Source of the DNA: Bacteroidia bacterium
GTDB taxonomy: Bacteria > Bacteroidota > Bacteroidia > SpSt-205
Length of the DNA: 62,304 nt
Direction of reading: 5' to 3'
NCBI GenBank assembly: GCA_026413325.1
Contig: JANZYW010000004.1
Location: 1 to 62,304, forward strand
Shown: positions 1 through 62,304 of the stretch, in pieces
Numbering within the stretch: position 1 is the first letter of the stretch
Layout: each line of letters starts with the position of its first letter
Made by a program: the position numbers and the translations under genes
Notes under the pieces: model-generated
Told to the model about the DNA's origin: nothing
Database searches by the model: none
What the model saw: only the letters and a program-made list of their open reading frames with translations

Positions 1-2418
1 CCCCCCGCCTATACTCGACAAAACCCAGACACCTCTTCTCAACCCGTACTTCGTGTACTAAAAGGAACCTACATACAACTTACCCTTTCCGTTGAAAGTG
101 CGCGAATGTACCGACTGTTTTCTCCCTCTTTGCCACTAGAGAAGGCCTATCCGACCCACTCTTGGAAAGGAACTTTTTTAGCTCTTTCCTCCTCCTCGCA
201 CACACTCTATGTGCAGGACTCCCTCTTTCAAGACTCGCTTACCCTCCGTGTGGAAGTATATCCAGATTATTATCCTTCTGTCCAGCTCTTCTCGGAATGG
301 TTCAACCCAGAGACGTGGGAACAAGGAATCCGTCTCCGTCTCATGGATGACTTTGGCTTCAGCAAAGGAGTCCTTTGGTATCGAATCGTAGAAGGAGCCA
401 CGCCCGCTCGTGCCCAAGAAAAATACCAAGCTCTACCCCTTGCCATCTCCTCGGATGCAACCCAAGAACGCCTTATGACACTCTCTTGGCCAAGCATGGG
501 TATCCAGCCAGGAGATAAAGTTGAATACTTCGTAGAAGTGTGGGATAATGATTTGATCAGTGGGCCGAAGGCAAGCCGTAGCATCGCATACACATTAGAA
601 CCCTTAGACGAGCCCGCTAAACAAGAGATTTTTGCTGATTTACAAGACTCTCTTTTTCGAGAGCTCCTTTCTGTACAGAGAGCTTTAGAAAAACTCCTCT
701 TAGAGAAGGAAGACCTACAGAAAGCGCAGCGCTCCACCACCGCCTTATCAGAAAAGTTTCGTTCCCTCCGAAGCGAACTTCGCTCTCTACAGCGACTGGC
801 TGCGGAGCAGCAGCTCTATACGCCTGAGCTTCTCGAGCAGGTACGACAGCTCCAGAAGCTATTAGATGCAATGGATCCGCAAAAGCCCGAACAGCTTCTC
901 TCTCAGCTTCTGCAGCAGCAGACCGACTCTGCCAAAGCCGCCCAGCTCCAAGAAGAGCTGGAAAGAGCCTACCGGGAGTGGCAAGAGAAGATGGCTCGCT
1001 TTGAGGCACTCTTACCCGCCTACCAGCAGCAGCGGCGCTTAGAAGAGCTTATGACACGCCTCTCTGAAATGGCCGAGAGCGAAAAAAGACTAAGTACTTT
1101 GCCTGACTCTCTTCAGCATCAGCCAGCGGCTCAGTCTCTTCAACAGCGCCTCCTCCAGGACACTCGACAACTTTCCCGACAAGTCGACTCTCTTCGAGGG
1201 CTGGCATCTCCTTCTCCCCTACAGGATAGCATGGAAAAGGCCCTCCAACATCTCCAAGATGCAATGCATTCTATGCAGAAAGCGCTTCAGGAAATGCAAA
1301 GAACCGAGGGAAAGCCCCAAGAAGACCAGAAAAGAGCAGCTGAGGCGCTGGAGCAAGCGCTCTCTACAATGGATGGAGGAGCGCAGCAAGAGCAAGCGGA
1401 TGAAGAAGCAGAAGCTTACGAGGCACTTCGTCTCCTCCTCAAAGGAATACTCTCCCTCTCTTTCCGTCAAGAAGCTGTAAGAAAAAAGACTCAAGAAAGT
1501 GCCTCCTTTACTGGCATCGCCCAGACGATTATCCGCGACCAAAATGCTATTCGACGAGATTACCAGCAAATACACGACAGCCTATTTGCCTTGGCGAACC
1601 GCTCTCCTGTGCTGGAGGAGGCACTACTCGATCTGCTCCGTGACCTGGAGAAATACTTTCAAGGACTTACTTTTTACCAGTCGGAACTGCTTCTCAGGCG
1701 TCAGCAATACATCTTGCAAGGGCTCAACCGATTGGCCAACCTCATGACAGAGCTCTTAGCCCAGCTGGAAGAAAATCAAAGGAACCGGCAAGCAGGCGGT
1801 GGAGCATGTCAACGTTCTTTTAAAGTGCGGAGAAAGGGAGCTACAGGTCGTCCCTCTCCCTCGAAAAATTCTGCTCAAGGACAGTCTCCTACTCCTCAAA
1901 GCACGCCCCGCCAGGGCCCCATACCCTCCCTACAACAGCTTCAGCATCAGCTCAACGAATCTCTTCAGCGTGCCCTCACCCCGAATCCCGCTTCTGAAAA
2001 CCCTGGTGGTACCCTTTCTCCAGAAGAGCGGGCTCGCCTTTCTGCCCAACAGGAGCTTATCCGTCTGCGCCTTCAAGAATGGCTGCAGCAGCATCCAGGG
2101 GACGCTGGACAGCTTCAAAACCTCATCGAGGAGATGCAAAAAGCAGAGAAAGATATTCTTGGAGGCGCTCTGACCCGAGAGCGGCTTCTCCGCCAGCAGC
2201 AGATCCTCACCCGCCTCCTGGACTACGAGCGTTCGCAGCAGGAAAGAGAGTTAGAACCGACACGAGAGTCTCGCACTGCCCGACAGTTCTTCGAACGCAC
2301 CACTGGCATTTACCCCCTTCCGACCCTTCCCCTCCCCCCTGCTCCTGCCCTTCGCACCACCTGGATCTATCAGCCCTCTTATCAGAATCTCATTGAACGG
2401 TATTTCTACCACCCATGA
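1..2418 (+). CDS. DUF4175 family coiled-coil protein, 5' truncated by window edge
   Basis: The reading frame is open from base 1, so the listed Met at 106 is internal and the gene begins left of the window. The visible part starts with beta-rich segments carrying the motifs RLMDDFGFSKG and EYFVEVWDND, typical of the Bacteroidota DUF4175 family. A very long Gln/Glu/Leu/Arg-rich region predicted as coiled coil follows, then a Pro/Ser-rich stretch, another helical region and a conserved-looking tail (RESRTARQFFE, YQNLIERYF). The family usually has N-terminal membrane segments, which would lie outside the window. Its function is unknown; a structural or envelope role is only a guess. The stop overlaps the next start by 4 nt, so it is coupled to the anti-sigma-type ATPase. 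Confidence 0.8.
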   Translation, partial: PPAYTRQNPDTSSQPVLRVLKGTYIQLTLSVESARMYRLFSPSLPLEKAYPTHSWKGTFLALSSSSHTLYVQDSLFQDSLTLRVEVYPDYYPSVQLFSEWFNPETWEQGIRLRLMDDFGFSKGVLWYRIVEGATPARAQEKYQALPLAISSDATQERLMTLSWPSMGIQPGDKVEYFVEVWDNDLISGPKASRSIAYTLEPLDEPAKQEIFADLQDSLFRELLSVQRALEKLLLEKEDLQKAQRSTTALSEKFRSLRSELRSLQRLAAEQQLYTPELLEQVRQLQKLLDAMDPQKPEQLLSQLLQQQTDSAKAAQLQEELERAYREWQEKMARFEALLPAYQQQRRLEELMTRLSEMAESEKRLSTLPDSLQHQPAAQSLQQRLLQDTRQLSRQVDSLRGLASPSPLQDSMEKALQHLQDAMHSMQKALQEMQRTEGKPQEDQKRAAEALEQALSTMDGGAQQEQADEEAEAYEALRLLLKGILSLSFRQEAVRKKTQESASFTGIAQTIIRDQNAIRRDYQQIHDSLFALANRSPVLEEALLDLLRDLEKYFQGLTFYQSELLLRRQQYILQGLNRLANLMTELLAQLEENQRNRQAGGGACQRSFKVRRKGATGRPSPSKNSAQGQSPTPQSTPRQGPIPSLQQLQHQLNESLQRALTPNPASENPGGTLSPEERARLSAQQELIRLRLQEWLQQHPGDAGQLQNLIEEMQKAEKDILGGALTRERLLRQQQILTRLLDYERSQQERELEPTRESRTARQFFERTTGIYPLPTLPLPPAPALRTTWIYQPSYQNLIERYFYHP

Positions 2419-2855
2419 ACCGTCCCTTGACCCAAGAAGAATTTTACTTTGAGGAGACCCTTCGAAGTCACGTCGATGAGTTGATTCGAATGGAAGGCAT
2501 CCTTTTGCAAATCGCCAAACAGATTGGACTTTCTGAGGAACGGGTGCCGCTGTTTATCGTAGCAGTGACGGAGGCTCTCAGCAATGCTATTCTGCACGGA
2601 AACCGCCAAGACCCCCAAAAACAGGTTCGTATTCGGTTTCGATATGTCTCCTCTTCGATACGGCCTGGCGGGAAGCTCCTTGTAGAAGTACGTGACGAAG
2701 GAACAGGGTTCGATCCCTCAAGCTTGCCAGATCCCACGGAGGAAGATAATCTCCTGCGGGAATCGGGACGAGGCATATTCCTGATGCGAAACTTGGCGGA
2801 TGGCATCGAATTCAAAGAAGGGGGTCGCTGCGTAGAACTGCGATTTGACCTGTGA
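2415..2855 (+). CDS. Anti-sigma-factor-type serine/threonine kinase (HATPase_c, RsbW/SpoIIAB-like)
   Basis: A 146-aa single-domain GHKL ATPase. The N box is seen as EALSNAILHGN, the G1 box as DEGTGFD and the G2 box as GRGIFLMR. There is no histidine-phosphorylation domain or membrane segment, so this is the soluble RsbW/SpoIIAB type rather than a sensor kinase. Relatives bind a sigma factor or phosphorylate a STAS anti-anti-sigma protein, countered by PP2C/SpoIIE phosphatases. No STAS or sigma gene lies beside it, but a SpoIIE phosphatase is encoded at 28585-30852. Start and stop overlap both neighbours by 4 nt. Biochemical class is clear; the partner is unknown. Confidence 0.85.
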   Translation: MNRPLTQEEFYFEETLRSHVDELIRMEGILLQIAKQIGLSEERVPLFIVAVTEALSNAILHGNRQDPQKQVRIRFRYVSSSIRPGGKLLVEVRDEGTGFDPSSLPDPTEEDNLLRESGRGIFLMRNLADGIEFKEGGRCVELRFDL

Positions 2856-3304
2856 TCACCTTTGGGTACGACCCTTCTCTTCGCCCGTGGAGGGTACGTA
2901 AAGCTCATCAACACAAAAAATGGCTGCTCGCCTGCAAAGAGGCGCTCGCCCCCTCCCAAAAGCGACCCTTTGTCCTCTTCTATCACTTCATACCTATCGA
3001 AAGGATGTGCGCTCTACACCATCAGTTTTTGGGAGAGGCGGATCCCACTGACATACTGACCTTTTCCTATCCCACCGATCCCACAGCCCCGATGGAAGAG
3101 GTGGAAATCTACATCGCCCCCTCTCAAGTGCGAGAACAAGCTGCTTTCTATGGTGTTTCTTTTGCAGAAGAGCTTCGACGGGTTATGGCTCATGGCCTCC
3201 TCCACTGGCTCGGCTGGGATGACCGCGACAACGCATCTCTGACCGCCATGCGAGAAGCGGAGGAGTTTTGTTTACGTCTTTGGCAAACTTCGTGTTTCAC
3301 ATGA
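2852..3304 (+). CDS. ybeY: Endoribonuclease YbeY (rRNA maturation factor)
   Basis: A 150-aa UPF0054 protein. The metal site is visible as HGLLHWLGWDDRD: the first two His of the family H-x3-H-x5-H are kept, and the third position is Asp, as I recall for other Bacteroidota. The segment DPTDILTFSY is also typical. YbeY acts in 16S rRNA 3' maturation and ribosome quality control. The start is GTG at 2852, overlapping the previous TGA; its own stop overlaps the mnmG ATG. DUF4175, ATPase, ybeY and mnmG in this order is, from memory, a recurrent Bacteroidota arrangement. Confidence 0.93.
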   Translation: MITFGYDPSLRPWRVRKAHQHKKWLLACKEALAPSQKRPFVLFYHFIPIERMCALHHQFLGEADPTDILTFSYPTDPTAPMEEVEIYIAPSQVREQAAFYGVSFAEELRRVMAHGLLHWLGWDDRDNASLTAMREAEEFCLRLWQTSCFT

Positions 3305-5178
3305 AACAATCTGCGCCTGACTTTGATGTTATCGTAGTGGGAGCGGGACACGCCGGGAATGAAGCTGCGGCAGCCGCTGCTCGACTCGGATGCCGCACAT
3401 TGCTGGTTACTCTGGACATGACTAAGATCGGACAAATGTCATGCAATCCTGCGATGGGAGGGATCGCAAAGGGGCAGCTGATACGGGAAATAGACGCCCT
3501 CGGTGGACTCTCTGGGATCATCACCGATGAAAGCATGATACAGTTTCGGATGCTCAACCGATCAAAAGGCCCCGCTCTGTGGAGTCCTCGAGCGCAGAAC
3601 GACCGAGCCCTTTTTGCAGCCCGATGGAGATGGCACTTAGAGCAGCTCCCCACCCTCTTTTTCTGGCAGGATGCCGTGACAGGGCTCCTACTCACCCCAA
3701 ACAAAAGGCGGGTTATGGGGGTGCATACCCGAACAGGAAAAACCTTCTCCGCCCAGGCAGTCATCCTCACAAACGGAACTTTTCTCGGTGGCGTAATCCA
3801 CATCGGCCTCTCCCAGCAGCCCGGTGGTCGGATCGGAGAAAGTGCCAGCTATGGCCTGACAGACCAGCTCAAAGCCTTAGGCTTTGAAGCAGGACGAATG
3901 AAAACAGGGACCCCTCCTCGCCTCGACGGTAGATCATTAGACTATACTCGAATGGAGATCCAACCTGGAGACGACCCTCCAGGTAAATTTTCCTATGAAG
4001 AGACACCTCCGCTTACGGATCAACTCCCTTGCTGGATCACCTACACCAATCCCAAAGTACATGAAATCCTCAGTCAAGGTTTCACTGAGTCTCCTCTCTT
4101 TACAGGGGTCATCCAAGGCATTGGCCCCCGATACTGCCCATCCATCGAGGACAAGGTGGTCCGCTTCGCAGAAAGAGAGCGGCATCAGCTTTTCATCGAA
4201 CCAGAAGGACGCTCCACAGTCGAAGTGTATCTCAACGGCTTCTCTTCCTCTCTCCCAGAAAAAGTACAAGCAGAAGCCCTTCGCCATATCCCCGGCTTAG
4301 AAAACGCACGGATGTTTCGACCTGGCTATGCTATTGAGTATGATTTTTTCCCCCCCTATCAGCTGAAACCAACCCTGGAAACCCATCTGATCGAAAATCT
4401 CTTCTTCGCAGGACAGATTAATGGCACCACCGGCTATGAAGAAGCCGCCGCACAAGGCATCATCGCAGGCATGAACGCCGCTGCCAAAGTAAAGGGGCTA
4501 CCCCCCTTCACCCTCAGAAGAGACGAAGCATACATCGGAGTCCTCATCGACGACCTGATTACCAAAGGCGTCGATGAGCCCTATCGAATGTTCACTTCAC
4601 GGGCCGAGTTTCGCCTTCTTCTCCGCCAGGACAATGCAGACCTCCGACTGACAGAAAAAAGCTATCGATTCGGCCTCGCTTCCGAAAGTCGATATCAGAA
4701 AACCCAAGCTCGGAAAGCCCAGGTTGACCAGCTTATCCGATTCCTTGAACAAACAAAAGTCAGCCCCGAGGAAATCAATAGATGGCTGGAGCAAAGAGGA
4801 GAGAGTCCTCTTCAACAAAAAACGGCATTAGCTACCCTCCTTCTGCGACCTAAGTTATCGCTTTCAGCCCTTTCTGAGGTCCATGAACAACTGCGTAGAC
4901 TGATACAAACGCTCGAGCCTACAGCCGTACAAACTGCAGAAATCGAAATGCGCTACGGAGGCTATATCGAAAAAGAACGTGCCCAGGCAGAAAAGCTGCT
5001 TCGATTAGAAGAAATACCCCTTCCAGAAAGCTTCGACTACACACAACTGCGGTCACTCTCCTTCGAGGCAAGAGAAAAACTCATGAAATACCGCCCCCGC
5101 ACCATCCGACAGGCCAGTCAGATAAGCGGAGTGAGTCCGGCCGATATCGCTGCCCTTTTGACCTACTTAGGCCGATGA
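3301..5178 (+). CDS. mnmG: tRNA uridine-5-carboxymethylaminomethyl modification enzyme MnmG (GidA)
   Basis: The 625-aa product has full family length. FAD is bound by VVGAGHAG near the N-terminus. SCNPAMGGIAKG and TGTPPRLDGRS are GidA signatures, and the helical C-terminal domain ends in RQASQISGVSPADI, the usual MnmE-contact region. With MnmE it modifies U34 of tRNAs reading NNA/NNG codons, using methylene-THF. The ORF track starts at TTG 3268, but ATG 3301 overlaps the ybeY stop by 4 nt and begins just before the FAD motif, so it is preferred. The stop overlaps the next ATG in the same way. Confidence 0.97.
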   Translation: MKQSAPDFDVIVVGAGHAGNEAAAAAARLGCRTLLVTLDMTKIGQMSCNPAMGGIAKGQLIREIDALGGLSGIITDESMIQFRMLNRSKGPALWSPRAQNDRALFAARWRWHLEQLPTLFFWQDAVTGLLLTPNKRRVMGVHTRTGKTFSAQAVILTNGTFLGGVIHIGLSQQPGGRIGESASYGLTDQLKALGFEAGRMKTGTPPRLDGRSLDYTRMEIQPGDDPPGKFSYEETPPLTDQLPCWITYTNPKVHEILSQGFTESPLFTGVIQGIGPRYCPSIEDKVVRFAERERHQLFIEPEGRSTVEVYLNGFSSSLPEKVQAEALRHIPGLENARMFRPGYAIEYDFFPPYQLKPTLETHLIENLFFAGQINGTTGYEEAAAQGIIAGMNAAAKVKGLPPFTLRRDEAYIGVLIDDLITKGVDEPYRMFTSRAEFRLLLRQDNADLRLTEKSYRFGLASESRYQKTQARKAQVDQLIRFLEQTKVSPEEINRWLEQRGESPLQQKTALATLLLRPKLSLSALSEVHEQLRRLIQTLEPTAVQTAEIEMRYGGYIEKERAQAEKLLRLEEIPLPESFDYTQLRSLSFEAREKLMKYRPRTIRQASQISGVSPADIAALLTYLGR

Positions 5179-6455
5179 CTCTTTTCACCCAAAGGGCTAC
5201 CCCTGAACAGAACTCTACCTCTTTCTTGTACAGCTGGCCGAGTCGGAAAAAGCGGCCGCTTGCCTTCTCTTTCCTTCATGCCGCTCAGCTTTTTCTCTTT
5301 CTTCTCTCCCCCCTCTGGAGCCAAACCAAGGACCTCACTGCAGAGAGAAAACGCCTCGAACGAAGAAGACAACAGATAGAAGTCGAGCTGAAACAGACAC
5401 AAAGCCTACTCCAACAAACCCGAACAGAAAAAAAGAGGTCCCTCACCGAGTTATCTCTCCTGCGTAGACAGATTGCTCTTCGAGAAAAGCTTCTCTACAG
5501 CATCCAACAAGAACTAACCCTACTGGACCAAGATATCTACCAACTCGCCAGTGTAAACCAGGCTTTGGAAAAAGACCTGCGCCGACTTTACCGAAGCTAC
5601 CTTTGGACTCTTTACCTCTTAGAAAAAACCCAACGGCAAATGAACCCCTGGATTTGGATACTGAGCGCGGAATCTTTCCAGCAAGCCTACGGAAGACTTT
5701 TTTATTTTCGAGCTGTCTCTCGATTCCGGGAAGAGCAGCTTCGACTTATAGACCGGACCCGTCGTTTCTTAGGTGGACGCACCGAAGCCCTTCGGCGAAA
5801 TCGAGAAGAAAAAACCCGCCTTTTGCTCCTCTACTCGGAGCAAGCTCAAGCCCTGCAGCGAAGCCGAGCCGAAAAAAAGGCCTTATATCAAGAACTGCGA
5901 AATAAAGAGCAAACCTACCGTCAACGCTTAGCTCAGTCCCGATATGAGCTCCAGCAAATCCAAAAAAGAATAGATGAACTCATCCGGATTGAAGTAGAAC
6001 AGACACAAAGGGCGCTCTCTGCTGCTGAAAAGCGGATCGCAGGCGCCTTCGAACAAAACAAAGGTAACCTCCCTTGGCCCCTCGCTTCTGATAAAGCAGT
6101 CGTAACGAGCCCTTTCGGAACGGTAGAAGACGAAAGTGGAGGCCTGATTACCAATCATGGCGTGTACTTAGCCGGGCCCCCAGAAGCAGAGGTTCGAGCC
6201 GTATTTTCCGGAAAAGTTACCGCTGTGACAACTATCCCTGGTCAAGGAAAAGTCATTATCCTTCAACACGGGCCTTATAGGACCGTATATGCTCGACTCA
6301 AAGAAGCCTTTGTTCAACCCGGTCAAAGCGTATCTATCCTGACACCTATCGGCCGACTGGGCGGAGGAGCTGAAAATGAACCTCCTCAACTCTATTTTCT
6401 CATCTATAAAGGGAAAACGCCTATCAACCCCTTAGAGTGGGTAGCCGGCCGGTAA
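5175..6455 (+). CDS. EnvC-like murein hydrolase activator (coiled coil plus degenerate LytM/M23 domain)
   Basis: A 426-aa protein with a hydrophobic, signal-peptide-like stretch near residues 30-50, a long Arg/Glu/Gln-rich coiled coil (about 55-300), and a C-terminal LytM fold (about 310-425). The zinc ligands of active M23 peptidases are mostly missing: the first motif reads NHGVYLA instead of HxGxD, and the HLHFE position reads PQLYFLI. This matches EnvC-type proteins, which activate N-acetylmuramoyl amidases at division rather than cut peptidoglycan themselves. Known for E. coli EnvC; inferred here. It is coupled to mnmG by a 4-nt overlap and overlaps prmC by 19 nt. An active M23 enzyme is encoded separately at 48415. 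Confidence 0.85.
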   Translation: MTLFTQRATPEQNSTSFLYSWPSRKKRPLAFSFLHAAQLFLFLLSPLWSQTKDLTAERKRLERRRQQIEVELKQTQSLLQQTRTEKKRSLTELSLLRRQIALREKLLYSIQQELTLLDQDIYQLASVNQALEKDLRRLYRSYLWTLYLLEKTQRQMNPWIWILSAESFQQAYGRLFYFRAVSRFREEQLRLIDRTRRFLGGRTEALRRNREEKTRLLLLYSEQAQALQRSRAEKKALYQELRNKEQTYRQRLAQSRYELQQIQKRIDELIRIEVEQTQRALSAAEKRIAGAFEQNKGNLPWPLASDKAVVTSPFGTVEDESGGLITNHGVYLAGPPEAEVRAVFSGKVTAVTTIPGQGKVIILQHGPYRTVYARLKEAFVQPGQSVSILTPIGRLGGGAENEPPQLYFLIYKGKTPINPLEWVAGR

Positions 6456-7321
6456 CCCTGGCAACTCTACGCCAAGAAACCCTTTCTGCGCTCCTCTCTC
6501 TCTATAGTCCAGAGGAAGCATCCAGCCTTGTACGCCGTCTATTCCATCACTTCTTCCCAGAATGGGAAAAACAGTGGCTCCTCTCGCGCGGAGAAAAAGA
6601 AGTGCCATCTTCTCTCCTGCCGCTCTGGAAAGAGGCTGTACATCGTCTCCTCGCTCGGGAGCCACTGGCATATGTGCTGGGAAAAACACAGTTTCTCTCC
6701 CTCGAGCTACTCATCCAACCAGGAGTATTTATCCCCCGTCCAGAAACGGAAGAATGGGCGATTTGGGTTGCAGAGCAAATCCGCACTTCCCCACCCCGAA
6801 ACATTTTGGATATCGGAACGGGCTCAGGGGCATTAGCGATTTTTATGAAAAAAACTTTTCCAAGTAGTGATGTATATGCGATTGACAAAAGCTCTTTAGC
6901 ATTACATATAGCAGAAAAAAATGCAGAAAAAAACGAAGCAAGGATCCATTTGTCTAAGATAGATTTTGGAAAAGAACCCTTCCCCTCTACATGGCCTGCT
7001 GAATGGGATCTCATTCTCTCCAATCCTCCCTATATCCCTTGGTCTGCCTACGTAGAAACTGCACCAGAGGTTCGATTGTATGAGCCACCGGAAGCTTTAT
7101 TTTGTGAAGGGCTTTCCCCCACGATAGATATCCTCCGATTCTGTAAAGAGAACCTTGCTCCCGCTGGAATGGGGGTAGTAGAGATATTCCCATCTCACGC
7201 TCTTGCCTTGCAGAAAGCCTGTGGTGAAATAGGTATATCGCTCGTGACCGTGTATCGAGACAGCTGGGATAGAGAAAGATGGCTGGTATATGACAAAAGG
7301 AGGATGCCTTCCGTCAGGTGA
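6437..7321 (+). CDS. prmC: Peptide chain release factor N5-glutamine methyltransferase PrmC
   Basis: A 294-aa Rossmann methyltransferase that modifies the Gln of the GGQ motif in RF1 and RF2. It has the helical N-terminal domain with EPLAYVLGKTQF and IPRPETE, the SAM site DIGTGSGALAI and the catalytic SNPPYIP. The GTG start at 6437 lies inside the end of the EnvC-like gene. It is the last gene of the plus-strand run that enters from the left edge. The region around 6830-6960 is noticeably A-rich compared with its flanks, but the frame is intact. Confidence 0.95.
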   Translation: MGSRPVTLATLRQETLSALLSLYSPEEASSLVRRLFHHFFPEWEKQWLLSRGEKEVPSSLLPLWKEAVHRLLAREPLAYVLGKTQFLSLELLIQPGVFIPRPETEEWAIWVAEQIRTSPPRNILDIGTGSGALAIFMKKTFPSSDVYAIDKSSLALHIAEKNAEKNEARIHLSKIDFGKEPFPSTWPAEWDLILSNPPYIPWSAYVETAPEVRLYEPPEALFCEGLSPTIDILRFCKENLAPAGMGVVEIFPSHALALQKACGEIGISLVTVYRDSWDRERWLVYDKRRMPSVR

Positions 7322-7380
7322 ACCTTAGTGGCCGGCTGCTTTGCTCTGTTTCCATGAGAGAAGGAAAGCCCTTTTCTTCC

Positions 7381-7388
7381 TATCTTTG
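7381..7388 (+). promoter_or_regulatory. Bacteroidota -7 element (TATCTTTG) for tRNA-Pro
   Basis: Exact TAnnTTTG match ending 9 nt before the first base of the mature tRNA, which places transcription start a few bases upstream of the tRNA 5' end. Confidence 0.75.
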
Positions 7389-7397
7389 CCGCCTCCT

Positions 7398-7471
7398 CGG
7401 GGAGTAGCTCAGCCCGGCAGAGCACTAGTTTAGGGGACTAGGGGTCGTGGGTTCAAATCCCGCCTCCCCGA
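7398..7471 (+). tRNA. tRNA-Pro, anticodon AGG
   Basis: A complete 74-nt cloverleaf can be drawn by hand. The acceptor CGGGGAG/CTCCCCG has 7 perfect pairs. The D arm is GCTC/GAGC, the anticodon stem CTAGT/ACTAG with loop TTAGGGG, the variable loop GGGTC, and the T arm GTGGG/CCCGC with loop TTCAAAT. The discriminator is A73 and CCA is not encoded. The loop gives anticodon AGG (positions 34-36) followed by G37. The C1:G72 pair and A73 are prokaryotic tRNA-Pro identity elements, agreeing with proline. A34 is rare in bacterial tRNAs outside tRNA-Arg(ACG); GGG would be usual here. It stands alone between prmC and aceB with its own promoter. Confidence 0.93.
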
Positions 7472-7535
7472 CGAGGATAGAGCAAAGGAGCTGTACGCCT
7501 TGCTTGTCCACCTCTCGCAGATGGGCTTTGATGGT

Positions 7536-7543
7536 TACATTTG
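7536..7543 (+). promoter_or_regulatory. -7 element (TACATTTG) of the glyoxylate-shunt operon
   Basis: Exact TAnnTTTG match ending 6 nt before GTG 7550. The TTG at 7541 offered by the ORF track as start is part of this element, so GTG 7550 is the better start and the mRNA is probably leaderless. Confidence 0.7.
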
Positions 7544-7549
7544 CGCCCC

Positions 7550-9076
7550 GTGAGTGCCCATTCTTCATCCATAACGCTTCTACCCCCTCCCCTTCAGCAG
7601 CTCCTTCGCCAGCTGCATGAGAGATGGGAGACGGAACGCCAAAAGTGCATCGAGCAACGAAAAAAATTCCAAAAGGACCTCCCCTCTCCATCGGAGAGCA
7701 TTCGAAAAAGCGAATGGCGGGTGCGCCCCCTTCCCCCAACTCTTCTCAAACGACACGTAGAGATAACTGGACCGGCTGAGCCTAAGATTCTCATTCACGC
7801 ACTTCATTCCGGGGCAGATGCCTTCATGGCAGATTTAGAAGACGCTTTTACTCCCTTTTGGGAAAATCAGCTAAGCGCCCAAGAAGCCCTTTATCACGCC
7901 AGTAGAGGAACGCTTCGCTATGAAAGCCCCGAGGGAAAACTCTATCAGCTCGATCCTGCCTATACCACACTCCTTTTGGTACGCCCCAGAGGGCTTCATC
8001 TGATAGAGAAGCATTACCGAATACATGGAAATCCTATTTCTGCCACATTCTTTGACCTTGCGGTATATTTATATCATAACACAGAACCCCTTCTCAAGCG
8101 AGGAGCAGGACCGTATCTCTACCTTCCCAAAATAGAGTCTCGGCAGGAAGCTCGCCTCCTCGCCGATGTCCTTACCTTCTGTGAAGAGTTTCTAAAACTT
8201 CCCCTTGGTACGGTCCGGGTAACGCTCTTGATAGAAACCTTTCCCGCAGCCTTTCAAATGGAAGAAATCCTGTATGAGTTCCGAGAGCACGCCGCAGGCC
8301 TAAATGCCGGACGATGGGATTATCTCTTCAGCCTCATCAAGACCTATCAGCATCAGCGAGCGTTCGCCCTTCCGGAAAGAGAAAAGCTCACCATGGATCA
8401 ACCTTTTCTCAGGGCCTACGCAGAAGAGGTCGTCCGTGCTGCTCATAAAAGAGGAGCTTTAGCCATCGGCGGAATGTCTGCCTTCATTCCAGATCGCAAA
8501 AACCCGGAGCTCAACGCATTTGCCTTGGAACAGGTGCGGAAAGACAAGGCTCGAGAGATTGCACAAGGTTATGATGGGGCATGGGTCGCACACCCAGACC
8601 TCGTGCCGATCGTAAAGAACCTATTCGAAGAAATGCTACAGGGTCGACCCAACCAAGGCGAATTTTCCCCGTCTTCAGCACTTGAGAAAGAAAAGCTCAC
8701 GGTTTTCCCCAGCCCAGAAGAAGGGCTCATCTCTTCCGAAGGGATACAACGAAACATAGAAGTGGCTCTCCTGTATCTCTCCGCTTGGCTGAAGGGGCAA
8801 GGAGCTGTTGCGCTTTTTCATTTGATGGAAGATGCGGCGACAGCAGAAATCTCACGGTCTCAACTATGGCAGTGGTTGCACTCCTCCCTTGCCCTTAGAG
8901 TTCGAGAGACACAAGAACCCATATCAATAGTCCTATACGAGACGCTCATAGAAAACGCTCAAAGAAAATTCCCACATATATCAAAAGAAGCATCTTCCCT
9001 TCTAAGAGATCTCGTTTATAGCCCATCTTTTATTCCTTTCTTTACGAGTTATGCTTACAAACGATACGTACCCTAA
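7550..9076 (+). CDS. aceB: Malate synthase A
   Basis: A 508-aa glyoxylate-shunt enzyme condensing glyoxylate and acetyl-CoA to malate. Class-A signatures run the whole length: RRVEITGP-like [64 protein letters not shown], and [17 protein letters not shown], which carries the catalytic Asp. The start is placed at GTG 7550, 6 nt after the -7 element. The C-terminus overlaps aceA by 26 nt, so the two shunt enzymes are co-transcribed and probably translationally coupled. Together they allow growth on acetate or fatty acids. Confidence 0.96.
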
Positions 9077-10367
9077 GAAAAGCTGGAAGGAGCGAGTTCA
9101 AGCTCTTGCTCAGGACTGGCAGGAAAACCCTCGCTGGAAAGGGATCTTGCGCCCCTACACAGTGGAGCAAGTTCTCCGACTTCGGGGATCTTATGATTTT
9201 CCTTACCCTATCGCACAGAGAGGAGCAGAGCGGTTATGGGAAGCGCTGCACACGCAACCATGGGTAGCTGGGCTGGGGGCGCTAACTGGCCTACAGGCGG
9301 TACAGGAAGTCGCAGCGGGGCTACCCTCGATTTATGTGAGTGGATGGCAGGTGGCAGCAGATGCCAATCTTGCGGGGCAAACCTATCCAGACCAAAGCTT
9401 GTATCCTGTGGAAAGCGTACCAGCTCTGGTACGCCGCATCAACAACGCACTTCTTAGAGCAGATCAGGTAGCATTCATGGAAAATCCGCAGCAGGGGACC
9501 GAAAGGGACTGGTTAGTACCCATCGTAGCGGATGCAGAAGCTGGATTCGGTGGAAACCTCAATGCCTTCGAACTCATGAAAATGCTCATAGAGGCAGGCG
9601 CTGCAGGGGTACATTTCGAAGATCAGCTTTCTTCTGCCAAGAAATGCGGTCATTTAGGGGGAAAGGTGTTGGTCCCAACCTCTGAAGCCATACAAAAACT
9701 AATAGCAGCTCGGTTAGCTGCGGACGTGATGGGGGTAACGACCCTCCTCATAGCCCGCACAGACGCCCATAGTGCGACCCTTCTCACGAGCGACATTGAT
9801 CCTATCGATGTACCTTTTATCGAAAGAGACAAGGGGCGTTCCAGTGAAGGCTTCTACTACATTCGATCGGGGTTAGAGATGGCGATCACCCGCGCACGCG
9901 CCTATGCTCCTTACGCGGATATTCTCTGGTGCGAAACCTCTACACCAGACTTGGGGGAAGCACGAGAGTTTGCTCAAGGGGTTCATGAGCAGTTTCCCGG
10001 AAAGCTTCTGGCTTACAACTGTTCCCCTTCCTTCAACTGGAGAAAGCATCTCTCCCCTTCTGAAATGCTCTCTTTTCGAGAAAAGCTTGCTGAAATGGGG
10101 TACAAGTATCAGTTCATCACACTAGCAGGATTCCATGCCCTTAACGCCAGCATGTTTGAACTCTCTCTCAGCTACGTGGAACGAGGAATGGCCGGCTATT
10201 CCGAACTGCAAGAGAAAGAATTCCTCTTACAGAAAGCGGGATTTCGTGCTATCAAGCACCAAGCCTTCGTCGGAACAGAATATTTCGACGCGGTACAGCT
10301 TACGATTACCACGGGAAAAAGCACACTGACAGCTATGGAGGGTTCAACGGAAAAAGCGCAGTTCTGA
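9051..10367 (+). CDS. aceA: Isocitrate lyase
   Basis: A 438-aa enzyme cleaving isocitrate to glyoxylate and succinate. The catalytic signature KKCGHLGGK is intact, with [22 protein letters not shown] and LLIARTDA in the expected order. The ATG start lies 26 nt inside the aceB end. It converges on hom on the other strand, with 26 nt between the stops and no obvious terminator hairpin there. Length is standard for the AceA class. Confidence 0.97.
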
Positions 10368-11571
10368 CCCTCTACACCACGTACTGGAAAAAGTCATGCA
10401 CATTGAAGAACACCAGCTACACCAGACAACCTTGTCAAAGCTTCGGGGAAAACTCGCGCTACGCAGAAACGGTCGGGGGGAAGGGACTGAGTTGCGCTGC
10501 GAAGTAGGTCTACAGGACCTGTCCAAACTATAGCAGGAATGTCTCCAAGGGAAACTTTGGTCCCCCCAGAGAGGCTTTCAATAAGTGCATCTCCACGGAC
10601 ATAAAAAGTATCGATGGGACGGGTTGGAAGCACAATCTGCCTGTCAGGCAGCGGCGGTCTGTGAGGACTCTTCCCTAAAAATAGATGGAAACACAGATCC
10701 CCCATCACGGCGGAAGCCGTAGCAGAAGGTCCAGCCCCAAGTCCCTGGTAATATTGCTTCCCCGCCCAAAGAAGGTCTAATATAATCCCGTTTTCCGCTC
10801 CTCTGAGCCCAGCAAAAGGATGCTCGGAAGGGAGAATTGCGGGCCCCACATACGTGTATAGTCCCTCTGAGGAAGAGGTCGCATAAGCTACAGGCTTGAG
10901 GAAAACCTTATGTCGAGATAAGTACTCTACCTCCAGAGGACTTATACCATAAATCCCAGTAACAAACAGCTCCGAAGGAGAAAGTACCTTTTGAAAAAGG
11001 TGCCAAACGAACAATATCAGCTTATAAGCTGCATCCCATCCCGAAAGGTCTAAATGGGGATTTTCTTCTGCATATCCTCGAGCCTGCGCCTCTAATAAAG
11101 CCTCCTCCAGAGAAAGCCCCCTTTGGAAAACCTGTTCGAGTATGTAATGAGAAGTTCCATTCAGCACGGCTACAAGCTCTCGTGACGGCTCCACGGAAAA
11201 GTGAGAAAGGATTCCTCCAAAAACTGGAATAGAGGCGGCAGCCGCCGCCTCGTGATATAGAACTGCTTTCGGATGAGACTCTAACCACCCTGCGAGGATA
11301 GAAAGATTTTCTGCCAGAGGCCGCTTGCTGGACGTAATGACTACTTTTCCTGCTTGGAGGCTTCGAAATATGATCTCCCACCCTGCTATGGGATCACTCG
11401 TACATTCTATAACTATATCAGCTTTTTCCCAGCTATCTCTCCAAGAAAGATCGTCATAAGAGTAAATATGGGGAATATTCGGATGCTTTTCTCTGTGCTT
11501 GACTACTACTCCGATAATTTCTGCAGGCAGGAAGGCACTGAGAGAAGAAAAAAGGCGATAAAAGCCTCCTC

Positions 11572-15122
<3,551 letters not shown>

Positions 15123-15127
15123 GAAAG

Positions 15128-15135
15128 CAAAGATA
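15128..15135 (-). promoter_or_regulatory. -7 element (TATCTTTG) of the LamG protein
   Basis: Exact TAnnTTTG on the minus strand inside the last codons of the upstream frame, 5 nt before ATG 15122. It decides the start. Confidence 0.65.
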
Positions 15136-15139
15136 TGCG

Positions 15140-16180
15140 TCAAGAAGCTACGCTCGGGTCCGCAGAGGACCCTTCATTCTTGTATCCTGTTAGGCTATCC
15201 CAACCGAGGAGAGGTACTGGCTGCACCTGCCCCAGAGGATCTTCCAAAAGAACCTCTTCCAGTTCGGTGGCAAACCCGATTACATGAATCTGAGGCTCTT
15301 GCTTCAATTTTTCATAGTCTTCCACAGGGACAGTAAAAAGAAGCTCATATTCTTCCCCCCCATACAAGAGGAAGGTACTCAGCGGCGAATCTAATAACTC
15401 TGAGACCCGCTGAGTCTGGTCATGAAAGGGCAAACGGGCCAGATAAACATGAAATCCTACCCCGGAAGCCTTAGACAAAGCATGCAAACCCACTGCAAGT
15501 CCATCCGAGAGATCTGTCATGCTGCTGGGCTTGATTCCCAGATCTCTGAGGCGGCGAACCATATCACAGCGAGCCTCTGGCTTGAGTTGTCTACTTACCA
15601 CATAGGTAAAATCAGCAACATCAGGCTGTACAGAGGGGTTCGCCAAAAAAACTGCCTTTTCCCTCTGAAGGATCTTCAGCCCTGCATAAGCCCCTCCTAA
15701 GTCCCCTGTCACACAAAGCAAGTGCGTAGGAGAAGCCCCTTTTCTATATGTGATCCGTTCTTTCTCCACCCTCCCCACCACAGTTACGCTCAGCCATAAA
15801 TCTCTACTGCCCGAAATATCTCCACCCACTACAGCTACGTTGTATTTCTCTTCTACGGCTCGAAAACCAGCATATACGTCCTCCATATAAGAAGGGATAA
15901 TGTGCCGAGGTATACCTAAAGAAACCACCAAAAAAAGAGGCTCACCGTTCATAGCACAGATATCACTTATAGCCGCAGTAGCCGCTTTGTAACCAACATA
16001 ACGAGGTGCATGATAGACGCGATCAAAATCCCAGTACTCGTGTAGCGTATCCACAGAAATAAGCCCATAGTGTGAATTGTTCCATTCCCACACAGCGGCA
16101 TCGTCTCCGATTCCATGAACTAAGCCTGGACGGGTACCCAGCAATTTACTGGCCAGGCGAGTGAGAAAATCAAGTTCCAC
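15140..16180 (-). CDS. thiL: Thiamine-monophosphate kinase ThiL
   Basis: A 346-aa kinase of the AIR synthase/PurM-like fold, phosphorylating thiamine phosphate to thiamine diphosphate. Visible motifs are GIGDDAAV near the start, SVDTLHE, SDICAMNGEP, VVGGDISGS and TDLSDGLA, all in the ThiL order. The start is GTG 16180; a near-consensus -7 box (TTCTTTTG) lies 5 nt upstream. No other thiamine gene is next to it. Dxs at 59527 needs its product as cofactor. Confidence 0.93.
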   Translation of the reverse strand: MELDFLTRLASKLLGTRPGLVHGIGDDAAVWEWNNSHYGLISVDTLHEYWDFDRVYHAPRYVGYKAATAAISDICAMNGEPLFLVVSLGIPRHIIPSYMEDVYAGFRAVEEKYNVAVVGGDISGSRDLWLSVTVVGRVEKERITYRKGASPTHLLCVTGDLGGAYAGLKILQREKAVFLANPSVQPDVADFTYVVSRQLKPEARCDMVRRLRDLGIKPSSMTDLSDGLAVGLHALSKASGVGFHVYLARLPFHDQTQRVSELLDSPLSTFLLYGGEEYELLFTVPVEDYEKLKQEPQIHVIGFATELEEVLLEDPLGQVQPVPLLGWDSLTGYKNEGSSADPSVAS

Positions 16181-16204
16181 TTCGTCAAAAGAACTAAAAC
16201 AACT

Positions 16205-17239
16205 TCATCCCCTCAGCAGTCCGAGGGAACGGCTCATCTCTAACATCTTATCAATCGGACGACGAGCAGCCTCGATCAATTCGGAGGGTAAGCTTATCTC
16301 AGGCGCTTCAAATAACAAGGCGTTGTAAATCTTTTCAAGGGTATTCAACTTCATATGAGGACATGTATTACAGGAACAAGAGTACTCAGATGGAGCCTGT
16401 ATAAGCTCCTTATGAGGAGCTCTTTGCTTCATTTGATGGAGAATCCCAGGTTCTGTCGCTACTATAAACTGGAGTTTAGGGGACTGGACGACATAGTTTA
16501 AGAGAGAGGTAGTAGAGCCGATAAAATCCGCTTGCTCTAAAAGAGCAGGCTCACACTCAGGATGGGCGATCAACTCTGCATCAGGATACTGAGCTCGAAG
16601 AGAACGTACCTTTTGATGAGAAAAAATCGTATGAACCATGCAGACGCCCTCCCACAAGACCATATCCCGACCTGTCTTCCTTATCACGTAAGCACCGAGA
16701 TTCTTATCAGGAGCGAATATGAGCTTCCAGTCAGCGGGGAGAGCTTGCACAATAGGAACAGCATTGGAAGAGGTTACAATGACGTCACTCATGGCCTTTA
16801 TCGCTGCAGAGGTGTTGATATAGCTTACCACCTTATGATCAGGGTACTTTGCCTTGAAAGCAGCGAAGGCAGCAGGGGGACAGCTGTCAGAGAGAGAACA
16901 ACCTGCATTTATATCGGGAATCAAAACCTTCTTCGTAGGGTTGAGAATCTTGGCTGTCTCTGCCATGAAGTGAACTCCAGCAAATACGATTATATCAGCT
17001 TTGGTCTCAGCTGCCTTCTGAGATAAGCCGAGGCTATCCCCAACAAAGTCAGCTATATCTTGAATATCTGCGTCTTGATAATAGTGAGCTAAAAGAACCG
17101 CATTCTTTTCCTTCTTGAGTCTCTGAATCTCGGAGAAGAGATCTACCCCCAGAGGGGGCTCCACAGGGATGTATCCATAATCGTGAATCCAAATAGATAT
17201 TTCTTCTGGTGTTGGTGAAGCTGTGGATTGTGGGAACAT
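16205..17239 (-). CDS. nadA: Quinolinate synthase A
   Basis: A 344-aa iron-sulfur enzyme forming quinolinate from iminoaspartate and dihydroxyacetone phosphate for de novo NAD. The three [4Fe-4S] cysteines are seen in [18 protein letters not shown] and [29 protein letters not shown] and [12 protein letters not shown]-like [12 protein letters not shown] are further signatures. The track begins at GTG 17347, but ATG 17239 matches family length and is 5 nt from a -7-like box, so it is chosen. No nadB or nadC nearby. Confidence 0.95.
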
Positions 17240-17244
17240 GTTGT

Positions 17245-17252
17245 CTAAGATA
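17245..17252 (-). promoter_or_regulatory. Probable -7 element (TATCTTAG) of nadA
   Basis: One mismatch to TAnnTTTG on the minus strand, 5 nt before ATG 17239. Weaker than the exact sites but at the same spacing. Confidence 0.45.
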
Positions 17253-17360
17253 AGGAAAAAGGTCTGTTCCCGTGGGACTTTGATCTCATGCCCCTGTTGA
17301 AACTCTGTATGACAAACCGATGAAGAATTCTGGGATAACTTAGCCACCTACTCGGTACCC

Positions 17361-17368
17361 TACCTTTG
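17361..17368 (+). promoter_or_regulatory. -7 element (TACCTTTG) of the GT4 gene
   Basis: Exact TAnnTTTG. The TTG at 17366 used by the ORF track lies inside it. The first in-frame ATG (17402) is 33 nt downstream, so this mRNA should have a short leader. Confidence 0.6.
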
Positions 17369-17401
17369 TGCCCACTTCTTGATACGCCATTCCTTGCGTT
17401 T

Positions 17402-18580
17402 ATGCCCATGGTTATCCACTGTATTCTCAACAATCTTACCTATGAGCAACGCTTACATAAGATTGCCTTAACCTTTGCTAAGGAGCATTTGGTAGAGGTC
17501 GTGGGTATCGTCCGGTCACGTATGGAACCTATTATTGCGGACAGGCCTTATCGAGTGAGTCGCCTTAGAGTTCCCTTCCGAAGGGGACCTCTTTTTTTCC
17601 TTGTAGCCAACCTTCAGATGTTCCTATATCTCCTCTTTCGAAGGGGGTGGAATGCTGTTCTTGCTTCTGACTTAAATATCCTGCCTGCCTGCTGGCTGGC
17701 CGCCTCTTTAAAAGGCAAATCTCTTCTTTTAGACAGCAGAGAGCTGTATACACAAACTCCTTTCCTAAAGGAGCGTGCTGTGAGGCGCTTCATATGGGAG
17801 TTGGCAGAGAGATTTCTATACCCAAAGGTGGGTTACATACTTGCGGTAAGTCCTCCCATAGCGGACTATTTTTCCCAGAGATATAAAAAACCTGTATGGG
17901 TAGTCTACAACCTTCCACTAAGAGGGAGAGGTTTTGCTCGTCCTCGATTAGAGAATCGGCTCCTTTTATACCAGGGCCTCTTGCATCCCTATCGTGGGTT
18001 AGAGGAGCTCATCCTGGCCTTGGGTTATGTACGGGGCTGGAAACTATGGGTGGTAGGAGATGGACCTCTCCGACCTTATCTCGAAACGCTTGCTAAGCAA
18101 CAGCGACTTATGGACCGGATTACCTTCTTTGGACTCGTGCCTTTTGAAGCTATCCAAGGCTATACTCAACAAGCAACATTTGGCGTCTCTGGGGAGATCC
18201 CCCATGTCCTCAATCACAAATATGCCCTTCCCAACAAAGCCTTTGATTATCTGCAACAGGGGATTCCCCTCTTAGTTGGAGAAGCACCTCTTCTTCAGGC
18301 ACTTGTAAGGCACTATGGATGTGGACGTGTTGTAGAGCGGTGGCAGCCACGGGAGATAGCCTACACTCTTGAGGAGATAGAGCACGCTCATGAGATGTAT
18401 GATGTGTGGGTGGAGAAAGCTCGTGTAGCCGCTAAGGAACTTCACTGGGAGCGACAGGAACCCTGTCTCAGGGCGTGGCTGAATTTCGCCTTAGCAAAGA
18501 AGCCCCTTCCACCCCAGGGAGAGATAAAGGACTGCCACTCTGTCACTGCACTGGCCCATATATACCGTCAAGACGGATAA
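17402..18580 (+). CDS. Family 4-like glycosyltransferase
   Basis: About 392 aa with GT-B architecture. The N-terminal half has VIHCILNNLTYEQRLHKIA, the usual start of Bacteroidota GT4 enzymes. The donor-binding half has LLYQGLLHPYRGLEELI, LWVVGDGPLRPYLE, ITFFGLVPFEAI and NKAFDYLQQGIPLLVGE. It probably adds a sugar to a surface glycan or lipid; donor and acceptor cannot be told. Start ATG 17402 or 17408. It faces a membrane glycosyltransferase on the other strand, 24 nt between stops. Confidence 0.85.
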   Translation: MPMVIHCILNNLTYEQRLHKIALTFAKEHLVEVVGIVRSRMEPIIADRPYRVSRLRVPFRRGPLFFLVANLQMFLYLLFRRGWNAVLASDLNILPACWLAASLKGKSLLLDSRELYTQTPFLKERAVRRFIWELAERFLYPKVGYILAVSPPIADYFSQRYKKPVWVVYNLPLRGRGFARPRLENRLLLYQGLLHPYRGLEELILALGYVRGWKLWVVGDGPLRPYLETLAKQQRLMDRITFFGLVPFEAIQGYTQQATFGVSGEIPHVLNHKYALPNKAFDYLQQGIPLLVGEAPLLQALVRHYGCGRVVERWQPREIAYTLEEIEHAHEMYDVWVEKARVAAKELHWERQEPCLRAWLNFALAKKPLPPQGEIKDCHSVTALAHIYRQDG

Positions 18581-18604
18581 AACTCAGTAACAGGATGCCC
18601 GCCC

Positions 18605-20005
18605 TCAGCGCAGCTCGTATACTCGGAAGGATCCCCACTTTCCTCGTTCTGCCTGTATGTGTGGAGCGGCTATACTGTCTAAAATACGGCTGTCACTGTA
18701 GAGATAGTGGACTCCTTTTCGCAAAGCTGTCTCTAAGACGGAGGGGATCTCCCTCTCGTCGGCTATGCACCAACCTTTCTTATGAATATGATAGGCATAA
18801 ATGAACCTGGATTGGTCTATGCCTATGATGACCCTCTCAGAGTCGGGGACGGCGGCTTGTAATTCTTTTTTATACCGAAGAAGGTCGGGATTGAAGCCAG
18901 GCTGGGAGGGATCCCATCGATGATGCATGCGAATCCAGGCTCCTACTGGCGCTGTAATTATGAAAAGAGCGATCCAGCCATACTTTCGGTCCCTCCACCA
19001 GGAGTCAAAAGCCTTCCCTATGGCCAGGCTCGTCCATGGTAACCAAGGAAAAAGGTAGTAATCATGTGGGTAGCCTAAAGTTGGCAGCTCATATAGAAGG
19101 TACAGGAGAAGGACTACACCGAGAGAAAAAAAGCCTCTCCATTTCTCTTTTTCTTGCCAGATGTATCGCAGCCCCAGAAGGAAGGGTACACAGGAGGCAT
19201 ATCCAATGATATTCTCAGGCAGTAGGGAAAATAAATGATGATACAGGAGTCGAAAATAAACTCCTGTAGAAAAGTCTGCGGCAAAAATACCTTTGACCAG
19301 CCCCTTATCTCTCCATAGATCCGTTGCTTGTACATACCAAAGCGCAGTTAGCAGAAAAGAGAGGGAAAAATAGCCCAGCATAGAGAGCAAAGGCTTTCGG
19401 AAGGGCCTTTGAAGCAGCTTTTCCCCCATAGGCAGGGCCCATAGGAGGAGAAAAGGTAGTTTCACGGCCGAAGCAACCCCCAGAAATAAACTGGCTATCA
19501 TAGGTTTTTCTCTCATCCAGAAGCCCAACCCCCATACTCCCAAGCCCAGAGCCAGCATGTCGGGCAAGGGACTGACGCTATAGTAAAAGAGGGCGGGCGA
19601 CCATAGAAATGCAGCTCCCGCTAAAAGGGCCGGGTCCCTGCTGAACACACTTGTAAGGAAGAAGGCCATTCCTCCTATGGCGATCAGGAAGGCTACGTAG
19701 GCAGCTTTCCGTCCCAGCTGGGACGGGTGATAGCTTGTAAGCTTTCCAAAGGCGGCTATACTCCACTGAAAGAGAGGAAACTCCACTCGAAAAATTCCAT
19801 CGGAATCTTCTCTGCAGTCTCTTCTTGGGTTCCAAATACGGAGATCTTCTTCGTAAAAGTTGACGGCTGTAGCTACAGTTTGACATTGCCTCCAAGCATG
19901 GAAGCCCATCAAGTCCAAAGAGAAGTGGGGTAGATGTAAAAAAAGGTGAACAAAGAGGTTTGCTATCAGAATAAAGCACGTACGATGCTTCCGGAGAAAA
20001 GTCAT
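18605..20005 (-). CDS. Multi-pass membrane glycosyltransferase (GT39/ArnT-like)
   Basis: A 466-aa protein with about 10-12 hydrophobic segments. The first extracytoplasmic loop holds GFHAWRQCQTVATAVNFYE and NPRRDC, the pattern of Bacteroidota dolichyl-phosphate-mannose-type glycosyltransferases, which use lipid-linked sugar. FYYSVSPLPDMLALGLG is also typical. A C-terminal soluble part follows the last membrane span. Known role of the fold: transfer of a sugar from a polyprenyl phosphate to protein or lipid A. The acceptor is unknown. A -7 element lies 5 nt before the ATG. Confidence 0.75.
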   Translation of the reverse strand: MTFLRKHRTCFILIANLFVHLFLHLPHFSLDLMGFHAWRQCQTVATAVNFYEEDLRIWNPRRDCREDSDGIFRVEFPLFQWSIAAFGKLTSYHPSQLGRKAAYVAFLIAIGGMAFFLTSVFSRDPALLAGAAFLWSPALFYYSVSPLPDMLALGLGVWGLGFWMREKPMIASLFLGVASAVKLPFLLLWALPMGEKLLQRPFRKPLLSMLGYFSLSFLLTALWYVQATDLWRDKGLVKGIFAADFSTGVYFRLLYHHLFSLLPENIIGYASCVPFLLGLRYIWQEKEKWRGFFSLGVVLLLYLLYELPTLGYPHDYYLFPWLPWTSLAIGKAFDSWWRDRKYGWIALFIITAPVGAWIRMHHRWDPSQPGFNPDLLRYKKELQAAVPDSERVIIGIDQSRFIYAYHIHKKGWCIADEREIPSVLETALRKGVHYLYSDSRILDSIAAPHIQAERGKWGSFRVYELR

Positions 20006-20010
20006 GCTTT

Positions 20011-20018
20011 CAAAGGTA
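20011..20018 (-). promoter_or_regulatory. -7 element (TACCTTTG) of the membrane glycosyltransferase
   Basis: Exact TAnnTTTG on the minus strand, 5 nt before ATG 20005. Confidence 0.7.
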
Positions 20019-20083
20019 AAGGGGCTATTTTTTCTTCTATGGCTCGGCGCTGTCTTCTAAGTGGTGATGCGTCATAAGAGCAG

Positions 20084-20091
20084 TATATTTG
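20084..20091 (+). promoter_or_regulatory. -7 element (TATATTTG) of lipA
   Basis: Exact TAnnTTTG ending 9 nt before ATG 20101. The TTG at 20089 in the ORF track falls within the element. GGGGAGG between the two may be a rare Shine-Dalgarno-like sequence, but it is only 3 nt from the ATG. Confidence 0.7.
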
Positions 20092-20100
20092 GGGAGGTAT

Positions 20101-20964
20101 ATGCTGAGCAAAGCCCCTTCTCGGCCCTCGTGGCTGCGGGTGAAACTGCCTTCGGGTGAGAACTACCGCTTTGTCCGTCAGGTAATCGATGCGAATCACT
20201 TGCATACTGTCTGTGAAAGCGCACACTGCCCGAATATGGGGGAGTGTTGGGGGGCTGGAACCGCCACCTTTATGATTTTGGGCAATATATGTACTCGTTC
20301 TTGCGGCTTTTGTGCGGTTATGACGGGGCGTCCGACGGAGCTTGACTGGGAAGAGCCGGAGCGGGTGGCACATGCAGTGGAGCTCATGCGGCTTAAACAC
20401 TGTGTTATCACTTCTGTAAACCGAGACGAACTCAAAGATGGAGGAGCAGAAATATGGGCTCGTACGGTTCGAGCGATAAAGGATAGGATGCCCGACACGA
20501 CCATCGAGGTATTGTTACCAGACTTCAAGGGAAACTGGGATGCGCTGTATCGCGTGCTGGCGGAGCAGCCAGATGTCGTCTCTCACAATATGGAGACGGT
20601 CAAACGCCTCTATCGGCGGGTCCGTCCTCAGGCGAAGTATGAGCGCAGCTTGGAGCAGATACTCCGCACGAAACAAGCGGGTCTTCGCACGAAGTCAGGA
20701 GCTATGTTAGGGCTTGGAGAAACAAAGGACGAAGTCGTCGAACTAATGGAGGACCTTCTCGCCCACGGATGTGATGTCCTTACATTAGGACAGTATCTTC
20801 AGCCTACGCCCGCACACCTTCCCGTTGAGCGTTTCGTGTCGCCAGACGAATTCGCTTCATATGAGCGGCTGGGTCTGGCAATGGGCTTCGACTACGTAGA
20901 AAGCGGGCCCCTCGTGCGTTCTTCTTACCATTCGGAGCGGCATGTGAAGCCTCGGAAAGGATGA
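20101..20964 (+). CDS. lipA: Lipoyl synthase
   Basis: A 287-aa radical SAM enzyme inserting two sulfurs into octanoyl groups on lipoyl domains. Both clusters are visible: the auxiliary site [12 protein letters not shown] and the radical SAM site CTRSCGFC. The lipoyl-synthase signatures [47 protein letters not shown] and [10 protein letters not shown] are present. The C-terminal Ser region reads GPLVRSSYH. The stop overlaps the ATG of the BatA-like gene by 4 nt. No lipB nearby. Confidence 0.97.
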
Positions 20965-22907
20965 GTTTCCTTCATCCTGCTTTTCTGTGGGGCTTGTTCG
21001 CCCTCTCCATTCCTATTATCGTCCATTTCTTTTACTTACGGCGTTCGCGTCGGTATGAGTTTTCACAGGTACGCTTGGTGGAGCTCCTCCAGCGGGCCAG
21101 TAAACCGTACCTTCGATTACGACACCTATTGCTTCTGTTTTTTCGCCTTGCGCTTGTTACGGCCGTCGTTTTTCTCTTCTCTCGGCCCTATCTGGGTAAA
21201 GCTTTTTCCTCCACGACCGAAAGTGCTTCCGTACTCATAGTGTGGGATGTTTCTCCCTCTATGACACCAGTGTTTGAAGTGTCTCGTGCGCTTGTCGAGC
21301 AAGCTATCCGCCAAGATCCCCCCTCCTATGAGTACCGTCTTCTCCTGACAGACGGGTATCTGCCGAGGGGGGAGTTCGTAACCCGAAAAGTGATGCAGGA
21401 GAAACTCAGAGAAGTGCAGCCAGCTGATATGGGATATCCCATCAGTGCTCTTTTGCAGCGGTCCGATTTGCTTTTTCGCGGAAGTCGATCCTCCATCCGA
21501 AAGATTTACATCGTTTCCGATTTCCAAGCCAGTTCGGTGGGGGACATCAGTCGCATCCCTCGAGAAGGGATAGAATCGGTGGTTTTATTTCCAGTTGAGG
21601 GGAGGTCTCGAGTAAATGCATATATCGACTCTATAGCAGTGACTTTGATAGGAGGGCAGAGACATCTCCGCTACCATCTAAGTGCCACTGACAATCGGGT
21701 GTACACTGTACAAGTTGAAGGTACTACCAGAGCTCTGACTGCAGGATGGTATGATATGTTTTTTGATAGGCAGATTCCTCCCTACGTAAAGTTCTCTATC
21801 GCGGGCGATGAAGTGACGTTCGATAATGAGGCATATGTGGGTTTGCTCCCGGCTGAAGAGACCAATTCCCGTATAGGATGGTTGGGGCCTAAGGAAGCAG
21901 AATCCGCTTTTGAGAAGCTTCATCAGGTCCTGGGAGTATCTCCATGGAAGGGCAGTTCAAAAGGAGAAATTCCTTGGCAACGGCTATCCGTTTTGGTTGC
22001 TTCGATGGAGGATTTGCCCGCTCAGGTACCTACATGGGTAGCTGAGGGAGGGTTGCTTATCACATTTCCTCCCCCGAACTGTACCTCTCCTCTCTGGAGG
22101 AAGCTACCTTTCGCAGCCGAAATAGAGCTCGTCCAGAAGCACGAGAACAAGAACCTGTCATCTGTAATCAAACCTAAGGTGGACGCTTTTTGGGAAGGGA
22201 TCTTTATGCATACTGATGCACAACCTACCTTTCTTGCGGAGCCTTTGCGACTGCGTCAGTTCTACTCCTTCCAGGTGCTGAGAGGCTTTTCTCTCTTAGA
22301 GGATGTGGAAGGCCATCCTTTGCTCTGGGAGGTCAGCTGGGGCAAAGGAAAGATTTACCTCTTTTCCTTCCCTTGGGGAGAGGCTGGTCTCGGGGAGCAC
22401 AGCGTTTTCGTTCCTTTATTTGAAAGACTTTACCAGAGAAGTGGACCGGGAGTAGAAAGAGGGAGAGTAGTGTGGTTGGGGCAAAAGACAGCTTTTTCCT
22501 TTCCCGTGGATGAGGGAGGGAGAGTGGTCTTGCGACATGTAGGCACTGGTCAGGAATACCTTCCTCCGATAGAAAGGAGAGGGAATGTGCAGCGATTCTT
22601 CTTAGGCGAGCACCCGATGAAAGCCGGGTTGTATGAAATCGCAGGAGCGAAAAATTTGCAAGGTTATCTGGGAGTAAATATTTCTCCCGAGGAGTCAGCA
22701 GGAGAATACCTATCGGTGGAGACATGGGAAAAAATGGGCTTCCCAGCCGAAGTGCGTCGATGGGATGGACGTGACTTTCGTCGGGAAAGAGTGGGTTTTC
22801 TGTGGCGGGACTGGTGGATCTGGCTGGGTATAGCCTTTCTTTTGATAATAGGGGAAACTTTTTGGGCGAGAAGTCTCCTACGCCCTGTTATCGAACCTGT
22901 ACCTTGA
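20961..22907 (+). CDS. BatA-type membrane protein with VWA-like domain
   Basis: A 648-aa protein beginning with the Bacteroidota BatA N-terminal signature: [21 protein letters not shown], two membrane segments and an [11 protein letters not shown] linker. A von Willebrand A fold follows, with MIDAS-like WDVSPSM at about residues 92-98. A long extracytoplasmic beta-rich region comes next, then a last membrane helix near residues 615-640. Family members are annotated aerotolerance-related or MoxR-associated, but no MoxR ATPase or other bat gene is here. Coupled to lipA; its end overlaps a minus-strand gene by 20 nt. Function uncertain. Confidence 0.8.
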
Positions 22908-23319
22908 AGCGATGGCGGTGCTCCTTTCCGTTGGAAGTGTAGTAAATCACTTCTGCTGTGCCTTGGAAACGCCTTTGGTCCAGAGTAGCTTCTAACTCTA
23001 CCTCTCCTCGTTCATTTGCATCGAAGTGGGTAGCACCTGCTTTTTGCCCTGCCTTGAAAAGTCGAACGATGAGTTTCGAGCGGGGCTTCAAGCCAGAGAT
23101 GTAGATGGAGTATGTCTTCCCTCCTTCTACCACCAGCGGGTCCTGCCACTGAAAAGGCTCTCTGTTCACCTGAATAAAGGCCTCTTCTCGAGCAGGCACT
23201 GGGACGGAAGAGACCTCCGCTTCTTCTTCTTCTCCGATCACTTCATGAGGATTGTAACCTCCTGTTTGGGCTTGAAGGAGAGCTGAGAGAAGAAGTAGGG
23301 GTAACACGACGTACCACAT
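22888..23319 (-). CDS. Small secreted protein of unknown function
   Basis: A 143-aa protein with a clear Sec signal (MWYVVLPLLLLSALLQAQ), an acidic linker (GEEEEAEV) and a C-terminal part of alternating beta strands (YSIYISGLKPRSKLIVRLF, AEVIYYTSNGKEH) resembling an Ig-like sandwich. No family recognised. A -7-like element TATTTTCG lies 5 nt before the ATG, supporting a real gene. It converges with the BatA-like gene (20-nt overlap of 3' ends). Confidence 0.7.
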   Translation of the reverse strand: MWYVVLPLLLLSALLQAQTGGYNPHEVIGEEEEAEVSSVPVPAREEAFIQVNREPFQWQDPLVVEGGKTYSIYISGLKPRSKLIVRLFKAGQKAGATHFDANERGEVELEATLDQRRFQGTAEVIYYTSNGKEHRHRFKVQVR

Positions 23320-23324
23320 CTATG

Positions 23325-23332
23325 CGAAAATA
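23325..23332 (-). promoter_or_regulatory. Probable -7 element (TATTTTCG) of the small secreted protein
   Basis: One mismatch to TAnnTTTG on the minus strand, 5 nt before ATG 23319. It is two bases from the divergent plus-strand element. Confidence 0.5.
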
Positions 23333-23334
23333 TT

Positions 23335-23342
23335 TATTTTTG
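23335..23342 (+). promoter_or_regulatory. -7 element (TATTTTTG) of the SUKH-like/pabB pair
   Basis: Exact TAnnTTTG ending 5 nt before ATG 23348. Confidence 0.7.
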
Positions 23343-23347
23343 ACCTG

Positions 23348-23716
23348 ATGGGAGAGTTGGCTATAGACACTCTTTCTCTACCGCCTGTGTACTATAGATG
23401 GCTGCAAGTGGTGCGGCGTTTTCCGATGTTTGATGTCCGGCGAGCAGGCATCCTGTGTTCTATTCGGCTCTCCTATATTCTCGAACCGACTCAGGGAGCG
23501 AAAGACATTTTCCTTCATCGGCAGCGGCTGGGGGGGCTATTTCCTCCTCCGTATCTCCCGCTGGGGTATGATGTTTTTGGAAATATCCTTTTATGGGATT
23601 TAGAGAGTGGGGTTGTGTACCTTCATTGGCGCGGCGCTTCCCCTTCCTGTCAGGTAAAAGTCGCTCCCTCGTTAGAAGACCTATGTGATAAGTTATACTA
23701 CAGACCCATACATTGA
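23348..23716 (+). CDS. SMI1/KNR4 (SUKH)-like small protein
   Basis: A 122-aa soluble protein. The second half, PPPYLPLGYDVFGNILLWDL, then VVYLHW and SLEDLCDKL, resembles the end of SMI1/KNR4 (SUKH) domains, where a G-[DN]-x-L-x-[IL]-D strand leads to a helix. The N-terminal half is not recognisable, so this is a tentative fold call. SUKH proteins are often immunity proteins against nuclease toxins, but no toxin gene lies here. Its stop overlaps pabB by 4 nt, which argues for a housekeeping or accessory role instead. Confidence 0.5.
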   Translation: MGELAIDTLSLPPVYYRWLQVVRRFPMFDVRRAGILCSIRLSYILEPTQGAKDIFLHRQRLGGLFPPPYLPLGYDVFGNILLWDLESGVVYLHWRGASPSCQVKVAPSLEDLCDKLYYRPIH

Positions 23717-24858
23717 TGAAATTATCCTCCCTACTGCGCTGGGCAGATTCTTTTCCCTTTTTCTACCTCCATTTGCAGAACAACCCGCAGGATGACCTCT
23801 CCCACTATCGGTGGATCTTAGGGGTGGGACGGAAAGCCCACAGAGGTCCTTTTCACGAAGGGAAGTGGTATATGGGGGGGTGGCCCTATGAGTGGAAGGC
23901 ACCCTATAGAAAACCCTTGGTGGAATTTCCAAAAGAGGCTTTCTTCATCCCGCATATGGTCTTCGCCGCTGAAGAGGCTCCCGAGTGGGAAAAAGAATCT
24001 GTCCCCGAAGATTTTTTGAAGTATAATGCCTTCTTAGGAGCGTCTTTGGAACGGCCAGATTACCTCGATGCCGTCGAAAGCTTGAGAGAGCACATTTACA
24101 ATGGAGAAGTGTATCAGGTTAATCTCACCATTGTGCTGGCCTGGGAAGCAGTATTAGACCCGATAAGAGCCTTTTTGTACCTATTGGATTCTTTTCCTGC
24201 TACCTACAACTTTATTTTCAAGTACCAACAGAAATATGTCATCGGAGCTTCTCCAGAACGGTTCTTCTGGCTGTGGCGGCATCTCATCGCTCAGCAGCCC
24301 ATCAAGGGTACGATTAGACGGGGAAAGACGTGGCAGGAAGACCTCTTCCTCGTAGAGTCTCTGAGAAATAACCCAAAAGAACTGGCAGAGAATACCATGA
24401 TCGTGGATCTTGTACGGAATGATTTGCAGCGAGTGTGTGTGCCGGGTTCTGTGTCAGTGCCGGTCTGGGCGGGAGTTCACACCTTCCCTGGCGTGCATCA
24501 CCTCGTCTCTACTGTTTATGGGGAGCGAAAAAAAGAAGTCTCCTGGATAGAAGCGGTAGAGAGTTTGTTCCCTCCTGGCTCTATGACTGGAGCACCTAAA
24601 AGTGCGGCCCTAAAATATATCCATCGGTATGAGCCTGTCGGCCGTGGATTCTATGCGGGTGCGATTGGATATATGTCTGCTGATGGGTTAGCCGACTTCG
24701 CCGTAGTTATCCGAAGCTGGATATATGACAAAGCGTCTCGCCAGCTCCTTCTACAGGTTGGAAGCGGGATTACCTATGAGTCAGACCCTCAAGCAGAGTG
24801 GGAAGAATGCTGGCTTAAAGCAGAAAAGTTATTAGGGGCCCTCCGGCTCTCTGTCTAA
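23713..24858 (+). CDS. pabB: Aminodeoxychorismate synthase component I (chorismate-binding enzyme)
   Basis: A 381-aa chorismate-utilising enzyme. The core motifs are [70 protein letters not shown] and [12 protein letters not shown]. The Lys in PIKGT separates PabB from anthranilate synthase TrpE, which has PIAGT. The product with a glutaminase subunit is 4-amino-4-deoxychorismate for folate. No pabA or pabC is adjacent. The N-terminal region is shorter than in TrpE. It converges with nuoB with a 4-nt overlap of the ends. Confidence 0.9.
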
Positions 24859-25346
24859 GCAAGGCGGTCTTGCAGGAGAGAGTGTTCCTTTTGTATCTTT
24901 TGCTGGAGCTCCATTAGAGCGTGTAGCAGCACCTCTGGGCGAGGGGGACAGCCTGGTACATATACATCCACAGGTAAAAACTGATCGACCCCCTGCACGA
25001 CTCCGTACACTCGATGCATACCCCCTGTCGAAGCACATGCGCCCATAGCGATGCACCACTTTGGCTCAGCCATCTGGTCCCATATGCGTTTGATAGCGTG
25101 AGCCATTTTGTAGGTGCACCAGCCTGCCACGATCATCACGTCTGCCTGACGGGGTGAAAAAGAAAATCGCTCCATGCCGAATCGAGCGATGTCATACTTA
25201 GGGCCTGCCGCAGCCATCATTTCAATAGCACAGCAAGCCAGCCCCATCGGCATAGGCCATAGAGAACCTGCTCGGGCCCAGCTTATCAGGTCATCCAGTC
25301 GAGAGAGCATGAATCCTTGCTGAGCCAGTGCTTTTTCTAAATCCAT
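24855..25346 (-). CDS. nuoB: NADH-quinone oxidoreductase subunit B, isolated
   Basis: A 163-aa complex I subunit carrying cluster N2. The ligand motifs are intact: [24 protein letters not shown] and VPGCPPRPE. The ORF track extends to 25427, but ATG 25346 follows an exact -7 element and starts right at the conserved region, so it is used. In most genomes nuoB lies in a nuoA-N operon; here no other nuo gene is within the window, so the complex I genes must be split. No sign of decay. Confidence 0.92.
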
Positions 25347-25357
25347 AAGACGAAAAA

Positions 25358-25365
25358 CAAAAGTA
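25358..25365 (-). promoter_or_regulatory. -7 element (TACTTTTG) of nuoB
   Basis: Exact TAnnTTTG on the minus strand, 11 nt before ATG 25346. Confidence 0.65.
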
Positions 25366-25463
25366 CGGCATACAACTTGTACGGAGAACATTGTTGTGAC
25401 TGAGAACATAGCTAAGGAATCCAACACTCTGATGATTTGGAGAGCCCCTACCCCTCTAAGCGA

Positions 25464-27776
25464 TCAGAATCGGAAATTGTATGAAATGGAGGGGACCCAT
25501 CGGAAGAGATAGAGGTTGTAGGCACGTTGGATATTTGGATTGTTTTCATCTTGCCTCAGTCGCAGGGCCCACATGTTCCGTCGCCCGTATAGATTATAAA
25601 GAGAGAAGTTCCAGCTGGATTGCCAGCGTCTCCCTTCTTTAGGTCGAGGCTTCCATGTGACAGAGATGTCCGCTCTGTGGTAATCAGGCATTCGACGGTT
25701 GTTTCTGCTGTTGTAAACAGCGATGACCTGGTCGTCGAAAATGTATTTTCCAACAGGAAGGGTAATAGGCCGTCCTGTTGCGTATAGAGCGGTGAAACCA
25801 ATGTCCCACTGGTTACTTAGGGCATATTGCAAAACGAGAGTGATTTGATGGGGACGGTCTACATAGTTAGGGAAGGGCTCTGGAGCGATCTGGGGGATGT
25901 AGCGGAAGCTTCGGCTGTAGGTATAAGCCAGCCAGCCTGTGAGGCTGCCAGTGAGCTTTTGGATCATCCATTCGCTTCCGTACGCCCATCCGCGGCCCTG
26001 TACCAGGTCTCGTTCTATCTGCGGATTAAGAAAGATGTCCGCTCCCGCCCGAAAGTCTAACACATTATACATCCATCGGTAGAAGAGTTCCCACGATAGG
26101 TCCCAACTATGCCCTTTCCAGCGAGGGGTTCCCTGGAGAGCTAAAGCCATTTGATATCCGTCTTGACGGCGCACGTTGAGTGTTGTAGGCCACCATATAT
26201 CGGTAGGCAGACCCACAGGAGAGAGAGTAGCTACATGTAAAAACTGCTGCACTCGGCCTGTCGACGCTTTCAGTGCCCACCGATCTGAGAGAGCATAACG
26301 AAGACTGAGCCGTGGTTCTATGCCCCCCCAAGCCTCTATGAGGCGTCCTCTTCCGTAAGAGAGGGTATCCTGGGGTTGCTGCTCGGGAGAGAAAGTGTAG
26401 AGTGTGGCGGGACCCAATAATCCAAATCCTGCCCAGCGGAGTCCTCCCTCGAGGAGCCAGCGACTACCTATCTTGTATCCTGTTTGGACGTACAGAGCGG
26501 CCTCTATACCACGTAGAGAGGGCACCCGATAGGCCCGAATGTTCGAAGTGTCCGAGGTCGGTTCGAGTACCCCAGGTAGAAAGGTATGATGGGTGAGCCC
26601 TGCCCCGAAGCGCAGCTTGAGCTTTTCGGAGAGAAAGTAGTCCCCATCGCTACGCCAGCCAAAGTCTTCGATACCCGACCCGAATCGAGCCTGATTTCTC
26701 CCCTGCTCCACTACGAATGCATAGTCGTATTTGCTGTAGTAGGCCAGGGTATTGATGAAAAGACGGGGGGAGGGTATAAAGTTCCAACGAAGGGTCGTGG
26801 TGGCATTTCCCCAGTTGAAATCTAAAAAGGAAGTCTTGAAAACATCTCGTCCGAAGTATCCTGATAGATAAAATTTGTGCTTATCTCCTGCGCGATAGTT
26901 GACTTTTGCCGTCAGGTCGTAGAAGTACAAAGTAGTACGGCGCAGCTCTGGGTCTCGGGCGAAGAGAAGAAAAAGATCTGCATAACTCCGTCTACCGGTG
27001 AGCAGGAGGCCTGCTCGATCTTTGAGGAGAGGACCTTCCACGCTGAGTCGAGAAGAGATCAAGCCGATACCTCCCGCTGCTTGCCAACGAGGGCTGCTCC
27101 CTTCTCGTAAGCGGACATCGAGCGCGGAAGAGAGCCTCCCTCCGTATTCTGGGGGCATGTATCCCTTGAAGAGTTGGGCATCTTGAAGGGCATCTGCATT
27201 GAAGGCAGAGAATATACCGCCGATATGTCCGGGGTTATAGACGACAGCTTCATCCAACAAGACCAGGTTTTGGTCGAATGACCCCCCGCGCACAAAGAAA
27301 CTGGAGCTTCCGTCACCTGCAGTCGCTACACCAGGAAGAAAAGAAAGGGCTCGCAGAACGTCTACTTCCCCCAAGAGGGCGGGTAGTTTTTTAAGTTGCT
27401 GGACCTCGATGCGATTTTGGCTCATTCCAGCACTTTCAAAGCGGCGCTGTTCATAGGTCTCTATAATCTCCACGCTTCGCAGTTCAACCCCTTCTTCTTT
27501 CAATCGAAAATCATGACGAGTATCGCCTCGCAGAGAAACCCGCAAGGTTTCTGCGCGGTAGCCCACAAATTGGGCTACTATCTGATACTGTCCCGCGGGG
27601 AGCCGAATAGCATAGTACCCATACGGATTTGAGAAAGCCCCTGTCCCGCGCTCTATCACGAAGATCTTGGCGCCTGCAAGCGGTTCTCGGTTGTTTGCAT
27701 CCTGCACGTATCCACTGAGGGTATAGATGTTTTGGGCCCAGAAGATTCCTCCTATGACCGGGGCGATACGCCACAT
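25464..27776 (-). CDS. TonB-dependent outer membrane receptor with carboxypeptidase-like N-domain
   Basis: About 770 aa. A short signal peptide (MWRIAPVIGGIFWAQ) is followed by a carboxypeptidase-regulatory-like beta sandwich (about 20-105; SGYVQDANNREPLAGAKIFV), the plug domain with LRALSFLPGVATAGDGSSSFFVRGG, and a 22-strand barrel ending in the aromatic SYNFRF. It imports a ligand using TonB energy; no SusD partner is adjacent, so a peptide, cobalamin or metal ligand is as likely as glycan. The ORF track uses TTG 27785; ATG 27776 gives the better signal peptide. Confidence 0.88.
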   Translation of the reverse strand: MWRIAPVIGGIFWAQNIYTLSGYVQDANNREPLAGAKIFVIERGTGAFSNPYGYYAIRLPAGQYQIVAQFVGYRAETLRVSLRGDTRHDFRLKEEGVELRSVEIIETYEQRRFESAGMSQNRIEVQQLKKLPALLGEVDVLRALSFLPGVATAGDGSSSFFVRGGSFDQNLVLLDEAVVYNPGHIGGIFSAFNADALQDAQLFKGYMPPEYGGRLSSALDVRLREGSSPRWQAAGGIGLISSRLSVEGPLLKDRAGLLLTGRRSYADLFLLFARDPELRRTTLYFYDLTAKVNYRAGDKHKFYLSGYFGRDVFKTSFLDFNWGNATTTLRWNFIPSPRLFINTLAYYSKYDYAFVVEQGRNQARFGSGIEDFGWRSDGDYFLSEKLKLRFGAGLTHHTFLPGVLEPTSDTSNIRAYRVPSLRGIEAALYVQTGYKIGSRWLLEGGLRWAGFGLLGPATLYTFSPEQQPQDTLSYGRGRLIEAWGGIEPRLSLRYALSDRWALKASTGRVQQFLHVATLSPVGLPTDIWWPTTLNVRRQDGYQMALALQGTPRWKGHSWDLSWELFYRWMYNVLDFRAGADIFLNPQIERDLVQGRGWAYGSEWMIQKLTGSLTGWLAYTYSRSFRYIPQIAPEPFPNYVDRPHQITLVLQYALSNQWDIGFTALYATGRPITLPVGKYIFDDQVIAVYNSRNNRRMPDYHRADISVTWKPRPKEGRRWQSSWNFSLYNLYGRRNMWALRLRQDENNPNIQRAYNLYLFRWVPSISYNFRF

Positions 27777-27840
27777 ATGCCGCAAATAACAAAAACGTCT
27801 TTACCTTCTGGCGTTTCCTGAGTAACCTATACAATAATGG

Positions 27841-27848
27841 TATATTTG
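27841..27848 (+). promoter_or_regulatory. -7 element (TATATTTG) of the DUF6438 gene
   Basis: Exact TAnnTTTG ending 4 nt before ATG 27853. Confidence 0.72.
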
Positions 27849-27852
27849 CTGA

Positions 27853-28380
27853 ATGTGGAGGGAGCTCTCTTTTATCGGGATGGCAGTTGCTTCCGTGGCT
27901 TTCCGGCAGTGCGAGACGAAGTCAAAAAAGGCTCAGAGCCAGACGCACACCTCGTCGGAAACCGCCTTATACATTAAGGTAGCTCGTACTCCCTGCTTCG
28001 GACGATGTCCCATAGATGTAGTGGAGCTTTTGCCTGATGGTACTGTCCGATATGAGGGGGAGCGGTTTGTTTCCCGATTAGGCGTGTATACCCGTCGCTT
28101 GTCTGCCGCAGAGCGAAAGGAAGCCGAACGGATCCTCCGAGAAAGCAGCTTTCACCAGTATGCAGAGGTATATGACAATCCTGGGATTACGGATCTTCCT
28201 TCCCTGATACTGGTCTATCGGCTGGAAGGAAGCGAGAAAAAGATCACATGCCGAACGGGATGCCCTCCCGACCTACCTGAGAAAATAGAGCGGTTGCGAG
28301 CTTTTTTAGCTGACCAAGGAGACTTTCAAATGGTGAAAGGTCCTCAGGAAGAAACGCTTTCTGATCCAGGAAATGACTAA
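27853..28380 (+). CDS. DUF6438-type secreted protein
   Basis: A 175-aa protein with a hydrophobic N-terminus. The core motif RTPCFGRCPIDVVELLPDGTVRYEGERFV is the hallmark of DUF6438, a Bacteroidota domain of unknown function with a conserved PCFGxCP. The Cys pair might bind a metal or form a disulfide; this is inference. FRQC near residue 19 is not a good lipobox. It is leaderless by the -7 position and overlaps the next small gene by 8 nt. Confidence 0.7.
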   Translation: MWRELSFIGMAVASVAFRQCETKSKKAQSQTHTSSETALYIKVARTPCFGRCPIDVVELLPDGTVRYEGERFVSRLGVYTRRLSAAERKEAERILRESSFHQYAEVYDNPGITDLPSLILVYRLEGSEKKITCRTGCPPDLPEKIERLRAFLADQGDFQMVKGPQEETLSDPGND

Positions 28381-28588
28381 AATTTATAGATTTTGCTTGT
28401 ATTTCCTCGTAGGCATAGGGATAAATGGGTGTAGTCTGTTTCGAGATCCGCGAGCGAACTGCAACCACCCCAAGCACGAGGAATACATTCGCGAGCAGCA
28501 GGCCTCTCGTTTAGCGAAGCAGACCCGCAGCTACGGTAAACCAGGAAAGGGCCCTCGTCGCGTCCAGAAAAGCTGTCCAAACCCTTGA
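28373..28588 (+). CDS. Small lipoprotein
   Basis: A 71-aa product with a lipoprotein signal (YFLVGIGINGC, lipobox Cys near residue 20) and a short Cys-, Arg- and Lys-rich mature part (RANCNHPKHEEYIREQQ). It overlaps the upstream gene by 8 nt and its TGA overlaps the TTG start of the phosphatase gene, so it sits inside a coupled operon. Function unknown. Confidence 0.6.
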   Translation: MTKIYRFCLYFLVGIGINGCSLFRDPRANCNHPKHEEYIREQQASRLAKQTRSYGKPGKGPRRVQKSCPNP

Positions 28589-30852
28589 GGGAGCTACTGG
28601 GCCTTCTGCTCCTCAGCGGTTTATGGGCCCAGCCCCCTGCTAAAGAGCGTATCACGGCTCTCCTCTCTCGAGCCGAGGAGGCTCCTGATGCAGAAACCGA
28701 AAAATGGGCGCGGGAGGCACTTTCTCTCCTAAGTAGAGAAACGCTTTCCTCTCGAGATCCCAATATATCCCTGTACCTCGGACAAGCGTTAGACCTCTTA
28801 GCCTATGGCTTAGCCTATAGAGGGAAAATAGACTCAGCCCTTTTCTGGGGAGACTCTGCTTACCGGCTCCTGTACCGAACGGGTCATACACAAAAGGCCG
28901 TCGAAGTCAAAGCCAACGTTGCATACTACTTGCACCAGAAAGGAGAAATACTATCCGCGCTCTCTGCGTACCGAGAAATTGCCTCTCTCGCCCAGGCAGC
29001 GGGAAATCAGCGCCTTTTCTTCTATACACTCAACAACCTGGGGGGACTGTTTTCTGAGATCGGACTCCAGGACACCGCTGCACTCCTCTATGAAAAAGCA
29101 TTGAAGGTAGCAGATTCTCTTCAGGAACCTCGACTCCAAGCCTTCGCCCTCAACAATCTCTCCGCGCTATACGAAACGCAGCGGCTCTACGACTATGCAA
29201 AGGAATACGCCTCAAAAGCGCTTTATCTCCGTATCCGAACTGGGGATTCTACCCACCTCCCCAACATTTTATCCAATCTTGGTCGTATTAGTTATATAAA
29301 AGGGGAGCGAGACTCTGCTTTGTATTTTTTTCGAAAGGCGCGAGCTTCTGCAGTCGCTACTCACAATATCCTGGGCCAAGCCACTGCAGCCACTAATCTG
29401 GCTACCTTTTTCCTTCAGGAGAGCAAATGGGACAGTGCTGAGTTTTACCTTCGGGAAAGCTATCAGCTCCGGGCAGCGCTATCTCCTGTAGAGCGCTTCA
29501 AAGCCTATCGTGCCTGGCTTCACTTTTATCAGCGTCGGGTAGAAGGGAGCCAGCATAACCAGAAACAGACTTTTCTTCGGAATGCTCTTTACTGGTTAGA
29601 GAAGGCTCAGCGGCAACTCGACTCTACTCAGGTATATGACACAGAAGCGGTTCAACAGTTTTATCTACACGCGCACGATGTGTATGCCCAGCTGGGAGAC
29701 TTCAGGAGAGCCCTTCAGTTTTATCGCCAGTACGTGCGGTTACGAGATAGTTTACAGAGCCGGCAAGCCCAGCGCAAAGCGATAGAGTCTCGCTATCAAT
29801 ATGAATGGTTCCAACGCGAACGCCTTTTCCATGAGGAGCTGCTTCGCCAGCGGCTCTCTTCCGAGGAGTATCGAGCAAGGCAACGCCTCTGGAAAGGCTT
29901 CATGGCGACAGTAGTAATCATTCTCTCGGGAGGGGGAGCTGGTTTGTATTTCTTATATCGTCGTACCCGACAGCAGCGGGACTTCATCTCCCGTCAGAAA
30001 GAGATACTGGAAAGTTCTTATCTGCTCATCGCTACCCAACATGAGGAGCTACAAAAAAGTCTGCGGTATGCGAAGCGGGTGCAGCAAGCCCTTTTACCTG
30101 CCGAGGATCGACTAAAAGAGCTGTTTCCTTTTGCGCAGGCTCTTTGGTATCAGCCTCGGGCAGAGGTGGGGGGAGATTTTTATTGGGTTCGATCGGGGGG
30201 TGAGCAGCAGTTCATGCTCGTTTCGGGAGACTGTACAGGACATGGAGTTCCTGGTGGGCTCATTACAGCCCTTGCCCTCACCCTATTGGAGCAGGGAGCG
30301 CAGCGGTTGGTAGAGCTTCGGCCGACAGAGTTGGTGCGTTTTCTCCATGAAAACTTTCTTCGGCTATTTCGTGTGGAGGAGAAAAACTCCTTTCAAGAAG
30401 GAATAGAGGGAAGCTTTGTCTGGATGGACTTTGGCAAAGCGCCCCTAGAAATCGAAATCTTGAATGCAGGAGCGTATGCGTGGTGGATGCCCCATGGGGG
30501 AGATATCGTTGAGCTTGAACCAACGGGGGGGCCTGTGGGGGGACGGCTCTTCTCAGTGGGGGAAGCAGGATGGGGAGTTCATAGAATACCCTTGAGTGGC
30601 GGAGGACGCCTGATCTTAGCCAGTGATGGAGTCCGGGATCAGCTCAGTCCCAGTCAGAAAAAATGGGGCCGCAAAGCCTTACGAGAAGCCGTGCGAGAAA
30701 CTAGCTCTCTCCCTCCTCCGGAGGCTCTCTCTGTGCTCCAAAGGAAGTGGGATAGCTTTCGGGGAGGATTTCCGCAGGTCGATGACATCCTCCTTTGGTT
30801 ACTGGACATCTCGCCGCTCCCCAATCAGGTAGCCCAAGAATCCCCTATCTAA
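28585..30852 (+). CDS. TPR-containing membrane SpoIIE-type protein phosphatase
   Basis: A 755-aa sensor-like protein. A signal peptide (MRELLGLLLLSGLWAQ) starts at TTG 28585, overlapping the previous stop. An extracytoplasmic array of tetratricopeptide repeats (about 30-380), one membrane helix (VVIILSGGGAGLYFLY, about 435-455), a short coiled coil and a cytoplasmic PP2C/SpoIIE domain follow, with metal-site motifs GGDFYWV, GDCTGHGVPGG and SDGVRDQ. The architecture is common in Bacteroidota. It should dephosphorylate a STAS-type anti-anti-sigma factor in response to an envelope signal; the RsbW-like kinase at 2415 is a possible opponent, which is inference. Confidence 0.88.
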   Translation: MRELLGLLLLSGLWAQPPAKERITALLSRAEEAPDAETEKWAREALSLLSRETLSSRDPNISLYLGQALDLLAYGLAYRGKIDSALFWGDSAYRLLYRTGHTQKAVEVKANVAYYLHQKGEILSALSAYREIASLAQAAGNQRLFFYTLNNLGGLFSEIGLQDTAALLYEKALKVADSLQEPRLQAFALNNLSALYETQRLYDYAKEYASKALYLRIRTGDSTHLPNILSNLGRISYIKGERDSALYFFRKARASAVATHNILGQATAATNLATFFLQESKWDSAEFYLRESYQLRAALSPVERFKAYRAWLHFYQRRVEGSQHNQKQTFLRNALYWLEKAQRQLDSTQVYDTEAVQQFYLHAHDVYAQLGDFRRALQFYRQYVRLRDSLQSRQAQRKAIESRYQYEWFQRERLFHEELLRQRLSSEEYRARQRLWKGFMATVVIILSGGGAGLYFLYRRTRQQRDFISRQKEILESSYLLIATQHEELQKSLRYAKRVQQALLPAEDRLKELFPFAQALWYQPRAEVGGDFYWVRSGGEQQFMLVSGDCTGHGVPGGLITALALTLLEQGAQRLVELRPTELVRFLHENFLRLFRVEEKNSFQEGIEGSFVWMDFGKAPLEIEILNAGAYAWWMPHGGDIVELEPTGGPVGGRLFSVGEAGWGVHRIPLSGGGRLILASDGVRDQLSPSQKKWGRKALREAVRETSSLPPPEALSVLQRKWDSFRGGFPQVDDILLWLLDISPLPNQVAQESPI

Positions 30853-31716
30853 GCGTTTTTCCACGGAGAATCCGGCTCCAGATAGTTTGTCTATAAGCGG
30901 CTTGGGATTTGCATGATATTCGATATGCCAAGTTCGAACTCGTCTAAGCTCCATCGGAGAGAGGCTCTCTATCAGGCTAAACTCGCATCCTTCACAATCT
31001 AACTTCAGGAAATCCACTTCCTCTAAGTCGAACCGATTAAGGAGAGCAGACAAAGAGAGAACCTCGACGGAGATCTGCTCTTCGTATCGGATAAACTTTT
31101 GCAGGGGAGAAGAGGGAGGAGTGAGAGAGTTGGCATCTGGCTCTTTCGGTGCGATCTGGAAGGCAGCTTGCCCTTCATCTGTACCTAAGGCAGCGGGAAG
31201 GAGGAGGATACGGTCGGAGAGCCCCATTCGGGTTATGTTTTCCTGGGCCAATGCATAGTTGGGAGGGTAAGGTTCCAGCCCGATAACCTGTCTCGCCCCT
31301 TGCAAAGCAAAATAGACGGTGGAATCTCCATTGTAGGCTCCGACATCCACTACGACCTTTCCGGAAAAATCCTCTCCATAATCTTTTCTCCCAAAAAGCT
31401 CGTACAGGGTCATAAGGTCCATGCCTACGGTAAGGCGAGTCAGAAACGTCCGGCCAGGGCTCAACTCCCATGCCAGAAGCTCAGGGGCTTCTGGCTGAAC
31501 GGAAGCAGGCTGCATACCCGCTTCTCGCAAAAGCAGAAAACCATACAGATTCGGAGGAGTGATGTGGCATAAGCGGGAAACCCCTGGAAAAAGGCAGAGA
31601 TTGTGTTGGTCCACACCTCGTAGGGCTCGTAGCAAAAGCAGGAATGGAGCGGAAGAGATCCGACGAAGGCGCCGATAGACCCGCAACAGCTTAAGAAGGT
31701 AGAGCCATCGCATCAC
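30799..31716 (-). CDS. FkbM family SAM-dependent methyltransferase
   Basis: A 305-aa protein. The SAM-binding motif is VVDVGAYNGDSTVYFA, followed by GLEPYPPNYALAQENI and the FkbM signature DFLKLDCEGCEFSLIESL, then HIEYH. FkbM enzymes methylate hydroxyls on sugars or polyketides; here a surface glycan is the likelier target. Its C-terminal codons overlap the end of the phosphatase gene on the other strand by 54 nt. ATG 31716 overlaps the xer stop by 4 nt. Confidence 0.88.
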   Translation of the reverse strand: MMRWLYLLKLLRVYRRLRRISSAPFLLLLRALRGVDQHNLCLFPGVSRLCHITPPNLYGFLLLREAGMQPASVQPEAPELLAWELSPGRTFLTRLTVGMDLMTLYELFGRKDYGEDFSGKVVVDVGAYNGDSTVYFALQGARQVIGLEPYPPNYALAQENITRMGLSDRILLLPAALGTDEGQAAFQIAPKEPDANSLTPPSSPLQKFIRYEEQISVEVLSLSALLNRFDLEEVDFLKLDCEGCEFSLIESLSPMELRRVRTWHIEYHANPKPLIDKLSGAGFSVEKRLDRGFLGYLIGERRDVQ

Positions 31717-32573
31717 GCACGGGGATGAAATCGTTGATAAGCTTCTCTCAGCTGTGCAGGAGTGACGGCTAAGTACTTCTGGGTAGTAGCTATACTGGAA
31801 TGCCCCAAAAGCTCTTTTACAGCTTGCACATTGGCTCCACGATGAAGAAGATGAGTTGCGAAGCTGTGCCGAAGGGCATGCGGATGGGTTCCCATGTGTT
31901 TTCTCACTAAACGGTAAATAGCCTTCGCATAGAGAGGCTCCCCTTTTGGGGTACAGAGGAGGTAATCATGCTCCGGCTTCAGAGAAGCTCGAAAAGCAAG
32001 GTAAGTGTGGATTAGTTGGGTTAGCAGGGGATACAGGGGGACTACCCGCCATTTGCTTCCTTTTCCTAATATGTGGAGCTGGCCGGCCGTGAGGTGAATC
32101 TGACCGAGTCGCAGACCCGCCACCTCTCCCCTCCGTAAGCCACACCCATAAAGGAGCTCTATGACAAGCCTATCTCGTACTTGACAGAAGTCTGAGGTGT
32201 GATTTTCTATGGCACGCAGAGCAGAAAGGACTGTGGCCTCAGGTAATGCCTTGGGTAAAGTTCGAGGAAGGCGGGGAGAGGCCAGTGACCATCCCATGCC
32301 AGGCACCCGGAGGATTCGACGGATGTAGGTATCCAGCCGTCGAATAGCCGCTACCTTTCGGGCGCGGGTGGACGCGCGAGGATAACGACTCAGCCAGGCC
32401 CTAAGCTGTTCTGCGGTCGCTTTCCTCCAAGCATCAGGGCTCTCCAAAGGATTGAACCCGTAGAACTCCTCACAAAACGCAGCCCATCCTCGCAGGTCTC
32501 GCATATACGCAGCAGCAGTATGCGAACTGGCCTTTTTCACTCCAGCGAGGTAGTCCAAGAATCCCTGCAGCAC
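31713..32573 (-). CDS. Tyrosine recombinase of the XerC/XerD type
   Basis: A 286-aa integrase-family protein. The SAM-like core-binding domain (FLDYLAGVKKASSHTAAAYMRDL) is followed by the catalytic domain with Arg in GCGLRRGEVAGL, Lys in GKGSKWRVVPL, His/Arg in HALRHSFATHLLHRGA, His in LLGHSSIATTQKY and the Tyr nucleophile of that last motif. The length fits chromosomal Xer proteins, and no phage or transposon genes flank it. GTG 32573 is the only possible start, since TGA lies two codons upstream; a -7 element is 4 nt away. Confidence 0.9.
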   Translation of the reverse strand: MLQGFLDYLAGVKKASSHTAAAYMRDLRGWAAFCEEFYGFNPLESPDAWRKATAEQLRAWLSRYPRASTRARKVAAIRRLDTYIRRILRVPGMGWSLASPRLPRTLPKALPEATVLSALRAIENHTSDFCQVRDRLVIELLYGCGLRRGEVAGLRLGQIHLTAGQLHILGKGSKWRVVPLYPLLTQLIHTYLAFRASLKPEHDYLLCTPKGEPLYAKAIYRLVRKHMGTHPHALRHSFATHLLHRGANVQAVKELLGHSSIATTQKYLAVTPAQLREAYQRFHPRA

Positions 32574-32577
32574 CTGT

Positions 32578-32585
32578 CAAAGGTA
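32578..32585 (-). promoter_or_regulatory. -7 element (TACCTTTG) of xer/fkbM
   Basis: Exact TAnnTTTG on the minus strand, 4 nt before GTG 32573. Confidence 0.72.
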
Positions 32586-32597
32586 GCGTACGGCGTG

Positions 32598-32605
32598 CAT
32601 TTTTG
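32598..32605 (+). promoter_or_regulatory. Probable -7 element (CATTTTTG) of the DMT permease
   Basis: One mismatch to TAnnTTTG, 4 nt before GTG 32610; it supports that start over ATG 32520. Confidence 0.4.
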
Positions 32606-32609
32606 CAGG

Positions 32610-33458
32610 GTGTGGTTTGTGGCAGGCTCCATCCTTACGAACGTCCTCCTTTTGGTATGGCTTCGGCTGTTTCGAGTCCCCGTTTTTCCATTGATAACGT
32701 TGAATTATTGGGTTTGTGTAGGATGGGTTACCCTCCTGGAGCCGCCTAACTGGGAGCAGGTGGCCTCCATTTCGGGGTGGGCGATAGGCGCTTTCTTCCT
32801 ACTGGGAGGATTATTCATAAGCGTTTTTGCCCTGACTGGCGCAGCCACACGAGAGATCGGTATCGGGCTCGTTGGAATGTTGGCCAAACTTTCTGTAGTT
32901 TTTCCAGTGGCATTTTCAGCCTTTTTTATGAAAGAGCCGCTTTCTTTTTTCCAACAGCTTGGTGTTCTTATAGGACTGGGGGCGATTGTTGCGGTCCATT
33001 ACCCGTATCTGCGGGGTGGAGGCTGGCGTGCCCTATTCCGGGCGGGACGCATCGGTATCCTTCTATGGATTGGCAACGGCATCATAGATATTCTTTTCAA
33101 AGCCTTTCAGCCACACTGGGTATCGCTTTCCCCTCTTCAAATCCCTCTCTTCATCATGAGCGTCGCAGGAGCTTTGGGAGTCTTTTTTCACTTAGGAAGA
33201 GGGAAAGGTTCTCTTCTCCTGCATAGGTCGACCCTCGGGACAGCGGTGATACTGGGTACCACTAATCTCCTTTCCATTTATTGTTATTTGAAAGGATTGC
33301 AGAGCTTTCCCGCAGTGCAGTTTTTTCTCTGGAATAATCTCGGTATCGTCCTCTTATCTGGGATAGTGGGTGTTCTCTTCTTTCGGGAACGTTTTTCGTG
33401 GGAGATGGGAGTCGGCTATGGAATGGGGCTCCTGTCTATCTTCTTGGTATCAGCATAA
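32610..33458 (+). CDS. DMT/EamA-type membrane transporter
   Basis: About 282 aa with ten hydrophobic helices in two halves, as in drug/metabolite transporters. Family-like features are GMLAKLSVVFPVAFSAFFMKEPLSFFQQLGVLIGLGAIV in the first repeat and PAVQFFLWNNLGIVLLSGIVGVLFFRERFSWEMGVGYGMGLLSI in the second. Substrate unknown. The ORF track starts at 32520, within the divergent xer gene; GTG 32610, with a -7-like box 4 nt upstream and the first helix directly after it, is preferred. Confidence 0.72.
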   Translation: MWFVAGSILTNVLLLVWLRLFRVPVFPLITLNYWVCVGWVTLLEPPNWEQVASISGWAIGAFFLLGGLFISVFALTGAATREIGIGLVGMLAKLSVVFPVAFSAFFMKEPLSFFQQLGVLIGLGAIVAVHYPYLRGGGWRALFRAGRIGILLWIGNGIIDILFKAFQPHWVSLSPLQIPLFIMSVAGALGVFFHLGRGKGSLLLHRSTLGTAVILGTTNLLSIYCYLKGLQSFPAVQFFLWNNLGIVLLSGIVGVLFFRERFSWEMGVGYGMGLLSIFLVSA

Positions 33459-33465
33459 CGAAATG

Positions 33466-33491
33466 AAAAAGGCCCCCTTGCTTGGGGGCCT
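33466..33491 (-). terminator. Hairpin with U-run on the minus strand
   Basis: AGGCCCCC and GGGGGCCT form a perfect 8-bp stem around a 6-nt loop (33470-33491). The A-run 33466-33470 is a U-run when read on the minus strand, so this is a good intrinsic terminator leftward and a poor one for the plus-strand permease gene ending at 33458. Confidence 0.55.
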
Positions 33492-33724
33492 CTGGCTGGG
33501 CTTACTCCAAAGAACATAAACTGAGAGCAGACCTGGACCGTTGTAGATCAAAAAAGGTGAGACCTAAGTGCAGAGCGAGGCGGAAAGAGCAGAAACAAAG
33601 ACCTCCCTGAAAAAGAGCTATCTATGTAGAACCAGAGAAGACCCAGACAATTTCTCCGAGCTCGGAATGACCTGTTTTTATTTTATATACGGACGCTCGA
33701 CTTTCTCAGGTTGCATGAAAGGTG
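33492..33724. other. Intergenic stretch without a recognisable gene
   Basis: This is the largest gap in the window (33459-33736 as a whole). It holds no convincing ORF; the 78-aa track ORF runs into the subtilase gene in another frame. The leftward terminator at its left end raises the possibility of a minus-strand small RNA of about 200 nt, but no TAnnTTTG promoter is seen on that strand. A 12-bp interrupted stem can be drawn between CTGGGTCTTCTCT and GGAGTAAGCCCAG (minus strand). Confidence 0.3.
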
Positions 33725-33732
33725 TAACTTGG
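33725..33732 (+). promoter_or_regulatory. Probable -7 element (TAACTTGG) of the subtilase gene
   Basis: One mismatch to TAnnTTTG, 4 nt before GTG 33737. Confidence 0.4.
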
Positions 33733-33736
33733 ATGC

Positions 33737-36700
33737 GTGAGACTGGAAGGACTCTGGATAGGTCTTCTTGCGGCACAGACTTATTACATACAGGTACGTC
33801 CTGAGGCGATCTCGCTTCGGCGACAGCTACAGCAAGCCGCTATCGGGTCAGATGCCCGAGCTCGTCTGTCCCTGGTATGGAGGGGCCTCACCCGAGTAGA
33901 GACGTTTTTACCTGCTGTGGATGGCGCCTTTTCAGGTCTACAGGATTGGTTTGTTGTCCACTTTTCTGGGAGAGATTCGGTAGCCCTGTTGGAAGAGATC
34001 AAAGGCCATGAAGGGGTCAGCTGGGTAGAACCGGCCGTCCGTCGCCGCATTTGTGGAGGGCCTTCTTCTTTGGCTGGGTGGCATCATTTCGCTTTAGGAA
34101 CGGAGACGACGTGGAGCCAGAGCCAAGGGAGCCCCTCTATCGTGATGGCTCTCATTGATAGTGGGACAGACTGGCTTCTTCCTGCCTTTCATCGACAGGT
34201 ATGGATTAATCCCTCGGAAGATCTAAATGGAAATGCGGTGCTGGATGCAGAAGACCTAAACGGGGTAGATGACGATGGAAACGGCTTCGTAGATGATGTG
34301 ATAGGGTATGATTTTACGGATCAGCCATTTTCTGCTGGCGTAGGAGATTATGTGGGGGTAGATCCATGGCCTATCGATGAAAATGGTCATGGTACCGCTA
34401 TGGCGAGCGTGATGGTGGCCCGGCCTGATCGGGGTCCAGTCGCAGGAGTGGCTCCCGGATGCAGGCTCATGATCCTTCGCTGCTTCAATGCGGATGGCTA
34501 TGGCGAAGATGACGACATCGCCCGGGCACTGGTATATGCTGTGCAAAACGGGGCTCGGATCATCAACTGCAGCTTTGGAGATGAGAGACCCTCTCGCTTG
34601 ATCCAGACTGTAATCCAGTATGCCTACCGAGCGGGAGTTACTATCGTGGCTGCTTCTGGAAATGGAACAGGAGGCCGCCCCCATTTCCCTTCTGGCTTTG
34701 GAGAAGTGCTCGCTGCAGGGGGCTTAGCCTATGATGAAGTCTCCGGGCGATTTTATCTGTGGCCTTTGTCTGGCTATTATCGGGTGGATTGGGTGGCCCC
34801 GGCTGATCGATTGCCCGTCTTGTATCCGGGTGGTCAAGTGCGGCTTCTGAGCGGGACTAGCTTAGCTGCGGCGCTCTCCTGCGCAGCTGCTGCACTGCTT
34901 TTGAGCGTTCATCCTACCCTAACTCCCGATGACATTCGAGCGACTTTTTGTGCTCGAGCGCTTCCTCTCTCCACCTCTGGGTGGAATGTATATAGTGGGA
35001 GTGGGCGAATATACCTCCCTTCTGCTATGGCACATCCCCAGAATGCTGTGGCAGGCTGGCTCTTTCCCCCTGAAGGGGTGCCTCTCACCAGTGGAATTCC
35101 CTTCGTCTTCGCTACGTATCATAGTCTACTGGAGAGCTGGGAGATAAGCTGGGCTTCCTCCTTGGAGGGGCCATGGCGTTTACTTCTGCAGGGTACCTCT
35201 CCAAGCTTGCGAGATACTCTTCAGAACTGGGTCCCCTCTTCAGGGCGTTCCTTCCTTCGACTCACCCTTTTCCTTCGAAATGGAGGAGAAGTGGTCTTTC
35301 TTCGAGAGGTCTCCTACTTCCCTGGAGGAGTCGGAAATGCTTATGTAGAGCAGGTAGTAGGCTGGAGAGAGGGTCTCTTGGGCCTCATAGCAAGTTGGAA
35401 AGTAAATGTACCTCTTTATGCATGTGTGGAGGCTGCTTCTCACCGAGTGTGTTCGGACAAAATAGACACTACGGGGTCGGTGTGGCTCCCTTCTTCATCA
35501 GTAGGACAGATGGGGCGGTGGGTAGCCTATACACTCACGGATACGCCGTATCATCCCCTGCCTTTACCTGCGCAAGTGCCGAAGGTCCTTCCGTATGCAC
35601 CATGGCAGGTAAATGGAAGGCGATCTATGGAAGGGTTTTATCTGGCTGAGGTAGCCCCCGACTGGGATGGGGACGGCGAAGGAGACCTGATCGTAAGCGG
35701 AAGGATACCTGCCACCGGAAGAGTAGGTCGGCTGTATTTTTTGCATCGTGTCGGAGATACATACCTTCCCTATGACAGTATAGCGACTATTGCCAGTCTG
35801 CTTCCTCGCGATCTGAGAGATTGGGATGGAGATGGGGTGCAGGAGCTTTTGTGTGTATGGCTGGATAGTTTCTACGTATTAGGAGGTACTCCGCCCCGAG
35901 ATCTCCTTTGGCGAGGGCGGGGGAGGGCTGCTCGATTGGGGGCAAATCAAACCGTCTGGATTCGTGAAGAGGATGGGGATTACCGTTGTTTGACGAGAGA
36001 AGGTTCCGCTCTGGTCTCGCTGGCCGATACTGTTCGTTGGACAGGGAGTACGACCATCCCTCGCCTCGTGGAGCTAAGAGACGGCTTTTCACGGATATGG
36101 GCCTTTGGGAACTATGCGGGATGGATTTTTCTATATGATTCTCTGGGCCAGCTTATCCGGGCAGTTTTTACGGGGCTTCGGGACGTCGGTTCTTATCTCC
36201 TGACAGCAGATATCACTGGGGATGGAAGAGATGAGATTATCTATTTGGGGCAAGGACCGGATGGCTCTTGGTGGGAAGTAGGATTTCTTGCATCGCCGGG
36301 TTGGAGTCCCTCAGGTCGAGTTCGTTTTTGGGGGGGAAGTGGAGGGGGAGCACGCCTTTTCGCTGCTGGTGAGAGAATGGTTATCTGGCTACCCCCTCAT
36401 CTTTACGTAGGGCGCTTTCGGGGATTGGACTGGGAAGGAGAAGCTTTTGATGCAGGTATATGGGGAGTTTTCGGAGCTTGGATTTTAGAAGGAGATACGG
36501 TATTCCTGCTGGCCCGAGACACCCTGGTGCGTTTTTATCGCCTTGCACCGCCGTTGGGAGTGGGGCCCCAGTGGGCGGCTCCAGGGGGTATCTCCCCCAC
36601 GGAGGCCTTTTTATCTTGGCATGCGGTCGGCCCTACCCTCTCTTATGAACTCTATCGCCTCCAGATAGGAGAGCCTCCTGCACTGCTCTACACAGGAACA

Positions 36701-37615
36701 GACACGGCCTATGTAGATAGGGGGCTCACGCCAGAGAAGGAGTATTACTATTTCGTTCGGGTGGTGGGGGGAGCTTTTTCTCCCCCCTTTTTTCTTCGGC
36801 CAGGCGAGCGTCCTTGTTTGGACACGGCATGGGCGGAGGGAGAGGGTACATGTTGGGTACGGGGTACGAGCAGATGGGAAGGAGAGGGGGGTACATTCTT
36901 TCGGTTAAGGTCGGGAGGGCAACAGCCCCTCTTTTCGGTGGCTTCTGGTTCGACATGGCTCTTGCTTTTTCCTACGCTGCCTCATGAAGATACTTTAGAG
37001 ATAGATACCACTTTGACGGATGTGCGGGGGCGATATCTCTCTTCTGCGTGCACGCTCCTTCGGGTAGGGAAGGATACCTCTTCGGACACCTGTGTCAGTC
37101 CTACTGCCTGGCGCCTCTCAGGGGAGCGGGAAGTCGTGCTTACGTTCGCAGGGACCCTCCCTCCAGAAGCATACGACCTGGCTCGATATGCAGTGACCCC
37201 CGTAGGTGAAGTGGAACGGGTGGAGCCCTTCGAAGGAGGGCTTCGTCTGGTGCTTTCCGTTTCTCCCGCTGTGTGGCCCATCGAGATTCGATGGGACTGG
37301 GGGGAGCGGGGTTGCCCTTATCGGGTAGCTTTTTCTCCAGAAGAGGCAGCCCAAGCCACATGGGGCTTTTTCCCTAATCCGGTACGGGGGCATCGGCAGG
37401 TGTACTTCTGGGGACTCCCTCCTGAAACAGAAGTAAAAATCCTCACTCCTGAGGGGAAGCTTTGCCGAAGATTGATTATGCCACGATCGGAAGGCCCTCT
37501 CGCCTGGGACCTGCGGACAGTAAGTGGGGAGTATCTTTCTCCTGGTGTATACCTTATCTGGGCGGAGAAGGAAGGATGGCGTGCAGTGGAAAAACTTTTC
37601 ATTGAAGAAAGGTAA
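33737..37615 (+). CDS. Giant secreted subtilisin-like (S8) protease with T9SS sorting domain
   Basis: A 1292-aa protein. A short signal (MRLEGLWIGLLAAQ) is followed by an inhibitor-like propeptide and an S8 domain with the full triad: Asp in VMALIDSGTDW (about 141), His in DENGHGTAMAS (about 218) and Ser in LSGTSLAAALSCA (about 375); the oxyanion Asn is in AASGNGTGG. An Asp/Asn-rich insertion (GVDDDGNGFVDD) is usual in Bacteroidota subtilases. A long region with FG-GAP-like repeats (DWDGDGEGDLIVSG, DWDGDGVQELLCVW) and fibronectin-like parts follows. The C-terminal sorting domain begins at FFPNPV and ends in SPGVYLIWAEK. A surface or released protease; substrate unknown. Confidence 0.88.
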   Translation: MRLEGLWIGLLAAQTYYIQVRPEAISLRRQLQQAAIGSDARARLSLVWRGLTRVETFLPAVDGAFSGLQDWFVVHFSGRDSVALLEEIKGHEGVSWVEPAVRRRICGGPSSLAGWHHFALGTETTWSQSQGSPSIVMALIDSGTDWLLPAFHRQVWINPSEDLNGNAVLDAEDLNGVDDDGNGFVDDVIGYDFTDQPFSAGVGDYVGVDPWPIDENGHGTAMASVMVARPDRGPVAGVAPGCRLMILRCFNADGYGEDDDIARALVYAVQNGARIINCSFGDERPSRLIQTVIQYAYRAGVTIVAASGNGTGGRPHFPSGFGEVLAAGGLAYDEVSGRFYLWPLSGYYRVDWVAPADRLPVLYPGGQVRLLSGTSLAAALSCAAAALLLSVHPTLTPDDIRATFCARALPLSTSGWNVYSGSGRIYLPSAMAHPQNAVAGWLFPPEGVPLTSGIPFVFATYHSLLESWEISWASSLEGPWRLLLQGTSPSLRDTLQNWVPSSGRSFLRLTLFLRNGGEVVFLREVSYFPGGVGNAYVEQVVGWREGLLGLIASWKVNVPLYACVEAASHRVCSDKIDTTGSVWLPSSSVGQMGRWVAYTLTDTPYHPLPLPAQVPKVLPYAPWQVNGRRSMEGFYLAEVAPDWDGDGEGDLIVSGRIPATGRVGRLYFLHRVGDTYLPYDSIATIASLLPRDLRDWDGDGVQELLCVWLDSFYVLGGTPPRDLLWRGRGRAARLGANQTVWIREEDGDYRCLTREGSALVSLADTVRWTGSTTIPRLVELRDGFSRIWAFGNYAGWIFLYDSLGQLIRAVFTGLRDVGSYLLTADITGDGRDEIIYLGQGPDGSWWEVGFLASPGWSPSGRVRFWGGSGGGARLFAAGERMVIWLPPHLYVGRFRGLDWEGEAFDAGIWGVFGAWILEGDTVFLLARDTLVRFYRLAPPLGVGPQWAAPGGISPTEAFLSWHAVGPTLSYELYRLQIGEPPALLYTGTDTAYVDRGLTPEKEYYYFVRVVGGAFSPPFFLRPGERPCLDTAWAEGEGTCWVRGTSRWEGEGGTFFRLRSGGQQPLFSVASGSTWLLLFPTLPHEDTLEIDTTLTDVRGRYLSSACTLLRVGKDTSSDTCVSPTAWRLSGEREVVLTFAGTLPPEAYDLARYAVTPVGEVERVEPFEGGLRLVLSVSPAVWPIEIRWDWGERGCPYRVAFSPEEAAQATWGFFPNPVRGHRQVYFWGLPPETEVKILTPEGKLCRRLIMPRSEGPLAWDLRTVSGEYLSPGVYLIWAEKEGWRAVEKLFIEER

Positions 37616-37627
37616 AAATTTGGCACA

Positions 37628-37634
37628 TACTTTG
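37628..37634 (+). promoter_or_regulatory. Candidate -7 variant (TACTTTG) before the LPP20 gene
   Basis: A 7-base variant, one base shorter than TAnnTTTG, in the context ACATACTTTGCCGCA, 17 nt before ATG 37652. Nearly the same string precedes lpxK on the minus strand. Confidence 0.35.
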
Positions 37635-37651
37635 CCGCACTTCCTTATGCT

Positions 37652-38287
37652 ATGAAAACGCTTGTCATCGTACTCGTCGGGCTCATGAGCTTAGGGCTCG
37701 CCCAGACGACTGAAAAAGAAGCTAAGAAAGAGATTCAGCGAAAGGCTATCAAAGAGGCCCGCAAAGAAGCGAAGCGGTTCAAAAAAGGAGGTTACGATGT
37801 GACACCGGGTTCCTTGCCGATGGAGAAGCAGTTAGAGTACACCTGGATCCGTCTCTACCAGCGAGATGAAAAAGGACAGTCGCTTTATCTGAGCGCAGAT
37901 GGAAATGCCGTCGCTGAGACTCGAACGGCAGCGGAGATGCAGGCCTTAGAAGCGGCTAAGCTCAACCTTGCTGGTCAGTTAGAGACCTTTATTCGGGCAA
38001 TCATCGAAGCCAATATAGCCAATGCTCAGCTCAATACCGAAGAGGCTGCTTCTGTAACGGAGTTTTTAGCGGGAGCTAAAAATGTAATCGTAACTACTCT
38101 GAGCCAAGTGGAGCCCGCTTTCAAGATTTATCGCAACTTGCCCAATAAAAATGTGGAAGTGAATTTGAAGTTACTGGTCAATCGAGAACAAGTCCTTCAA
38201 GAGGCAAAGAAGCAAGTTCGGCAGGAGCTGCGTGAGCGGCTGAAAGGGCTACAAGAAAAGGTCGATCGCCTGTTACCTCTGCAGTGA
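37652..38287 (+). CDS. LPP20-domain secreted protein
   Basis: A 211-aa protein with a signal peptide (MKTLVIVLVGLMSLGLAQ), a Lys/Glu-rich helical segment, and an LPP20/FlgT-N-like core: ADGNAVAETRTAAEMQALEAAKLNLAGQLETFI, then VEVNLKLLVNREQVLQEAKKQVRQELRERL. LPP20 proteins are envelope proteins of unclear role. It is the first of four closely spaced genes ending in the 41005 membrane gene; its TGA overlaps the next ATG by one base. Confidence 0.78.
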   Translation: MKTLVIVLVGLMSLGLAQTTEKEAKKEIQRKAIKEARKEAKRFKKGGYDVTPGSLPMEKQLEYTWIRLYQRDEKGQSLYLSADGNAVAETRTAAEMQALEAAKLNLAGQLETFIRAIIEANIANAQLNTEEAASVTEFLAGAKNVIVTTLSQVEPAFKIYRNLPNKNVEVNLKLLVNREQVLQEAKKQVRQELRERLKGLQEKVDRLLPLQ

Positions 38288-39150
38288 TGCGGATTCTCTG
38301 GGGCTTGGCCTGTGGGATAGCGGGACTTCTTTGGAGCCAGGAGCGAATGGTATCTGGCTTCGCGGAAGTGGAGCTGCTACCGGGATGGTCCATCGAACGG
38401 GCTCAGCGGCAAGCACAGCAGCTGGCTATCCTGCAGGCACTCCAGAGCACGTTTCCTAATCATATTGCGCAGGCCAGTAAGTATCTCATAGATAATAGGA
38501 CGGAAGGGCGTCAGGCTCGAACGCAAACGTACTTTTACCTCACAGCCGATCAATATATCGGCGGGGAGTGGCTTCAGACCACGGATGTGCGATTTTCTAC
38601 GGAAGTGCGGAAAGGGCAGGTATGGGTCACTTGCAAAATAAGAGGTCGAGCTCGACCTCGTTTGAATCCGCCCCTTCCCCTGGAGCTGCGTACGCTCCGC
38701 TGCAGAGACACTGCTTGCACCACTACCGATTTCCTTTCTGGGGATCCCTTCTACCTCTCCTTTCGCAGTGTGGTACCAGGCTACTTGCAGGTTTTCTGGG
38801 AAGATTCGGGACGGGTATATCGCCTTCTCCCCTATCAAAATCAGCGTCAAAACGCCTGGCCTGTTCGGGGAGATACTACCTATCTCTTCTTTTCCTCGGA
38901 GCCTCAGCACCGTTCGGAGGCTTTCTGGACAGATGAACTTCTGCTCACGGCAGAGAAACCCGAAGTACTCCATCGCATCTATGTGCTTTTCTCTCAGCAT
39001 CCGCTGAGTGCGCCGCCAGAGCGATTTGACCCAACTGTTGGGTTTCATGTAGTGGATTTCGATAGTTTTCAGGAGTGGTTATTGGCGGAAAGACTTCGAC
39101 TTTCTGATTTGAATGTACGATACATAGACATAAGTGTGCGACAGCGATGA
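38287..39150 (+). CDS. Secreted DUF4384-domain protein
   Basis: A 287-aa protein with a signal peptide (MRILWGLACGIAGLLWSQ). The N-terminal part resembles LPP20/FlgT-type domains (ERAQRQAQQLAILQALQSTF). The middle carries the DUF4384 pattern FLSGDPFYLSFRSVVPGYLQVFWEDSGRVYRLLPYQ. DUF4384 occurs in other bacteria next to or fused with caspase-like domains. ATG 38287 is preferred to GTG 38284. The stop overlaps the caspase gene by 4 nt, so the two products are probably made together and act in the same compartment. Confidence 0.72.
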   Translation: MRILWGLACGIAGLLWSQERMVSGFAEVELLPGWSIERAQRQAQQLAILQALQSTFPNHIAQASKYLIDNRTEGRQARTQTYFYLTADQYIGGEWLQTTDVRFSTEVRKGQVWVTCKIRGRARPRLNPPLPLELRTLRCRDTACTTTDFLSGDPFYLSFRSVVPGYLQVFWEDSGRVYRLLPYQNQRQNAWPVRGDTTYLFFSSEPQHRSEAFWTDELLLTAEKPEVLHRIYVLFSQHPLSAPPERFDPTVGFHVVDFDSFQEWLLAERLRLSDLNVRYIDISVRQR

Positions 39151-40991
39151 GAATATCCCTTTTAGGATTGGCGATCTGGTTGTCAGCCCAGCCCTATAAA
39201 GATTTGGAGGGGCATATGGGCACGGTAAATGCGGCCGTATTCTCTTCTGACAGCCGCTATCTACTCACAGCCAGCAGTGACCGTACGATTCGGCTCTGGT
39301 ATATCCCACAGGGTGCGCCCTTAGCTCGGTTTACGGGGGCCACTGCCAGTATAAATGCTCTTACTGTTCCTGTCGATACCGCTGGATCATTTTGGGGTGC
39401 TTCCAGCGATGGGAAGGTATACCAATGGAGCCTTCACCAGTATCGGAGTTCGGCGAGAGGAGAAGGAGAGCGCTCCTCCCAGAGTTTTAAGCCGCTTCGT
39501 ACGGAAGCACTCAGCCGTCGAGTCATCAAGACAGGTCCTTCTGAGGTCTGGGAAGCCTTGAGTTTTTACCCGGACAAGTCCCTCATATATGCTCTGGGTA
39601 GAACAGGTCGCCTTATAGCTTGGGACTCCCAGGAAGGATGGCTGCAAACTTTTCAGGATACTTCGGGTGTGGCCTATGCGCTACTTTTCTCGGAACGAGT
39701 GAAGACTCTGTATGTAGGCAGTGGAAGCGGACAGATACTGGCACTGAATCCCAACACGCTCGGCGTTCAGCGTGTGCTGCGTGGCCATACTCGAGGGGTG
39801 CGCGGACTTGCCCTGAGCCCGGATGAGCGCTTCTTAGCCAGTGCAGGCCTGGATGGGAAGGTGATGCTGTGGACTCTACCAGAGGGACTTCGCACACGCA
39901 CGCTGGAGAAGCACAGTGACGGTGTACGAGCTGTTTCTTTCAGCCCAGATGGACGTTTCCTGGCCAGTGCGGGCAAAGATGGTCTTATATGCATCTGGAA
40001 CGTCGCTTCCGGTCGCTTAGAGAAAACTATCTCGGTGGAAGCGCCCCTGTGGACCATCGCATTCAGCCCGAATGGTCAGTATCTCGTAGCCGGAGGAGAG
40101 GGTGGCCTTCTCCGTCTCTGGCGTATCGACCAACTGGGTATTCGTCCGATTCAGATTATCGCCGAAACAGATTCTCTATACGCTCCCCCGGTGGATATCG
40201 AAGACAATGTTCCGCAGTGCCCGTCTGTGAAGAATCATCGTTATGCATTTATTGTAGGGAACGAAGACTACCGAAGCTTCCAGCCCTCATTCACCCCTAC
40301 GATGAATGTTCCGTATGCTGTTCGGGATGCGTATGCTTTTCGCATGTATGCAGAGCAGATGCTGGGCATCCCCTCTCGAAATATTGTATTTCTACAAAAT
40401 GCCACCAGTGCCCAGATTCGGCGAGAGATGGAGAAGCTTTCTCTCCTTACGCAAGTGAGCGGGGGGAAGGCAGAGATATTTTTCTACTATGCAGGGCATG
40501 GGGTTCCTCATCCCCGTACGCAAGAAAGTTACATTCTTCCCGTAGATGTCGCTCCCGCTGCACCAGAAGAAGGGGGGATTCGTCTCACAGATCTCATTCA
40601 AAAGCTTGGGCAGAGTGGAGTAGGGCGCGTATGGGTTATAGTAGATGCCTGTTTCAGTGGAGGAGCCCGAGAAGAAAGCCCCTTAGCAAGCAGAGGGATC
40701 CGCCTTCGTCCCAAACCCATCGTTCTCACGGGTCCCGTGATACTGATATCTGCCAGCACAGCGGATGAAGAATCCCTTCCCTATCACCAAGCTCGTCATG
40801 GACTGTTTACCTACTTTTTCTTGAAGTCGTTGAAGAGTGCGGGATGTCAACCCCGATCGCTTCAGTCGCTTTTGGAAGAAGCTGCTACGGAGACAACCCG
40901 TTACGCACTTCTTCTGCATAATAAGCTTCAGCGGCCTACTTGGATGGTCAGCCCTACCTTGTCGGAATCGATATTATCCGAGTCTTGGTAG
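39147..40991 (+). CDS. Exported WD40-repeat caspase-like (C14) protease
   Basis: A 614-aa protein. The signal peptide MRISLLGLAIWLSAQ is followed by a WD40 propeller (about 18-330; repeats such as FSSDSRYLLTASSDRTIRLW, LSPDERFLASAGLDGKVMLW, FSPDGRFLASAGKDGLICIW) and a caspase fold (about 360-600). The catalytic His is in FFYYAGHGVP (about 452) and the Cys in VIVDACFSGG (about 501), both intact. WD40-caspase proteins are usually cytoplasmic signalling proteins; this one should work outside the inner membrane. Calcium dependence and Arg/Lys specificity of metacaspases are possible but unproven. Coupled to the DUF4384 gene. Confidence 0.88.
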   Translation: MRISLLGLAIWLSAQPYKDLEGHMGTVNAAVFSSDSRYLLTASSDRTIRLWYIPQGAPLARFTGATASINALTVPVDTAGSFWGASSDGKVYQWSLHQYRSSARGEGERSSQSFKPLRTEALSRRVIKTGPSEVWEALSFYPDKSLIYALGRTGRLIAWDSQEGWLQTFQDTSGVAYALLFSERVKTLYVGSGSGQILALNPNTLGVQRVLRGHTRGVRGLALSPDERFLASAGLDGKVMLWTLPEGLRTRTLEKHSDGVRAVSFSPDGRFLASAGKDGLICIWNVASGRLEKTISVEAPLWTIAFSPNGQYLVAGGEGGLLRLWRIDQLGIRPIQIIAETDSLYAPPVDIEDNVPQCPSVKNHRYAFIVGNEDYRSFQPSFTPTMNVPYAVRDAYAFRMYAEQMLGIPSRNIVFLQNATSAQIRREMEKLSLLTQVSGGKAEIFFYYAGHGVPHPRTQESYILPVDVAPAAPEEGGIRLTDLIQKLGQSGVGRVWVIVDACFSGGAREESPLASRGIRLRPKPIVLTGPVILISASTADEESLPYHQARHGLFTYFFLKSLKSAGCQPRSLQSLLEEAATETTRYALLLHNKLQRPTWMVSPTLSESILSESW

Positions 40992-40992
40992 T

Positions 40993-41000
40993 TACCTTCG
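40993..41000 (+). promoter_or_regulatory. Probable -7 element (TACCTTCG) of the small membrane protein
   Basis: One mismatch to TAnnTTTG, 4 nt before GTG 41005; the same TTCG variant precedes ppk1 and nhaD. Confidence 0.4.
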
Positions 41001-41004
41001 CAGG

Positions 41005-41472
41005 GTGGATAAGTATAAGCTGTGGAGTTACCTAAGCTTTTTTCTCTCGGGGGTCGCTTTCGTTGCCCTTTTTCTTCCTCTTTTTCGAGTGGTGGTGTGG
41101 GACACGGGGAAGCAAGGGTATCTTTTCTTGTGGGGAGGGCATGGGGAGTTCGGGGCGAGCGTTCCTGCTGTATTGTATGGGATTGCGGGGGGATGGGGTT
41201 TGGCGGGGGTAGTGTCTTTGGTCTATGCAGGTGAGCTGCTTCGTCGTCAGAGCCGCTCCGCTATCGCCTGGATGAACTGGGCTGCCTTTTTTCTGGCGAT
41301 GGAACTCATATTTCTCTTGGTGATCGCCGAGGAGATCCTGACAGACTTGCGAGTGCAAGAGCTTCATGCGGATAGTTTTGCCCAGGTAGGAAGCTGGCTG
41401 GGCTTTTTGGTCTTGATAGGGTTGCTTTTCTTGCCAGGCAGGGCGAGGAAAGCTCTTTTCCCCCGCAAATAG
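41005..41472 (+). CDS. Small four-helix integral membrane protein
   Basis: A 155-aa protein with four hydrophobic helices (SYLSFFLSGVAFVALFLPLF; AVLYGIAGGWGLAGVVSLVY; WAAFFLAMELIFLLVI; LGFLVLIGLLFLPG) and a basic C-terminus. No family recognised. The ORF track extends left into the caspase gene; GTG 41005, 13 nt after the caspase stop and 4 nt after a -7-like box, begins right before helix 1. Its place directly after the caspase suggests a membrane partner, which is inference. Confidence 0.65.
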   Translation: MDKYKLWSYLSFFLSGVAFVALFLPLFRVVVWDTGKQGYLFLWGGHGEFGASVPAVLYGIAGGWGLAGVVSLVYAGELLRRQSRSAIAWMNWAAFFLAMELIFLLVIAEEILTDLRVQELHADSFAQVGSWLGFLVLIGLLFLPGRARKALFPRK

Positions 41473-41581
41473 GGTATCTGCATGCTTTTTTGAAGCTGCC
41501 ATTCTCTTAGTAAAAAACTTTCTACCGTTGCTCTCCTTAGCGCTGCTTTTCATACTGCCTACAGGACCCAATGAGACGCTT

Positions 41582-43333
41582 TTAGTTGTAAATATCCCAC
41601 TGGACCCCAAATGCGAAGGCCCGTCCCGGCATGGGATACCAGGCAGTGAGATAGTAGCCCTTATCGATGAGATTTTCTGTCGCCCGTTCAATGCGAAGGT
41701 ATACCATCACCCGCCGAATATGAATCGAGAGATAGGGATCGACCCACATGTAGGCTGGTTGAGGAGGAAATGGTGTGGGAGGTAGGTAGTACAGACCTAA
41801 ATGGGGTTCATAAGCAAGCAGGCGAAAGGAAGAAAAGCCCGACAAACGAACACCCACCTGGTAAACGGGAGGACGCCCTGGAAGCTGTCCCTGCCAGAAG
41901 ATTTGTACCCATCCACTTAGGAGAGGCAAAATGCTCGCCCAGGGGGAGCTTCCCGCTGTGCTATAGATCTTTTGTAACGTAAGACCAGATATTATCCCTA
42001 TGTTTGGCCAGGAAAGTCCTCCTTCGCAGGTGATCCCGTACAGTAAGAGGGAACTGCCAGAATGAGGTGTACTTTCCCATAGCCAGGGCCTTTCATAAAG
42101 GGTTCCCCATCCGGTTATCTGTAGAGGGAGGATTGTCGTGTCTCGGCTTGGAAAAGTGTACTTCACCCACAATCGAGAAAACCGTTCATTAGGAGGTACC
42201 TGCTGTACCAGAGCGCTGCGGTAAGTGAGCCAGGGGAGATTTCGGCTATGATAGGCTGCTCCGATGCGATAAGAGCGGAAATACCCCTCAGCCCACAACC
42301 CAAAGGCAGGGGGAGGGGCTTCTGGGGTGAGCCACATACGATAGTAGGCATAGGTGGTAAGAAACGATAACTGGATGTGGCTTTGGGTCTCTAAGGAGAG
42401 TAGGTTCCAGCTGCGGAACAAAGGGGATCCCGCACCAGTGAGTCGTTGGAAGCGCATCTCCATCTGCCAGGAGTCCCACCTAAGAGTGAGAGTGCCCTTG
42501 TGCCAGGTCTGCTGCAAGTTGGATTGAAATGCCAGAGTTTCCTGGACGAAAGGAGATCCGACCTGGAGAGCGGGTGGACTACTACACAGAAGGCGGTTCT
42601 CTCCGACCTCTCCTGTAGCGGTAAGGAAAAACCGATGGCTTATGCGAAAGCCTACCTCCGACCTTACATATCGATACCAGCGTCGCCAGCGAAGACTCAT
42701 GAGACGTACGGGTTGCCTTTCCTTCTGAAAAGCATCCCAGGGAGAAGCCGATGTATCAAAGAGTACTCCTCCGTTGATCTGGTCTTGTAGCTGATTCCAA
42801 ACCCCCTCTGCACGCAGCCACAAGTGGGGGCGTAAGAGCGCGTAGATGGCGCCCCCTGCACTATAGTGGTCCGACGTTTGTCCTACGTATTCTCCCTCTC
42901 GCGTACGTCTTTTGTATACAAGGGAGAGCCCTCCCCGCCTTCGGAAAGTCTGCCCATGAGAGAGAGAGAGAAGCTGTGTGCGTCTGCTGGATTGGTCGAA
43001 CCGAATCCGTGTGTACGGCTTTTCCGTCCATAGAATCGGTACATGGCGTAGGAGATAAACTTCCTGACTTGCGGGGGAAGGTGCGCTTTCCAGTTCTTCA
43101 TATTGAGGGATGCCTTTTACCCAGAGAGCATAAGGTTTGAAGTAGGTCAATCGGTGAGCGAAAGAAGCCATCGTATCCAAGGGATCATACCAGGGTAGGT
43201 AGGCGGGTTGGTACACGGGGGGGAGGCCCCCACTGGTGTCTCCCAAGAAAGAAAGCAAACGGGTTTCCTGGCCAAATAGGGACCTCCCGAAAAGGAGGAC
43301 CCCAGTTAGAGCTCTCGCACCAACTCCGTAAAT
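41582..43333 (-). CDS. Putative beta-barrel porin, non-canonical start
   Basis: About 583 aa of alternating, aromatic-rich beta strands ending in PMPGRAFAFGVQWDIYN, the usual finish of Bacteroidota putative porins with a GRxFxFGxxW last strand. A signal-like segment RALTGVLLFGRSLFGQ precedes the barrel. No ATG, GTG or TTG lies in frame between the pnp frame and that signal; ATT 43333 is the nearest reasonable start and is used here. The frame extends to ATG 43477, but that would put about 50 basic, unrelated residues ahead of the signal. Coupled to pnp (28-nt overlap). Confidence 0.65.
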   Translation of the reverse strand: MYGVGARALTGVLLFGRSLFGQETRLLSFLGDTSGGLPPVYQPAYLPWYDPLDTMASFAHRLTYFKPYALWVKGIPQYEELESAPSPASQEVYLLRHVPILWTEKPYTRIRFDQSSRRTQLLSLSHGQTFRRRGGLSLVYKRRTREGEYVGQTSDHYSAGGAIYALLRPHLWLRAEGVWNQLQDQINGGVLFDTSASPWDAFQKERQPVRLMSLRWRRWYRYVRSEVGFRISHRFFLTATGEVGENRLLCSSPPALQVGSPFVQETLAFQSNLQQTWHKGTLTLRWDSWQMEMRFQRLTGAGSPLFRSWNLLSLETQSHIQLSFLTTYAYYRMWLTPEAPPPAFGLWAEGYFRSYRIGAAYHSRNLPWLTYRSALVQQVPPNERFSRLWVKYTFPSRDTTILPLQITGWGTLYERPWLWESTPHSGSSLLLYGITCEGGLSWPNIGIISGLTLQKIYSTAGSSPWASILPLLSGWVQIFWQGQLPGRPPVYQVGVRLSGFSSFRLLAYEPHLGLYYLPPTPFPPQPAYMWVDPYLSIHIRRVMVYLRIERATENLIDKGYYLTAWYPMPGRAFAFGVQWDIYN

Positions 43334-44133
43334 ATCTGTGTGAGTTTGGGTTCGGCTTCGTTGGCTACCTGGATGATCTCTTCTAAAGCGACTGGTTTGA
43401 GGTGGTCGGGATCTCCGATATCGGTGACGATAGACATGGCGAAGACCCGCATGCCCATATGATTCGCTACGATGCACTCCGGCACAGTGGACATTCCGAC
43501 CACATCCCCTCCGATAATCCGAAGGAATCGGTATTCCGCCCGGGTCTCGAGATTCGGTCCTGGCACCGCCACATATACTCCTTCTTGAACGGGGATCTGA
43601 TGCTTATGGGCTATCTCCCGGGCCCGAGCGATGAGATCGGGGTGATAGGGAGCACTCATGTCAGGGAAACGGGGACCTAACTGGTCCAGGTTGATACCTC
43701 TAAGCGGATTCTCAGGGAGTAGGTTGATATGGTCGCGGATAATCATTAGGTCTCCGAGCTTATATGTGAGATTGAGCGCGCCCGCTGCATTCGAAAGCAA
43801 AAGGGTGTGTGCCCCCAGTAACTTCATGATGCGGATGGGATAAGTGATTTGATACATAGAATAGCCCTCGTAGTAATGGAACCTCCCTTGCATGGCTACC
43901 ACCCGCTTTCCGCCTAAGCGGCCGAATATCAGCCTACCAAAGTGACTTTCGACCGTACTAATGGGAAAGTGAGGGATGAAGTTGTAGGCCAGCTGGTGCT
44001 CCTTTTCGATTGCATCTGCCAGGCGTCCCAGCCCCGTCCCTAAAACGATCCCGACCTCGACTTCGCCGGTGAAATACCGACGAATGTACTCCAGTGTTTC
44101 TCGGAAGTGATTATAGGCTTCTGTTGTGGTCAT
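43306..44133 (-). CDS. Purine-nucleoside phosphorylase (trimeric type)
   Basis: A 275-aa enzyme splitting inosine or guanosine with phosphate. Signatures are GIVLGTGLG, VESHFGRL, GRFHYYEGY, LSNAAGALN, VAVPGPNLETRAEYR and VGMSTVPECIVA, typical of the high-molecular-mass mammalian-like PNP/XapA family. ATG 44133 (codon 7 of the track ORF) fits the family start TTTEAYNHF. It overlaps lpxK upstream by 23 nt and the porin gene downstream by 28 nt. Confidence 0.94.
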   Translation of the reverse strand: MTTTEAYNHFRETLEYIRRYFTGEVEVGIVLGTGLGRLADAIEKEHQLAYNFIPHFPISTVESHFGRLIFGRLGGKRVVAMQGRFHYYEGYSMYQITYPIRIMKLLGAHTLLLSNAAGALNLTYKLGDLMIIRDHINLLPENPLRGINLDQLGPRFPDMSAPYHPDLIARAREIAHKHQIPVQEGVYVAVPGPNLETRAEYRFLRIIGGDVVGMSTVPECIVANHMGMRVFAMSIVTDIGDPDHLKPVALEEIIQVANEAEPKLTQIFTELVREL

Positions 44134-45223
44134 ACAGGAGAAGCGACGCAAACAAAGTAGAAAAGAGGCTATCCGCCTTTTCTGGGTGAAGGGGTTGCAT
44201 ACCGATGCGTAGAGCGTACAAAGGTAATCCTGTAAAGGCAGACAAAGCGGGGCTTTGAGAGAGTCGGATGAGGTCCTTTTCGGTGGTAAGGAGTAAGAGG
44301 GAAGGCATATTGAGAGTACGACGGGCAGACCTATACCGACGAGCGATCTGAGCGGTATCTTTTTGGGAAAAAGAGTAATGGTCGGGGAAACTGCGTGTGT
44401 ACAGGATGTACACGCCTAATGCAGAAAGGCTCTGATAGAAACTCTGGGGATGGGCTATCCCGCAGAAGGCGACGACGTTTCGATATCGAAGTTCATCCAA
44501 GGACAGAGGGGGCAGTTCTGGAAAAGCTGGGACCAAACCCTCCGTTACATAATGGAAAGTAAGAGAGGGCCGATTGAAGCGACGAGTAGTAGGGAGAGAA
44601 GCGGCCGTTTTCTGATTCAAGATAAGTAAGTCAGCCCTCTTATAGCTCATGAAAGGCTCTCGGAGCCTTCCCAAGGGGAAAAGCCAGTCTCGCCAAGGGG
44701 GATTAAGGAGGTCCAAAATCAAGATATCCACGTCTTTTTGTATCCTTCGATGCTGAAAGGCATCATCTAACACGATAGCCTGTATATCTGGATACCTTTT
44801 TAGAAGTTCTATACCGCCTTTCACGCGATCCTCACATACGCCGACAGGGATATTCGGGAGGAGAGATTTGACAAGCGTCGCTTCATCTCCAAAATAGCGG
44901 GCTGGGTCTGCTCCTGATAAGAGTACCTCTTGGAAACCGTGGGAGATCCGTTTATAGCCTCTGCTCAGATAGGCTACCCGTACACCCCTTTCCAGCAGCC
45001 ATCGCAGGAGATAGATAGAAAAAGGCGTCTTTCCGCTTCCTCCCATGGAGAGATTACCTATTCCTATCACTAAACAGGGTAGTTTGCGAGAAGGAAGCCA
45101 GCCCCAGTGGTATAATCGGTTTCGAAGCAAAATCAGAATACCATAGCCGATAGCGAGAGGGATCGCCAGGATTACACCGAATGTCCGTAGTAATCTTTTA
45201 AGAGCCCTCCATGCCTTGCGCAT
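44111..45223 (-). CDS. lpxK: Tetraacyldisaccharide 4'-kinase LpxK
   Basis: A 370-aa membrane-associated kinase adding the 4'-phosphate in lipid A synthesis. An N-terminal hydrophobic helix (VILAIPLAIGYGILILL) is followed by the Walker A GNLSMGGSGKTP, LSRGYKR, FGDEATLVK, VLDDAFQHRRI and LLLTTEKDLIRL. The organism therefore makes lipid A/LPS-type outer membrane. Diverges from bioB with only 25 nt between the two ATGs; a -7 variant TACTTTG is 4 nt before the start. Confidence 0.95.
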   Translation of the reverse strand: MRKAWRALKRLLRTFGVILAIPLAIGYGILILLRNRLYHWGWLPSRKLPCLVIGIGNLSMGGSGKTPFSIYLLRWLLERGVRVAYLSRGYKRISHGFQEVLLSGADPARYFGDEATLVKSLLPNIPVGVCEDRVKGGIELLKRYPDIQAIVLDDAFQHRRIQKDVDILILDLLNPPWRDWLFPLGRLREPFMSYKRADLLILNQKTAASLPTTRRFNRPSLTFHYVTEGLVPAFPELPPLSLDELRYRNVVAFCGIAHPQSFYQSLSALGVYILYTRSFPDHYSFSQKDTAQIARRYRSARRTLNMPSLLLLTTEKDLIRLSQSPALSAFTGLPLYALRIGMQPLHPEKADSLFSTLFASLLLYDHNRSL

Positions 45224-45227
45224 GCGA

Positions 45228-45234
45228 CAAAGTA
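45228..45234 (-). promoter_or_regulatory. Candidate -7 variant (TACTTTG) of lpxK
   Basis: One base shorter than TAnnTTTG, 4 nt before ATG 45223 on the minus strand; two bases from the divergent bioB element. Confidence 0.45.
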
Positions 45235-45236
45235 TG

Positions 45237-45244
45237 TAGTTTTG
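45237..45244 (+). promoter_or_regulatory. -7 element (TAGTTTTG) of the bioB operon
   Basis: Exact TAnnTTTG ending 4 nt before ATG 45249. A TTG lies 18 nt upstream at 45216, a possible -33 element. Confidence 0.72.
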
Positions 45245-45248
45245 CTTG

Positions 45249-46229
45249 ATGGAGTCGTATCCGATACGACATGACTGGTCCAGAGCGGAGGTAGAGGCCC
45301 TGTACCACCGTCCTCTCCTGCGGCTTATAATGGAAGCTGCAGCGGTTCATCAGCAGTATCAGCGACCGGGTGAGATACAGACATGTACACTTTTATCTAT
45401 CAAGACGGGTGGATGCCCCGAGGATTGCGCGTATTGTGCGCAATCGGTTCGCTACCAAACAGGGATCGAGGTACATCGTCTGCTGGACGTAGAGGCGGTG
45501 GTGGAAGCCGCCCGTCAAGCGAAAGCGGCGGGGGCTACCCGTTTTTGTATGGGCGCAGCCTGGCGGGAGGTTCGCAATAACCGAGATTTTGAAAAGGTGT
45601 TACAAATGGTGAGGGAAGTCCGAAGCTTGGGATTAGAAGTGTGTGCGACGTTGGGTATGCTCACACCCGAACAGGCGGAGGCTCTAAAGGAAGCAGGACT
45701 CACCGCTTACAATCATAATCTCGATACCTCAGCTTCTTATTATTCGGAGGTTATAACTACTCGCACTTATGCGGATCGCCTGCGGACGCTCTCCGCTGCG
45801 CGAGCAGCTGGCTTGACCTTGTGTACAGGAGGTATCTTAGGCTTGGGGGAGTCCGATGCTGATCGGATAGATCTGCTGCACACCTTGGCTACTCTCCAGC
45901 CGCACCCTGAATCTGTGCCCATAAATGCACTTGTTCCCATCGAGGGGACCCCGTTAGAAAAATCGCGGGTACCCACAGTCTGGGAGATGGTCCGGGTCAT
46001 AGCCACCGCTCGCATCCTCATGCCCCGCAGCAAGGTACGATTAGCTGCAGGGAGGGAGCGCCTCTCTGCCGTGGAGCAAGCACTGTGTTTCGTAGCGGGG
46101 GCGAACTCTATTTTCTTAGGAGAAAAGCTTCTCACCACCCCCAATGCAGCCATTTCCCAAGATCAGGCGCTGTTTGACCTGTTAGGAATCGAACCGATGA
46201 CCGCCTTTGCAGAGACTTTACCTGCGTGA
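45249..46229 (+). CDS. bioB: Biotin synthase
   Basis: A 326-aa radical SAM enzyme converting dethiobiotin to biotin. The radical SAM cluster motif is [13 protein letters not shown]; further family motifs are [39 protein letters not shown] and [14 protein letters not shown]. The late Arg region (KVRLAAGRE) for the [2Fe-2S] cluster is present. ATG 45249 is used rather than TTG 45246. No other bio genes are near; it heads a run with outer-membrane genes. Confidence 0.96.
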
Positions 46230-47235
46230 GCTACACTTGCTCCCTGTGTATGGGATAGTTGTAGTTGGTTGGGTCTGGGCACAGCTCTTACCGAATCTGG
46301 GGGGCCAACGAGTGGGTATCTCAGCCCTCACGTTTCTGCGGGTAGATCCCTCTCCTCGGTCTGTAGGATTGGGCGGGGCAGCTGTTCCTCTAAAGGGGGA
46401 TGCTTATGCTGCTTACTGGAATCCTGGTGCTTTGACCGAACTTCATCACGCAGGAGGGGCTCTGAGCCATACGTTCTGGATAGCGGGATTAGATTACTCT
46501 TATGCCGCCTTTGTGCTGCCGTGGAGGAAGTCACATCGCTTGGGTGCACAGGTGCAGTTTCTCTCCAGTGGGCCGATTGAGCGACGCACGGAGTATCAAT
46601 CGGAAGGGACTGGAGAGTATTTCACTGCGACTTACTGGGCTGGGGGTCCTGTTTACGCCTATGAATTCAGTGACCGATTTTCTGCAGGAGGCTGTTTTAA
46701 GGTCGTACGCGAGCAGTTGGATTTCTTTTCGGCGACGACATGGGTGGTAGACGTCGGTTTCCTCTACCAGACGGATGTGCGGGACTTTCGCTTCGGGGTA
46801 ATAGTGCAAAACTTCGGGCCGAACTCTCGACTTCGGGTTTCTAAAAAGCATGAAGCCGATGCTCCCAATGTGCAGGTATCTTCTTATCCAGCCCCTACAC
46901 TTTTTGCCTTGGGGGCAGCTATTCGGATATGGGCCCGGAATGCGCATCGGTTAGAGGCATCGCTTCAGCTAAATCATCCCAATGACAATACAGAGAACCT
47001 GCGTTTGGGAGTAGAATACATCTATGGCGGTTTCCTTTTTGTTCGGGCGGGTCAGAAAGTGGGTTTGGTCGAGCAATACGTCCCCACAGCGGGTATCGGT
47101 CTGAGCCGAGCGTGGGGTCTGGGACGATTTCGCCTGGACTATGCAGCGGAATGGGTAGGTCGACTGGGGTTGCAACATCGAATCGGACTTATATGGCAAA
47201 AAGAAGTATCGGCCTCCTCTCGCTCCTCTTCATAG
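46207..47235 (+). CDS. PorV/PorQ-family outer membrane protein
   Basis: About 342 aa. After a signal-like segment ending VVVGWVWAQ, the start of the mature protein has [41 protein letters not shown], the signature of the PorV/PorQ (UPF0164, FadL-like) family. The rest is barrel strands. PorV and PorQ belong to the T9SS attachment complex in Porphyromonas; the family also has members outside T9SS. The start is uncertain: TTG 46207 overlaps bioB, TTG 46237 and GTG 46246 are alternatives. It overlaps the next gene by 43 nt. Confidence 0.78.
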
Positions 47236-48380
47236 TAAGCTGTGGGGATTTCTGGGGTCGTAAGACTGATTTGGGCTTCATTGACGTGCCTCAGTATGAT
47301 AACGCGTTGGTTTCATTTGTTCCTATTTTTCCTTATTGGGGGGGATTTAGTGGGCCGGTAGATATCTGCATAGGGTATGATGAACTCATATATGTAGCGG
47401 ATTCTGTCGCAGGGGAAATAATATGTCTCGACCAGGCAGGGCGTCGGATCGGGCGTTATCCCCTTCCTGGAGTCCACGCTCTCGCCCAGGACAGAAGATT
47501 AGACCTCTTAGCTGTCGCGCCTGTAGATACAGTTATAGGGGGGCAAACCTATCGGTTAGATGCACTACATCGGATCCGCCTCTATGATGGGCAAGGATAC
47601 GGTCTTTCTCACGCCATGATCGTTTCACGTCAGGTACATCCCTTTTACTTTAAGGCTTCTTTTTCCACTTCCGACACAGTTGTCCGCCTGCGTCGGATAG
47701 CCGTGATGGCGGATAATAGCTACTATGTCACCCGGACTGGACCGGACAGGGACCCGCTCAAGTTTGGCGGACCAGATGATGCAGTACTAAAGTTTAGCAG
47801 TGAAGATAGATGGGAAGAGGCGATAGCAGTGGAGACTTCCACAGGCACACAGACGGATTTCTTTCTCGGGGCGTGGGGTATATGTGTAAAGGCCCGTCCT
47901 CCGCAATCTCCTTTTGTGTCGCAAGGAGAGGGCTTCTGGGTGGGCTTGACAGCGTCTGGATTACCCCTCCGGATACATTCCGTAGTGTCTCGTGAGGGAG
48001 AACAGGGTCGTTTCTATGAGGTAGAATTTCGCTGGGTGCAGGGAGATACCAGCGTAGCAGATGGGTTTCTCGCGACACCAGGCCGCTTTCGAAGGCCAGA
48101 GGGCATCGCATATACAGGAGGAGCTCAGCCCTATCTTATCGTGGCGGATGCTGAGTTAGATTCTGTGTTTGTATTTACTCTTTCGGGATTAGAAGGGGTG
48201 TTGCCTCCTGTCAATACGACCGCAGTTCGTCGACCTGTGAAGGTCTCTTTCGGCGGAAGAGGAGGGGGGCCCTTGCAGATGCACAGACCTACCGCTGTCG
48301 CCCATCATCGGCGCATTTTATATGTAGTAGATTTTGGTAATAGGCGGGTCATGCGACTACGACTCACCACGGATTTTTAG
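47193..48380 (+). CDS. Lipoprotein with NHL-like beta-propeller repeats
   Basis: A 395-aa protein starting at ATG 47193 with a clear lipoprotein signal ([13 protein letters not shown], Cys near residue 17). The mature part has repeated strand motifs suggesting a propeller: GPVDICIGYDELIYVADSVAGEIICLDQAGR near the start and RPTAVAHHRRILYVVDFGNRRVMRLRL at the end, which resemble NHL repeats. Such proteins are usually on the outer membrane or surface. The ORF track begins at 47112, inside the porV-like gene in another frame. Function unknown; the pairing with the PorV/Q-like gene is the best clue. Confidence 0.75.
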   Translation: MAKRSIGLLSLLFIVSCGDFWGRKTDLGFIDVPQYDNALVSFVPIFPYWGGFSGPVDICIGYDELIYVADSVAGEIICLDQAGRRIGRYPLPGVHALAQDRRLDLLAVAPVDTVIGGQTYRLDALHRIRLYDGQGYGLSHAMIVSRQVHPFYFKASFSTSDTVVRLRRIAVMADNSYYVTRTGPDRDPLKFGGPDDAVLKFSSEDRWEEAIAVETSTGTQTDFFLGAWGICVKARPPQSPFVSQGEGFWVGLTASGLPLRIHSVVSREGEQGRFYEVEFRWVQGDTSVADGFLATPGRFRRPEGIAYTGGAQPYLIVADAELDSVFVFTLSGLEGVLPPVNTTAVRRPVKVSFGGRGGGPLQMHRPTAVAHHRRILYVVDFGNRRVMRLRLTTDF

Positions 48381-48388
48381 TACCTTTG
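48381..48388 (+). promoter_or_regulatory. -7 element (TACCTTTG) before the M23 peptidase gene
   Basis: Exact TAnnTTTG directly after the upstream stop, 26 nt before ATG 48415, so a leader of about 20 nt is expected here. Confidence 0.6.
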
Positions 48389-48414
48389 CGGCGCAGGAAA
48401 AATGTGGGTGATGC

Positions 48415-49266
48415 ATGTTTGGATTTATAAATCGTTTTGAATGGGATGACCGGACGCTCACCTTCAGGCGAGCTCCTCTTCGTGTTTGGCAGCTCGTGCG
48501 TCGGCTTCCAGGACCTCTGGTGCGAGGGTTTTTCACAGGGGCGGTCCTGGTAGGGCTCACCTATGGATGGTGGGAGAGGTATTTCCTCCACCTTGAGGAC
48601 AAGCGCGTGCGGAGGCTGCAGGTAGAATACCAGCGTATTTCTCAGGAAGTGGTCCAATATGAGCAGCGGATGCAGCGACTGCATGAGCGGGCTGAGAAAC
48701 TGTATCGTCCTGTCCTGGGACTCAGTCCCCTTTCTTCCTCGCAGTGGGAGGGTAACATGGGGGGCGCTCCTATTTCCTCCATCGAGCACTCCCTGTACCG
48801 GGGCAAGCTTCTGCATCAGGAATATACAAAACTCGAAGAGTTATTGGCTGAGCAGGCTTCTCATTTGGCCCATCTACCCTGTATCGCTCCTGTCTCTGGT
48901 ATTCGAGTAAGTGGCTTTGGGTTTCGCCGGGATCCTTTTCATGGAGCGTGGCAGATGCACACGGGCATAGACATATCAGCCCCTTACGGCTCTCCTGTGC
49001 GTGCAGCGGCGTCTGGGCGAGTACAAATCGCAGGATGGGATGGAGGAGGATACGGGCTCCAAGTAGAGGTAGATCATGGGAATGGATTAGTGACGAAATA
49101 TGCGCACTTATCCCGTCTCGCTGTGCAGGTGGGAGAAGAAGTGAGACGAGGACAGGTGATAGGATATGTAGGCTCTACAGGATATTCTGTCGCTCCGCAC
49201 CTTCATTATGAGGTGATCGAACGAGGGGTAAAGGTTAATCCTGAAAAATACCTACTTTTGCATTAA
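48415..49266 (+). CDS. M23 family metallopeptidase (murein endopeptidase)
   Basis: A 283-aa membrane-anchored peptidase. A positively charged N-terminus and one helix (FFTGAVLVGLTYGWW, about 40-55) precede a coiled coil (60-150) and a LytM domain with all zinc and catalytic residues: HTGIDI, DHGNGLVTKYAHLS and HLHYEV. It should cut peptide cross-links in peptidoglycan at the periplasmic face. In contrast to the EnvC-like protein at 5175, this one looks active. One base separates it from ssb. Confidence 0.9.
   Translation: MFGFINRFEWDDRTLTFRRAPLRVWQLVRRLPGPLVRGFFTGAVLVGLTYGWWERYFLHLEDKRVRRLQVEYQRISQEVVQYEQRMQRLHERAEKLYRPVLGLSPLSSSQWEGNMGGAPISSIEHSLYRGKLLHQEYTKLEELLAEQASHLAHLPCIAPVSGIRVSGFGFRRDPFHGAWQMHTGIDISAPYGSPVRAAASGRVQIAGWDGGGYGLQVEVDHGNGLVTKYAHLSRLAVQVGEEVRRGQVIGYVGSTGYSVAPHLHYEVIERGVKVNPEKYLLLH
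49253..49260 (+). promoter_or_regulatory. -7 element (TACTTTTG) of ssb
   Basis: Exact TAnnTTTG within the last codons of the M23 gene, 7 nt before ATG 49268. Confidence 0.6.
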
Positions 49267-49267
49267 C

Positions 49268-49687
49268 ATGTATGCGAAACTCATCGCTGCTGGCCGACTG
49301 GGGCGAGATGCGGAGCTGCGCTCCGTTGGCTCCGGCCAAGTGATACGATTTTCTCTCCCCCAAACGCAGCGAGGACCTGGGGGGGAGGAGCGCACGCTAT
49401 GGATCGAATGCAGTTACTGGAGAAATCCAGGAGATAGTACGGAAGTACTCCGATTTCTTAGGAAGGGAGCAGTTGTGTTAGTAGAAGGTGTACCTTCCGT
49501 TCGTGTTTACACCCGACAAGATAACACCCCAGGCGTAAGCTTTGAATGTCGAGTGGCTTCCCTTCGGGTGCTTGTTTATCCCACTGCAGAGGGAGGCGTG
49601 TCGACCTTATCCTCAGAACCAGAGGTGACTGCGGTAGAAGAACCCACTCCTCCGGAGCTTCCTGGAGGAGAAGATCTGCCTTTCTAA
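49268..49687 (+). CDS. ssb: Single-stranded DNA-binding protein
   Basis: A 139-aa OB-fold protein. The start MYAKLIAAGRLGRDAELRSVGSGQVIRFSL matches SSB strand 1-2, LWIECSYW the next, and VLRFLRKGAVVLVEGVPSVRVY the later OB strands. A short acidic/Pro linker ends in the canonical protein-interaction tip GGEDLPF. The OB core departs from housekeeping SSB in places, so it could be a second SSB paralogue. The tilS frame follows 9 nt after the stop, in the same frame. Confidence 0.85.
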   Translation: MYAKLIAAGRLGRDAELRSVGSGQVIRFSLPQTQRGPGGEERTLWIECSYWRNPGDSTEVLRFLRKGAVVLVEGVPSVRVYTRQDNTPGVSFECRVASLRVLVYPTAEGGVSTLSSEPEVTAVEEPTPPELPGGEDLPF

Positions 49688-49696
49688 CAGCCCGCT

Positions 49697-51064
49697 CTGA
49701 GAAGAAGCGGTTTTCTCCAGAAGATATATCTACCTCTACGGCGCCATGCTCCCCCTGGAGCACCATTCCTTGTTGCCTTCAGTGGAGGGCCAGATTCGGT
49801 AGCTCTTGTACTGATTTTAGAAGAGCTGGGATACGAAGTAATCTTGGCATACGTGGACCACGGTCTACGGGGTCTCGAGTCTGCCAGAGAGGCAGATTGG
49901 GTAAGGGGATTCGCTCAAAGAAAAGGCCTACCTCTGGAGGTGCTGAAGGTAAGGGAGGACATGCTACGTGGAAAGAGAGGCATCCAGGCTGCAGCGCGAA
50001 ATATACGGTATCAGTGGATGGAGAGCTTGCTAAACCAGGGAAAAGGTTTCTGGGGGGCCACAGCTCATATCTTAGAAGACCAGATAGAAACCTTGCTGTA
50101 TCGCTTGGTACGCAGTCCAAGCCCAAAGCTGTGGGAAGGTATACCATATCGTCGGGGGCGCTGGCTACGTCCGCTTTTGTACTGTCACAGAGAGGAAATC
50201 ATCTCTTACCTAAGGAGCAGGCAAGAAGGATATCTCTTAGACAGCAGTAACTATACACCGAAATACTTTCGCAATCAGATGCGGTGGTGGTCACTGCCGC
50301 CTCTCTACCAGATAAACCCTTCTTTAGCGGAAAGCTGGGTTGCTCGGTGGAAATTGTATCGCTTGCAGTGGAAGCGGCTGTGGGCGTGCTATTCTCGATG
50401 GATGTCTCGCTGGCTCTCTCCGACTCCCTACGGAGAAATAGGGAGGGGACCTGCCGCGAAGGATGCGCTGTATGTGGTAGCCAAGATTCGATGGCGACTT
50501 ACCGATGCAGCTGCCCATCGACTATGGACTTTATGGAAGGCAAAGCGTTCCGGAGCTTATATAAGTACAGGTGGAAGGGTATTTGTTCGAGTGCCGCAGG
50601 GCTTACAAGTCGGATTACAAGAATATTGGATGCCCCTCTGGCCAGAATGGATGCTTTCAGAGGGGGGAGGAACCTGTTTCTGGGGACTCTGGGAACTTAA
50701 GGCGGGAGACCAGGCGCCCCAGCCCGGTGAGAGGGTGTTAGCATGGAATAAGCACCTTCTGCACTTTCCCCTTCGAGTACGCTTGTGGAAAAGGGGAGAT
50801 ACCATGCGTCCTGAAGGGTTGGAGGGGCATACGAAGCGTTTGAGCGATATTTGGCCCGAGATAGGAGTATATGGATTTGAAAGAAAACATGCTTTTGTAG
50901 TGGAAGATGCAGAAGGCAGAATAATCGGAGCGGCAGGGTATCGCGTAGCTGCAGGAATGAGTCCATCTTCCCCTGAAACAGAGATTTTTTACCTTCGGGC
51001 GGTATATGGGCGGATCTCTTCGGCTTCAGAACAGCCTTCGTATCCCGGAGCTCAATCGACCTGA
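49697..51064 (+). CDS. tilS: tRNA(Ile)-lysidine synthase, probable CTG start
   Basis: TilS makes lysidine at C34 of tRNA-Ile(CAU). The ORF track begins at TTG 49844 with MAYVDHGLRG, after the catalytic PP-loop. Reading the same frame upstream gives FLVAFSGGPDSVALVLILEELGYEVI, with the PP-loop SGGPDS, so the true gene is longer. The only start-like codon between the ssb stop (49687) and this motif is CTG 49697, giving a 455-aa protein of normal length. Later motifs HILEDQIETLLYRL and LRPLLYCHREEI fit. The end overlaps ppk1 by 59 nt. Confidence 0.85.
   Translation: MRRSGFLQKIYLPLRRHAPPGAPFLVAFSGGPDSVALVLILEELGYEVILAYVDHGLRGLESAREADWVRGFAQRKGLPLEVLKVREDMLRGKRGIQAAARNIRYQWMESLLNQGKGFWGATAHILEDQIETLLYRLVRSPSPKLWEGIPYRRGRWLRPLLYCHREEIISYLRSRQEGYLLDSSNYTPKYFRNQMRWWSLPPLYQINPSLAESWVARWKLYRLQWKRLWACYSRWMSRWLSPTPYGEIGRGPAAKDALYVVAKIRWRLTDAAAHRLWTLWKAKRSGAYISTGGRVFVRVPQGLQVGLQEYWMPLWPEWMLSEGGGTCFWGLWELKAGDQAPQPGERVLAWNKHLLHFPLRVRLWKRGDTMRPEGLEGHTKRLSDIWPEIGVYGFERKHAFVVEDAEGRIIGAAGYRVAAGMSPSSPETEIFYLRAVYGRISSASEQPSYPGAQST
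50990..50997 (+). promoter_or_regulatory. Probable -7 element (TACCTTCG) of ppk1
   Basis: One mismatch to TAnnTTTG (TTCG variant), 8 nt before ATG 51006, inside tilS. Confidence 0.4.
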
Positions 51065-53093
51065 ACTCTACCTCAATCGAGAACTCAGCTGGTTAGAGTT
51101 TAACGCTCGAGTTTTAGAAGAGTCCTTGCATGAAGTACATCCTCTGCTCAGCCGAATGAGATTTTTGTCTATTTTTTACAGCAATCTTGATGAGTTTTTC
51201 ATGATTCGGGTGGCGGGCATAAAGGAACAGATCCGGGCAGGTGTGAGGGAAAGGGGGCCAGATGGATTGACCCCTCGTCAGACTCTGCAGCGAATCCAGG
51301 AGCGAGTCCGCCAGCTCCTGGTGCGAGCACAGGAAATTTTTTATACCCGTCTCCTCCCTGCGTTAGAAGAAGAGGGAGTCGTTATCTACCAAGGGAGACG
51401 GTTAAATCGCCTCCCTCGGGAAGCCTTGAGAAAATACTTTCAGGAAAAGGTCTTTCCACTGCTTACGCCGCTGGCGATCGACTCAGCCCATCCTGTTCCT
51501 CCTTTGCGGGCGTTGGAGTATATTGTATGGGTAGAGCTACGAGATGGATCCGCTCTTGTGCCCATTCCTCAGGTGCTACCTCGATTTGTTCCTTTTCACT
51601 CTTCTCAGCGGTATGGTTTTGTTCCCATAGAAGCATTGATAGGGCTTTTTCTCGAGGAGCTTTTTCCAGGGCGGCGTGTCAGAGAATACCATCTTTTCCG
51701 CCTTACGCGAGATGCCGATATAGAGATATCTGAAGCGGAGGCAGATGACCTTCTTCAGCTGGTGGAAAGGGAGTTGAGGAGAAGGCGATTGGGGGCAGTC
51801 GTTCGGTTAGAAGCCAGTGCTGGCATGCCGGCGGATACCTTGCGCTTCTTAATGGATGAGCTGGAGTTTGAACCAGAAGACATCTATCAGGTGGAGGGAT
51901 TTCTTGGGCTGGAGCGGCTATGGGATATCTTGCATGAAGTGGATGAGCCTTCTCTGCTCGACCGTCCGTTTGTACCTGCTGTACCCGCTGCGCTTCAAGG
52001 AAAGGCAAATATATTCGAAGCGATCGCCCAGGGGGATATTCTTTTGCATCATCCCTACGATAGCTTTGTACCCGTCGCAGAGTTTATCCAGGCGGCGGCG
52101 CGGGATCCTAATGTTCTTGCTATCAAGCAGACCCTCTATCGCACTACAGGAGAAAAGTCTCTTATCGTTCAGGCGCTGAGAGAAGCAGTAGAGCGCGGCA
52201 AACAAGTCACCGTGCTTATTGAACTCAAGGCCAGGTTTGATGAAGAGACAAACATATACTGGGCGAAAGAGTTAGAAAAAGCAGGAGCCAACGTCATATA
52301 CGGTTTGTTGGGGCTCAAAATACATTCTAAATGTGCGCTGATTGTTCGGAAAGAGGGGAATGGTCTCCGCCTGTATGCTCATCTGAGTACAGGTAACTAC
52401 AACGAGAAAACGGCTCAGATGTACACGGATATAGGTCTTTTGACAGCGGACCCCGAAATCACGCGAGATTTAGCCGAGCTATTTAACTATCTAACGGGGA
52501 ACTCTGGTCAGCGGAACTGGCGTCGCATCGCTGTGGCTCCAGAAAATCTTCGAGAAATGTTTTTATCGGAGATAGAACGCTGCATGGCCGAGCATTCACC
52601 TGAGCAACCGAGTAGAATTTTACTGGTTATCAATGCATTAGTTGATCCTGATATGATACGGGCTCTATATGCGGCTTCTTTGCGGGGGGTCCTGGTGGAC
52701 CTGGTCGTACGAGGTATCTGCTGCTTGGTCCCGGGTACTTCGGTCAGTCCGACCATTCGAGTTCACAGCATTATCGGTCGGTTTTTGGAACATAGCCGCT
52801 TGTATATTTTCCAGAGTGGAGGAGAGCTGCGGGTCTGGTCGGGAAGCGCAGATTGGATGCCGCGAAACTTAGATAGGCGAGTGGAGATCGCATATCCTCT
52901 CGATACGCCATCTTTAGCAAAGCAAGCGCTGGATATAGCAGAGACGCTTCTTGCAGATACTACCCATACATGGATTTTGGGAGCGGATGGGGTATATCGT
53001 CGGCGTAGAGAGGTCGATCCTACCCTTCCTCCTTTTTCGGCTCAGCTTGAGTTCCTTCGATTGCGAGGGTTTCCTGCCAAAGAGATTTCGTAA
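51006..53093 (+). CDS. ppk1: Polyphosphate kinase 1
   Basis: A 695-aa enzyme polymerising phosphate from ATP. The N-terminal signature is YLNRELSWLEFNARVLEE, then FLSIFYSNLDEFFMIRVAG, IDSAHPVP, HHPYDSF, AIKQTLYRT and the phospho-His region LKIHSKCALIVR, followed by HLSTGNYNEKTA and the second phospholipase-D-like domain ending SADWMPRNLDRRVE. Domain order and length are standard. The N-terminus overlaps tilS by 59 nt, and queE follows after 3 nt. Confidence 0.96.
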   Translation: MGGSLRLQNSLRIPELNRPELYLNRELSWLEFNARVLEESLHEVHPLLSRMRFLSIFYSNLDEFFMIRVAGIKEQIRAGVRERGPDGLTPRQTLQRIQERVRQLLVRAQEIFYTRLLPALEEEGVVIYQGRRLNRLPREALRKYFQEKVFPLLTPLAIDSAHPVPPLRALEYIVWVELRDGSALVPIPQVLPRFVPFHSSQRYGFVPIEALIGLFLEELFPGRRVREYHLFRLTRDADIEISEAEADDLLQLVERELRRRRLGAVVRLEASAGMPADTLRFLMDELEFEPEDIYQVEGFLGLERLWDILHEVDEPSLLDRPFVPAVPAALQGKANIFEAIAQGDILLHHPYDSFVPVAEFIQAAARDPNVLAIKQTLYRTTGEKSLIVQALREAVERGKQVTVLIELKARFDEETNIYWAKELEKAGANVIYGLLGLKIHSKCALIVRKEGNGLRLYAHLSTGNYNEKTAQMYTDIGLLTADPEITRDLAELFNYLTGNSGQRNWRRIAVAPENLREMFLSEIERCMAEHSPEQPSRILLVINALVDPDMIRALYAASLRGVLVDLVVRGICCLVPGTSVSPTIRVHSIIGRFLEHSRLYIFQSGGELRVWSGSADWMPRNLDRRVEIAYPLDTPSLAKQALDIAETLLADTTHTWILGADGVYRRRREVDPTLPPFSAQLEFLRLRGFPAKEIS

Positions 53094-53096
53094 AGT

Positions 53097-53690
53097 ATGT
53101 ATCCTGTCGTTGAACATTTTTACACACTGCAAGGAGAGGGGTACTGGGCGGGACAGCCTGCCTATTTCGTCCGTTTGGGAGGCTGTGATGTAGGATGTTC
53201 CTGGTGTGATACTCGGTACAGCTGGCCGAAAGAAGGATGGGACCTCTATACCCCGGAAGAGATAAGAGAGTGGATCACGAGGACTCCTGCTCGCCACGTG
53301 GTTCTCACGGGAGGAGAACCCACGATGCATCCGCTTTCTCCCTTGATCGATACCCTTCGGCAGGGGGGCCTCTTTGTACAGCTGGAGACTTCAGGCGCCT
53401 ATCCCTTGCCAGATGTTCTTCCAGACTGGATTACCCTTTCCCCCAAGCGATTTAGGCCCCCTTTACCTTCGTACTATGAGGTGGCCCGTGAGCTGAAAGT
53501 CGTCATACATGCCCGCAGTGATTTTGGCTGGGCCGAGCAGCAGCTTGCGTTTTGCCCACCTACTGTGCAGGCTTATCTCCAACCTGAGGCCTATCAACCA
53601 GAGACCTTGAGTTGGATAATTGCATATCTAAAAGAGCATCCGCGCTGGCGCCTTAGTTTGCAATGGCATCGATATCTTGCTATTCCATGA
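53097..53690 (+). CDS. queE: 7-carboxy-7-deazaguanine synthase QueE
   Basis: A 197-aa radical SAM enzyme of queuosine/7-deazapurine synthesis. FYTLQGEGYWAGQPAYFVRLGGC leads into the cluster motif GCDVGCSWCDT (C-x3-C-x2-C), then VVLTGGEPTMHP and LETSGAYPL, which are QueE signatures. It is short, as QueE proteins are, and the last strand LSLQWHRYLAIP matches the family QxHK-type end loosely. The stop overlaps the PorE-like ATG by 4 nt. No queC or queD in the window. Confidence 0.93.
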   Translation: MYPVVEHFYTLQGEGYWAGQPAYFVRLGGCDVGCSWCDTRYSWPKEGWDLYTPEEIREWITRTPARHVVLTGGEPTMHPLSPLIDTLRQGGLFVQLETSGAYPLPDVLPDWITLSPKRFRPPLPSYYEVARELKVVIHARSDFGWAEQQLAFCPPTVQAYLQPEAYQPETLSWIIAYLKEHPRWRLSLQWHRYLAIP

Positions 53691-55639
53691 AAAACCTTTT
53701 CTGGTGGATAGGGATCGTCACAGCCAGCTTATGGGTAGGATATGCACAACCCACCCCTCCGAAAGGCATTTCCCGGAGAGCATATGAGTTGTATCTGGCG
53801 GCTGTCCGGGCGGCTCAGGCACGCCAATCTTCTCAGGCGCTGCAGTGGCTCGCTGAGGCTGTGCGTATAGAGCCTGATTATGAGGATGCATGGATTCTCA
53901 AAGGGAAATTGCACTTAGCTCAGGGCGATCTGGAGCAGACCCATGAGGTGGGGATGCGACTAGATCATTTGCGAAGCATCTCTCCTGCGGGGAAAGCCTG
54001 GTCGTTATATTTTCGAGGAAAAGCCTATATGGCACAAATGGCCTATGACTCTGCGGAGGTCATATGGCGGCGTTTTGTTGTGGCGGCTGTAGGCCATGTT
54101 CCTCGTAGCATTCAAGATGAAGGTGCCCTTCTTCTCACCCAGAGTATACATGCAGCCCGCCTCCTCCGCCAGCCTGTACCCTTTCAACCTCGTAATCTGG
54201 GCTCTGCTATCAATAGTCCCTACGAAGAGTATCTCCCCAGCTTGACAGCGGATGGAAGACGGCTTTTCTACACCTCCCGCCGTCCTAAAGAAGGCGTGCC
54301 TGCTCATCCGCTTCGTGGAAATGACGAGGATCTCTACTGGGCAGAGAGAGACAGCCTCTCAAGAGAATGGAACCCTGCCCAACCCTTAGGCCCTCCTATA
54401 AATTCTCCTCAAAATGAAGGAGCTGCTTTCTTCTCAGCGGATGGTCAGTGGGCCTTCCTTACTCTCTGTGACCGAACAGACGGGTACGGTTCTTGTGACC
54501 TCTATTTTTCTGAGCTCAAGGGTTTTGCCTGGTCTGAGCCGCGCAATCTGGGGCCCGATCTCAATACGGCGTACTGGGAGTCTCACCCTTCCCTCACGCA
54601 CGATAGAAAACGCCTCTATTTCGCTTCAGGGAGGCCTGGAGGACAAGGAGGAACTGATATCTGGTACAGTGATTGGCGGGAGGGGAAATGGCAGAAGCCT
54701 CAGAACATCGGTCCTCCCATCAATACGCCTGGCGACGAATATAGCCCCATGATCGCTGCGGATGGGCGTACCTTGTATTTCGCCTCTGATTATCATCCGG
54801 GGATGGGAGGACAAGACCTTTTTATCACCTTTTTGACCGATACAGGGTGGAGCCTCCCTCGGAATCTGGGTTATCCTCTCAATACTCCTGCGGATGAACA
54901 AACTCTATGTATCGACGCAAGAGGAGAAATTGGGTATGTCTCATTGGTACGGCCAGGAGGGATGGGCAAAGAGGATATCTATGAATTTCCCCTATGGCCC
55001 GAGATCCGACCACAAAAAGCGGCCAGTTACGTGCGCGGACGTGTGATAGATAAGCAAACCCAGCTTCCTGTGGCGGCATTCATCGTCCTGGTAGAAGTGC
55101 AAAGTCGCGATACTATCCGTTCTCTACACTGTAACCCTAAAACAGGAGATTTTCTTGTTTCTCTCCCCTTAGGACAGCGATATGCCCTCTTTGCAAAGGC
55201 GGAAGGGTACCTTTTTTACAGTGGGCATTTCGATCTGATGGAAACGGATACAGCATATACACTCACGGTTCAGTTAGAAAGGCTTCAGAAGGGAAGTCGT
55301 CTCACCCTTCGAAATGTATTTTTTGAGTTTGATAGAGCAGAGCTTCGACCCGAGTCTGCCATGGAACTGGACGAAGTCGTTCGATTATTGAAGGCGAATC
55401 CTTCTTGGCAGATAGAGATACAAGGCCATACCGATAGCATAGGAAGCCCTTCCTACAATCAGTCTCTCTCGCAGCGCCGAGCAGAGGCAGTTCGCTCTTA
55501 TCTTATCCAAAAAGGAATATCTTCCTCTCGCATGATTGCCCGAGGGTACGGAGCTAATCGGCCCCTTGCCAGTAACAATACCGAAGAAGGTCGGGCTCTC
55601 AATCGCCGCACGGAGATTCTTTTCATCGGGGCAGACTAA
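53687..55639 (+). CDS. PorE-like protein (TPR, PD40 propeller, CRD, OmpA)
   Basis: A 650-aa envelope protein. Order: signal peptide (ending VGYAQ); TPR-type helices (about 30-160); a five-repeat PD40/WD40-like propeller (about 165-440) with units like NLG-x3-NTPxDEYxP and LYFASxRPGGxGGxDIW; a carboxypeptidase-regulatory-like fold (about 450-525, VRGRVIDKQTQLPVAAFIVL); and an OmpA peptidoglycan-binding domain (about 530-650; FEFDRAELRP, IQGHTDSIGSPSYNQSLSQRRAEAV). This is the architecture described for PorE of Porphyromonas T9SS. Similar OmpA-PD40 proteins outside T9SS exist, so the role is likely but not proven. Track start 53663 replaced by ATG 53687. Confidence 0.82.
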   Translation: MKNLFWWIGIVTASLWVGYAQPTPPKGISRRAYELYLAAVRAAQARQSSQALQWLAEAVRIEPDYEDAWILKGKLHLAQGDLEQTHEVGMRLDHLRSISPAGKAWSLYFRGKAYMAQMAYDSAEVIWRRFVVAAVGHVPRSIQDEGALLLTQSIHAARLLRQPVPFQPRNLGSAINSPYEEYLPSLTADGRRLFYTSRRPKEGVPAHPLRGNDEDLYWAERDSLSREWNPAQPLGPPINSPQNEGAAFFSADGQWAFLTLCDRTDGYGSCDLYFSELKGFAWSEPRNLGPDLNTAYWESHPSLTHDRKRLYFASGRPGGQGGTDIWYSDWREGKWQKPQNIGPPINTPGDEYSPMIAADGRTLYFASDYHPGMGGQDLFITFLTDTGWSLPRNLGYPLNTPADEQTLCIDARGEIGYVSLVRPGGMGKEDIYEFPLWPEIRPQKAASYVRGRVIDKQTQLPVAAFIVLVEVQSRDTIRSLHCNPKTGDFLVSLPLGQRYALFAKAEGYLFYSGHFDLMETDTAYTLTVQLERLQKGSRLTLRNVFFEFDRAELRPESAMELDEVVRLLKANPSWQIEIQGHTDSIGSPSYNQSLSQRRAEAVRSYLIQKGISSSRMIARGYGANRPLASNNTEEGRALNRRTEILFIGAD

Positions 55640-56138
55640 CATCGAAAAGGTATCGATGTATGCTTATGTATTCACTCCCTTCCGGCTTTAGGATAGACTG
55701 GTACAGATGAGCTGTGGTAAAAAGGAACTCTGGCTGGTCTGGCAGTACTGGGCCCTGCCACTTCAGGGGGTGTTTTGAGCGAGCGATAGTGACATGCGGA
55801 TGGTAAGAGTCAGGCAAGGGAAGTCCGATAACGGTGTGAAGTTCCCTCACCAATGGTTCCAAAATGGGGGCTGGATGGAAGTGAACCCATAGGGTTCTTC
55901 TCTGCCAACCTAAGTGCGAAGGATAGAGACGGATCGCACTATGCCCTTGGAGCAGCGGCTGTATGGCGTGGTGGATTTTTTCTACAGGCAGGCCTGTCTT
56001 ATTTCCGATGAATACCAGAGTCACGTGCCACTGATCCGGGGGTATCCAGCGGGCACCCGCTGGAAGCAAAAGCGGCCGATGTCTAAGGATCCATCCTACT
56101 CCTTCGGGAGGAAGGGGCAATCCCACAAACAAACGCAT
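55623..56138 (-). CDS. thpR: RNA 2',3'-cyclic phosphodiesterase (ThpR, 2H family)
   Basis: A 171-aa 2H phosphoesterase opening 2',3'-cyclic phosphate ends of RNA, also annotated 2'-5' RNA ligase. The two catalytic HxTx motifs are WHVTLVFIG and PHVTIARSK, spaced as in the family; RLFVGLPLP is the usual start. Its last codons overlap the end of the PorE-like gene on the other strand by 17 nt. A -7-like box TACCTTTA lies 7 nt before the ATG. Confidence 0.92.
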   Translation of the reverse strand: MRLFVGLPLPPEGVGWILRHRPLLLPAGARWIPPDQWHVTLVFIGNKTGLPVEKIHHAIQPLLQGHSAIRLYPSHLGWQRRTLWVHFHPAPILEPLVRELHTVIGLPLPDSYHPHVTIARSKHPLKWQGPVLPDQPEFLFTTAHLYQSILKPEGSEYISIHRYLFDVSLPR

Positions 56139-56145
56139 TTAATAG

Positions 56146-56153
56146 TAAAGGTA
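56146..56153 (-). promoter_or_regulatory. Probable -7 element (TACCTTTA) of thpR
   Basis: One mismatch to TAnnTTTG on the minus strand, 7 nt before ATG 56138. Confidence 0.4.
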
Positions 56154-56204
56154 TATCTTTAACAGAAAACAACAACTCAAACAGACGAACGCGGATATTG
56201 CGTT

Positions 56205-56212
56205 TATATTTG
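56205..56212 (+). promoter_or_regulatory. -7 element (TATATTTG) of the PorZ-like operon
   Basis: Exact TAnnTTTG ending 8 nt before ATG 56221. Confidence 0.7.
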
Positions 56213-56220
56213 TCTCAGTC

Positions 56221-58482
56221 ATGAGTTGGGGATGGATTCTGCCGTTGTACGTATGGTTACAGGGTGGAGTGGCGATCGGGCAGTGGGGCGTATACAGCTA
56301 CCACGGCAACATTCGATCAGTGACGTACATTTCTCCGTATTTCTGGTGTCTTAGCACAGAGGGCGTCGTCGTGGTGGATGGAGAAACAGGGAGTTATCGA
56401 GAGCTACATCGAGGAACGGGACTTCTGTATAATCGACCCACGGCTCTCTATGGGGATCCTTATGCTGGCTGGATTTTTTTGGGGTATGATGACGGGCAGA
56501 TTCAATATGGAGAAAGTCCAGAGGCCCTCTCTGTCTTGCGAGAAATAGCGGTCAACCCAATCTATACTGCGCGGGCTATTCGTGATTTGCATGCAAAGGG
56601 AGACACATTAGCTATAGCTACGGATTTCGGGTTGGTCCTATGGTCCAAAAGGCAGAGGAGAGTGTTGGCTACAGTTGCGCAGTTTCCGGGAATAGCCTTT
56701 GCCGAGCCGGTGTCACGGGTAAGGTGGGCAAACGGACGATTGTGGGTAGTCACCAGCCGTGGGCTCTTTTCTCTTTCGGAAGGGCGCCCGTGGAGTGGTC
56801 CCTGGGAAAAGGTATCAGGGACCGGGTATGGGCTGCCCGATAGCATGCAGTATTTTGGAGGGTGGGTTGAGACGCCTCAGGACTTCCTCCTGCTCTTTCG
56901 AGATTCTCTCTATAGGTGGAGTGGAAATAGATGGGAGCTCTATCCATTGCCCCCCCCTTTCCAAGGTCGGCGAGTACTCTGTGTGGGAGGAGAAGGGGGG
57001 GGGTGGGCCCTTTCTGCTGCGGATGTAGAGAATGTACATTTCTTTACAGTTCGAGGAGAGACCACCTACATGTGGAATCCAGGGGCGACGGCCCTTTGGA
57101 TGAGTCCGACAGGATCGTATCGTGCGGTGGGGAGTGGATGGATAGGGGCTTTTTTGGCAAGTCCTAAGATCTCTGTGAGTACGGACGCTCATCAGCGGCT
57201 GCGAGCGGGCGGCGTAACTGAAGTGTTGCCTACCCCTACAGGTATCTTCTTCCTACACGGCGGGTCGGGGTTTTGGGGAGCAGGATGGAGTACGGATGTT
57301 ACCTTTTACCCGCATGGAGCTCCCAAAGGAAATTTGCTTAGTCTTTCTCTCCTTTCTGGTCGCTACTCGCCTGGTCTCACCGAGGCTGTATGGGATGGAG
57401 CCCACGCATGGATCGCTTCGTCAAGTGCGATCATGAAAATAACCCCTTCTGGAAGGGTAGATACTTTCACAGCGTACAATGCCCCTTTTGATGGTATTTT
57501 TCCAGATCCGAATGGAAAGCCAAGTTATATGGCTTTTTCCAGTCTTGCAGTGGATAAGAATGGGGCTATCTGGGCTGTAAAACGTTATGGGAACCGGAAT
57601 ATCTGTGTATATCTTCCTTATCGGGGGGCATGGGAATGTCTACCTTATGGGGATGGGGCGGAAGCGATCCTCGTTCGTGTAGATAGTCGAGGGTACAAAT
57701 GGGTGCTGTTTGTCAACGGAAGAATCCGAGTGATAGACGACCGAGGGCAGCCAGAGAATGTCGCGGTACACCGAAGTGTCGTTTTGGGTGTGGGCGGACA
57801 GCCTCTGCCTGGGCTCCCTTCCTCTCGTATCACCACATTGGCCCCGGATCGGACAGGTGCGGTCTGGCTGGGTACGGATAGAGGAGTAGCCGTTTTGTAT
57901 GGGGATCCTTTTGATGGTTCGCTGTCGCTTTCTGTTCCTGTGATAGAGAATCGATATGCCCTGGAGGAGGAGAGTATCACGGACGTCGCTGTAGATGGAC
58001 AAAATCGGAAGTGGATAGGCACTCAGGCGAGTGGAGTATATGTACTGAGCTCAGATGGAAGCCGGCAGATAGCAAACTTCAACACTCAGAATAGTCCCCT
58101 TCCGAGTGACCTTATCTATCGGATCCGCCCTTGGGATAGCACAGGTGAGGTTTTCATGATCACTGCTGATGGGACGGTTAGCTATCGAGACTGGGCTACG
58201 GAGCCTTCGGAACGGTTGGATACTCTTCACATTTTCCCGAATCCTGTTTCCCGAACCTTTGAGGGGTGGATTGGGATCCGGGGTTTATCGGAGGGGAGTA
58301 CGGTTCGGATATTTACCCCAGATGGTCAGCAAGTTCGTTATTTACAAAGCTTTGGTGGACAGGCTGTTTGGGACTTGCGTACGATTACTGGAGAGAAAGT
58401 CGCTCCTGGCTTTTACTTAATTGGAGCGATCGACCGGGAAGGCCAGCGCAGTGCGGTGGGTAAAATTGTTGTAACAGAGTAG
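56221..58482 (+). CDS. PorZ-like two-propeller protein with T9SS sorting domain
   Basis: A 753-aa protein. After the signal (ending GVAIGQ), the start GQWGVYSYHGNIRSV and a series of beta-propeller blades (ATDFGLVLWSK, VTSRGLFSLSEG, IAPDRTGAVWLGTDRGVAVLYG-type, AVDGQNRKWIGTQASGVYVL) match the two-propeller layout of PorZ. The C-terminal sorting domain starts at FPNPVSRTFEG and ends in VAPGFYLIGAID. In Porphyromonas, PorZ delivers anionic LPS to the T9SS sortase PorU. Length (776 aa there) agrees. Generic propeller surface proteins are the alternative. Confidence 0.78.
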   Translation: MSWGWILPLYVWLQGGVAIGQWGVYSYHGNIRSVTYISPYFWCLSTEGVVVVDGETGSYRELHRGTGLLYNRPTALYGDPYAGWIFLGYDDGQIQYGESPEALSVLREIAVNPIYTARAIRDLHAKGDTLAIATDFGLVLWSKRQRRVLATVAQFPGIAFAEPVSRVRWANGRLWVVTSRGLFSLSEGRPWSGPWEKVSGTGYGLPDSMQYFGGWVETPQDFLLLFRDSLYRWSGNRWELYPLPPPFQGRRVLCVGGEGGGWALSAADVENVHFFTVRGETTYMWNPGATALWMSPTGSYRAVGSGWIGAFLASPKISVSTDAHQRLRAGGVTEVLPTPTGIFFLHGGSGFWGAGWSTDVTFYPHGAPKGNLLSLSLLSGRYSPGLTEAVWDGAHAWIASSSAIMKITPSGRVDTFTAYNAPFDGIFPDPNGKPSYMAFSSLAVDKNGAIWAVKRYGNRNICVYLPYRGAWECLPYGDGAEAILVRVDSRGYKWVLFVNGRIRVIDDRGQPENVAVHRSVVLGVGGQPLPGLPSSRITTLAPDRTGAVWLGTDRGVAVLYGDPFDGSLSLSVPVIENRYALEEESITDVAVDGQNRKWIGTQASGVYVLSSDGSRQIANFNTQNSPLPSDLIYRIRPWDSTGEVFMITADGTVSYRDWATEPSERLDTLHIFPNPVSRTFEGWIGIRGLSEGSTVRIFTPDGQQVRYLQSFGGQAVWDLRTITGEKVAPGFYLIGAIDREGQRSAVGKIVVTE

Positions 58483-58989
58483 GTGTTTCAGGTATGTACA
58501 GTGGCTGGCTTTCAGCCGTGGGAGTGGCGCCGGGTATTCCAGGTTAGGGAGCTGCCTCCTACTTTATTTTGGAGTGTTGCCTCCGACCCTACTACAGCCT
58601 CGCGCGTCCTTACAGCTATCTTGTCTGAAAAAGGCGTGGTGGTACGGTGGCTCCCTCTGCGTCATCGAGGCAAGTGGATAGAAGAAGCACTTTCCCTCCC
58701 CTGGTCTGAGACCTCACTCGCTTTTCTCTTCTCAGAAGTCCCTTGTATGGTCTTAGATGCAGACCCTTGTGACCTTCAGCGTTTGTGGCGCAGGCTGCGC
58801 GAACAAGGCTATGTCTCCCGAACATATTTTGTCCCATCCTACTTTCGCAGTGCTCTGACTCAGGAGCCCAGACTGGCACAGGACGAAAGCGAACTGGAGG
58901 AGTGGGCCCTCCTCTATGAAGAACTGAGGGAAGATTTGTCCCTCGCCCGAGCTTGGCTCCCCTGTATCCTAACCACTTCGATCGCATGA
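58483..58989 (+). CDS. Conserved-position protein of unknown function
   Basis: A 168-aa soluble protein, no signal or membrane segment. It starts at GTG 58483 directly after the PorZ-like stop, or at GTG 58501. No domain recognised; it is rich in Leu, Trp, Arg and Glu, with a possible alpha/beta core (SLAFLFSEVPCMVLDAD, LQRLWRRLREQGYVSRTYFVPS). The stop overlaps the recO ATG by 4 nt, and codon use matches its neighbours, so it is very likely translated. Confidence 0.6.
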   Translation: MFQVCTVAGFQPWEWRRVFQVRELPPTLFWSVASDPTTASRVLTAILSEKGVVVRWLPLRHRGKWIEEALSLPWSETSLAFLFSEVPCMVLDADPCDLQRLWRRLREQGYVSRTYFVPSYFRSALTQEPRLAQDESELEEWALLYEELREDLSLARAWLPCILTTSIA

Positions 58990-59540
58990 GCCAAGAGGTA
59001 AAGACCCGTGCTATAGTTTTCCAGACCTACCCTTATAAGGAACAGAGCCGGATCCTGCGGCTTCATACGGAGCACGAGGGTACCCTATCTGCACTTGCGC
59101 TGGGTAAGATGCAGAAAGTCTCTCTGACAGGGGCTCTTGTGCAAGTACGATTGCGTATGCGTTCCCAGAGAGAGGTCCAGCGAATAGCTGAGATGGAATG
59201 GGATTATGTGTACAGAACTCTTTTCCATGACCCGCGGCGGCACCCCTACCTTCTCTTAGCAGTGGAATGGCTAAGTCGTTGTCTGGTGGCTCCCGATCCG
59301 GTGTTGTTTCAATGGGTTCGTGCCCAGCTTATTCGGTTGGACGAGGCACCTGATATGGAGAGCCACCTTCGGGGGGTATTTGGAGAGTTGCTCGCCCGCT
59401 GGGGCGTGGGGGCTCCGCTCTCGGCCGCTTCCCTTAGAGAAGTAGAGGGGCTATACCGTCAAGCCTTTCCCGACTGGAAGCCGCTGCGGACGCTTTCCTT
59501 GATAGAAACCCTATCTTTGCTGACTTATGACCGAGGATAG
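58986..59540 (+). CDS. recO: DNA repair protein RecO, short form
   Basis: A 184-aa protein whose N-terminal OB fold is clear: VKTRAIVFQTYPYKEQSRILRLHTEHEGTLSALALG, then QVRLRMRSQREVQRIAEME. The helical second domain is shorter than the about 240 aa usual in Bacteroidota, and no zinc-finger cysteines are present. RecO loads RecA onto SSB-coated DNA with RecR. ATG 58986 overlaps the preceding stop; the track start 58953 lies in the other gene. It overlaps dxs by 14 nt. Confidence 0.85.
   Translation: MSQEVKTRAIVFQTYPYKEQSRILRLHTEHEGTLSALALGKMQKVSLTGALVQVRLRMRSQREVQRIAEMEWDYVYRTLFHDPRRHPYLLLAVEWLSRCLVAPDPVLFQWVRAQLIRLDEAPDMESHLRGVFGELLARWGVGAPLSAASLREVEGLYRQAFPDWKPLRTLSLIETLSLLTYDRG
59512..59519 (+). 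promoter_or_regulatory. -7 element (TATCTTTG) of dxs
   Basis: Exact TAnnTTTG inside the recO 3' end, 7 nt before ATG 59527. Confidence 0.65.
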
Positions 59541-61473
59541 TCCTACTCCTGTGGGTTCCCTCTTGAAAGAAATTCATTACCCCCATCAACTCAGGGCGTT
59601 ACCGGAGGAGCTACTTCCCCAGGTGGCGGACGAAGTTCGAGCCTACCTTATCCAGCATGCGGCTCGGTATGGAGGGCACTTTGCGGCGAGTTTGGGGGTG
59701 GTCGAGCTAACGGTCGCTCTACACTACGTCTATCAGACACCGGAAGATCTTCTGGTATGGGATGTGGGTCATCAGGCGTATGGTCATAAGATCCTGACAG
59801 GGCGTCGATCTGTCTTTCATACGAATCGGCTGAAAGATGGTATCGCTGGTTTTCCCAAACGGGAAGAGTCCCCGTACGATACCTTCGGAGTAGGGCACTC
59901 CTCCACTTCTGTTTCAGCCGCTTTAGGAATGGTTGAAGCGCTTCGTCATCTGGGGCAATCGCATCGAAAAGTAGTAGCCGTGATCGGAGATGGGGCGCTC
60001 ACGGCAGGACTCGCTTATGAAGGGCTCAATAATGTCGGGGCACTGCAGCCAGACCTTCTCATCATCCTCAATGACAATCAGATGTCGATAGATCCCAATG
60101 TGGGAGCTATAAAGGATTATCTTGCGGGTATCACTGCTTCTCGCACGTATAATCGATTTCGTGAAGAGATATGGAAGTTTCTTACTCGGATCCAGGAGAA
60201 ACTCGGAGCGCCTGTTCGGGATTATGTGGCCCGTTTGGAAGAGATGCTTACTTTTCTCGTTTCTCGACCTGCGGTTTTATTTGAGAGCCTGGGCCTGCGT
60301 TATTTTGGTCCTGTTAATGGGCATGATGTGCGAGGTCTGGTGAGTACCCTTCGGGATTTACGGGCTCTCCCTGGACCTAAGCTGCTTCATTGTCGGACTG
60401 TGAAGGGGAAAGGCTTTCCACCTGCTGAGAAGGATCAGATCAAATGGCATGCCCCATCTTTTCGATTTGATCCCCTGACGGGGGCTGCTTTGGAGGTGCC
60501 CTCCATGAAGCCCACCCCCCCTCGGTATCAAGACGTGTTTGGAGAAACGATTATAGAGTTAGCTGAGCAAGACCCCACGGTAGTAGCGGTCACCCCAGCC
60601 ATGCTATCGGGTTCGGGCCTTACGAAAATGCACCATCTGATGCCGCATCGCTGCTATGATGTAGGTATTGCTGAGCAGCATGCCGTTACTTTCAGTGCTG
60701 GGCTCGCTACGCAGGGGATGAAGGTATTCTGCAACATCTATTCTACCTTTCTGCAACGAGCATATGACCAGGTGATACATGACGTGGTACTGCAGAAGTT
60801 ACCAGTTATTTTCTGCTTGGATCGGGCTGGTGCAGTGGGAGCGGATGGAGCGACCCATCAAGGGCTGTACGATATTGCATATCTCCGTCCTCTCCCTCAT
60901 ATTATTTTATCTGCCCCCTTGAATGAATCGGAGCTCCGAAATCTCATGTACACAGCGTTGGATACGGATCGTCCATTTGTCATTCGCTATCCTCGAGGCA
61001 ATGGAGTACTCATCGACTGGCGAACTCCTCTACAGAAAGTTTCCATCGGAAAAGGCCGACTGCTTCGGGAAGGAGAAGAAGTAGCCATCTTATCCTATGG
61101 ACATATTGGCAATGAAGTCCTCGCTGCTTGTGAGCGGCTTTTAGAGGAAGGCCTTTTCCCGGCTGTGTATGACCTCCGATTTGCCAAACCCCTGGATGAA
61201 GAACTTTTGCACGAGGTCGCACATCGGTATCGATATATCGTGACTGTGGAAGATGGGGTTCGAATGGGCGGGGTAGGGAGTGCAGTACTCGAATGGTTGA
61301 TGGATAATGGATATAGAGTTCCGGTTCGGCGGTTAGGCGCACCGGATAGTATCTTAGAGCATGCCACTCAAGCGGAGCAGTATCAGCTGTGTGGATATGA
61401 TCGGGGAAGTATAGCTGAAGTGGTGCGAGAAGCCTTTCGCCAGTCTCTACCTTCGCGAGTGTGGAGGTCCTGA
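59527..61473 (+). CDS. dxs: 1-deoxy-D-xylulose-5-phosphate synthase
   Basis: A 648-aa transketolase-like enzyme joining pyruvate and glyceraldehyde 3-phosphate, first step of the MEP isoprenoid pathway. Motifs: GGHFAASLGVVELTVALH, VWDVGHQAYGHKILTGR, the ThDP/Mg site GDGALTAGLAYEGLNNVG with NDNQMSI, then GIAEQHAVTFSAGLA, DRAGAVGADGATHQG and RYPRGNG. Length standard. It has its own promoter within recO and overlaps nhaD at its end. Confidence 0.96.
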   Translation: MTEDSPTPVGSLLKEIHYPHQLRALPEELLPQVADEVRAYLIQHAARYGGHFAASLGVVELTVALHYVYQTPEDLLVWDVGHQAYGHKILTGRRSVFHTNRLKDGIAGFPKREESPYDTFGVGHSSTSVSAALGMVEALRHLGQSHRKVVAVIGDGALTAGLAYEGLNNVGALQPDLLIILNDNQMSIDPNVGAIKDYLAGITASRTYNRFREEIWKFLTRIQEKLGAPVRDYVARLEEMLTFLVSRPAVLFESLGLRYFGPVNGHDVRGLVSTLRDLRALPGPKLLHCRTVKGKGFPPAEKDQIKWHAPSFRFDPLTGAALEVPSMKPTPPRYQDVFGETIIELAEQDPTVVAVTPAMLSGSGLTKMHHLMPHRCYDVGIAEQHAVTFSAGLATQGMKVFCNIYSTFLQRAYDQVIHDVVLQKLPVIFCLDRAGAVGADGATHQGLYDIAYLRPLPHIILSAPLNESELRNLMYTALDTDRPFVIRYPRGNGVLIDWRTPLQKVSIGKGRLLREGEEVAILSYGHIGNEVLAACERLLEEGLFPAVYDLRFAKPLDEELLHEVAHRYRYIVTVEDGVRMGGVGSAVLEWLMDNGYRVPVRRLGAPDSILEHATQAEQYQLCGYDRGSIAEVVREAFRQSLPSRVWRS

Positions 61474-62304
61474 TAATCGCCCTATTTGTCGGAGGCTATA
61501 CTCTCATAGCTCTTGAGCATCGGCTGCAGATAGATAAAGCCGCCACGGCTATTCTCATTGGTGCATTGAGCTGGTTTCTGCTGTTTGGAGTGCCTCTTTT
61601 CTCTTCGGGGAGTGTCCCTTCTTCTACAGAAGCGCATCTGATCCATCATTTGGCAGAAGCGGCGGGCATCCTTTTTTTCCTGTTAGGAGCGATGACCATA
61701 GTGGAGGTGGTAGACTCATATGACGGATTTCAGTTTGTTCTCCGTCTTCTTCGGGTTCGGAGCCTATGGGGGTTTTTAGCTATCCTCGTGGGATTGGCCT
61801 TTTTGCTCTCAGCTGTCATCGACAATCTCACGGCCACCTTGCTCATGGTATCTCTTTTGCAGAAGGTTATTCCCTCTGAGCAGCGCAATGTTCGCTTATT
61901 AGGAGCATCTCTGATCGTGCTGGCGGCTAACTCCGGCGGGGCGTGGAGTCCCTTAGGAGATGTTACGACCACCATGCTTTGGATAAAAGGGTGCATTACA
62001 GAAGTGAATATCATCAAGCGAGTGTTCTTGCCCAGTCTTCTATCTGTTGCCCTCCCCTTCCTGATATTGGGAAGGATGCTCCGAGGAGCCTCCCTCCAGT
62101 TCGACGCTGTATATGCAGAGGAAGAGGTGATCCCACGCCGAGCAAGCCTCATCGTATTTATAGTGGGGGTGGGAGGGATTATAGCGGTTCCTCTCATGAA
62201 ACTCCTTTTCCATGTACCTCCCTTCTTGGCGTGGCTTCTTTCGATGAGTCTGGTTTGGCTTACGACAGAACTCTTTTACCGAAGGCTTCGTCGCAGGGTG
62301 GATG
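61461..62304 (+). CDS. nhaD: NhaD-type Na+/H+ antiporter, 3' truncated by window edge
   Basis: The frame from GTG 61461 stays open to the right edge (281 codons) and so is absent from the ORF track. Translation shows membrane helices and NhaD signatures: AEAAGILFFLLGAMTIVEVVDSYDGF, LLSAVIDNLTATLLMVSLLQK and AANSGGAWSPLGDVTTTMLW. These hold the conserved Asp/Thr/Asn residues of the ion-transporter superfamily. It expels Na+ or Li+ in exchange for protons. GTG 61461 overlaps the dxs end by 13 nt and has a -7-like TACCTTCG 5 nt upstream. The minus-strand ORF at 61730-62197 is its shadow. Confidence 0.9.
   Translation, partial: MEVLIIALFVGGYTLIALEHRLQIDKAATAILIGALSWFLLFGVPLFSSGSVPSSTEAHLIHHLAEAAGILFFLLGAMTIVEVVDSYDGFQFVLRLLRVRSLWGFLAILVGLAFLLSAVIDNLTATLLMVSLLQKVIPSEQRNVRLLGASLIVLAANSGGAWSPLGDVTTTMLWIKGCITEVNIIKRVFLPSLLSVALPFLILGRMLRGASLQFDAVYAEEEVIPRRASLIVFIVGVGGIIAVPLMKLLFHVPPFLAWLLSMSLVWLTTELFYRRLRRRVD

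Follow-up and report, generated by a model that had tools for sequence, protein, structure and literature searches.

What might a caspase be doing outside the bacterial cytoplasm? The function of bacterial caspase homologues has long been debated, and the debate has mostly been framed in terms of cell death or phage defence. The locus that we describe here lies in a window of 62,304 nucleotides (the whole stretch of DNA that was analysed) from a Bacteroidia lineage of hot springs, and it holds a caspase gene packed among genes for apparently exported and membrane partners. In other words, what is this caspase for, and with whom does it work? Our answer, on which we stand about evenly poised, is that the locus encodes an orthocaspase module which is exported to the cell envelope and expressed from a stress promoter of the sigma-54 type; the evidence suggests a role in envelope protein quality or signalling, and not in phage defence.

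The four co-directional open reading frames were all confirmed (Table 1): an LPP20-fold protein, a DUF4384 protein, a WD40-caspase and a four-helix membrane protein. The original prediction spoke of tightly packed genes, and so they are, with overlaps of 1–4 nt among the first three and a fourth that starts 13 nt later, much as in several relatives. For that fourth gene, a start at 40837 is disfavoured because the overlap with the caspase would then reach 155 bases.

Table 1. Features of the caspase cassette, in window coordinates.
Feature	Position	Strand	Remarks
Sigma-54-type promoter element	37621..37636	+	TGGCACATACTTTGCC (GG-N10-GC), GC at 37634-37635; 31 nt upstream of first start codon
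LPP20-fold (SHS2-like) exported protein, 211 aa	37652..38287	+	ATG start; leader MKTLVIVLVGLMSLGLA, then Q
DUF4384 exported protein, 287 aa	38287..39150	+	ATG 38287; leader MRILWGLACGIAGLLWS, then Q
WD40-caspase, exported, 614 aa	39147..40991	+	leader MRISLLGLAIWLSA, then Q
Peptidase_C14 (caspase) domain	40239..40946	+	Pfam match
Catalytic codon His451	40497-40499	+	caspase domain
Codon of acidic residue Asp500	40644-40646	+	caspase domain
Catalytic codon Cys502	40650-40652	+	caspase domain
Four-helix membrane protein, 155 aa	41005..41472	+	GTG = best start

By its domains and conserved residues, the third protein is a caspase. Its WD40 domain (E=1.4e-44) is joined to a Peptidase_C14 domain (PF00656) that scores 66.5 bits against a cut-off of 21.4 (E=3.7e-18), and His451, Asp500 and Cys502 are invariant in all 12 aligned caspases, so the His/Cys dyad is intact, as had been claimed; it aligns with the dyad of the MALT1 paracaspase in a weak match (E 0.027). 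The acidic residue of the DxC motif is a pocket residue that fits a basic P1 (PMC6426788), and the alignment supports Asp500 as a likely specificity residue of this kind, matching the Arg/Lys P1 preference of orthocaspases and metacaspases.

The partners are harder to name. The first protein had been called an LPP20 protein, and that identity survives in part: Pfam LPP20 (PF02169) matches neither this protein nor anything else in the genome, but among the top five Foldseek matches of its AlphaFold model (pLDDT 87.5) are Tip-alpha and Lpp20 (5ok8), with probabilities of 0.87–0.94, weak E values of 0.05–0.13 and a TM (target) of 0.47–0.53. The name may hold at the level of the modelled fold only. 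Its SPase I-type leader ends in LA before Q and it has no lipobox Cys, while its relatives in G012 (an orthologue) and G401 (an LPP20-DUF4384 fusion) do carry the Cys and look like lipoproteins. The DUF4384 (PF14326) match in the second protein covers the full domain length at 24.1 bits (E=3.7e-5; the curated cut-off is 27 bits), and the model predicts a beta-alpha-beta-rich N domain followed by a beta-sandwich; a fold search with the whole model returned generic beta-sandwich matches only, with FlgT absent. PDB sequence searches with both proteins gave chance-level matches only. Profile–profile comparison was not significant between the first protein and other LPP20-DUF4384 proteins, nor among the LPP20-like, DUF4384 and LPP20-DUF4384 families, nor for an LPP20-like N-domain that we had entertained in the DUF4384 protein. 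In the fourth protein, four hydrophobic helices with an N-in/C-in charge bias recur in six of six orthologues, and WGGH and TDLRV are conserved in predicted outer loops.

Are these proteins exported? Export and helices were read from leader pattern, hydrophobicity and charge bias. Throughout the genus, the LPP20-fold, DUF4384 and caspase proteins begin with a hydrophobic leader, variable in sequence, that ends in A or S followed by Q, which is the cleavage known as the Bacteroidetes Q-rule (PMC5837995, PMC10653852), and the exported caspases of distant cassettes carry Q-rule leaders as well. The signal peptides that had been predicted on the first three proteins are thereby borne out across relatives, and secretion by Sec and signal peptidase I, leaving a mature N-terminal Gln, is well supported on sequence grounds. 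Export of a caspase fold has a precedent in gingipains (C25), secreted cysteine proteases of Bacteroidota with Arg/Lys specificity that are T9SS cargo. Gingipains and the WD40-caspase are both exported caspase-fold types in this phylum, but their families differ, and a T9SS C-terminal domain was not seen on the WD40-caspase. It was therefore an overstatement in the original prediction that the bacterial caspase-like systems described so far act in the cytoplasm. The 2012 survey of caspase homologues, too, found N-terminal helices that are likely to be signal peptides and put forward functions outside the cell (PMC3501461).

How constant is the arrangement? The four genes belong to the core set of the genus, being present in 11 of 11 genomes, and none of the 11 yielded a Peptidase_C14 gene other than the caspase. 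The expected gene order can be traced in relatives: the LPP20-fold and DUF4384 genes are adjacent in 14 of 14, with the caspase next in 10 of 14, and the four-helix gene adjoins the caspase in seven of the 11 genus genomes. In three of the 11, the caspase is unlinked to the cassette and has no promoter element there, so it can work without co-transcription; the trees were too poorly resolved to show these three as a clade. A T9SS subtilase had also been put forward as a partner. Its orthologue occurs in nine of 11 genus genomes, yet it adjoins the cassette only in G000 and G009 and lies one gene away in G006 (two or three of 11, depending on how one counts); the flanks of the cassette are scrambled between genomes, and we take the subtilase to be an incidental neighbour.

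What, then, turns the cassette on? Its upstream element fits the sigma-54 consensus TGGCAC-N5-TTGC, with GG and GC 10 nt apart, and by that consensus we call the promoter putatively sigma-54-type. The cassette's first gene is the only one of the window's 51 genes with such an element just upstream, the common box being TAnnTTTG, and the element is kept before the cassette in 10 of 11 genus genomes as GG-N10-G[CT]. The genus encodes RpoN and sigma-54 activators (shown in the relatives G006 and G008), the activators being identified by their Walker motif and Pfam and not by the exact GAFTGA motif. The putative regulon comes from G006, a complete relative of which 89% of the genome was read, and not from the window's own genome. 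In G006, dnaK, lon, clpB, clpC and the partner gene of its single CHASE2 protein all have this element in front of them, and a scan found 30 sites at −37 to −25 against 3.0 expected, with a matrix refined on its own matches, including the G006 cassette site. Exported proteins are enriched among element-bearing genes (10/23 versus 261/1668, p=0.0016). Sigma-54 promoters are enriched at heat-shock genes of Bacteroidota (PMC12316311), and this shared promoter class lends support to the envelope-stress link of the original prediction, placing the cassette, to judge from promoters, in a probable envelope-stress/proteostasis regulon with dnaK, lon, clpB and clpC.

The partnership also reaches beyond the genus. 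Searching 396 genomes of the phylum with the LPP20-like alignment found two (the window's own and G401), and with the DUF4384 alignment the window's own only, which marks the exact subfamily as a rare one; it is through PF14326 that a wider association comes into view. At that level, 26 of 39 DUF4384 loci have a PF00656 gene within 5 kb, 25 of them on the same strand, against 0.29 expected (related genomes being non-independent), which is conservation beyond chance, and 11 of these loci have a CHASE2 sensor gene within 5 kb too. Elsewhere, an LPP20::DUF4384 fusion lipoprotein lies two genes from an exported caspase, and LPP20::DUF4384 also stands directly 5' of an exported WD40-caspase or directly 3' of an exported TPR-caspase. 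By sequence, the LPP20-fold and DUF4384 genes are an inseparable pair, which next to exported caspases is also encoded as a single fusion. The cassette is best read as a probable lineage-specific variant of a Bacteroidota-wide association of caspase with (LPP20-)DUF4384 and, at times, CHASE2, of which we found no earlier description in the literature.

Might the business of this module be envelope signalling rather than quality control, with the caspase as regulatory protease of a CHASE2-type transmembrane pathway? In other Bacteroidota, CHASE2-cyclase or CHASE2-SpoIIE genes, with a cyclase or a SpoIIE phosphatase as output, adjoin exported caspase/DUF4384 genes, and the sensor (CHASE2 plus a partner, X) would here lie at another locus: the only CHASE2 gene of G000 is on a different contig, C53, beside an exported X whose homologue (E 7e-19) is the partner found in a CHASE2-X-papain/DUF4384-caspase cluster. 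(A FecR-type identity for X found no Pfam match and was dropped.) All four X genes carry the GG-N10-G[CT] element, and TDLRV is invariant in a predicted periplasmic loop of the four-helix protein, which may be an extra target. Yet the genus CHASE2 protein (368 aa) is unlinked and has no output domain, and caspases occur where CHASE2 was not detected (G012, 77% complete; G013; G401), so we hold signalling of this kind to be rather unlikely. Constitutive housekeeping, in which the module would mature or assemble surface proteins with no stress induction, seems to us more improbable still: the core single-copy genes do persist even when dispersed, and LPP20-fold relatives form the periplasmic and outer-membrane rings of flagellar motors (PMC12222027), but the promoter class is that of proteostasis genes rather than the TAnnTTTG box, and no caspase was found in the same-family relative G011 (66% complete). 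That the LPP20/DUF4384 pair alone is functional, with the caspase and the four-helix gene as mere neighbours, would suit a pair that is always adjacent and two further genes that can be unlinked (the caspase in three of 11, the four-helix gene in four of 11), but it is very unlikely given that caspase linkage recurs in ACE_BAC9, Co_bin.136 and G401 and across the phylum. Least credible is programmed death, phage defence or a weapon between cells, for although PADLOC's generic caspase model matches (E 4e-17) and cell death or fratricide has been proposed for exported homologues (PMC3501461), a caspase exported as its leader predicts cannot act on cytoplasmic phage processes, the gene is core and not patchy, no toxin or immunity genes were seen with it, and the four proteins match generic caspase and repeat models only, not a PADLOC defence system.

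How might the stress-induced envelope module work? The LPP20/DUF4384 pair may form a periplasmic scaffold or adaptor on the outer-membrane side that holds or regulates the caspase, whose propeller (or TPR, in one relative) would recognise substrate or signal. Under envelope protein stress, the caspase would then carry out limited proteolysis after Arg/Lys on proteins of the envelope, a membrane partner perhaps among them, and cleavage may feed back to a CHASE2-type sensor, tied to a cassette with no CHASE2 nearby through promoter class and partner-gene homology. We go one step further, tentatively and with more doubt than belief, and imagine a periplasmic caspase pathway of Bacteroidota, in which exported orthocaspases would join with an LPP20/DUF4384 complex of the envelope and with sensors of the CHASE2 type, under sigma-54 stress promoters, to detect envelope protein damage and act on it. 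If true, it would be a bacterial extracytoplasmic counterpart of regulated caspase signalling. A core, single-copy, apparently exported caspase in small genomes, behind a heat-shock-type promoter, points to a housekeeping or stress role outside the cytoplasm, for which the gene set that recurs across the phylum supplies concrete, testable partners; the same gene set puts DUF4384, so far uncharacterised, in a functional setting.

How does all this compare with what is known? The LPP20/FlgP/FlgT family of SHS2-fold envelope proteins (PMC12222027) resembles the first protein in export and, by Foldseek at weak E, in fold; where the long helix passes to the second strand, FlgP and FlgT as well as the first protein carry an insertion, which in FlgP and FlgT accompanies ring formation (PMC12222027). 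The first protein differs in lacking a Pfam LPP20 match, in an insert that is helical and not a beta-hairpin, and in having a caspase rather than flagellar genes for neighbours. Prokaryotic caspase homologues (PMC3501461, PMC8283722) have the same combination of WD40 and PF00656 with the HC dyad, WD40 being their most frequent accessory domain and DUF4384 one already known (23 of 473 cyanobacterial homologues). These surveys do not describe the present gene set, in which the caspase is predicted to be Sec-exported, the LPP20-fold and DUF4384 partners are exported too and have genes of their own, and a stress-type promoter stands in front. A further comparison is with the loci of other Bacteroidota that combine CHASE2-cyclase or CHASE2-SpoIIE with caspase and DUF4384, which share with our cassette an exported WD40 or TPR caspase, a DUF4384 protein (in some, LPP20-fused) and a terminal membrane protein; in the cassette, the CHASE2 gene has its place elsewhere in the genome, and the four-helix gene stands last.

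The original prediction's four genes are present, all running in the same direction. Genes 1–3 overlap by 1–4 nt, gene 4 (which starts at GTG 41005, not at 40837) begins 13 nt downstream, and similar junctions recur in relatives. By Pfam profile search, protein 3 joins a WD40 propeller (E 1.4e-44) to a caspase domain (PF00656, E 3.7e-18) whose catalytic residues are intact: His451, Asp500 and Cys502 are invariant in an alignment of 12 orthologues, and in a weak alignment (E 0.027) its catalytic His and Cys line up with those of MALT1 paracaspase. Protein 2 scores slightly below the Pfam cut-off for DUF4384. Protein 1 had been called LPP20, a name that is acceptable only at the level of the fold, because the top PDB hits for its confident model (pLDDT 87.5) include H. 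pylori Tip-alpha and Lpp20 (probability 0.87–0.94, E 0.05–0.13) and the protein has no match to Pfam LPP20. Protein 4 has four hydrophobic helices with an N-in/C-in charge bias in 6/6 orthologues, and TDLRV is invariant in a predicted periplasmic loop. A neighboring 631-aa frame has no NCBIfam match and, judged by its sequence, resembles an outer-membrane beta-barrel protein; the start called for it lies within the adjoining purine nucleoside phosphorylase gene.

Where would these proteins work? Under the Bacteroidota Q-rule, Gln heads most signal peptidase I substrates once they are cleaved and is then cyclised (PMC5837995, PMC10653852). The leaders of the LPP20-like, DUF4384 and caspase proteins are hydrophobic and divergent, and all end in A/S directly before Q. 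That Gln is retained in every aligned DUF4384 and caspase orthologue and in the LPP20-like proteins of the genus (10/10; in G012, a further relative, the LPP20-like protein has a lipobox-like Cys instead), and exported caspases of distant cassettes also obey the rule. These sequence features argue strongly for a periplasmic or outer-envelope location.

Our genus sample comprised 11 hot-spring “Bacteroidia bacterium” MAGs, in each of which one Peptidase_C14 gene was detected; the LPP20-like, DUF4384, caspase and 4-helix genes are all core. One might imagine a caspase serving phage defence, which is unlikely for an exported protein encoded by a single-copy core gene. With G012, ACE_BAC9 and Co_bin.136 added, the LPP20-like gene sits beside the DUF4384 gene in 14/14 genomes, and the caspase gene directly follows them in 10; it is unlinked in G002, G005 and G010, and in Co_bin.136 it precedes the pair, with TPR replacing WD40. 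The 4-helix gene adjoins the caspase gene in 7 of the 11 genus genomes and is located elsewhere in the rest. Because flanking genes vary from genome to genome, background synteny does not account for the linkage. The T9SS-type subtilase adjoins the cassette only in the window's own genome and G009, and is one gene off in the complete relative G006. The G006 genome also has ORFs translating a repeated FLSAHYGVET peptide, which suggests a CRISPR-like or other repeat array.

DUF4384 (PF14326) is present in 38/297 Bacteroidota genomes. Among 39 matches in 30 caspase-searched genomes, 26 have a caspase gene ≤5 kb away, in 25 cases on their own strand, where 0.29 would be expected, a linkage whose Poisson figure is exaggerated because the genomes are related. 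A caspase gene is next door in 9/30 fetched loci, and fusions there involve caspase (3), papain-like protease (9) and LPP20 (5); DUF4384 is therefore found with exported cysteine proteases whose two folds are unrelated. Another Bacteroidota genome (G401) encodes one LPP20-like/DUF4384 fusion lipoprotein two genes from an exported caspase. Locus L144 has LPP20-DUF4384 and then directly an exported WD40-caspase, and L131 an exported TPR-caspase, LPP20-DUF4384 and a CHASE2-cyclase; both show the same gene set in other lineages. CHASE2 genes are near 11 DUF4384 loci. The window's genome has a single one, on a different contig from the cassette, beside the gene for an exported partner (X) homologous (E 7e-19) to the protein that accompanies CHASE2 in a papain/DUF4384-caspase cluster. 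X (300 aa) has no Pfam family, this CHASE2 protein has no output domain, and their order is kept in four genus genomes.

What might turn the cassette on? Upstream of its first gene, TGGCACATACTTTGCC is a GG-N10-GC element of sigma-54 type, kept in 10/11 genomes; within the genus it sits at −28 to −34 (farther upstream in G012, the distance depending on the chosen start). That gene alone, of 51 in the window, has such an element at that position. A TAnnTTTG box precedes 14–15 others, mostly 5–16 nt from the start, and mRNA leaders would therefore be very short or absent; in G006 it lies at −22..−8 in 309/1358 genes. Genes for RpoN and sigma-54 activators are present. In scans of 2.01 Mb of G006, the general consensus placed 17/25 strong matches at −36..−26 (1.3 expected; first 1.61 Mb), and a refined matrix 30 sites at −37..−25 (3.0 expected). 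The genes so marked include dnaK, lon, clpB and clpC (Pfam; element ~27–31 nt ahead of the start codon), X (4/4 genomes) and the cassette, with exported proteins in excess (10/23 vs 261/1668, p 0.0016). A survey found sigma-54 promoters enriched at Bacteroidota heat-shock genes (PMC12316311), and the four chaperone and protease genes are a candidate sigma-54 heat-shock regulon of this thermophilic Bacteroidia lineage. The cassette's promoter class is common to these proteostasis genes, and we therefore predict co-regulation. Unlinked caspase genes have no such element, which is evidence against an obligatory operon. Only in G008, among loci read, is there a sigma-54 activator gene (E 1.3e-68) ~5 kb upstream of the cassette; its nearness may be coincidence.

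Features and their positions
Feature	Position	Strand	Remark
Cassette	window 37652-41472	+	four genes
631-aa frame	window 41582-43477	-	just downstream of cassette
TAnnTTTG box examples	window genes at 20089, 27853, 49268, 59527
dnaK, lon, clpB, clpC	G006:C1 503463, 1047054, 1235861, 1842384		sigma-54-type element
FLSAHYGVET repeats	G006:C1 about 134680-137551
Sigma-54 activator gene	L064:1-975 (G008)		PF00158
CHASE2 + X pair	L135:32-2101 (G000:C53, window's genome); L136:6245-8294; L137; L138
DUF4384-Peptidase_C1 (papain-like) fusions	L098, L101, L102, L105, L107, L111, L114, L117, L118		9/30 Bacteroidota loci

Most likely, we argue, stress would induce an exported orthocaspase, which would cleave envelope proteins in a limited way, after Arg/Lys; the LPP20/DUF4384 pair would hold or regulate it, the propeller would be its recognition module, and a CHASE2-type sensor would be its partner, upstream or downstream. 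What the sequences show is the promoter class, the gene association, export and an intact set of catalytic residues; proteolysis and its substrates, use of sigma-54, complex formation and which way any signal runs are inferred. Purely as speculation, TDLRV of the 4-helix protein might be a cleavage site. Only five papers in the open-licence literature searched mention DUF4384. In that literature, neither the exported caspase/LPP20/DUF4384(/CHASE2) gene set nor a caspase operon with a heat-shock-type promoter turned up; already known are caspase homologues that have WD40, ones that have signal-like helices, and ones that have DUF4384 as an accessory domain (PMC3501461, PMC8283722, PMC6426788, PMC7475262).
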